From Thiomargarita sp. (lineage in GTDB: Bacteria; Pseudomonadota; Gammaproteobacteria; Beggiatoales; Beggiatoaceae), in assembly GCA_020726335.1 (NCBI GenBank), contig DYSU01000026.1:1-34312 (forward strand): 34,312 nt of DNA, in the 5' to 3' direction. Of this stretch, positions 1 through 34,312 are shown one piece after another (positions within the stretch are counted from its first letter, which is position 1; each line of letters starts with the position of its first letter). Below the pieces are notes generated by a model that was not told the origin of the DNA, ran no database searches, and saw only the letters and a list, made by a program, of their open reading frames with translations. Made by a program: the position numbers and the translations under genes.

Positions 1-435
1 AAAGATGAAAAATTAAAAGATGAGACATTTTGGATTGTAAGAAAAAATGATAATACTTCAAGTCTTGAAAGCTGTAAACGTAATCCAATCAGAACGTCTT
101 ATGATCTTCTTTGGAATGAAATAAAGGAAAAAAATAAAGTAACTATTCAAAATACATTAAGACGAATCCTTGAAAATTACTTTACTTTTCAGGGAAAAAG
201 CTTATATAGTTTAGCAGAAAAATTTGAAAATGAGGAAGAACAAAATGTTTGTAGATCTTTAATTTTATGGATGCATGATGGTTCACATCATATCCTTGAT
301 GATCTTCATGTGGATAATAGTAACGTAACTATTGAACGTTATTTATCTGTATTTAAAGCTATATTTGATAAAACTGGACATATAGAGCATTATAAAATGA
401 TGGAGGAGAGGAATAAAGGTTGCAGAGAAAATTAG
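1..435 (+). CDS. AAA_13-type ATPase / anticodon-nuclease-like protein, 3' fragment
   Basis: Frame 1 is open from the window edge to a TAG at 433-435, giving the last 144 residues of a longer protein. The stretch NPIRTSYDLLW, then NTLRRILENYF, then WMHDGSHH and a closing FKAIFDKTGHIEHYKMM resembles the C-terminus of AAA_13 proteins (PF13166), the family of the tRNA anticodon nucleases PrrC and RloC. PrrC uses an Arg-x3-Glu pair and a downstream His; here R54, E58 and H92 or H96 (fragment numbering) have a comparable spacing, which is inference. The ATPase part lies outside the window. Codon use is AT-rich (AGA, ATA, TTA, AAT) and quite unlike the TTG/CGC-rich genes that follow, which suggests horizontal acquisition. 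It could instead be a restriction-associated AAA ATPase without nuclease activity. Confidence 0.6.
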   Translation, partial: KDEKLKDETFWIVRKNDNTSSLESCKRNPIRTSYDLLWNEIKEKNKVTIQNTLRRILENYFTFQGKSLYSLAEKFENEEEQNVCRSLILWMHDGSHHILDDLHVDNSNVTIERYLSVFKAIFDKTGHIEHYKMMEERNKGCREN

Positions 436-551
436 CTGCGCAAATCCTCATTTTGATGAAAATATGTATTTTCCAGTGGCGATAATTTGAACGTTTTGTT
501 GGGGTTTTTGCCTTGATTTTGTCATGACGACAGCCCTTGTTGAAAATTAAA

Positions 552-1382
552 ATGAAACAAATTCAAACAGTTAAGCAGTTGCGTCGGGTGTTGCCCACGT
601 TGACAGACATTGCTTTGGTGCCAACCATGGGCAATTTACACGCAGGTCATTTGGCGTTGGTCAAACACGCCCAACAGCAGGCGCGCCATGTGGTGGTCAG
701 TATTTTTGTCAATCCGTTGCAATTTGGCGCAAATGAAGATTTTGCCGATTATCCGCGCACCTTGGCGCAAGATATTGAAAAATTGGAGAAATCAGGGGTT
801 GCGCTGTTGTTTGCCCCCCGCGTGGCCGACATGTATCCGCGTCCGCTGGCGCAAACCACCCAAGTGCAAGTGCCTGAACTCAGTGATATTTTATGCGGTG
901 CCAGTCGGCGCGGTCATTTTGTCGGCGTGACCACGGTGGTCAATAAATTGTTCAATTTGGTGCAACCCAAAGTCGCCGTGTTCGGCCAAAAAGATTATCA
1001 GCAATTGCTGTTGATTCAACGTATGGTTGAAGATTTGGCCATGCCAATTCAAATTTTAGCCGTGCCAACCCACAGAGAAGCCGACGGTTTGGCCATGAGT
1101 TCGCGCAATGGCTATTTGAGCGCAGCGCAACGCGCTGTTGCCCCGCAGTTGTACCGCAGTTTAACCGAGGTTAAACAACACGTTAGCCAAGGCGAGCGCG
1201 ATTTTGCCCGCTTGGAACAAACAGCCATCGCGCAATTGCAGTGCGCGGGTTTTGTGCCGGATTATGTCAGCATTCGCCACGCGCAAACGTTGGCCACAGC
1301 GCAAACCGATGACCACGATTTGATGGTACTGGCCGCCGCCAAACTGGGCAAAACCCGTTTGATTGACAACCTTGCGTTATGA
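552..1382 (+). CDS. panC: Pantothenate synthetase (pantoate--beta-alanine ligase)
   Basis: PanC condenses pantoate with beta-alanine using ATP, the last step of pantothenate synthesis, in the cytosol. The protein has the nucleotidylyltransferase fold signature: [10 protein letters not shown] with the HxGH-type motif at residues 30-33, then [18 protein letters not shown] near residue 145 and the KMSKS-like MSSRNGYLS near 180. Length from ATG 552 is 276 residues, normal for the family. TTG codons at 537 and 540 could extend it by five residues, but homologues begin near this ATG. No clear ribosome binding site is visible for any of the starts. The stop overlaps the start of gspF as ATGA, so the two are probably translationally coupled. 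The partner gene panB is about 27 kb away on the other strand, which is unusual since panB and panC are often adjacent. Confidence 0.95.
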
Positions 1383-2593
1383 GTGCCTTTGAATACAGCG
1401 CGTTAGACCACAAAGGCCGCAGTCAAAAAGGGGTGTTGGAGGGCGATCATGCGCGCCAAATCCGTACCCAATTGCGCGACCGAGGCTTAACGCCGTTGAG
1501 CGTGGTGGCGGTGCATCAAAATACCCCCCAAAAAACCGCCAAACCTTCCAATCTGCGTTTATCCGCCACCGAATTGGCGTTGTTGACCCGCCAATTGGCC
1601 ACTTTAATCAGCGCGGGCATGGCGATTGATGAAACCTTGCAAGCGGTGGCCCAGCAAGCAGAACGCAAGTCCATGATTTCTATGTTATTGGCCGTGCGCG
1701 CCAAAGTGACCGAAGGCCACAGTTTGGCCGAAGGCTTGACTTTGTTTCCCAAAGTATTCCCCAAAATGTTTCAAGCAACCGTGACCGCAGGCGAGCAATC
1801 GGGGCATTTGGCGTTGATTTTGGAACGGTTGGCCGATTACACCGAAAACCGCCAGCATTTGCGGCAAAAGACTTTGTTGGCTTTGTTTTATCCCGCGTTG
1901 CTGACTTTGGTGGCGGTGGTGGTGATGGTCGGTTTGTTGACGTTTGTCGTGCCGCAAGTGGTGCAAGTGTTTGTTTCAATGAAACAAAGTTTGCCGTGGT
2001 TGACCCAAGCTTTGATTGATTTCAGCTATTTTTTGCGCCACTGGGGCGGCGTGTTGTTGTTGCTGTTGTTGCTGGCGGTGTGGATGTGGCGGTATGCGTG
2101 GCGTTGGCTTGCGTTTCGCTGTTGGGTGCATCGGCAATTTTTGCATTGGCCTGTGATTTCAAGGCTGGTGCGCGGTGCCAATGTGGCGCGTTTTACCCGT
2201 ACTTTGAGTATTTTATTGGACAGCGGTGTGCCGTTGTTGGAGGCTTTAAGCCTCAGCCAAGAGGTGGTCAGCAATTGTTTGTTGCGTCAAGCGGTGGTTG
2301 ATGCCAGCGAAGAAGTGCGCCAAGGCGGCAGTTTGTCGGCGGCTTTGGGGAAAAGCGGTTTGTTCCCGCCGATGATGGTGCATTTGATTGCCAGTGGCGA
2401 AAACAGCGGCCAGTTGGCGCAGATGCTCAACCGTGCGGCGGTGCATCAAGAACGCGAGTTGGAAACGGTGATTGCGGTGGTGTTGGGCTTGTTTGAACCG
2501 CTGTTGATTTTATTCATGGGGGGTTTGGTCTTGTTGATTGTGCTGGCCATTTTATTGCCGATTTTTGATTTAAATCAATTGGTTGGAGCTTGA
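1379..2593 (+). CDS. gspF: Type II secretion inner-membrane platform protein GspF
   Basis: GspF is the polytopic inner-membrane platform of the type II secretion system; it contacts the ATPase GspE and helps assemble the pseudopilus. The 404-residue protein starts [14 protein letters not shown], typical of GspF/PilC, and has two T2SSF repeats (roughly residues 68-190 and 270-392). Hydrophobic segments lie near residues 165-195, 215-240 and 370-397, and the end is the usual hydrophobic tail followed by a few polar residues. The start is inside panC (ATGA overlap), with no separate ribosome binding site, so translation probably depends on panC. PilC, the type IV pilus paralogue, is the main alternative; the [21 protein letters not shown] beginning and absence of pilB/pilD neighbours favour GspF. 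Other gsp genes are elsewhere in the window. Confidence 0.85.
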
Positions 2594-2615
2594 TTGAGCG
2601 TGATCAGAAAATGTT

Positions 2616-2624
2616 TGTTATACT
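2616..2624 (+). promoter_or_regulatory. Extended -10 promoter of the GH57 gene
   Basis: TGTTATACT is an extended -10 element (TG-n plus TATACT at 2619-2624), 32 bases before the ATG at 2656. A TTGAGC at 2594-2599 could be a -35 box, but the 19-base spacer is long, so the extended -10 is the stronger part of the evidence. Confidence 0.45.
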
Positions 2625-2655
2625 CCTCTGTTTTGTGTAATGAGCGGGATTAATC

Positions 2656-4350
2656 ATGAGTCAAAAAGGTAAAATGAATGTGGTCTTGTGTTGGCATATG
2701 CACCAACCTGAATATCGCAATGCGCTGACGGGTGAATATCAGCAACCTTGGACCTATCTGCACGCGATTAAAGATTACGTCGATATGGCCGCCCATTTGG
2801 AAGCCGTGCCAAAGGCCAAGGCGGTGTTTAATTTTACCCCGACATTATTGGAACAATTACAAGATTATAGCCAACAATTGTTTCATTTTCTGTACAACAA
2901 CGGCCCAATTCATGACCCCTTGTTGGCGGCTTTGGCCAATCCTGTGTTGCCGTCCGATTGCAATCTGCGCCGTGCGTTGATTATGCAATGTGGCCGCGCC
3001 AATGCCAAACGCTTGATTGATCCATTTCCGCATTTTAAGCGGTTGATTAACATCTCTAAATGGCTGGAAAGCCAACCGCGTGACCGCTGTTATCTCAATG
3101 ACCAATATTTGATTGACCTCTTGGTCTGGTATCACTTGGTGTGGCTGGGGGCAACGGTGCGTCGTTACCATCCTGTGGCGCAACATTTGATGCAAAAAGA
3201 GCGCGAATACTCTTTGCAAGACCGCCGTCAATTGCTCAAGCTGATTTATGAATTGATTAAAGACCTCATTCCACGCTATAGAAAATTGTTAGAAAACAGA
3301 CAGATAGAGCTGTCAACCACGCCGTATGCCCACCCCATCATGCCTTTGTTGTTGGACATGCACAGTATTCACGAAGCCATGCCCAACGCGCCGTTGCCTG
3401 AACAATCGCATTATCCGCAAGGTGAAGAGCGGGTGCATTGGCATTTGAACAAAGGCCAACAGGTGTTTGAACAATGTTTTGGCCAAAAAGCCACGGGATG
3501 CTGGCCATCAGAAGGCAGCTTAAGCCGCGCCACTTTGCCATTGTTGAGCCAACACGGGTTTAAATGGACAGCCAGCGGCGAAAGCGTGTTGCGCAACAGC
3601 CTCAATCACAGCAAAACAGGCGACCAAACCATTCACAAGCCTTATCGGGTGACGGATGAAGCCATCACCTGTTTCTTCCGTGATGACCGCTTGTCCGATG
3701 CGATTGGGTTTGATTTTGTCGATTGGCACGCCGATGATGCGGTGGCTAATTTGATTCAAAATTTAGAGCGCATCGCCCACAACACCGATAACCCCGAAGA
3801 CAAAGTGGTGTCCATCATTTTGGATGGTGAAAATGCGTGGGAATATTACCCTGAAAATGGCTATTATTTTCTCAGCGCGTTGTATCAACGGTTGGTGGAA
3901 AACCCGTTGTTGCATTTAACCACGTTCAGCGATTGCTTGCAGGGGTGTCCCACAGGCGAATTGACCACGTTGATTGCAGGCAGTTGGGTTTACGGCAGTT
4001 TTTCCACATGGATAGGCGATAAAGACAAAAACCGTGCATGGGATATGTTGGTTGATGCCAAAAAAGTGTTTGACGCACACATTGACAGCTTGACCGCCGA
4101 ACAAGCGGAACAAGCGCGCATTCAATTGGCGATTTGTGAAGGCTCTGATTGGTGTTGGTGGTTTGGCGATTACAACCCCAGTGCTTCGGTCAATGATTTT
4201 GACCGTTTGTATCGCTTGCAATTATCGGCTTTATATAAAATTTTGCACGCTGAACCGCCTGAGTATTTAAGCCATGCGTTTTCTCATGGCGGCCAGCAAC
4301 ACGACAATCACAACCCCAGTGCGGGCGGGGCGATGCGCAAAGGCAGCTAA
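2656..4350 (+). CDS. Glycoside hydrolase family 57 protein
   Basis: A 564-residue GH57 enzyme, a family of retaining alpha-amylases, 4-alpha-glucanotransferases and branching enzymes with a (beta/alpha)7 barrel. Seen: the N-terminal VVLCWHMHQPEYR (conserved region 1), NFTPTLLEQL, the region-3 segment GCWPSEGSLS whose Glu286 is the expected nucleophile, and the region-4 segment SIILDGENAWE whose Asp390 is the expected acid/base. No signal peptide is present, so it should act in the cytosol, presumably on glycogen or malto-oligosaccharides. The exact substrate cannot be read from the sequence. The gene stands alone, 62 bases after gspF, with its own promoter candidate, and its end overlaps the end of the convergent aroB by 4 bases. 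No other glycogen gene is in the window. The ribosome binding site is weak. Confidence 0.88.
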   Translation: MSQKGKMNVVLCWHMHQPEYRNALTGEYQQPWTYLHAIKDYVDMAAHLEAVPKAKAVFNFTPTLLEQLQDYSQQLFHFLYNNGPIHDPLLAALANPVLPSDCNLRRALIMQCGRANAKRLIDPFPHFKRLINISKWLESQPRDRCYLNDQYLIDLLVWYHLVWLGATVRRYHPVAQHLMQKEREYSLQDRRQLLKLIYELIKDLIPRYRKLLENRQIELSTTPYAHPIMPLLLDMHSIHEAMPNAPLPEQSHYPQGEERVHWHLNKGQQVFEQCFGQKATGCWPSEGSLSRATLPLLSQHGFKWTASGESVLRNSLNHSKTGDQTIHKPYRVTDEAITCFFRDDRLSDAIGFDFVDWHADDAVANLIQNLERIAHNTDNPEDKVVSIILDGENAWEYYPENGYYFLSALYQRLVENPLLHLTTFSDCLQGCPTGELTTLIAGSWVYGSFSTWIGDKDKNRAWDMLVDAKKVFDAHIDSLTAEQAEQARIQLAICEGSDWCWWFGDYNPSASVNDFDRLYRLQLSALYKILHAEPPEYLSHAFSHGGQQHDNHNPSAGGAMRKGS

Positions 4351-5417
4351 GCGTTTAACACTTGTTTTAATTGGGTTATTTCATAGTCATCGGTGATAAT
4401 CCCGTCACCAATGGCTTTGAGCAACACCAAATAAATGCGGCCTTGGCGCACTTTTTTATCCACTTTCATCAAATTCAAAACCCGCGGGCTGTTCAGTTCA
4501 GCAGGCATTTGGGTGGGCAAGCGCAGGGCTTTGAGCAAGTTTTCAATGCGGCTTAAATCCTCTGCGCCAACCCAACCCAACCCAACCGACATTTGCGCAG
4601 CCAGACACATGCCGATGGCAATCGCTTCGCCGTGCAACACCCGCCCATAGCCCATGCCTGTTTCAATCGCGTGGCCAAAGGTGTGGCCTAAATTCAACAA
4701 CGCCCGCACCCCACCTTCCCATTCATCTTGGGACACAATGTCCGCTTTGCATTGACAAGAACGCTCAATCGCATAGGCCAAGGCTTTGGGGTCGCGTTGC
4801 AACAAAGCGGGGTACATGCGCTCCAGCCAAGCGAAAAACGCCGCGTCACGAATCAAACCATATTTGACGACTTCGGCCAAGCCCGCGCTCAATTGGCGGT
4901 CGTCCAAAGTGTTTAAGGTGTTGGTGTCAATCACCACCGCTTGCGGTTGATGAAACGCGCCAATCATGTTTTTGCCCAACGAGTGGTTGACCCCCGTTTT
5001 ACCGCCCACGGAAGAATCGACTTGCGCCAACAACGTGGTGGGGATTTGAATAAACGGCACGCCGCGTTGATAACAGGCCGCCGCAAAGCCCGCCATATCA
5101 CCTACCACGCCGCCGCCCAACGCCACCACGGTAGTGTGTCGGTCACAATGGGCTTCCAACAATGCGTCAAATATTTGATTTAACACGCTTAAATTTTTAT
5201 AGGTTTCGCCATCGGGCAAAATCACTGTGCGGGTATGGAATTGAGCAAATGCGGTTTTCACCGCCGATAAATACAAGGGCGCAACGGTTTCATTGGAGAC
5301 AATCATCACTTGTTGGGCTTTGACATAAGGTTCAACCAAAGCGGCTTGTTGGAGTAAATCGCGGCCAATAAAAATTGGATAACTGCGCTCAGCTAAATTC
5401 ACTTGCAATGTTTTCAT
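4347..5417 (-). CDS. aroB: 3-dehydroquinate synthase
   Basis: AroB converts DAHP to 3-dehydroquinate, the second step of the shikimate pathway, using NAD and a divalent metal. The 356-residue length is normal. Visible family motifs are PDGETYKNL, ALGGGVVGDMAGF (NAD-binding glycine loop), QIPTTLLAQVDSSVGGKTGVN and LNLGHTFGHAIE, whose histidines bind the metal. The ATG at 5417-5415 is preceded on the minus strand by AAGGGGAT, a good ribosome binding site. A possible promoter (TTGAGA at 5453-5448, TATAAA at 5431-5426, 16-base spacer) would start RNA almost at the ATG, so I regard it as weak. aroK, the usual upstream partner, is not here; a tRNA gene is transcribed divergently upstream. Confidence 0.96.
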   Translation of the reverse strand: MKTLQVNLAERSYPIFIGRDLLQQAALVEPYVKAQQVMIVSNETVAPLYLSAVKTAFAQFHTRTVILPDGETYKNLSVLNQIFDALLEAHCDRHTTVVALGGGVVGDMAGFAAACYQRGVPFIQIPTTLLAQVDSSVGGKTGVNHSLGKNMIGAFHQPQAVVIDTNTLNTLDDRQLSAGLAEVVKYGLIRDAAFFAWLERMYPALLQRDPKALAYAIERSCQCKADIVSQDEWEGGVRALLNLGHTFGHAIETGMGYGRVLHGEAIAIGMCLAAQMSVGLGWVGAEDLSRIENLLKALRLPTQMPAELNSPRVLNLMKVDKKVRQGRIYLVLLKAIGDGIITDDYEITQLKQVLNA

Positions 5418-5440
5418 ACATCCCCTTTATATAAATGCAG

Positions 5441-5469
5441 ATGACTTTCTCAAGCAGATAGGCTATGAT
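5441..5469 (+). promoter_or_regulatory. Promoter of the tRNA-Arg gene
   Basis: ATGACT (5441-5446, four of six matches to TTGACA) and TATGAT (5464-5469, five of six matches to TATAAT) are separated by 17 bases. The -10 is followed by a GC-rich stretch (GTGCGCC), the kind of discriminator seen at stable-RNA promoters under stringent control. The tRNA begins 13 bases after the -10. Confidence 0.6.
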
Positions 5470-5482
5470 GTGCGCCTGCTAT

Positions 5483-5559
<77 letters not shown>

Positions 5560-5570
5560 TCATTAAAATT

Positions 5571-5587
5571 CACACTGAGCTTGTGTG
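5571..5587 (+). terminator. Small hairpin after the tRNA, possible processing or termination signal
   Basis: CACAC (5571-5575) can pair with GTGTG (5583-5587) around a 7-base loop, 11 bases after the tRNA 3' end. No T-run follows, so it is not a proper intrinsic terminator; it may only be a 3' processing boundary. Confidence 0.2.
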
Positions 5588-5611
5588 GATTATACAACAA
5601 TCATAAAAAAT

Positions 5612-5635
5612 TGTGACATTTTAACCAATGTCACA
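5612..5635. repeat. Perfect 9-base inverted repeat
   Basis: TGTGACATT (5612-5620) and AATGTCACA (5627-5635) are perfect reverse complements around the loop TTAACC. On the minus strand the hairpin is followed by a six-base T-run (AATTTTTT), so formally it looks like a minus-strand terminator. No minus-strand gene ends there. On the plus strand it lies about 90 bases before the prepilin gene and could be an operator or a 5' leader hairpin. Confidence 0.6.
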
Positions 5636-5724
5636 CGCAACATAAGCCTATAACCCTAACCCGATGCCAAGGATGCCATCGGTTGAACCCTCATGGATGA
5701 TATTTTGATTACATGAGGTCGGAC

Positions 5725-6315
5725 ATGACGAAACAAACGGGGTTTACCTTGGTGGAACTCACCATGGTATTGATTATCATCAGCTTGTTATTGGGTGGCA
5801 CCTTAAAAGGGCGCGAATTGATTTTTAACAGCAAAATCCACCGTTGCCAAGATGATTTCAAAACCATTGCTGGCGCAATTTATGGCTACAGTAACCGCTA
5901 TCACGCATTACCCGGGGATGATAGCAAAGCAGATCGTTGGACTGGCGCAACCAAAGGCGATGGCGATGGTCAAATTGAAGGCGATTGGAATTCAACCACA
6001 GCCACGGATGAAACCCGTTTGGCATGGCAACACCTGCGCATGGCCAACTTGCTCACAGGCAAGAACACGGACGCGGCCACCCACAGTTTTGATGGCAACA
6101 TCGGCATTGATCAGGGGCTGATGTCCATCGTGGGAACCATGGTGTGTATGAACAACATCCCTGCGGATGCGGCGGAAATCATCGACAGCAATATGGATGA
6201 TGGCCAACGCAACGAAGGCAGTGTGCGCGCAGACACCAACCCCGTGTTGTCAAGCAAACCCACAGCGGCAACGTATACAGCGGGTAATTTATACACTGTT
6301 TGCTACCAAATTTAA
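5725..6315 (+). CDS. Type IV prepilin / pseudopilin-like protein
   Basis: A 196-residue protein with a class-I prepilin leader: MTKQTG then FTLVELTMVLIIISLLLGG, with Glu at +5 of the mature protein, so it should be cleaved and methylated by PilD. I take ATG 5725 because GAGG sits 6 bases before it; ATG 5713 has no ribosome binding site. The globular part has LPGDDSKADRW, GDGDGQIEGDW and TRLAWQHLRMANLLTG, a pattern I recall from a widespread group of prepilin-like proteins; the acidic GDGDGQIEGD may bind calcium. Four cysteines are present, one in the helix-proximal region and three towards the end. Whether it belongs to a pilus or to the type II secretion pseudopilus cannot be settled here. 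The next gene encodes a secreted protein of unknown role 63 bases downstream. Confidence 0.8.
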   Translation: MTKQTGFTLVELTMVLIIISLLLGGTLKGRELIFNSKIHRCQDDFKTIAGAIYGYSNRYHALPGDDSKADRWTGATKGDGDGQIEGDWNSTTATDETRLAWQHLRMANLLTGKNTDAATHSFDGNIGIDQGLMSIVGTMVCMNNIPADAAEIIDSNMDDGQRNEGSVRADTNPVLSSKPTAATYTAGNLYTVCYQI

Positions 6316-6378
6316 GCATTGCATCCCTGTTATCGCTGGCGGTAAACTGTGGCAATCATTTTCACTTAAGGACATAGT

Positions 6379-7236
6379 ATGAACTGGAAAAACAGAACCC
6401 TGTTTTTAGCGATGGGGTTGGCTTGTGTGGCGTTGAACAGCCAAGCGGCCACGCAACTTAAAAACCAAGATGCCATGGGCGGCATCAACAACATTTTGAT
6501 TAACGATACACAAGCGCGCATGGAAACCCCGAAAGAAGGGCAATACATGATCATGCAGTTCAAAGACAAAAAAGCCTATGCCATCAACGACAAACAAAAA
6601 CAAATCGTTGACATGGATGCACCCATGCCAGAAAACAAACCCAACCCCGCCAAACCTGAAGGCGATGCGCCTAAACCCGCCGAAGTCAAAGCCGAATTGG
6701 TCAAAAAAGATGCGGGGCCAAAAATCGCAGGTTATGACACGGTGCATTATCAAGTGTTGGCCAACGGTGAAGTATGCTCGGATGAATATTTATCAAGTGA
6801 AGCATTGAAAGTGGCGCATATCAAAGATTTTATTCAAGGAATGCAAGACTTTGCACAAGAACGGCGCAAACAAATGGGGGGTATGGGTGCGATGATGCAA
6901 CAACGCCCTTGTTTTGCCGCAAAAGAGCAATTAAATGAACAGTTTAATCAAGCGGGTTTATCCATGCGCAGTGTTGATAAAGCGGGAAAAACCAAGCATG
7001 AAATCATTGAAATTAAAACCGATGTCAAAACCGATGAGCAGACGTTTACTTTGCCCAAAGATTATGCGGTTACCACGCCATTTGAAATGATGCAAAAAGC
7101 GTTGGCCAACTTGCCCAAACAAGGTCAAGGCATGGTTGATGGCAAACCACCTGCCGATGCCCAAACCCAAATTGAAAGCCTCATCAAACAACGCATGGAA
7201 CAAAAAGCCCAAGAAGCGGCCAAAACGCAACCCTAA
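6379..7236 (+). CDS. Secreted protein of unknown function, weakly DUF4412-like
   Basis: I do not recognise this 285-residue protein with confidence. Residues 1-23 form a Sec signal peptide (positive start, LFLAMGLACVAL, cleavage probably after SQAA). The early mature part (NNILINDTQARMETPKEGQYMIMQFKDKKAYAINDKQKQIVDMD, about 40-85) has the alternating strand pattern of DUF4412-type periplasmic proteins. A Lys/Pro-rich linker (about 86-112) follows, then a second part with two cysteines, a GGMGAMMQQ patch and a Gln/Lys-rich end. AAGGA precedes the ATG at a normal distance. It follows the prepilin gene on the same strand and may be cotranscribed with it. A periplasmic or surface role is inferred from the signal peptide alone. 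Confidence 0.6.
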   Translation: MNWKNRTLFLAMGLACVALNSQAATQLKNQDAMGGINNILINDTQARMETPKEGQYMIMQFKDKKAYAINDKQKQIVDMDAPMPENKPNPAKPEGDAPKPAEVKAELVKKDAGPKIAGYDTVHYQVLANGEVCSDEYLSSEALKVAHIKDFIQGMQDFAQERRKQMGGMGAMMQQRPCFAAKEQLNEQFNQAGLSMRSVDKAGKTKHEIIEIKTDVKTDEQTFTLPKDYAVTTPFEMMQKALANLPKQGQGMVDGKPPADAQTQIESLIKQRMEQKAQEAAKTQP

Positions 7237-7243
7237 GGCTTGC

Positions 7244-7270
7244 CGATGTTGTGCCTTTGGCGCAACATCG
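7244..7270 (+). terminator. 12-base-pair stem-loop after the secreted-protein gene
   Basis: CGATGTTGTGCC (7244-7255) pairs with GGCGCAACATCG (7259-7270), one G-U wobble, with a TTT loop. It starts 8 bases after the stop codon. There is no T-run after it, so it could be a Rho-assisted terminator or an mRNA-stabilising hairpin rather than a classical intrinsic terminator. Confidence 0.45.
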
Positions 7271-7335
7271 TATGCACCCGTCAATACCCCCTGCTGACCA
7301 TGTTATGTTAATGCCAGAATCAAAACATTTGTCTG

Positions 7336-7367
7336 TTATCCACGGATAATCCTTGCCAAAATGGCAA
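7336..7367. repeat. Two adjacent short palindromes in front of typA
   Basis: TTATCC-AC-GGATAA (7336-7349) is followed three bases later by TTGCCA-AAA-TGGCAA (7353-7367). Both lie between the preceding stem-loop and the typA ribosome binding site (AAGGA at 7372-7376). They could be operator half-sites or 5' leader hairpins. Confidence 0.45.
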
Positions 7368-7383
7368 ACTTTAAGGACGTTTT

Positions 7384-9204
7384 ATGATTAGCAAGTTGCG
7401 CAATATAGCGATTATCGCCCATGTTGACCATGGCAAAACCACGTTGGTGGATAAACTGTTGGAGCAATCTGGCACATTGGGCGAACGTGCCGCGCCTGCT
7501 GAACGCATCATGGATTCCAACGATTTAGAAAAAGAGCGCGGCATCACCATTTTGGCCAAAAACACCGCGTTGCGTTGGCAAGATTACCTCATCAATATCG
7601 TTGATACCCCCGGCCACGCCGATTTTGGCGGTGAAGTTGAGCGGGTGTTGTCCATGGTCGATTCCGTGTTGTTGTTGATTGATGCCGTCGATGGCCCCAT
7701 GCCGCAAACCCGTTTTGTCACCCAAAAAGCCTTGGCCTGCGGTTTGTGTCCAATTGTGGTCATCAATAAAATTGACCGTGATGGCGCACGCACCAGTTGG
7801 GCATTAGACCAAACCTTTGATTTATTTGACCGTTTAGGCGCAAATGACAAACAATTGGATTTCCCCGTGGTCTATGCGTCAGGCATGTATGGCTATGCCA
7901 GTTTACACGAAGACGAACGCGGCGGTGACATGACCCCGTTGTTTGAAACCATCATCAACCATGTGCCTGCGCCCAATGTTGACCCCGATGCACCGTTTCA
8001 ATTGCAAGTCAGTTCATTGGATTATTCCAGCTATGTCGGCGTGATCGGCATCGGTCGCATCACCCGTGGGCGAATTAAAACCAACACCGCCGTGGCCATT
8101 GTCGGCAGCGATGCAATCAAACGCCAAGGCCGAATTTTACAAATTCTCAAATTCCATGGTTTGGAACGGGTGGAATTTTCCGAAGCCAGTGCAGGCGACA
8201 TCATCGCGTTTACTGGGGTTGCGCCGCTGTTCATTTCCGACACTTTATGCGACCCCAATCAGGTTGAAGCCTTGCCCGCCTTAAGCGTGGATGAACCCAC
8301 GGTCAGCATGACATTTCAAGTCAACAATTCCCCGTTTTCAGGCAAAGAAGGCAAGTATTTGACTTCGCGGCAAATTCGAGAACGTTTGCAACGCGAGTTG
8401 TTGCACAACGTGGCATTGCGCGTTGAAGACACCGAAGACCCCGATAAATTTTTAGTGTCAGGCCGGGGCGAATTGCATTTGAGCATTTTGATTGAAACCA
8501 TGCGCCGCGAAAAATATGAACTGGGCGTATCGCGGCCACAAGTGATTATGAAAGAAATCGACGGCCAGTTGTGCGAACCGTATGAACAATTGACGGTTGA
8601 CATCGAAGCGGGCAATCAAGGCGCGGTGATGGAACGGTTGGGTGAGCGCAAAGGCGAATTGCTCAACATGTTGCCCGATGGCAAAGGGCGGGTGCGGTTG
8701 GATTTTGTCATTCCTGCGCGTGGTTTAATCGGTTTTCGCACTGAATTTATGACAGCCACATCAGGCACAGGCTTGATTTATCATGTGTTTGACAAATACG
8801 CGCCTGTCAAAGCAGGCATCATCGGTGCGCGCAAAAACGGGGTGATGGTGGCCAATGGCCAAGGCAAAGCCTTGGGTTATGCCTTGTTCAATTTGCAAGA
8901 CCGTGGCCGCATGTTCATCAGCCCCAGCGATGAAGTTTACGAAGGCATGATTGTCGGCATTCACCTGCGTGACAATGATTTGGTGGTCAATCCGCTCAAA
9001 GCCAAACAATTGACCAATGTCCGCGCCTCAGGCAGTGACGAAAACATCATTTTAACCCCGCCGATTCGTTTCAGTTTGGAACAGGCGTTAGAATTCATCA
9101 ACGATGATGAACTGGTGGAAGTCACACCGTCGGCCATACGCTTGCGCAAAAAAACCTTGAGCGAAAGCGATCGCAAAAAAGCCAACCGCACTGCAAAAGT
9201 TTAA
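7384..9204 (+). CDS. typA: Ribosome-associated translational GTPase TypA/BipA
   Basis: TypA/BipA is an elongation-factor-like GTPase that binds the 70S ribosome and supports late large-subunit assembly and growth at low temperature or under stress. The 606-residue length is typical. The G domain shows AHVDHGKTT (G1, about 12-20), the RGIT switch-1 threonine, DTPGH (G3) and NKID (G4). The later EF-G-like domains and the BipA-specific C-terminal domain are recognisable from [29 protein letters not shown] and a closing stretch [16 protein letters not shown] lies 7 bases upstream of the ATG. It is monocistronic here: a stem-loop separates it from the gene before it, and gspJ converges on it with only 23 bases between the stops. 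Confidence 0.97.
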
Positions 9205-9227
9205 AAAAATCGAAGAAAACAACCCCT

Positions 9228-9881
9228 TTATTTTATTTGTTTGGGCGCAAGACGAACGTGTTCGTTGACTAAAATCAGGCTGACGATTTCTAAAGGGGGC
9301 AATTCTTCACCGCTTAAATGTAGTCGCACCGCTTTAGGTAAGCTCAAGCGTTCGCGGCCACTCCATTTTTGCAACCATTTGTTTTGATTGGCGGTTTCGG
9401 TGTTTTGGTTTTGAAGATTGTCATAAGCCAAATAGTCCAAATGCAGTTGATAGCCTGCAAACAACAGTATAGGTTGTTGTTCTTCAAGACGTTTTGTTGG
9501 ATTATCGGCATAGGCGGGAACGGTGCGCAATTCCACACCTTTGTCTTCACCTGCTTTGATTTGCCATGCGCTTAAACCTGCTTGGCGTGCAGGCGAGGCG
9601 GTGGAAACCCATGTTAAAGCTTGGTCATCGCCTTCAAAGTGAATATACGGCGTGTTTTTCTCGGTTTCGACATAATAATGCGGGTAAGCGGCCTGCAAAC
9701 TGGTGTCGATTTGCAACAAACCCAAGGTTAAATCCAATTGGTCATCAAGGCGTTGGCTGTTGCGTTGCCAGTCTTTCATCACCACATACATGCCGCCCGC
9801 CAACAAGCTCAACACCATGGCGGCCAAACTCATTGCCAGCAATAATTCCAATAAGGTGAAGCCCTGAACGCGGCGCATCAC
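9228..9881 (-). CDS. gspJ: Type II secretion minor pseudopilin, GspJ-like
   Basis: A 217-residue prepilin: a 7-residue leader MMRRVQG, then FTLLELLLAMSLAAMVLSLLAGGMYV with Glu at +5, so it should be processed by the prepilin peptidase. Size, the QRLDDQLDLTLGLLQIDTSLQ region and a beta-rich C-terminus with VRLHLSGEELPPLEIVSLILV match GspJ, which forms the pseudopilus tip with GspI, GspK and GspH. No gspI, gspK or gspH gene adjoins it. Its start overlaps the end of hda by 4 bases, so it is translated as the last gene of the hemX-hemY-hda run. A type IV pilus minor pilin (PilW-like) is the main alternative. Confidence 0.7.
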   Translation of the reverse strand: MMRRVQGFTLLELLLAMSLAAMVLSLLAGGMYVVMKDWQRNSQRLDDQLDLTLGLLQIDTSLQAAYPHYYVETEKNTPYIHFEGDDQALTWVSTASPARQAGLSAWQIKAGEDKGVELRTVPAYADNPTKRLEEQQPILLFAGYQLHLDYLAYDNLQNQNTETANQNKWLQKWSGRERLSLPKAVRLHLSGEELPPLEIVSLILVNEHVRLAPKQIK

Positions 9882-10576
9882 CGTTTTTTCAGTTGGCTTT
9901 GAATAAAAGCGATGCTCAACCGCTGTTTGCGCACCAACATCGCTTGGTCAAGTTGCTGTAAAAACGCCAGCAATTCATGGCTGTTGTGCTGGGCAAAATG
10001 TTTGAGAATGTATTGGGCGACAGGGGCAGGCAAGGCTAAACCGAGATTGTGCGCGGTTTGTTGCAAAAGTTCTTCTTGAGCTGAGGGTTTTAGGGGCGAC
10101 AATTGAAACACTCCGCCCCAAACCAAACGGGAAACCAAATCGTGCAATTGAAAATTCAATTGCGCCACAGCTTGATTGGCGGCGATGAGCAAGGGAATTT
10201 GCAAATCCAACACTTGATTGAACAAAGCAAACAGCGCGTGTTCCCAGTCTGCTTTGCCCGCGATGGCTTGAATGTCGTCCAAACACAGGCCATCAACCGC
10301 ACCCAAGTGCAATAACAGATCGGGCGATTCATCCAGCAATTGCGCCATGGGCAAATAAAGGGCCATTTTGCCGTGGGCTTGTAACCATTGCGTTGCCGCG
10401 TGCAGTAAATGGGTTTTGCCTGTGCCGCTGTCGCCCCACACATAAAACAAATGCGGTGGCCGGCCTGCTAAAATCGCTTGAATTTGTTGCAACACCGCGT
10501 CATTGCGGTCAGCGATATAATTGGCAAACGAAAATGAAGGTTGCACCAATTTTAAGTTGAGAGGCAGTTGTTGCAT
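9878..10576 (-). CDS. hda: DnaA-related regulatory inactivator Hda
   Basis: Hda binds the DNA-loaded sliding clamp and stimulates hydrolysis of DnaA-bound ATP, preventing over-initiation of replication. The 232-residue protein starts MQQLPLNLKL, where QLPLNL is the clamp-binding motif at residues 3-8. An AAA+ domain follows, with Walker A GDSGTGKT (48-55), Walker B LCLDDI and a sensor region LVSRLVWGGVFQL. It lacks the DNA-binding domain of DnaA, as Hda does. It begins 2 bases after the hemY stop and overlaps gspJ by 4 bases, so it is embedded in an operon. In many gammaproteobacteria hda lies beside uraA or purM instead. Confidence 0.88.
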   Translation of the reverse strand: MQQLPLNLKLVQPSFSFANYIADRNDAVLQQIQAILAGRPPHLFYVWGDSGTGKTHLLHAATQWLQAHGKMALYLPMAQLLDESPDLLLHLGAVDGLCLDDIQAIAGKADWEHALFALFNQVLDLQIPLLIAANQAVAQLNFQLHDLVSRLVWGGVFQLSPLKPSAQEELLQQTAHNLGLALPAPVAQYILKHFAQHNSHELLAFLQQLDQAMLVRKQRLSIAFIQSQLKKR

Positions 10577-10578
10577 GG

Positions 10579-11718
10579 TTAATCAGACGGGCAGGCTTGT
10601 TGATAATAGGCCACAGCTTGGTTGATTTCGCCCATTTGCACCATCAATTCGGCCAACGCTTGATGACATTGCGGCGATTTTTGCAAATTTAAACTGGATT
10701 CCAAATACTGTTGCGCCTTGCCCCACAAGCGGTTTTTCATAGACAACCGCCCCAAACACAACAGCAATTGCGGGTCGTTGTAATGTTTGCGAATCCATTT
10801 TTCTGCATGGTGCAACTGCTGGGCAAGGTCAAATTCAATTTTGCTGTACAACGGCAATAAATCGCTGTGCCAATCGCTTTCCAAGGTTTCACGCAACACG
10901 GCTTCCGCCGCTTGCACTTGTTGCTGGCGCAATAAAAAATTCACATAAGTGCGACACACGGCAGGCAACAAACGCAGATTTTTCGGCAATTTTTGCCAAA
11001 CAAACGGCAAGGCTTGATCTTGGGTGAGCAGGCCTTGTACCGTTTCCACTTCCAGCGTTTGGATTTGCGCTTGATTCAACGGCGTGTGTTTGCGCAACAA
11101 CGGCAACAGTTGCCACAACGCAAGCCATTGTTGGCGTTGAAAATACACTTGGCTGAGCAAATCCAATACCTGTGGATGCTGGGGGTATTGTTGCTGAAGC
11201 GCGCTGATGGTGGCCAGTGCATCGTTGTCTTGATTTTGCGCCAATTGCAATTGGGTTTGCCATAATTTAACAGCGATTTCATATTGTTGCGTGGCCAATG
11301 CGGCTTGTAAATGCTGGTCGCGCTGGGGCAAAAGCTGTTGTTGTTGCGCACCATAGGCGGCGGCGAGCAAATGCACGGTTTCAGGCGGATGTTGCAACAA
11401 TGATTTTTCCGCTTTTGTCCATTGCCCTTCAACCAACCATGCCAAGCCTTGCACCAAGCGGGTGTATTTTTTTTGTTCGTGTTTTTGTTGTTGGCGACTG
11501 CGCCAATAATCGCCAAAATGCCACAACAATGACAACAATCGCAACAACAGAGACAATACAAAAAAACTCAATAGAAACAATAAAATAAAAAAACTTAAAC
11601 TGGTTTCCAACGTCCAATGGCCATAACCCAACACCACAAACCCTGTGTCTTGCACTAAAAACCACACAGTGGCCACGGCCAAACTGATGGTGAGCAAAAT
11701 TAAAAAAAGTTTTTTCAT
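10579..11718 (-). CDS. hemY: HemY inner-membrane TPR protein
   Basis: HemY-type proteins (not the Bacillus oxidase of the same name) are inner-membrane proteins encoded with the porphyrin genes; their biochemical role is unclear but linked to heme synthesis. Two transmembrane segments (about 5-27 and 38-68) are followed by a cytosolic or periplasmic helical domain of TPR repeats, visible as repeated helical pairs rich in Gln and Leu (about 85-370). GYGHWTLETSLSFFILL near the second segment is characteristic of the HemY N-terminal family. Length 379 is normal. The ATG overlaps the hemX stop as ATGA. Glutamine content is very high throughout. Confidence 0.85.
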   Translation of the reverse strand: MKKLFLILLTISLAVATVWFLVQDTGFVVLGYGHWTLETSLSFFILLFLLSFFVLSLLLRLLSLLWHFGDYWRSRQQQKHEQKKYTRLVQGLAWLVEGQWTKAEKSLLQHPPETVHLLAAAYGAQQQQLLPQRDQHLQAALATQQYEIAVKLWQTQLQLAQNQDNDALATISALQQQYPQHPQVLDLLSQVYFQRQQWLALWQLLPLLRKHTPLNQAQIQTLEVETVQGLLTQDQALPFVWQKLPKNLRLLPAVCRTYVNFLLRQQQVQAAEAVLRETLESDWHSDLLPLYSKIEFDLAQQLHHAEKWIRKHYNDPQLLLCLGRLSMKNRLWGKAQQYLESSLNLQKSPQCHQALAELMVQMGEINQAVAYYQQACPSD

Positions 11719-12803
11719 TGCGCGCCCTCGGTGTTGGTGGGCGCGACAGCGGCGGGCTGTTGCAACATGGCCAATGTTTTTGAAATATCAGGCAAAACAG
11801 GGTTTAACACCACTTCTTGCCATTGGTTTAAACGGGTTTGCACGGTTTTAATTTCTGCCGCGTTGGTGTCGTAATAGGTGCGCAACAACTGCGTAATTGC
11901 TTGTAATTCTTGCTGAAAACTGGCTTGGTCGTGGCGTTGCAACTGCAACCTTGCCATGTCCAATTTGGCCTGCAAAGTTTGGCTCAACAAGGCGCGTTGG
12001 CTGGCTGACAACAGCCCGCGCTCGGCCTGTTCATTGTGGCGAATCACCACCAGTTGCCGTAATTCTTGCCATATCATCTGCGGTGTATGCGACCAATCAA
12101 CCGCAACGGCAGGTGATTCTTCTGTTTTTTCAATGCCTTGTCTGGTTTGCAGGCCTTGCAACAACGGCCAGTGCGGCACTTGCGTGGCATCGTGGGCTAA
12201 TTGCAAGTTCATGCCAATTAAATCAGGTTTTTCAATTAGTTGCAATTTTTCAATGTCTTGATTCAATTGCTGACGCACCAACAACAGTTCAGGGCTTTGC
12301 ATGTCGCGCAAACGCAAATCCGCCGCTTTTAACGCCGACAACGCCGCGTCAATGTCGTGCGCCAACAACAAATGTTGGTTGGCAATATAAAGCAACGTGC
12401 TGATTTCATTGATATTATGGCTTTGGTTGTCGTTGATTTGCCGTAACTGTTGATAAAAGCCTTGCACCGATAAATTTAAATTTTGTTGCTGTTGTTGGAT
12501 TTTTGCAACTTGGGCGGTTAATTGCGGCAACGCATCGGGCTGGGTTTGTTTTTCAATAAGGGGTTGAATTTGCGTGTTTAAATCAGCGATACGCTGTTCC
12601 AACGTTGTGGTTTGGTCATTTAGGGTTTGTTGGGTTTGCTGTAATTTCAACCACAAATCATAACTCAACCAAGCACCACCTGCCGCCATCGCCAATAATA
12701 ACAATAATAACAATAACTTGGAAAAAAAACGTTTTTTCGGTTTTGCGATAACGGCGGTGGTGTTATCAATTTTGTCCAATGGGTCTGCATTCTCGGTTGA
12801 CAT
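11715..12803 (-). CDS. hemX: HemX family protein (uroporphyrinogen-III C-methyltransferase-like)
   Basis: HemX family membrane proteins usually follow hemC and hemD; they are often labelled uroporphyrinogen-III methyltransferase but catalysis by this domain is doubtful. I start it at ATG 12803 (MSTENADP). An upstream ATG at 12857 adds 18 residues of non-typical sequence without a ribosome binding site. The protein has a cytosolic N-terminus, one transmembrane segment with a run of eight leucines (about 27-48), a coiled coil (about 50-120) and the HemX helical domain, including LLYIANQHLLLAHDIDAALSALKAAD. Neither hemC nor hemD is upstream; parA is, so the hem cluster has been split. Confidence 0.82.
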   Translation of the reverse strand: MSTENADPLDKIDNTTAVIAKPKKRFFSKLLLLLLLLAMAAGGAWLSYDLWLKLQQTQQTLNDQTTTLEQRIADLNTQIQPLIEKQTQPDALPQLTAQVAKIQQQQQNLNLSVQGFYQQLRQINDNQSHNINEISTLLYIANQHLLLAHDIDAALSALKAADLRLRDMQSPELLLVRQQLNQDIEKLQLIEKPDLIGMNLQLAHDATQVPHWPLLQGLQTRQGIEKTEESPAVAVDWSHTPQMIWQELRQLVVIRHNEQAERGLLSASQRALLSQTLQAKLDMARLQLQRHDQASFQQELQAITQLLRTYYDTNAAEIKTVQTRLNQWQEVVLNPVLPDISKTLAMLQQPAAVAPTNTEGAQ

Positions 12804-12860
12804 CGTAGGCTCGCATGTGAAGGCTTGAACGCATTTTACCTGATTTTCAGCCAACATTTC

Positions 12861-12890
12861 AGGATAAAAATCCTAAAGGTTAAAACCTTT
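12861..12890. repeat. Two back-to-back inverted repeats at the parA/hemX junction
   Basis: AGGAT-AAAA-ATCCT (12861-12874) directly abuts AAAGGTT-AA-AACCTTT (12875-12890). The second covers the last codons of parA and its TAG stop. On the minus-strand RNA they would form consecutive hairpins between parA and hemX. No proper T-run follows; they could slow transcription or set the mRNA boundary between the two genes. Confidence 0.5.
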
Positions 12891-13619
12891 GCGCAAGACT
12901 TGCCATAATTTTTCATAGGCTTGGGCGGCGGTGCTGTCAGGGGCATAGCTGGCAACAGGGGCGCGTTGCAAACCCATTTGTTCAATAACGCTGGCATAGG
13001 GAATTTCGATGCGCAACAAGCCTTTATAATCTTTGGGTAACGATTCGATGATCTCTTTGTGCAGGTTTTTGCGACGGTCAACCATGGAAAAAAAAGGCAT
13101 TAAACGCAAGTGTTTGAGGCTCTCTTGTTTGCAAAATTGCCTCAGTTGTTGCAAGGTGCGCAACGATAAGGTGGTGGGAATGACGGGGATCAACAAAGCT
13201 TCGGCGGCACAAAAAATATTCTCTGATAACAAAGAGATGCTGGGTGGGCAATCTAAAAATAGCACATCATAATTTTGCGCCAATGGCTTGAGTTTTTTTT
13301 GCAATTGTTGGGTTGGTTGGCTTGTACTGCTTAAACCAATGTCCAAATACCGATAAGAGAAATCAGCAGGCAATAAGTCTAAATTATTGAAATCTGTGCC
13401 TTTAATTAAATCGTCTAAATCTTTTTTGCCTTTTAATAAGCCGTCAGTGCCACCTTTAATTTTGGGTTTAATGCGAAAATAAAAACTGGCCGCACCTTGA
13501 GGGTCTAAATCCCAAATTAGCGTACGATAGCCCGCTTTTGCACATAAATAGCCTAAATTTACCGCAGATGCTGTTTTACCCACGCCGCCTTTGAGGTTGT
13601 AAACTGCGATGATTTTCAT
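12873..13619 (-). CDS. ParA-family (MinD/ParA) partition ATPase
   Basis: A 248-residue Walker-type ATPase that forms ATP-dependent dimers on DNA and can position cargo. It has the deviant Walker A KGGVGKT (residues 10-16, with both the signature Lys10 and the P-loop Lys15), the switch-like WDLDPQG (36-42) and the Walker B-type FLDCPPS. There is no helix-turn-helix N-terminal extension as in plasmid ParA and no parB nearby, so it is an orphan, like ParA relatives that position protein complexes. Its ATG overlaps the stop of the upstream CHAD gene (ATGA), the strongest hint to its cargo. The true chromosomal parA is normally beside parB and gidB, so this is probably a second copy. Confidence 0.85.
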   Translation of the reverse strand: MKIIAVYNLKGGVGKTASAVNLGYLCAKAGYRTLIWDLDPQGAASFYFRIKPKIKGGTDGLLKGKKDLDDLIKGTDFNNLDLLPADFSYRYLDIGLSSTSQPTQQLQKKLKPLAQNYDVLFLDCPPSISLLSENIFCAAEALLIPVIPTTLSLRTLQQLRQFCKQESLKHLRLMPFFSMVDRRKNLHKEIIESLPKDYKGLLRIEIPYASVIEQMGLQRAPVASYAPDSTAAQAYEKLWQVLRKGFNL

Positions 13620-15199
13620 GATTTATCCTCTTGTTCGGTATGAAACAGTTGGCTGAAACGGTTTTGCCATTGTTGGCTGGCAAATTCGTTAAAACATTGG
13701 GCAAAATCTTGACGGGTTTGTTGTTGTTGTTGCAGTAAATCGGCAGTTAAAATACCCATGGCCATCACCGTTTGGGTTGCATTGGGGGTTTCTTGCAATA
13801 ATTGTTGGGCAAAATGCTGTAATTTCTCAGATTGAACTTCAAAATCTTGAAAATTGCCCAAATTGTCTTGCAAACGTTTTAAGGCTTTAATCAGTGGCAC
13901 GATCTGTTTTTCTGGATACAAACTTTCAAAAAATTCGATTAAATAGCGCAATTTCTTGCCTGTTTTGCGTAAATCATGCAAAGCAACCGATGGGGTATCG
14001 GTGTCAATCGCTTGGCCGTCGCGCAACAGCCGTTGATACATTTTCCAAATGCGGTTGTTGGCCACGGTTAAAATGGGTTTTTCGGCATTTTTGGCGGTGT
14101 TATTGTCGCTTTTGTGGCTTAAGGCGGTTTGCCATTGGTCAATAATCGCCTGATATTTCGCGCTTTGCAGTTGTTCGGCCAAGGTTTTTTGCGCGCTTTG
14201 GTGATGTTGGCGTAAAAATTCATGCAATAAATCTAAATCTTGTTGAACCTTTTCAGGTAAACGGGCTTTATATTCGTCGAATTTGAGCAAATAAACGTCC
14301 ATATCACGCGTTTCGCTGGTAATTTGCCCCAGCCATGCAAAATGGGCTTGAAATTGTTCGATGGTGTCGGGATGGATGACCTGTTTAATTTGGTTGAGTG
14401 CGGAACGGGTGCGACGAATGGCCACGCGAAAATCGTGGAGAAATTCAGAATCTAAATCCGCGCACGTCCCCGCATGGTTATCCCGCATCATTTGCAATAA
14501 ACGGCTTAAAATGGCGTGCATCGCTTGTTGTGCGGGCATGTCGGCTGTCAGTTGCAAGTTCAATTTATTGCTGTAGCTGACAGGATTTTTGCCTTCGTGG
14601 TTGAGCAATAAATTGATAAGGGGTTGATTTTGCACGCTAACGTGGTATTCCAGTAACAATTCTTCCAGTCGTTTAACAGGTTTTTGATAGCCTTTAACAG
14701 GGAAAACCTGCAATAAACGGCAAATGATTTCGTTTTGCTCCATGGGTATACGACTGTATTGCGTAAACATTAAGCGTAAAATGATTTTTTGTTCATCATC
14801 TAAAATATTTAAAACTTGTTTTTGAATGTGAACTTGGATTTGTTCAATTAAAGCGCGCACGTTTAATAACGGTTTTAAGGTGTTTTTTAATGATAAGTCA
14901 TTAATTTCCCAAAAAAAACGCGGCATTTTTTTGATGGCAATACAGTGTTGTTGTTGGGGTGTTTGCCAAACGGCATGACACAGGTTTTTTTGAACAGATT
15001 TTTTTGAATGCTCAGTAAAAACAGTGTGTTGGGCAAGATAAAGCCGAGAATCAAAGCTGTCATAATAAGTGCGTTGCACTGTTTGCATTGAATCGGTTTG
15101 AACGGTGAAAATTTTCTGTAGTTTTTCTTGTAGTTTGAGCCAATCGCTCTCTTGTTGAAGTGCATAGCAGGTTGTATGGGGTTGTGGCATCATGGTCAT
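13616..15199 (-). CDS. CHAD domain protein with a divergent CYTH-like N-terminus
   Basis: CHAD (conserved histidine alpha-helical domain) proteins bind polyphosphate and in some bacteria sit on polyphosphate granules. I start at ATG 15199 (MTMMPQPHT), 5 bases after AAGGA, giving 527 residues; upstream codons run into transposon-derived DNA. Residues about 1-190 look like a decayed CYTH (triphosphate tunnel) domain: TYYDSFDSRLYLAQHTVF recalls the CYTH strand pair, but the ExExK motif is not evident. Residues about 230-510 are CHAD, with LHDFRVAIRRTRSALNQIKQV, SETRDMDVYLLKF and LHDLRKTGKKLRYLIEFFESLYPEK, the paired His and basic residues that bind polyphosphate. It overlaps parA by 4 bases. Inorganic triphosphatase activity is unlikely given the missing N-terminal motif. 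Confidence 0.85.
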   Translation of the reverse strand: MTMMPQPHTTCYALQQESDWLKLQEKLQKIFTVQTDSMQTVQRTYYDSFDSRLYLAQHTVFTEHSKKSVQKNLCHAVWQTPQQQHCIAIKKMPRFFWEINDLSLKNTLKPLLNVRALIEQIQVHIQKQVLNILDDEQKIILRLMFTQYSRIPMEQNEIICRLLQVFPVKGYQKPVKRLEELLLEYHVSVQNQPLINLLLNHEGKNPVSYSNKLNLQLTADMPAQQAMHAILSRLLQMMRDNHAGTCADLDSEFLHDFRVAIRRTRSALNQIKQVIHPDTIEQFQAHFAWLGQITSETRDMDVYLLKFDEYKARLPEKVQQDLDLLHEFLRQHHQSAQKTLAEQLQSAKYQAIIDQWQTALSHKSDNNTAKNAEKPILTVANNRIWKMYQRLLRDGQAIDTDTPSVALHDLRKTGKKLRYLIEFFESLYPEKQIVPLIKALKRLQDNLGNFQDFEVQSEKLQHFAQQLLQETPNATQTVMAMGILTADLLQQQQQTRQDFAQCFNEFASQQWQNRFSQLFHTEQEDKS

Positions 15200-15272
15200 G
15201 AACATCCTTAAGGTTATTTTTTGTCGATAGGCTCGTCTTCCACGCGCAATTGTTTGGAAACCCAACGTTGGA

Positions 15273-15462
15273 TTGACATCCTCTCCGCCCTTAACCTCAC
15301 GGTTGCCCGCTCATGCTGGGAAGGGCGGGAATTTCTTCCCCGTGCGTCCCACGGTTCGTCACACAATAGCAATATAATTTTTGCTTCGCAAGCGGCTTAT
15401 ATCTCTGCCCTGAAGAACGGCGTTTTTCGCGCGACGGATAAAGCCGCCCTTGTCAAACCCAT
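15273..15462 (-). mobile_element. IS200/IS605-like right-end remnant without tnpB
   Basis: Read on the minus strand, this stretch ends in GGGCGGAGAGGATGTCAA, which I recognise as the common terminus of many IS605/IS1341-type (tnpB) elements. Just before it is a strong stem: CCGCCCTT (15285-15292) with AAGGGCGG (15321-15328), and further upstream GAACCGTGGGACGCACGGGGAA, also typical of these ends and of the tnpB-associated omega RNA. No tnpB or tnpA gene remains. The minus strand from the rlmH stop is open for about 35 codons to a TGA, ending in ...KNYIAIV, which may be a tnpB scrap or chance. The left boundary of the element is not identified; it sits directly after rlmH and before the CHAD gene. 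Confidence 0.5.
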
Positions 15463-15466
15463 GTGC

Positions 15467-15934
15467 TTATTCACGGTGATAAGGGTGTTGATTCAATAAA
15501 CTCCACGCCCGATAGAGTTGCTCGGCCAACACCACCCGCACCAACGCATGGGGCAAGGTCAATGCCGACAATGACCAACGCAGATCAGCGCGTTGTAAAC
15601 AGTCGCTGGCCAAACCTTCTGGGCCGCCGATTAAAAAGGCCACGTTGCTGTGCTGTTGCCAATGATGGAGTTGCTCAGCCAATTGCACACTGCGCCAACT
15701 GTGGCCACGTTCATCCAACGCCACCACCTTCGCATGGACAGGAATTGCCGCCAACATTTTTTGCCCTTCTTGTTGTTGACAGCGGTCAATGGCCACATTT
15801 TTACTGCGTTTCTGCAAGGGAATTTCAATCAATTTGAGCGCAAACGCGCCGTTCAGCCGCTTGGCATAATCGTCAAAGCCTCGTTGCACCCACAACGGCA
15901 TTTTTTGCCCCACGCTGATGATATGTAATGCCAT
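15467..15934 (-). CDS. rlmH: 23S rRNA pseudouridine-1915 N3-methyltransferase
   Basis: RlmH methylates pseudouridine 1915 in helix 69 of 23S rRNA, using S-adenosylmethionine. From ATG 15934 it has 155 residues, the same as the Escherichia coli protein, and ends HPYHRE as RlmH does. Family signatures are visible: MALHIISVGQKMP at the start, FLIGGPEGL (SPOUT knot, SAM-binding loop) and LSALTLPHALVRVVLAEQLYRAW at the end. An in-frame TTG at 15937 would add one residue but the ATG shares its A with the pilU stop (TGATG), pointing to re-initiation. It is therefore cotranscribed with pilT-pilU; the more usual neighbours are rsfS and mrdA. Confidence 0.95.
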   Translation of the reverse strand: MALHIISVGQKMPLWVQRGFDDYAKRLNGAFALKLIEIPLQKRSKNVAIDRCQQQEGQKMLAAIPVHAKVVALDERGHSWRSVQLAEQLHHWQQHSNVAFLIGGPEGLASDCLQRADLRWSLSALTLPHALVRVVLAEQLYRAWSLLNQHPYHRE

Positions 15935-17094
15935 CAATGCACGCGAGTGTCTTCGCTTTCTTCTTTGAAGGAAATGTGATCCAAATCGGCCAGCGGGTCA
16001 CGGCCTTTGGATTCTTTGCTTTGTAATTTAATTTGCAACCGCAATTCGTTGACTGAATCGGCGTTTTGTAATGCGGCTTCCATGGTGATCAGATTGTCTT
16101 CATACAAATCAAACAAGGCTTGATCAAAGGTTTGCATACCCAGCTCGCGTGATTTTTTCATAATCGCTTTGATGCCGCCGACATCAGCATTCATGATCAA
16201 TTCAGCAATCAACGGTGAATTCAATAAAATTTCAATCGCCGCCCGCCGCCCGCCGTCAATGGTTTTGACCAAGCGTTGGGAAATGATGGCGCGCAAATTC
16301 AAGGACAAATCGGCAAACAATTTTTTTTGTTTGGCCGTGGGAAAAAAGCCGACGATGCGATCCAAGGCTTGGTTGGCGTTGTTGGCGTGTAAAGTGGCCA
16401 TTGCCAAATGGCCTGTTTGCGCAAATTCCATCGCAAAATCCATGATTTCCGCGCTGCGAATTTCACCCAATAAAATCACGTCGGGGGCTTGACGCAAGGT
16501 GTTGTGCAACGCCGCTTCCCAACTGCGAGTGTCCACGCCGATTTCCCGTTGCATGATCACACAATTTTTATGGGGATGAACGTATTCAATCGGGTCTTCT
16601 AAAGTGATGATATGGCCTTTGCTGTTGGCATTTCGGTGGTCAATCATCGCCGCCATGGTGGTGGATTTCCCTGAACCTGTGCCGCCAACCACGATAATCA
16701 AACCGTTTTTATAGCTGATGACCTCTTTTAACATCTCGGGTAAATTCAGTTTTTCAAAGGTTGGCACTTCGCTGGTGATGGTGCGTGCCACCAAACCGTT
16801 GCAACCTTGTTGCACAAACGCATTACAGCGAAACCGCCCAATACCCGCAGGCGCGATGGCAAAATTGCATTCTTTGCTTTCCTCAAACTCCTTCAACTGC
16901 TTGTCGTTCATGATGCACTGGGTCATGGCTTTAGCATCGTCAGGCGACAACGCTTGTTTCATCACGGGGGTCATCACCCCTTTGATTTTAAAGGCGGGCG
17001 GAAAACCTGTGGTGATGAACAAATCAGAGGCATCTTTTTTGATCATCAAGGTCAATAAATCGCGCATCAATTTACTGGCTTTATCTTTATCCAT
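15934..17094 (-). CDS. pilU: Type IV pilus retraction ATPase PilU
   Basis: PilU is the PilT-dependent accessory retraction ATPase of type IV pili, a hexamer at the inner-membrane base. The 386 residues show the PilT/PilU N-terminal PAS-like domain with KKDASDLFITTGFPPAFKIKG, Walker A GGTGSGKST (137-145), the Asp box ITLEDPIEYVHPHK, Walker B LLGEIR and the His box TGHLAMATLHA. The insert CVIMQREIGVDTRSWEAAL and the extended, acidic C-terminus (DPLADLDHISFKEESED) are PilU rather than PilT features. AGGAG lies 7 bases before the ATG; the gene starts 9 bases after pilT. Confidence 0.93.
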   Translation of the reverse strand: MDKDKASKLMRDLLTLMIKKDASDLFITTGFPPAFKIKGVMTPVMKQALSPDDAKAMTQCIMNDKQLKEFEESKECNFAIAPAGIGRFRCNAFVQQGCNGLVARTITSEVPTFEKLNLPEMLKEVISYKNGLIIVVGGTGSGKSTTMAAMIDHRNANSKGHIITLEDPIEYVHPHKNCVIMQREIGVDTRSWEAALHNTLRQAPDVILLGEIRSAEIMDFAMEFAQTGHLAMATLHANNANQALDRIVGFFPTAKQKKLFADLSLNLRAIISQRLVKTIDGGRRAAIEILLNSPLIAELIMNADVGGIKAIMKKSRELGMQTFDQALFDLYEDNLITMEAALQNADSVNELRLQIKLQSKESKGRDPLADLDHISFKEESEDTRVH

Positions 17095-17103
17095 CAGCGT
17101 CTC

Positions 17104-18141
17104 CTAAATGATTGAATCTTTATTGACGGCCACTTCACGCGCCGCCTCGCGGGTGATGACTTTATCGCGCACCAGTTGTTGCAAACGTTGATCCAGTGTC
17201 TGCATCCCAAATTTTTGCCCCGTTTGAATCGCCGAATACATTTGCGCGATTTTATTTTCACGAATCAAGTTACGAATCGCAGGCACGCCGATCATGATTT
17301 CATGCGCCGCCACCCGTCCGCTGCCGATTTTTTTCAACAAAGTTTGGGAAATCACCGCTTTCAGTGATTCAGACAACATGGCGCGAATCATGTCTTTTTC
17401 CGCCGCTGGGAATGAATCCACAATGCGGTCAATGGTTTTGGCCGCTGAACTGGTGTGCAAGGTGCCAAACACGGCGTGACCTGTTTCCGCCGCGCTCAAA
17501 GCCAAGCGGATGGTTTCTAAATCGCGCATTTCACCGACCAAAATCACATCGGGGTCTTGGCGCAAGGCAGAGCGCAAGGCTTCAGAAAATCCCAGTGTGT
17601 CACGATGCACTTCCCGTTGCGACATCATGCTTTTTTTGGTTTGATGTACAAATTCAATGGGGTCTTCAATGGTGAGAATATGGCCTGCTTCATTGTTGTT
17701 GCGATAATCCATCATCGCCGCCAATGTGGTCGATTTCCCCGAACCCGTGCCGCCTGTGACCAAAATGATGCCACGCGGATACATGGCAATTTCTTTAAAT
17801 AATTCAGGGGCATTGAGTTGTTCTAAGGTGAGAATTTTCGATGGAATGGTGCGAAATACCGCACCTGCACCGCGATTTTGGTTGAACGCATTGACCCGAA
17901 ACCGTGCCAAACCCGGGATTTCAAACGAAAAATCGCATTCTAAATATTTTTCATAGTCTTTGCGCTGTTTGTCATTCATGATGTCGTACACCATGTCATG
18001 CACTTGTGAATGCTCCAGCGGCGGGAGGTTGATTTTTTTCATACTGCCGTGAACCCGAATCATCGGCGGCACGCCTGCGGATAAATGTAAGTCTGAGGCA
18101 TCATTTTTTACCCCAAAAGCCAGCAATTCACCGATGTCCAT
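17104..18141 (-). CDS. pilT: Type IV pilus retraction ATPase PilT
   Basis: PilT is the hexameric ATPase that disassembles type IV pili and drives twitching motility. The 345-residue length is standard. Seen: MDIGELLAFGVKNDASDLHLSAGVPPMIRVHG, Walker A GGTGSGKST (130-138), Asp box LTIEDPIEFVHQTK, Walker B ILVGEMRDLETIRLAL, and the His box TGHAVFGTLHTSSAAKTIDRIVD. The AIRNLIRENK motif that is important for retraction is intact. GAGGA is a few bases before the ATG. In many gammaproteobacteria pilT is divergent from the yggS-proC cluster; here a CheW-like gene lies 33 bases upstream on the same strand instead. Confidence 0.96.
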   Translation of the reverse strand: MDIGELLAFGVKNDASDLHLSAGVPPMIRVHGSMKKINLPPLEHSQVHDMVYDIMNDKQRKDYEKYLECDFSFEIPGLARFRVNAFNQNRGAGAVFRTIPSKILTLEQLNAPELFKEIAMYPRGIILVTGGTGSGKSTTLAAMMDYRNNNEAGHILTIEDPIEFVHQTKKSMMSQREVHRDTLGFSEALRSALRQDPDVILVGEMRDLETIRLALSAAETGHAVFGTLHTSSAAKTIDRIVDSFPAAEKDMIRAMLSESLKAVISQTLLKKIGSGRVAAHEIMIGVPAIRNLIRENKIAQMYSAIQTGQKFGMQTLDQRLQQLVRDKVITREAAREVAVNKDSII

Positions 18142-18174
18142 CAGTCATCCTCATTAGAATAAAATCTTGTTATT

Positions 18175-18666
18175 TCAGCCATTTAACAAGCGTTGTCTGA
18201 ATGCCAACGAAAATAAATAAGCCACATCCAGAATTGGAATTTTTTGGCCTTGACGCAAAAAACAGGACAGCGCAAGTTCTGCCCAATGAGGTGTATAGCC
18301 TCTTTCGCCTGTTGTCGGCAGATCACAGGCTTGGGCATCGCTGACTTCCACTGATTCAGGCGGTTTTTGTAAATAAACCGCCGCTGTTTCAATTTTTGCT
18401 TTGGCTTTTTTTTGATGGCGCATGATGCCCACGGTGGAGGGGCTATTATTTCCATAACCCTTTAATAAATAATCAAAATTCATCAATGGCAAAATTTGAT
18501 TTTGCACGATGATTAAATCGCAACAATAGGCGGGCGCAGGGGAAAGCCGAAAAGTGAGCGGCGAAATTAAAATTTGTGACATTTCATGATAAGCCACAGC
18601 CGCTTTAAATTCAGCGGAAAAAGTCAACAGCCACGCACGTTGGCTGGATGAAGAAGTTTGCATCAT
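18175..18666 (-). CDS. CheW-like domain protein, divergent (PilI-like)
   Basis: A 163-residue protein that I read as a divergent CheW-type adaptor. AWLLTFSAEFKAAVAYHEMSQIL, then PAPAYCCDLIIVQNQILPLMNFDYLL, follow the CheW pattern of an inserted-protein beta-barrel (ligand-independent strand, LP-x-aP, a strand ending in pv-dl), and the C-terminal FLRQGQKIPILDVAYLFS matches the last CheW strand and helix. Typical CheW glycines in the G-[IL]-[IV]-N-[LV]-RG segment are missing. CheW proteins couple chemoreceptors to CheA kinases; the neighbouring pilT suggests a twitching-related (Pil-Chp) adaptor. No receptor or kinase gene is in the window. Start could also be ATG 18663. It heads the pilT operon and has its own promoter. 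Confidence 0.5.
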   Translation of the reverse strand: MMQTSSSSQRAWLLTFSAEFKAAVAYHEMSQILISPLTFRLSPAPAYCCDLIIVQNQILPLMNFDYLLKGYGNNSPSTVGIMRHQKKAKAKIETAAVYLQKPPESVEVSDAQACDLPTTGERGYTPHWAELALSCFLRQGQKIPILDVAYLFSLAFRQRLLNG

Positions 18667-18694
18667 TATAACCGTTTAATTCTCAAGAGCTTTT

Positions 18695-18723
18695 ATCATA
18701 GCGCAAAAGTCTTTTATAGACAA
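18695..18723 (-). promoter_or_regulatory. Promoter for the cheW-like-pilT-pilU operon
   Basis: On the minus strand TTGTCT (18723-18718) and TATGAT (18700-18695) are separated by exactly 17 bases. The expected start of transcription is about 20 bases before the ATG at 18666. The -35 element overlaps the T-run after gspE. Confidence 0.55.
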
Positions 18724-18736
18724 AAAAAGCCGCTTT
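18722..18736 (-). terminator. Weak intrinsic terminator candidate after gspE
   Basis: Minus-strand AAAG-CGG-CTTT followed by a seven-base T-run begins 2 bases after the gspE stop. The stem is only 4 base pairs, so termination would be inefficient and the downstream pilT operon may receive some read-through. Confidence 0.25.
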
Positions 18737-18738
18737 AT

Positions 18739-20190
18739 TCAACCCACCCGCGTGACGCGCAGAATTTCTTCAGGCGTGGTGATGCCTGCGTAGAGTTTTT
18801 CTAGCGCGTCTTGCCGCAAAGTACGCAAGCCTTCTTGTTGGGCGGCGAGGCGAATGGCGTTGGCATCTGCACCTGTGCTGACCACATGGCGGATGTGGTC
18901 AGACATCAACAACAGCTCATAAATGCCCACGCGGCCACGGTAGCCCGTCTGGCCACAGCGTTCACAGCCTGTGCCGCGCCGCAGGGTTTGACAGTCATCT
19001 GTTTGAATTTGCAATAATTGAGCTTCCTCAACCGTCAGCGAATGCGGTTGACTGCAATCAGGGCAAATGCGCCGCACCAAACGTTGCGCCATCACCGCCA
19101 ACAAACTGGAGCTGATGAGATAAGTGTCCACGCCCATGTCTTGCAAGCGGGTGATCGCGCCTGCCGCATCGTTGGTGTGCAAGGTTGAAAACACCAAATG
19201 CCCTGTCAACGCTGATTCAATCGCAATTTGTGCGGTTTCGCCGTCTCGAATTTCGCCCACCATGATGATGTCGGGGTCTTGACGCACGATGGAACGCAAA
19301 CCTGCCGCAAAAGTCAGGCCGATTTTGGCGTTCATGTGAATTTGGGTGATGCCTTGCAATTGGTATTCAACAGGGTCTTCAACGGTGATGATTTTTTGCA
19401 CGCCGGTGTTAATTTTTTCCAGCGTGCCATATAAACTGGTGGTTTTGCCTGAACCTGTGGGGCCTGTGACCAAAATCATGCCAAACGGTTGGGTGATGGC
19501 GTGTTGATAGCTGTCCAATACGTCTTTGGGCATCCCCAGTTGTTCCAAACTGACATTGACATCACTGCGGTCTAAAATCCGCAACACAATGGATTCGCCG
19601 TGAATGCCCGGCAAGGTGGAAACGCGCATGTCCAGCAAACGTTCGCCCACTTGGTATTGAATACGGCCATCTTGCGGCAAGCGTTTTTCGCCGATGTCGA
19701 GTTTGGCCATCAATTTGACCCGCGATGACACGGCGGCAATCACGTTGGCGGGCAATTGTTTCAAAGCCACCATCACGCCATCGACGCGACAGCGCACACC
19801 CAGATAATGTTCTTCGGGTTCAAAATGGATGTCGCTGGCGTTGAGGTCTAAAGCGCGTTCCATCAAGTGGTTGACCATGCGAATGATGGGGGCTTCAGAA
19901 GCCAAATCGGCCAAATATTCATCGTCGTCCAAACGGCTTTCATCGGCGTTGGTTTGATCCAATTGGGGTGCTAATTTGGCGCGCCAATATTTGAGCAGGC
20001 GATCAACTTCATCTTCGGCTGCGGTTTTGAAGACACAGGCTGGGCCTAAAATAAAGCGGATTCTGGCGCGTTGCTCTGCGTCTACGCCTTGTTTGCATAA
20101 CAACAGCGGTTCATCGGGGTAATTTTTGTTGGGTGCGATGTGCTGATTGGCCAGCAATTGGGTGAACGTGGGCAAATTAAGCGTTTTCAT
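18739..20190 (-). CDS. gspE: Type II secretion ATPase GspE
   Basis: GspE is the cytosolic hexameric ATPase that drives pseudopilus assembly through GspL and GspF. I use ATG 20190 (MKTLNLPTF, 483 residues), which overlaps the upstream gene by 14 bases and has GAG 8 bases before it; a start at 20247 would add 19 atypical residues. Seen: an N-terminal N1E-like part, APIIRMVNHLMERALDLNASDIHFEP, GEKRLPQDGRI, Walker A GPTGSGKT (243-250), Asp box TVEDPVEYQ, Walker B IIMVGEIRDGETAQIA, His box TGHLVFSTLHTNDA, and a four-cysteine zinc motif CPDC...CERC (roughly 378-415). The zinc motif separates it from PilT. PilB is the alternative, but the adjacent GspM-like gene favours GspE. Confidence 0.88.
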   Translation of the reverse strand: MKTLNLPTFTQLLANQHIAPNKNYPDEPLLLCKQGVDAEQRARIRFILGPACVFKTAAEDEVDRLLKYWRAKLAPQLDQTNADESRLDDDEYLADLASEAPIIRMVNHLMERALDLNASDIHFEPEEHYLGVRCRVDGVMVALKQLPANVIAAVSSRVKLMAKLDIGEKRLPQDGRIQYQVGERLLDMRVSTLPGIHGESIVLRILDRSDVNVSLEQLGMPKDVLDSYQHAITQPFGMILVTGPTGSGKTTSLYGTLEKINTGVQKIITVEDPVEYQLQGITQIHMNAKIGLTFAAGLRSIVRQDPDIIMVGEIRDGETAQIAIESALTGHLVFSTLHTNDAAGAITRLQDMGVDTYLISSSLLAVMAQRLVRRICPDCSQPHSLTVEEAQLLQIQTDDCQTLRRGTGCERCGQTGYRGRVGIYELLLMSDHIRHVVSTGADANAIRLAAQQEGLRTLRQDALEKLYAGITTPEEILRVTRVG

Positions 20191-20743
20191 TATTTTGCTC
20201 GGCAACTTTGACGCTGTGATTAAATCCTGTGACCGTGATATTGGCAAACAATTGTTTTTGTTGGAAAATTCTGATTTCCAAACTGCCGATGTGCAAGGTG
20301 GTTTTATCGTTTTCTAAGTCGGTAATAAAATCCATGATGTCTTGCGAATTGCCTTCAAATTCCATGGATTGGCTGACAAACAACCAATCTTTGGTTTCGG
20401 CAAATTCGGGTAAATCCAACGTGCGCACCCGTAAATTGTGTTTGCTGGCCACTTGTTTTAATAAATCTTGCAGTTTGCCCGCCACCACATCGCGGGTTGT
20501 GCCTTGCAAAGCCGTATCGTTGATTTGTTGCCATTCTTGTAAAGCTTTTTTGTAGTCGCTGTCCCATTGGTCGCGGTTGACCCACAAATCTTTATAGCGG
20601 TTGATATGGGCTTTAAGGCTGTACACTTTGTCATATTCTTGTTCAAACCATGAATAAATCGCGGGAATGATTTTGAAAGGCAAAAAATACAGGCCAAACA
20701 ACGACACCATGACGGTCAGTAATTTTTTTTCTTTGCGGGTCAT
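20177..20743 (-). CDS. GspM-like (T2SSM_b / PilO-fold) secretion protein
   Basis: A 188-residue bitopic protein: short basic cytosolic start MTRKEKKLLTVM, one transmembrane helix (about 9-30), a coiled-coil stretch (about 32-75) and a ferredoxin-like periplasmic domain. SQSMEFEGNSQDIMDFITDLENDKTTLHIGSLEIR is the alternating pattern found in the GspM/PilO fold, where it precedes a final strand (ANITVTGF). GspM anchors GspL and GspE at the inner membrane. The gene directly precedes gspE and overlaps it by 14 bases, which supports this. PilO is the main alternative, but no pilM, pilN or pilQ is present. Confidence 0.6.
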   Translation of the reverse strand: MTRKEKKLLTVMVSLFGLYFLPFKIIPAIYSWFEQEYDKVYSLKAHINRYKDLWVNRDQWDSDYKKALQEWQQINDTALQGTTRDVVAGKLQDLLKQVASKHNLRVRTLDLPEFAETKDWLFVSQSMEFEGNSQDIMDFITDLENDKTTLHIGSLEIRIFQQKQLFANITVTGFNHSVKVAEQNNENA

Positions 20744-20747
20744 TGGG

Positions 20748-21749
20748 TTAAAATCTCGGGTTTAGCGGCAACAAACCCACTATCAAACAAGTTGAGGATG
20801 TATGGCGCGCATAAAACGGTAGATATTGAAATTGTTGTTTAAATTGCTGTTGCCATGCGGGCCATGTTGTCCTGCCATTGGGTGCGTATAATAACCGATT
20901 CAACTGGATAAACAAACCCGTCACCGCTTGACCTTCCAATTGGGTGTAGTGTTGTAAAAAACAGGAACCGATTTGGGTGGGTGACGCAACCACGCGGGCG
21001 TGCAAATGCCGATGGGCAAATTGTTGCAAAATTGACAACGCTGACTGCGCTTGGGTTGAACGCTCAATTTGTTGCAACAGGTGAAAACTGTGTACAGACA
21101 ACGGAATAAAACGCTGCCAATACAATATGTTACTGTAGTATTGAACTTTGGGTTTGAATTTAAACACCCAGTGCTGACGGCAACGTTGGTACAAACTGAA
21201 GCGCATCAAGCCATGATGCAGTTGTGATTTAACTTGAGTCAAACCAAAATACAGCGTCTGCCACAAAACAAGGCTGTGTTGATAGCACTTGCGGGCATAC
21301 AAAGGGATTTTAATCTGTGCCAACCCCCAGCCCAACAACACACAAGCGATGGCCGCCAACAGCACCGCGTGGTTGCTCCATGAAGCGATCATGTTTTTTT
21401 CCACCACAGGCCTGCGTTGATGGGGCAAGGGCATTTGTCCTTGGCTGTTTAACACGCTCAATTGTTTGGCCGCCAGTGCTGTGCTGGACAATTGGTTTTT
21501 CCAAATATCCCACCAATACAATTTAATGGCAGGCAAGGTTAAAACCCCTGCCCGTTTTGGCACCAAAGTGAATTCTTGGGTTTTTTTGGCGTTGACTGTG
21601 CGTTTATTGCCACTGCTGTCAATTTGATTGTCATACACAGGTTTTTCGGGATAAACATTAAAGTCAGATTGTTGATTGAACAGTGAAATTAAATCAGGCA
21701 ACCGCTGGGCTTCAATGCCAATGGCATACAATGTCACATAAAAACTCAC
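20748..21749 (-). pseudogene. C-terminal half of BatD (probable deletion derivative)
   Basis: A 333-codon frame from a GTG at 21749, representing only the later part of a BatD (aerotolerance-related, membrane-anchored) protein, which is normally about 550-600 residues. Seen: TLYAIGIEAQRLPDL (the BatD segment A-G-x-x-A-x-Q-LPDL), then VYPEKPVYDNQ, EFTLVPKRAGVLTLPAIKLYWWDIWKNQ, the last strand pair before the membrane, and a transmembrane helix at about 129-150 followed by a long cytosolic tail. Signal peptide and the first beta domains are missing. The region upstream holds an out-of-frame 40-codon ORF with a signal peptide. The bat partner genes (batA, batB, moxR) are absent. It may still be expressed by coupling to the small ORF. 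Confidence 0.65.
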
Positions 21750-21868
21750 AGCGTGGCTTCAGCGGATAAATCATCGGCCACAGGCGGGGCATCGGCTTGC
21801 ACCGTCCACCACGGCAGGCAAGACACCCATAACAGCCCTCGCCAAAAAGTGTCAAGCCCCATTGCCAT
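21746..21868 (-). CDS. 40-codon ORF with signal peptide, overlapping the BatD remnant
   Basis: Minus-strand frame from ATG 21868 (second ATG at 21862) to TGA at 21748-21746. It encodes a hydrophobic tryptophan-rich leader (FWRGLLWVSCLPWWTVQA, with cleavage plausible after QA) and a short acidic tail DAPPVADDLSAEATL. The stop overlaps the GTG start of the BatD remnant (GTGA), and the frame is one off from it. It starts 3 bases after the previous gene. Best reading: the original N-terminus of batD, separated from the rest by a deletion that caused a frameshift. It was found by translating the region by hand. Confidence 0.5.
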   Translation of the reverse strand: MAMGLDTFWRGLLWVSCLPWWTVQADAPPVADDLSAEATL

Positions 21869-21871
21869 GGC

Positions 21872-23541
<1,670 letters not shown>

Positions 23542-23641
23542 TTACGGTTTGCTAAAAGTGGGGTTTATTTTACCTGTTTAAACGCGCAATTTCATCCTGT
23601 TAGTCTAAAATCACTTCGGGCTAAAGATAATTCAAGCAGCA

Positions 23642-23650
23642 TGCTATAAT
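23642..23650 (+). promoter_or_regulatory. Extended -10 promoter for the serC-PGDH-priA operon
   Basis: TGCTATAAT is a consensus extended -10 (TATAAT at 23645-23650), 46 bases before the serC ATG. The -35 position (23622-23627, TAAAGA) is weak. The -10 is overlapped by the palindrome AGCATGCT (23638-23645). Confidence 0.6.
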
Positions 23651-23695
23651 CTCGCCCCAGTTTTATCCTCACTTTTCATAATATAAGGAATCACC

Positions 23696-24775
23696 ATGTC
23701 GCGTGTATTTAACTTTAGCGCAGGGCCTGCGATGTTGCCCGAAGCGGTGTTGCAACAAGCCAAGCAAGAGCTTTTAGACTGGCAAGGTTCGGGCATGTCG
23801 GTGATGGAAATGAGCCATCGCGGCAAAGAATTCATGTCCATCGCCAACCAAGCTGAAGCTGATTTGCGCGAGCTGTTGGCCATTCCCAGCCATTACAAAG
23901 TGTTGTTTGCCCAAGGCGGTGCATCGTTGCAGTTTTCCGCTGTCCCCATCAACTTGTTGCGCGGCAAAACCACCGCCGATTATTTCAACACGGGCATATG
24001 GTCAAAAAAAGCCATCAACGAGGCCAAACGCTATTGCGAAGTCAACATCGTGGCCAGCTCCGCTGACAGCCACACCACCGTACCCGCACCCACCACATGG
24101 CAACTCAACCCCGATGCCGCCTATGTCCATTACACCCCCAATGAAACCATCGGCGGGCTGGAATTTGATGCCATTCCTGACGTGGGCGATGTGCCGTTGG
24201 TGGCGGACATGTCATCCACCCTGTTATCGCGTCCCCTTGATGTGGCCAAATTCGGCGTGATTTACGCAGGCGCGCAAAAAAACATCGGCCCTGCGGGTCT
24301 GACTTTGGTCATCGTGCGCGACGATTTAATCGGCCATGTGGTGGCAGGTTCACCCACTTTATTGGATTATCAAACCTTGGCCGACAATGAATCCATGTAC
24401 AACACCCCACCCACTTATGCGTGGTATATCGCAGGCTTGGTTTTTCAATGGCTCAAAGCCCAAGGCGGTTTGGCGGCGATGGCCGACATCAACCAACGCA
24501 AAGCCAAAAAACTTTACGCGGCGATTGACGGCTCTGACTTTTATCAAAACCCCGTGGACAAACGCCATCGTTCATGGATGAACCTGCCCTTCACTTTGGC
24601 CGATGCTCAATTGGACGCGCCCTTTTTAAGCGAAGCCAAAGCCGCAGGCCTGTTGGCTTTAAAAGGCCACCGTTCGGTGGGCGGGATGCGTGCCAGCATT
24701 TACAACGCCATGCCTGAAGCGGGTGTGGATGCGTTGATTGAATTTATGCACCACTTTGCCCAACAACACGGATAA
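23696..24775 (+). CDS. serC: Phosphoserine aminotransferase
   Basis: SerC makes O-phosphoserine from 3-phosphohydroxypyruvate and also serves pyridoxal phosphate synthesis. The 359 residues contain the family start [26 protein letters not shown], the substrate loop [11 protein letters not shown], and [16 protein letters not shown] with the PLP-binding lysine at about residue 195, followed by the C-terminal [19 protein letters not shown] lies 6 bases before the ATG. It is the first gene of a three-gene run, 5 bases before a 3-phosphoglycerate dehydrogenase gene that supplies its substrate. Confidence 0.97.
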
Positions 24776-24780
24776 TCCTC

Positions 24781-25947
24781 ATGTATAAAATACTGACTTT
24801 AAACAACATTTCCGTCAACGGCTTGCGGCATTTGCCTTTAGACCGCTATGAAATCGCTTCAGAAATTCAACACCCCGATGCCGTGTTGTTGCGCTCGTTC
24901 AAAATGCACGATTGGCCGATTCCCGCTTCACTCAAAGCGGTGGGGCGCGCAGGTGCAGGGGTCAACAACATCCCGTTGGCCAAAATGACCGCCCAAGGCA
25001 TTCCCGTGTTCAACGCCCCCGGTGCCAACGCCAACGCGGTTAAAGAACTGGTGCTGACAGGCATGTTGCTGAGTGCGCGCAATATCTGCCCTGCATGGGA
25101 ATTTGCCCGCCAACTGCAAGGCGATGATGCCAGCATCACCCAGCAGGTGGAGGCAGGCAAAAAGAACTTTGTCGGTTTTGAACTGCCTGAGCGCACGTTA
25201 GGGGTCATCGGTTTGGGTGCGATTGGGGTCAAAATCGCCAATGCGGCGGTGGCTTTGGGAATGAAAGTCATCGGCTATGACCCGCAAATCACGGTCAAAA
25301 GCGCGTGGCAGTTGTCGCATAAAGTCAAACAAGCGGTCAGCGTGGGCGATTTATTGAATCACAGCGATTTTGTCACCTTTCATGTCCCGCTGGTGGACGC
25401 GACCAAAAACATGATCAACGCCGAACGCTTGGCCGCCATGCGCGACAAGGTGACTATTTTGAATTTTTCGCGCACGGGCATTGTTGACGATAACGCGGTG
25501 GTTGATGCCTTAAACCGTGGCAAAGTCCATGCGTATATCTGTGATTTTCCAAGCAATTTGTTAAAAAACCATCCCAAAGTCATCACCTTGCCCCATTTGG
25601 GCGCATCGACGGTGGAAGCTGAGGACAATTGCGCCATCATGGTGGCCGAGCAAGTCAAAGACTATTTGGAAAACGGGAATATTTGCAATTCGGTTAATTT
25701 CCCTGAAATCAACTTGCCGCGCTCAGTCGGCGAACACCGCTTGACTTTGGCCAACAACAACGTGCCGAATATGATTCACAAAATCACGGCGGCGATTGGT
25801 GATGCCAAAATCAACATCAGCGACATGCTGAACAAATCACGCGGTGACATCGCCTATACCGTGGTTGACACCGAAACGACTGTGCCGCAAAGCGTGCTGG
25901 ATGAATTGGTGGCGGTGGAAGGTGTGTTGAGTTTGCGGGTGTTATAA
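24781..25947 (+). CDS. D-3-phosphoglycerate dehydrogenase with ACT domain
   Basis: A 388-residue 2-hydroxyacid dehydrogenase that oxidises 3-phosphoglycerate, the first step of serine synthesis. Seen: RAGAGVNNIPL (N-terminal substrate loop), GVIGLGAIGVKIAN (Rossmann NAD-binding glycines, about 146-160), the catalytic Arg in LNFSRTGIVD, the Glu in GASTVEAEDNCA and the His in LPHLGAST. A C-terminal ACT domain (about 320-388), likely to bind serine for feedback control, ends the protein. This short ACT form, about 390 residues, differs from the approximately 410-residue serA of E. coli. It is 5 bases after serC and 5 before priA, an uncommon link. Confidence 0.88.
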   Translation: MYKILTLNNISVNGLRHLPLDRYEIASEIQHPDAVLLRSFKMHDWPIPASLKAVGRAGAGVNNIPLAKMTAQGIPVFNAPGANANAVKELVLTGMLLSARNICPAWEFARQLQGDDASITQQVEAGKKNFVGFELPERTLGVIGLGAIGVKIANAAVALGMKVIGYDPQITVKSAWQLSHKVKQAVSVGDLLNHSDFVTFHVPLVDATKNMINAERLAAMRDKVTILNFSRTGIVDDNAVVDALNRGKVHAYICDFPSNLLKNHPKVITLPHLGASTVEAEDNCAIMVAEQVKDYLENGNICNSVNFPEINLPRSVGEHRLTLANNNVPNMIHKITAAIGDAKINISDMLNKSRGDIAYTVVDTETTVPQSVLDELVAVEGVLSLRVL

Positions 25948-25952
25948 AGCCG

Positions 25953-28124
25953 ATGGCAACCACGGTGCTACAAGTGGCGGTGCCGTTGCCATTGCGTCAC
26001 ACCTTCAGCTATGTTGCGCCCCCATCGGAAAACTGTCCCATCGGTGCGCGGGTCATCGTGCCGTTTAAGTCGCGGCAGGTGGTGGCGGTGGTCATGGCTG
26101 TTTCCAGCGAATCCTTTGATTATCCGCTCAAACCCGTTCACCAACTTTTGGACCACGAACCCTTGGTGCCTGCCCACACACGCCAATTGGTACAATGGGC
26201 GGCAAATTATTATCATTATCCCATCGGGCAGGTGATGGCAACCGCCTTGCCCCGCTTGTTCAATCAAGGCAAAGCGGCGGTGATTTCCAGTGAAAAACAT
26301 TGGCGATCTTGCCTCCAGCCGCTGGAGTGCATCGGCCATCAAGCGCGCAAACAACAGCAAATTTATGCTTTTTTGCAACAACGGCCCAACGGCCTAAGCC
26401 ATCAAACACTGTTGGCCACGTTTCCAAACGGCCAATCCACGCTAAAAGCTTTGGAAAACAAAGGGTTGATTACACAACAAAGGCAGGAATACCGCCCTGT
26501 CATTGCCGATAAGCTTCAGCCCGCGTTGAGCTTAAACCCTGCGCAACAAACGGCGGTGGAACAAATTTGTACCAAACTGGGACAAAACCACCCGTTTTTA
26601 TTGGACGGCGTGACGGGCAGCGGCAAAACCGAAGTGTATTTGCACGTCATTGCCCGTGTGTTGGCGCAAGGTAGACAAGTGCTTGTTTTAACACCCGAAA
26701 TCAATTTGACCCCGTCTGTATGGCAACGGTTTTATCAGCGTTTTGCCGTGCCGATGGCGTTGTGGCATTCCAAATTAAGCGAACAACAGCGCGCTGACCA
26801 TTGGTTGTTGGCGCGTGATGGCCACTTGTCGGTGGTGATTGGCACGCGCTCTGCCATTTGGCTTCCATTGCCTGATTTGGGGCTGATTGTGGTCGATGAA
26901 GAACATGACAGCGCGTACAAACAACAAGAGGGCTTCAATTATTCGGCGCGAGATTTGGCCGTGTTGCGTGCCAAATGGCTGGGTATTCCTGTGATTTTAG
27001 GCACGGCCACGCCGTCATTGGAAAGCCATTACCACAGCCAACAACAGCGTTATCAACGCATTCACCTGCCCCAGCGCACAGGCGACGCGGACATGCCACG
27101 GTTGCAAATCATTGATTGTCGCGCCCATAAAGCCCCTGACGGTTTATCTCAACCGCTGATTTTGGCGATACAAAACTGTTTGACGGCCAAACAACAGGTG
27201 TTGCTGTTCATCAACCGCCGTGGTTATGCCCCTGTGTTGATGTGTTATGACTGCGGTTGGATGGCCGTTTGCCCGCATTGCGATGCTTATTTGACCTATC
27301 ACCAAAGCCACCAACTCAAATGCCACCATTGTCACCACCAGCAACCGTTGTTTCGCCATTGCCCCCGTTGTGACAGCACCGATTTGAACACCGTCGGTTT
27401 GGGCGTGCAACGCATCAGCCACGCGGTACAACAGCAATTTCCCCATGCCAACGTGGTGCGCATCGACAGCGAAACCACCCGCGCCAAACACGCGATGGCC
27501 AAAGTGGTGCAACAAGTCAAAGAACATCAAGTGGATATTTTAGTCGGCACCCAAATGCTGACCAAAGGCCATCATTTTCCCAAAGTCACGTTGGTGGGGG
27601 TGATTAATTTGGATGCAGGTTTGTTCAGTTTGGATTTTCGTGCGCCTGAACGTTTGGCGCAACAATTGGTTCAAGTGGCAGGCCGCGCAGGTCGCGGTGA
27701 ACACGCGGGTTTGGTGCTGTTGCAAACCCACCACCCCGAACACCCGCTGTTGCAACAAATGGTGCAATGCAATTATCAGCAATTTGCCAAAACTGCATTG
27801 GCTGAACGCCAACAAGCCCAACTGCCGCCTTTTAGCCACATGGCTTTGTTTCGTGTGGAAAGCCTCAATCCCCAGCAAGGTCAACAGTTTTTGCAGTGGC
27901 TACAAAACCATCTTCCCGCGCAAAATACTGTTCTCTGCTTGGGGGTCAATCCCGCGCCGATGTTGCGCCGCGCAGGTCGCTATCGCCATCAATTGCTGTT
28001 GCAAAGCTTGCAACGTGCTGATTTACATCATGTTATCAACGATTGCCTGCAACAACTGCCCCACAACCCCCATCAAAAAGGCGTACGTTGGCAGTTGGAT
28101 ATTGACCCGCTTGATTTATATTAG
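25953..28124 (+). CDS. priA: Primosomal replication restart helicase PriA
   Basis: PriA recognises stalled forks and loads the replisome after repair. The 723-residue protein has the N-terminal 3'-DNA-binding domain (VLQVAVPLPLRHTFSYVAP), the helicase core with Walker A GVTGSGKTE (about 219-227), DEEHDSAYKQQEG (about 315), TATPSLES, and a zinc-binding domain with the paired cysteines MCYDCGWMAVCPHC...CHHC...CPRC (about 429-475). It ends in the canonical helicase motifs (VGTQMLTKGHHFP, QVAGRAGRGEHAGLVLLQT) and the C-terminal domain. It is the last gene of the serC run. Its end overlaps that of the convergent panB by 4 bases. Confidence 0.97.
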   Translation: MATTVLQVAVPLPLRHTFSYVAPPSENCPIGARVIVPFKSRQVVAVVMAVSSESFDYPLKPVHQLLDHEPLVPAHTRQLVQWAANYYHYPIGQVMATALPRLFNQGKAAVISSEKHWRSCLQPLECIGHQARKQQQIYAFLQQRPNGLSHQTLLATFPNGQSTLKALENKGLITQQRQEYRPVIADKLQPALSLNPAQQTAVEQICTKLGQNHPFLLDGVTGSGKTEVYLHVIARVLAQGRQVLVLTPEINLTPSVWQRFYQRFAVPMALWHSKLSEQQRADHWLLARDGHLSVVIGTRSAIWLPLPDLGLIVVDEEHDSAYKQQEGFNYSARDLAVLRAKWLGIPVILGTATPSLESHYHSQQQRYQRIHLPQRTGDADMPRLQIIDCRAHKAPDGLSQPLILAIQNCLTAKQQVLLFINRRGYAPVLMCYDCGWMAVCPHCDAYLTYHQSHQLKCHHCHHQQPLFRHCPRCDSTDLNTVGLGVQRISHAVQQQFPHANVVRIDSETTRAKHAMAKVVQQVKEHQVDILVGTQMLTKGHHFPKVTLVGVINLDAGLFSLDFRAPERLAQQLVQVAGRAGRGEHAGLVLLQTHHPEHPLLQQMVQCNYQQFAKTALAERQQAQLPPFSHMALFRVESLNPQQGQQFLQWLQNHLPAQNTVLCLGVNPAPMLRRAGRYRHQLLLQSLQRADLHHVINDCLQQLPHNPHQKGVRWQLDIDPLDLY

Positions 28125-28918
28125 CCAATACAATGGGCATCAGTGGGAAATTGCTGGTTTTTGACGGCTGTGACAAACGCGCTGATTGCGCCTTGAATCG
28201 AACCTGTCGATTGCAAAAAATCTTGGCTGAAAAACGGTTTTTTGCCCGCGCTGATGTTGAGAATATCATATAAAACAAGCACTTGGCCATCGCAATCTTG
28301 CCCCGCGCCAATGCCAATCACAGGGATTTTGAGTTGTTGGCTGATGTGTTTGGCCAGTGGCGCAGGCACGCATTCCAACACCAGCAAGCTTGCGCCCGCT
28401 TGTTCAACCGCAAGGGCTTGTTGTGCAATGTGTTGGGCTTGCTCTGTGGCGCGGCCTTGGATTTTATAGCCGCCCAATTGATGCACCGATTGCGGTGTCA
28501 GCCCCAAATGCGCGCAAACGGGAATGCCGCGCTGGCTCAACGCATGGATGATGTCCAACGTCCAATCGCCGCCTTCGATTTTCACCATTTCCGCCAAACC
28601 TTCGGCCATCAGGCGGGTGGCGTTGTGCAAGGCTTTGTCAACGCTGGCATAACTCATAAACGGCATGTCAACCAACAGCAACGCTTGTTTGCAGGCGCGT
28701 TGCACGTTTTGGGCGTGGTAAATCATTTGTTCGACGCTGACAGGCAAAGTGCTGGCATGGCCTTGAATCACCATGCCCAGTGAATCGCCCACTAAAATAA
28801 TGTTCACCCCCGCTTGGTCTATCGCTTGGGCAAAGCTGGCATCATAGGCGGTTAAGCAGGTGATTTTTTGCCGCTGTTGTTTGAGTTGTTGTAAATGGCT
28901 GAGGGTGGTTTTTTTCAT
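28121..28918 (-). CDS. panB: 3-methyl-2-oxobutanoate hydroxymethyltransferase
   Basis: PanB adds a hydroxymethyl group from methylene-tetrahydrofolate to 2-oxoisovalerate, the first committed step of pantothenate synthesis. The 265-residue protein has CLTAYDASFAQAIDQAG, ILVGDSLGMVIQGH (Mg-binding Asp), MPFMSYAS, MVKIEGG, CAHLGLTPQSVHQLGGYKIQGR and VIGIGAGQDCDGQVLVLYD. The start has no good ribosome binding site. It follows ccmG by 18 bases and appears to be the last gene of the minus-strand run. It is far from panC (552-1382), so the pantothenate genes are dispersed. Confidence 0.96.
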   Translation of the reverse strand: MKKTTLSHLQQLKQQRQKITCLTAYDASFAQAIDQAGVNIILVGDSLGMVIQGHASTLPVSVEQMIYHAQNVQRACKQALLLVDMPFMSYASVDKALHNATRLMAEGLAEMVKIEGGDWTLDIIHALSQRGIPVCAHLGLTPQSVHQLGGYKIQGRATEQAQHIAQQALAVEQAGASLLVLECVPAPLAKHISQQLKIPVIGIGAGQDCDGQVLVLYDILNISAGKKPFFSQDFLQSTGSIQGAISAFVTAVKNQQFPTDAHCIG

Positions 28919-28936
28919 GGTATAAAAACGATTGCT

Positions 28937-29473
28937 TCACGACAGCGGTTGTTCAGCGCGCAGTTTTTCAATAAGGGGAAACAATTTTTTCTCAAACGCA
29001 TCCCAAGTGATGGGGCCTGTGTATTTGTAGCGGATTCGTCCTTGTTTATCGACAATAAAGGTTTCGGGCGTACCCGTCACCCCATAATCAATGCCCGTGC
29101 GGCCTGTGGTGTCGAACGCGCTGGCAAGGTAAGGGTCGCCAAACTGTTGCAACCACGCTTGGGCATCGGGCAATTGATCTTTCCAATTGAGGCCGTAAAT
29201 CGGCACTGTTTGGCGTTGGGCCAATTCCATAAACAACGGGTGTTCTTGGCGACAAGACACACACCACGAAGCCCAAACGTTGAGCATTGTCACTTGGCCT
29301 TTGAGGTCTTCGCTGGAGAATTGTTGTTCAGGTTGCTTGACTTTGGCCAGTTGAAATGCGGGCGCGGGTTTATCCAACAAGGTGGAATCCAGATCACGCG
29401 GATTCAGAAACAAACCGTGATACAAAAAGACCGCCAACAGCAAAAATAAACCAAGGGGAATCAAGAAGCGCAT
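28937..29473 (-). CDS. ccmG: Thiol:disulfide interchange protein CcmG/DsbE
   Basis: CcmG is a periplasmic, membrane-anchored thioredoxin-like reductant that keeps the apocytochrome c CxxCH cysteines reduced for heme attachment. One signal-anchor helix (about 3-22) is followed by LDKPAPAFQLAKV and the active site WASWCVSC (68-75), then YGVTGTPETFIVDKQGRIRYKYTGPIT with the cis-Pro loop typical of CcmG. AGGA lies 6 bases before the ATG. The rest of the ccm operon is absent; panB and a phosphoesterase flank it. Other TlpA-like proteins are possible, but the length (178) and the GVTGTPET motif favour CcmG. Confidence 0.88.
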   Translation of the reverse strand: MRFLIPLGLFLLLAVFLYHGLFLNPRDLDSTLLDKPAPAFQLAKVKQPEQQFSSEDLKGQVTMLNVWASWCVSCRQEHPLFMELAQRQTVPIYGLNWKDQLPDAQAWLQQFGDPYLASAFDTTGRTGIDYGVTGTPETFIVDKQGRIRYKYTGPITWDAFEKKLFPLIEKLRAEQPLS

Positions 29474-29481
29474 GGATTTTC

Positions 29482-29994
29482 CTATGTCACTGTGTGGATT
29501 GCAAATTGTAATGTGGTTAAATCAGCCAAAATATAGCTGGCAGGTAGGCCGCCGACACCGCCGACAGTGCCGGGGTTGATTAAAGCGGTGCGAAAACCTT
29601 GGATGTTGTCCACATAATCAATGGAGGTTTTATGGCTATGGCCACAGCACACCACATCATAATCACCTGTGACCGCCATTGCTTTGGCATAATGGGGGTA
29701 GTGTACCAAAAAAATGCGTTTGTCTGCCAACGTTAAGCAGGCATCTTGGCCATGATAATGAACCACGCTTTCCACATCGTGGGACAAGCGCGACAGCACA
29801 TATAAATCGCCTGTGTTGTTGCCGTGAATCGCATGAACGGGCAAGGCAAAATTTTGTAATTTATTCAAGGCTCTAGGTGAAACGATGTCACCACAATGCA
29901 ACACCGCCGTTGCGCCTTGTTGTTTGGCTTGTGCAACCGCCGCGCACAATAACGGGATGTGGTCGTGGCTGTCAGATAAAATGCAGACTTTCAT
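29482..29994 (-). CDS. YfcE/MJ0936-family metallophosphoesterase
   Basis: A 170-residue calcineurin-like phosphoesterase. All five metal-binding motifs are visible: DSHDH (8-12), the second GDI, the GNN, a His within LVHYPH, and GHSH. Such proteins hydrolyse phosphodiesters or phosphomonoesters with two metal ions; the physiological substrate of this group is not known. The ATG shares its A with the stop of ppa (TAATG), so they are translated together. It ends 8 bases before ccmG. It lacks a signal peptide, so it acts in the cytosol. Confidence 0.85.
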   Translation of the reverse strand: MKVCILSDSHDHIPLLCAAVAQAKQQGATAVLHCGDIVSPRALNKLQNFALPVHAIHGNNTGDLYVLSRLSHDVESVVHYHGQDACLTLADKRIFLVHYPHYAKAMAVTGDYDVVCCGHSHKTSIDYVDNIQGFRTALINPGTVGGVGGLPASYILADLTTLQFAIHTVT

Positions 29995-30542
29995 TAAAAA
30001 CGAGGTTTTTCTTTGGCATGATTAAAACGGTCAATCGCATCGACAATTTCTTGTTTGGCCACAGCTCCATCATGCCAGCCGTCAATTTTCACCCATTTGT
30101 TGTTTTCCAAGTCTTTGTAATGCTCAAAAAAATGCGCGATTTGTTTCAACAACATTTCGGGCAAGTCTTCTTTGCTCTGACAAGGGCGGTAACTGGTACA
30201 CAGTTTATCCACTGGCACGGCCAATATTTTGGCATCGGGTCCTGATTCATCGGTCATGCGCAACATGGCAATCGGGCGACAACGAATCACTGAACCACTG
30301 ATTAATGGTACAGGCGTAATCACCAAGACATCGACAGGGTCACCGTCTTCGGATAACGTGTGGGGAATGTAGCCATAATTGCAAGGATAGTGCATGGCGG
30401 TATTCATGAAACGGTCTACAAACATGGCACCCGTCTCTTTATCGACTTCATATTTGACGGGGTCACTGTGCGATGGAATTTCAATAATCACGTTGATGTT
30501 ATGGGGAACATCCAAGCCACTGTCTACGCGGTCAAGATTCAT
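29994..30542 (-). CDS. ppa: Inorganic pyrophosphatase (family I)
   Basis: Ppa hydrolyses pyrophosphate to phosphate in the cytosol, pulling biosynthetic reactions forward. The 182-residue protein has the family I pattern: [19 protein letters not shown] near the start (Glu and Lys active-site residues), [13 protein letters not shown], and [10 protein letters not shown] (65-74) with the metal-binding aspartates. The [17 protein letters not shown] segment also fits. It lies 26 bases after the UPF0323 gene and is coupled to the next gene by TAATG. Confidence 0.97.
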
Positions 30543-30568
30543 TTCATCTTCCTTGTTGCTATAAAAGT

Positions 30569-31174
30569 TTAACGCCGCCGTTTACCACCCAAGCTGCGGC
30601 GGACGCTGTTGCTCGGTTTGGCACCGGCTTGGTTTGCTGTTGTGGCGGTGTTGCGCGCCGCTCGGTTGTTGCTTTCGGCTTGGCGATTGCCTTCGGCGGC
30701 CGATTGGTTTATTTGTTGTTGATGTTGTTGAAAATTGCTGTTGCCTGCCAATTTGTTGGCAATCATGCCGCCGATTAACGCGCCTGCCGCACCGGCCAAA
30801 ATGGTTTCACCCAAGCCCAAACCGCCTGCGCCGCTTTGGGTCAATTGTGATGTGCCTGCTTCGACTTTGGCGGCTTCAACTTCGGCCAGTTTTTTCAGCT
30901 CATCTTCGGTCAATATTTTTTCATTGCCTTCCATGTCGCGCAAAATGGCGCGGGTAGTGGCGGAGGGATGTTTTTCCAGCAATTGATAGGTGTCAGGGTT
31001 TTTGCCTGTTTGCTCGATCAGCAAAAAAAAGCCTTTTTCATCGGCACTGCTGGCGATGCTGTCGGTGCTGTTTTGTGCATCTTGACCTTGTTGGCCACAG
31101 CCCGCCAACAATAAACTTAGACTTAAGCCACCGATTAAAGCGGGATAAATGATTGATTTAATTTCTTTTTTCAT
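30569..31174 (-). CDS. UPF0323 family lipoprotein
   Basis: A 201-residue lipoprotein with a lipobox ending at Cys26 (SLSLLLAGC). The sequence [25 protein letters not shown], then [24 protein letters not shown] and GTSQLTQSG, then [24 protein letters not shown] with glycine-zipper-like spacing, matches my memory of UPF0323 lipoproteins (first described in Helicobacter/Campylobacter). The C-terminus is Gln/Asn/Ala rich and ends in [10 protein letters not shown]. The function of this family is unknown. The gene lies 11 bases after the M48 lipoprotease gene and 26 before ppa, so it may be cotranscribed with them. Its glycine zipper suggests insertion into or contact with a membrane. Confidence 0.75.
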
Positions 31175-31185
31175 GGGTTTCCTTG

Positions 31186-31986
31186 TTAATTGCGTTCTGC
31201 ATTACACTGCGGATTTTTGCCTTGTTGTTTGGCTTGTTGGTACAGGCCATAACTGCTGTTTAAGCGTTTATTCAAGTCGCTCATGCGCGTTTCATGTGAA
31301 GGATGGGTGGATAAAAACGCAGGGGGTTGATTGCCGTCCATGTTGTTTTGCATGTTGAGCCACAAATCAACCGCCGCTTTGGGGTTAAAGCCTGCGCGGG
31401 CCATTAAATCCATGCCGTATAAATCGGCTTCGGTTTCGTGGATGCGGCTGTAAGGCAACAAAATGCCCACTTCCGCCCCCAAACCCAACGCGCTCATCAT
31501 TATTGACGCATATTGGGTTTTGGTCTGCAACACCGCCGCGCCCACTTGCAACCCCGTTTGCACCACCATTTCTTGCGATGCCCGTTCATTGCCGTGTTTG
31601 CTCAACACATGCGTCACTTCGTGCGCCATCACTGCGGCCAATTGATCTTGGTTTTTGGCCACTTTAAAAATGCCCGTATGCACGCCGATTTTACCACCGG
31701 GCAAAGCAAACGCATTGGCATCTTCATCGTCAAACACGCGCACTTCCCATTCGCCTCCGCCGATTTCGGCAATGATGTGTTTGGCGACGCACATGACATA
31801 ATGGGTGATTTTTGGGTCATTTACAATGGTTTTTTCTTTTTTAATGTCATCAAACGACTGTAAAGCCATTTCTTCCAACTGTTGGTCACCGAATAGAACC
31901 AATTGTTTGCGCCCTAAAGGCGAGGTGGCACAACTGCTGACGGCTAAAAAAACCACGGCCATGAATAAAAAATATTTGACTCGCAT
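31186..31986 (-). CDS. M48 family metallopeptidase lipoprotein (LoiP-like)
   Basis: A 266-residue zinc protease of the M48B/Oma1-like group. A lipobox (VFLAVSSC) puts Cys19 at the lipid anchor. The zinc motif is HEVTH (122-126) with the third ligand in ETEAD (about 194-198), and PGGKIGVHTGIF precedes the zinc site as in LoiP, YcaL and BepA. There is no TPR domain, so BepA is excluded. Members degrade misfolded outer-membrane proteins in the periplasm. The C-terminal Lys/Gln-rich stretch ends CNAERN. It begins 29 bases after the recN stop and leads into UPF0323. Confidence 0.9.
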   Translation of the reverse strand: MRVKYFLFMAVVFLAVSSCATSPLGRKQLVLFGDQQLEEMALQSFDDIKKEKTIVNDPKITHYVMCVAKHIIAEIGGGEWEVRVFDDEDANAFALPGGKIGVHTGIFKVAKNQDQLAAVMAHEVTHVLSKHGNERASQEMVVQTGLQVGAAVLQTKTQYASIMMSALGLGAEVGILLPYSRIHETEADLYGMDLMARAGFNPKAAVDLWLNMQNNMDGNQPPAFLSTHPSHETRMSDLNKRLNSSYGLYQQAKQQGKNPQCNAERN

Positions 31987-32015
31987 TGCACCATTCCTCT
32001 GTATAACTTGTTAAT

Positions 32016-33680
32016 TTATAACATTTTTACCCGCAACATTTCTGTAGCATGGGCTAAAGTTTGTTCGGTAATCACTTGACCACCCAACATTCGCGCAATT
32101 TCCTCAATGCGCTGATTTTGCTGTAATGGCTCAATTTTACTGCAAGTTTGTTGTTTTTGCTGGGTTTTAATCACTTTTAAATGCTGTTGCCCACAACAAG
32201 CCACTTGCGGCAAATGGGTGATACCAATCACTTGCCGTTGTTGCGCCAATTGCGCCAGTTGTTGGCCGACAATTTCGGCTACGCTGCCACCGATGCCCAC
32301 ATCGACTTCATCAAACACCAACACAGGCACACCGTTGCCCAACGCATTGACCACTTGAATCGCCAAACTGATGCGCGATAATTCACCGCCTGAAGCCACT
32401 TTGTGCAAGGGCTTGGGGTCTTGGCCTAAATTCGCGCTGATTAAAAACGTCACATGGTCGATGCCGTGCGCGGTGGGTTGGGTATTGGCGTGGCGATGGA
32501 TGCTGATTTTAAATTGCCCGTTGGGCATACCCAGTTGTTGAATATTCTGGCTGATGCGTTGAGCCAAATTTTCTGCCGCTTGCTGGCGTTGTTCAGACAA
32601 CTGTTGCGCCGCCGCAAAATAGTGGGTTTTGACTTTGAGCAGTTGTTGCTCTAACGCAACGGCTTGTTGTTCTGCCGCTTCCAAACAGGCCAGTTGGTCA
32701 AGCAGATGCTGTAAATGTTGCGGCAATTGGGCAACCGCCACTTGGTGTTTGCGCGCCATGTCTTGCAATTGGGCCAGCGTTTGATTAAGTTGTTGTAAAT
32801 ACTCGGGATTGGATTCCAATTGGTTAAGATATTGATTGAGTTCACTGCCCGCTTCTTGAATTTGAATCATCGCCCCATCCAGCAATTCCACCAAATTGGC
32901 CAATTGCTCATCATGGGTGCGCATTTGGTTGAGTTCGCGTTGCACTTGGGTCAAACGCGACAACACACTTAAATCTTCTTCTGTCAGTTGGTGCAACGCC
33001 TGTTGGCCTTGGTTGAGCAATTGACTGCTGTAAGCCAAACGGCGATGCTCTGCGTTGATAAACTTGAGGTTTTCTGCGGTCAATTCCCATTGTTGCAGTT
33101 CATCAATTTGATAACGCAACAACTGCATTTGTGCTTGACGGTCAGCCGCTTTGCCGCCCAGTGCCAACAACGCATCGTTCAATTGTTGCCATTGCTGATA
33201 AAAACGATAAACTTTTTGCTGCCTGTCTTCTAAATGGGCCATCGCATCCAACAGTTCGCGCTGATGTTCAGCTTGCATCAGCGATTGGCTGGCGTGTTGG
33301 CTGTGAATGTCGACCAGAAAACCACCCAACATGCGCAAGCTTTGCACCGTGGTCAAATGGCCGTTGATATAGGCGCGGGAACGGCCATTGGCTTGAATCA
33401 CGCGCCGAATCAAACATTCATCGCCGCTGTCCAACGCCTGTTCACTCAACCACGTTAAAACCGTTGCGCTGGGTTCAAAAGCCGCGCTTAATTCGGCTTG
33501 TTGGCATTGTGGACGCACCACATCGCCTGTGGCACGCTCGCCTAAAATCAAAGCCAAGGCGGCGATTAAAATGGATTTGCCTGCGCCTGTTTCACCTGTG
33601 ACCACGGTCAAACCCGATTGCAATTGCAATTCAACGTGTTCGACAATGATAAAATCTTTGATTTGCAGTGTATATAACAT
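32016..33680 (-). CDS. recN: DNA repair protein RecN
   Basis: RecN is an SMC-like ATPase that holds broken DNA ends together for recombination repair. The 554-residue protein has Walker A GETGAGKS (29-36), a central antiparallel coiled coil (about 160-375, very Gln/Leu rich), the ABC signature VASGGELSRISLA and Walker B VLVFDEVDVGIGGSVAEIVG. The start MLYTLQIKDFIIVEH is the normal RecN start; no ribosome binding site is visible before the ATG. In many bacteria recN is LexA-controlled, but I found no convincing LexA box upstream. It lies 50 bases after gspG. Confidence 0.96.
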   Translation of the reverse strand: MLYTLQIKDFIIVEHVELQLQSGLTVVTGETGAGKSILIAALALILGERATGDVVRPQCQQAELSAAFEPSATVLTWLSEQALDSGDECLIRRVIQANGRSRAYINGHLTTVQSLRMLGGFLVDIHSQHASQSLMQAEHQRELLDAMAHLEDRQQKVYRFYQQWQQLNDALLALGGKAADRQAQMQLLRYQIDELQQWELTAENLKFINAEHRRLAYSSQLLNQGQQALHQLTEEDLSVLSRLTQVQRELNQMRTHDEQLANLVELLDGAMIQIQEAGSELNQYLNQLESNPEYLQQLNQTLAQLQDMARKHQVAVAQLPQHLQHLLDQLACLEAAEQQAVALEQQLLKVKTHYFAAAQQLSEQRQQAAENLAQRISQNIQQLGMPNGQFKISIHRHANTQPTAHGIDHVTFLISANLGQDPKPLHKVASGGELSRISLAIQVVNALGNGVPVLVFDEVDVGIGGSVAEIVGQQLAQLAQQRQVIGITHLPQVACCGQQHLKVIKTQQKQQTCSKIEPLQQNQRIEEIARMLGGQVITEQTLAHATEMLRVKML

Positions 33681-33730
33681 GTTACAAATCAGGGGGTTAT
33701 ATTAAAGGCGGGTTATAAAGTTATGGGAGG

Positions 33731-34147
33731 TTACCAATTGATGACATCGGCATCATCGTCTGCGCCGCCTTCTTTGCCGTCGGCACCATAGGAAAATAAA
33801 TCATAGTCATTGCTGTGTTTGCCCGGTTGGCGGTATTGATAGTCATCGCCCCAAGGGTCTTTGGGTACACCTTTTTTAATATAAGGCCCTGCCCACAATT
33901 TGCTGTTGCTTTCATTGTTGATCAAGCCATCCAAACTGCGCGGGTATTTGCCGACATCCAAGCGATACGCATCCAGCGATGTTTCGATATTCTTGATTTG
34001 GGTTTTGGCGGTATCGACTTTAGCCCCGCCGACTTTATTAATTAAAGTCGGGCCAACAATCCCCGCCAACATGGCCAAAATGGCCATTACAATCAACAAT
34101 TCAATTAAAGTAAAGCCTTGTTGTGATTTGGATTTTTTTAATATCAT
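33731..34147 (-). CDS. gspG: Type II secretion major pseudopilin GspG
   Basis: GspG is the main subunit of the type II secretion pseudopilus, processed by the prepilin peptidase. I use the ATG at 34147 because AAGGA is 7 bases upstream; the ATG at 34153 would leave only one base. From there, 138 residues: leader MILKKSKSQQG, then FTLIELLIVMAILAMLAGIVGP with Glu at +5, then DTAKTQIKNIETSLDAYRLDVGKYP, DPWGDDYQYRQPGKHSNDYDLFSYGADGKEGG, the conserved calcium-binding region near the C-terminus. It is separated from the other gsp genes by at least 13 kb. Confidence 0.93.
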   Translation of the reverse strand: MILKKSKSQQGFTLIELLIVMAILAMLAGIVGPTLINKVGGAKVDTAKTQIKNIETSLDAYRLDVGKYPRSLDGLINNESNSKLWAGPYIKKGVPKDPWGDDYQYRQPGKHSNDYDLFSYGADGKEGGADDDADVINW

Positions 34148-34178
34148 GTGCATTTCCTTTATTCATATGAGGCTTGCC

Positions 34179-34184
34179 ATTATA
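34179..34184 (-). promoter_or_regulatory. Consensus -10 element upstream of gspG
   Basis: Minus-strand TATAAT lies 32 bases before the gspG start. No good -35 hexamer is seen at the expected distance, so the assignment rests on the -10 alone. Confidence 0.4.
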
Positions 34185-34270
34185 CTTCAAAACAAACGTC
34201 TTGGATAAGGCTAAAACAACTGATTTGATGCGGGTCTTCATTTCGCCGTGACCTTGCTTCACAAGACACT

Positions 34271-34312
34271 ACCCCGTCAGACTTCGTCTGCCACCCCTTC
34301 AAAGAAGGGGAA
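34271..34312. repeat. Palindromic repeat, MITE-like, running off the window
   Basis: CAGAC-TTC-GTCTG (34278-34290) is followed by CCCCTTC-AAA-GAAGGGG (34294-34310). The motif ACCCCGTCAGACTTCGTCTGCCACCCC resembles a dispersed repeat I recall from many bacterial genomes, with CCCC-ending hairpins. It is cut by the window end. No gene is visible in 34185-34312. Confidence 0.5.

Follow-up and report, generated by a model that had tools for sequence, protein, structure and literature searches.

According to an excerpt of PMC5700661, several bacteria conserve the domains MoxR, DUF58, VWA, TPR and Bat as a group. In Leptospira biflexa the deletion of all bat ORFs left growth rate, morphology and oxidative-stress tolerance unchanged, as stated in the abstract of PMC3557215. 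Large-scale pseudogene formation is reported, again in an excerpt (PMC3637634), for a fish-adapted streptococcus. The locus considered here is like the short subtype of BatD (PF13584; Bacteroides aerotolerance cluster), found in the comparison genomes G004, G013, G015 and G030 of the same family and other genera, in its last Ig-like domain, its transmembrane (TM) helix, its long C-terminal region ending in LNPx and a 5' signal peptide; it differs from this subtype by the absence of about 145-153 residues and by its two ends being out of frame. It does not stand beside batA or batBC, as is also the case in three of the four relatives. The locus may be likened as well to the pseudogenes of shrinking genomes, such as those of the fish lineage of Streptococcus agalactiae, whose reduced genome lost genes through decay according to the excerpt of PMC3637634; the genome under study measures 2.1 Mb, and 36 of the 41 other family genomes searched exceed 2.3 Mb. 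Unlike the pseudogenes described in that excerpt, three parts of one system were hit here at three loci, with both ends of the gene kept each time and with the reading frame broken in one case and preserved in the other two.

Our reading, to which a probability of roughly three in four may be given, is that batD is a pseudogene here or well on the way to one, as one member of a dispersed MoxR-DUF58-Bat system whose parts are decaying together.

Structure of the batD locus

The window, i.e., the whole stretch of 34,312 nucleotides that was analysed, is contig C68 of a draft genome of Thiomargarita sp. (G000; 88 contigs, 96.8% complete), and it contains the tightly spaced gene run purB, 96-aa ORF, leader ORF, batD', gspM-like gene and gspE-like gene, with the following features (primes denote the shortened genes).

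21746 to 21868, minus strand: leader ORF of 40 aa, with a signal-peptide-like stretch and the putative first residues (..AEA..) of the first Ig-like domain of BatD; candidate batD 5' remnant
20748 to 21749, minus strand: batD', the batD 3' remnant, 333 codons with a GTG start; last Ig-like domain (beginning with strand B), TM helix, C-terminus ..LNPRF
21746 to 21761, minus strand: interval of the frame change and presumed deletion joint, from the leader-frame TGA (21746-21748) to the TGA of the 333-codon frame (21759-21761), from three-frame translation
21309 to 21374, minus strand: predicted TM helix, residues about 126-147 of the 333-aa frame, with basic residues C-terminal to it
21872 to 22162, minus strand: ORF of 96 aa upstream of the leader, overlapping the purB stop; hydrophobic stretches, no confident family (best Pfam match DUF485, E 0.13, below the cut-off)
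20177 to 20743, minus strand: gspM-like gene (T2SSM_b) 4 nt downstream of batD'; Pfam PF10741, 25.6 bits against a cut-off of 21.7

The two ORFs and their GTGA stop/start overlap were found exactly where the sequence-only reading had placed them, the leader at 21868-21746 and the 333-codon frame at 21749-20748 of the minus strand. The longer frame matched the Pfam BatD family PF13584 over residues 25-91 with 24.1 bits, which is exactly the curated cut-off (E 5.9e-5), and was aligned over nearly its full length with two relatives (residues 15-315 with G015, 7-331 with G004). In the alignment of the frames from 19 relatives' loci, two of which reach the edge of the locus (L017 among them, clearly cut), it opens with the second strand of the last Ig-like domain and then covers everything, TM helix included, up to the C-terminus, in agreement with the earlier proposal that only the later part of BatD is encoded by it. 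Judged from the same alignment, a single Ig-like domain without its first strand precedes the helix, against two or more in the aligned intact relatives. The helix, with a Kyte-Doolittle peak of 2.25 (19 residues) at residue 128, and the C-terminal region, which aligns to its end, are thus both present; the other marks of BatD, a signal peptide in frame with the domains and the neighbourhood of MoxR, DUF58, VWA and TPR genes, are missing, since the signal-like leader lies in another frame and is ended by TGA, and the partner genes are on contigs C83, C60, C81 and C51 and not on C68. The expectation that the C-terminal piece lacks the signal sequence and retains the membrane helix is therefore borne out, the helix being a hydropathy prediction. 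An in-frame stop stands three codons ahead of the GTG. The frame is fully open over its 333 codons, and its codon use (mean log-odds 0.259) is within the range of 21 window genes (0.228-0.472), at its low end; these properties are as expected for a recent deletion as well as for continued constraint. Two of its six 55-codon segments are near zero (0.109 and 0.068).

The leader ends in ..LSAEATL after the signal-like stretch, the residues EA being numbers 37-38. In the four intact relatives the motif W-x-E-A is invariant at the start of the first domain, and its EA occupies residues 33-34 in G015, 35-36 in G013 and 37-38 in G004, the last exactly as in the leader; in G030 (L062), whose first possible start is further upstream, it occupies residues 59-60. 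The hydrophobic peak of the leader is weak (0.96 over 15 residues) and its codon score of 0.026 is lower than that of all 21 window genes. The leader, accordingly, resembles the N-terminus of BatD itself at a few residues.

Comparison with intact relatives

The 333-aa protein was matched in 33 of the 57 genomes searched, its own included, with the match extending into the C-terminal region in four others, which are the short-subtype genomes G004, G013, G015 and G030. All four contain BatD frames without internal stops, of 525, 553, 521 and 575 aa, respectively, so that an intact homologue is available in each of the subtype relatives, while at the present locus a segment is gone between two recognisable ends, as would be asked of a pseudogene. 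The length of BatD varies within the family, with open frames of 426 aa in G003 and 446 aa in G027. Compared with the relatives, about 145-153 residues are absent between the leader and the 333-codon frame. The crossing from one frame to the other is confined to the 16 nt at 21746-21761, and one out-of-frame deletion can therefore explain both the missing part and the change of frame. Alignment with intact batD genes and mapping of the junction, as had been advised, thus lend support to the simplest explanation offered from the sequence, a large internal deletion with a frameshift. A normal split with the same junction in relatives, which would have spoken against it, was not seen, the four genes of the subtype being uninterrupted over 521-575 aa.

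One BatD in the genome scored over the family cut-off; the other match, on contig C43, remained below it with 20.5 bits, within a frame of 2435 aa. When the full-length BatD of G013 (L061) was used as a query on the genome under study, the window locus was the sole match at E<=10, and a displaced N-terminal domain was not detected in this genome at E<=10 with a profile of four rows (A1), which had no positive control. The description of batD as rearranged is accordingly unsupported. The search of a second contig collection with the 333-aa protein returned no relative, and a PurB search of this collection gave no near relative, none of the best 80 loci exceeding 73% identity, although entries from this genome or its nearest kin may be omitted there.

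The partner genes

Two genes of the MoxR-DUF58-BatA-BatBC-BatD set, which is spread over the five contigs C83, C60, C81, C51 and C68, were found to be shortened besides batD.

G000, contig C83, 15576 to 15995 (7577 to 7996 of locus L053), minus strand: moxR', 139 aa, separated from the preceding ychF by 2 nt and from the following argB by 20 nt
G000, contig C60, 23610 to 24344 (5611 to 6345 of locus L171), plus strand: DUF58', 244 aa, with an in-frame internal deletion

In moxR' the first 120 residues are fused in frame to the last 19, and 178-183 residues (~179) are missing in comparison with seven relatives, to which it is 67-74% identical; its closest homologues are full-length (345 aa in G004, 329 in G015, 322 in G030 and 323 in G013). 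Residue 120 presumably lies just after the Walker B region. The sequence GAAGC was found on both flanks of the deleted part in all four relatives examined, which would fit a deletion caused by misaligned copies of a short direct repeat. A similar placement of the batD joint was attempted, the relatives proving too divergent for it. DUF58' matched the Pfam profile PF01882 in two pieces, at positions 2-42 and 102-215, and lacks 63-70 residues in comparison with seven relatives, the frames in G004, G013, G015 and G030 having 302-326 aa. As a control, 30 other proteins of the genome, mostly housekeeping, were inspected by eye (25 from the window and five beside moxR', batBC and DUF58'), and none of them matched its Pfam profile in two pieces with the middle missing; several covered the profile incompletely at one end (pilT/pilU, for example, reached position 282-284 of 370). 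A further protein, 9231-9881, had a 27-residue motif match only and was uninformative.

The remaining members of the set are less affected. The gene batA on C81 is intact as far as the contig end, and batBC stands alone on C51 with both ends kept and a linker of 314 aa against 635 aa in G004, the one relative compared; this linker is of low complexity, and its shortness cannot therefore be called damage. A second, full moxR, 49% identical to moxR', is present on C41, and another DUF58 protein (423 aa) on C84, so that these families were not wholly lost. The closest homologues of moxR and DUF58 share a contig in G015 and do not in G004, G013 and G030, which are drafts; according to the ORF translations, batA, batBC and batD stand together in G004, while batD is without adjacent batA or batBC in G013, G015 and G030.

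Probable decay of the system and alternative explanations

The decay of the system may be pictured as follows. One internal deletion, about 450 nt long and not divisible by three, would have taken BatD's first Ig-like domain together with the initial strand of the next, so that the start and the signal peptide are now out of frame with an intact 3' half. batD would be one of three casualties within the set, moxR and DUF58 having apparently lost their core parts in frame. The remnants are closely flanked by other, intact genes, as moxR' is by ychF and argB, which suggests that deletions within a gene are the kind that is tolerated. On this basis batD' is probably non-functional, and we infer a loss of function of the whole system. 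Against the decay reading stand the open 333-codon frame with its codon use inside the window range, the second moxR and the other DUF58 protein that remain, batBC with both its ends, the few residues on which the likeness of the leader to BatD is based, the low codon score of the leader, and the fact that two of the three deletions are in frame, so that shortened proteins could be made.

The first alternative is an artefact of assembly, by which a misjoined contig or a dropped segment would conceal a batD that is intact in the living cell. The genome lies in 88 contigs and batA stops at a contig end, and to this extent such an error might be imagined; but the sequences flanking the joint correspond to the two ends of one gene, and like lesions, each joining the gene's own ends, were found in moxR and DUF58 on other contigs, whereas none of the 30 control proteins was split in this way and random misassembly would not favour one pathway. 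The argument from the end of the batA contig is made less likely by batBC standing alone on C51 and by the solitary batD of three relatives. This explanation is, on the whole, unlikely. A homopolymer sequencing error was also considered and rejected, there being no run of more than two in the 16-nt interval, and a small indel could not explain about 150 missing residues.

The second alternative is a maintained split gene, or a miniature BatD, in which the leader is translated, the ribosome re-initiates at the GTG or slips by -1, and the shortened BatD works. Its attraction lies in the GTGA overlap, the open 333-codon frame with intact TM helix and C-terminus, and the variable length of BatD in the family, as illustrated by the frames of 426 aa (G003) and 446 aa (G027). 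To evaluate the overlap, 20 window genes were subjected in a simulation to 22,892 random out-of-frame deletions. In 6.1% of these the downstream frame had its first start in an NTGA overlap, and in 34.5% at least one start codon shared 4 nt or 1 nt with the stop of the leader; the first start fell within 10 nt of the leader's stop in 14.5%, and at or before this stop in 90.8%. The GTGA overlap is, hence, not clearly above chance, and, as a near-chance outcome, it gives little weight to the translation of the C-terminal half; its neatness is no sign of selection. The sequence-only reading had argued from the overlap kept by both pieces that this half could still be translated: the overlap stands, and little weight can be placed on it, as its type arose in 6.1% of the simulated deletions. 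Of the two marks by which a maintained split might be recognised, a slippery heptamer was absent, by eye, from the 16-nt crossing interval, and a split conserved in relatives was found in none of the four of the subtype; no ribosome-binding site was evident, by eye, before the GTG. A protein re-initiated at the GTG would be devoid of a signal peptide and would carry, ahead of the TM helix, about 125 residues expected in the periplasm, and the partner MoxR lacks everything between residue 120 and the last 19. A working split gene is, consequently, quite improbable.

To be set slightly below it, as a long shot, is the possibility that all three stumps (batD, moxR and DUF58) were kept by selection as translated genes, either because deletions are favoured that retain both ends of a gene and let ribosomes pass on through tight operons, by frame-keeping in moxR and DUF58 and by stop/restart in batD, or because the stumps form a minimal Bat complex working without the MoxR motor. 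That the leader comes from an unrelated secreted protein, behind which the 3' half of batD was moved by rearrangement, is scarcely credible, for although its likeness to BatD is based on few residues and batD of G004 follows batA-batBC and not purB with the 96-aa ORF, a solitary batD is common (G013, G015 and G030, from ORF translations) and the EA of the leader takes the same place, residues 37-38, as in G004.

Annotation and downstream genes

Under the preferred reading of joint decay, the consequence is mainly one of annotation, in that the 333-codon frame should not be read as a working BatD, and the pattern looks like the ordinary decay of a little-understood protein system and not like a new kind of gene. 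A lineage from which BatD is disappearing along with one MoxR and one DUF58 protein may also serve, to a modest extent, as a natural test of the interdependence of the parts. With respect to the neighbouring genes, the restart at the GTG and the frame-keeping deletions may spare the downstream genes from polarity, and batD' may serve as a path for ribosomes to the gspM-like gene 4 nt downstream; among the titles and abstract openings seen, none addressed pseudogenes retained for translational coupling. The gspM-, gspE-, gspF- and gspG-like genes of type II secretion (20177-20743, 18739-20247, 1379-2593 and 33731-34153, respectively) are scattered over the window and do not form one operon.
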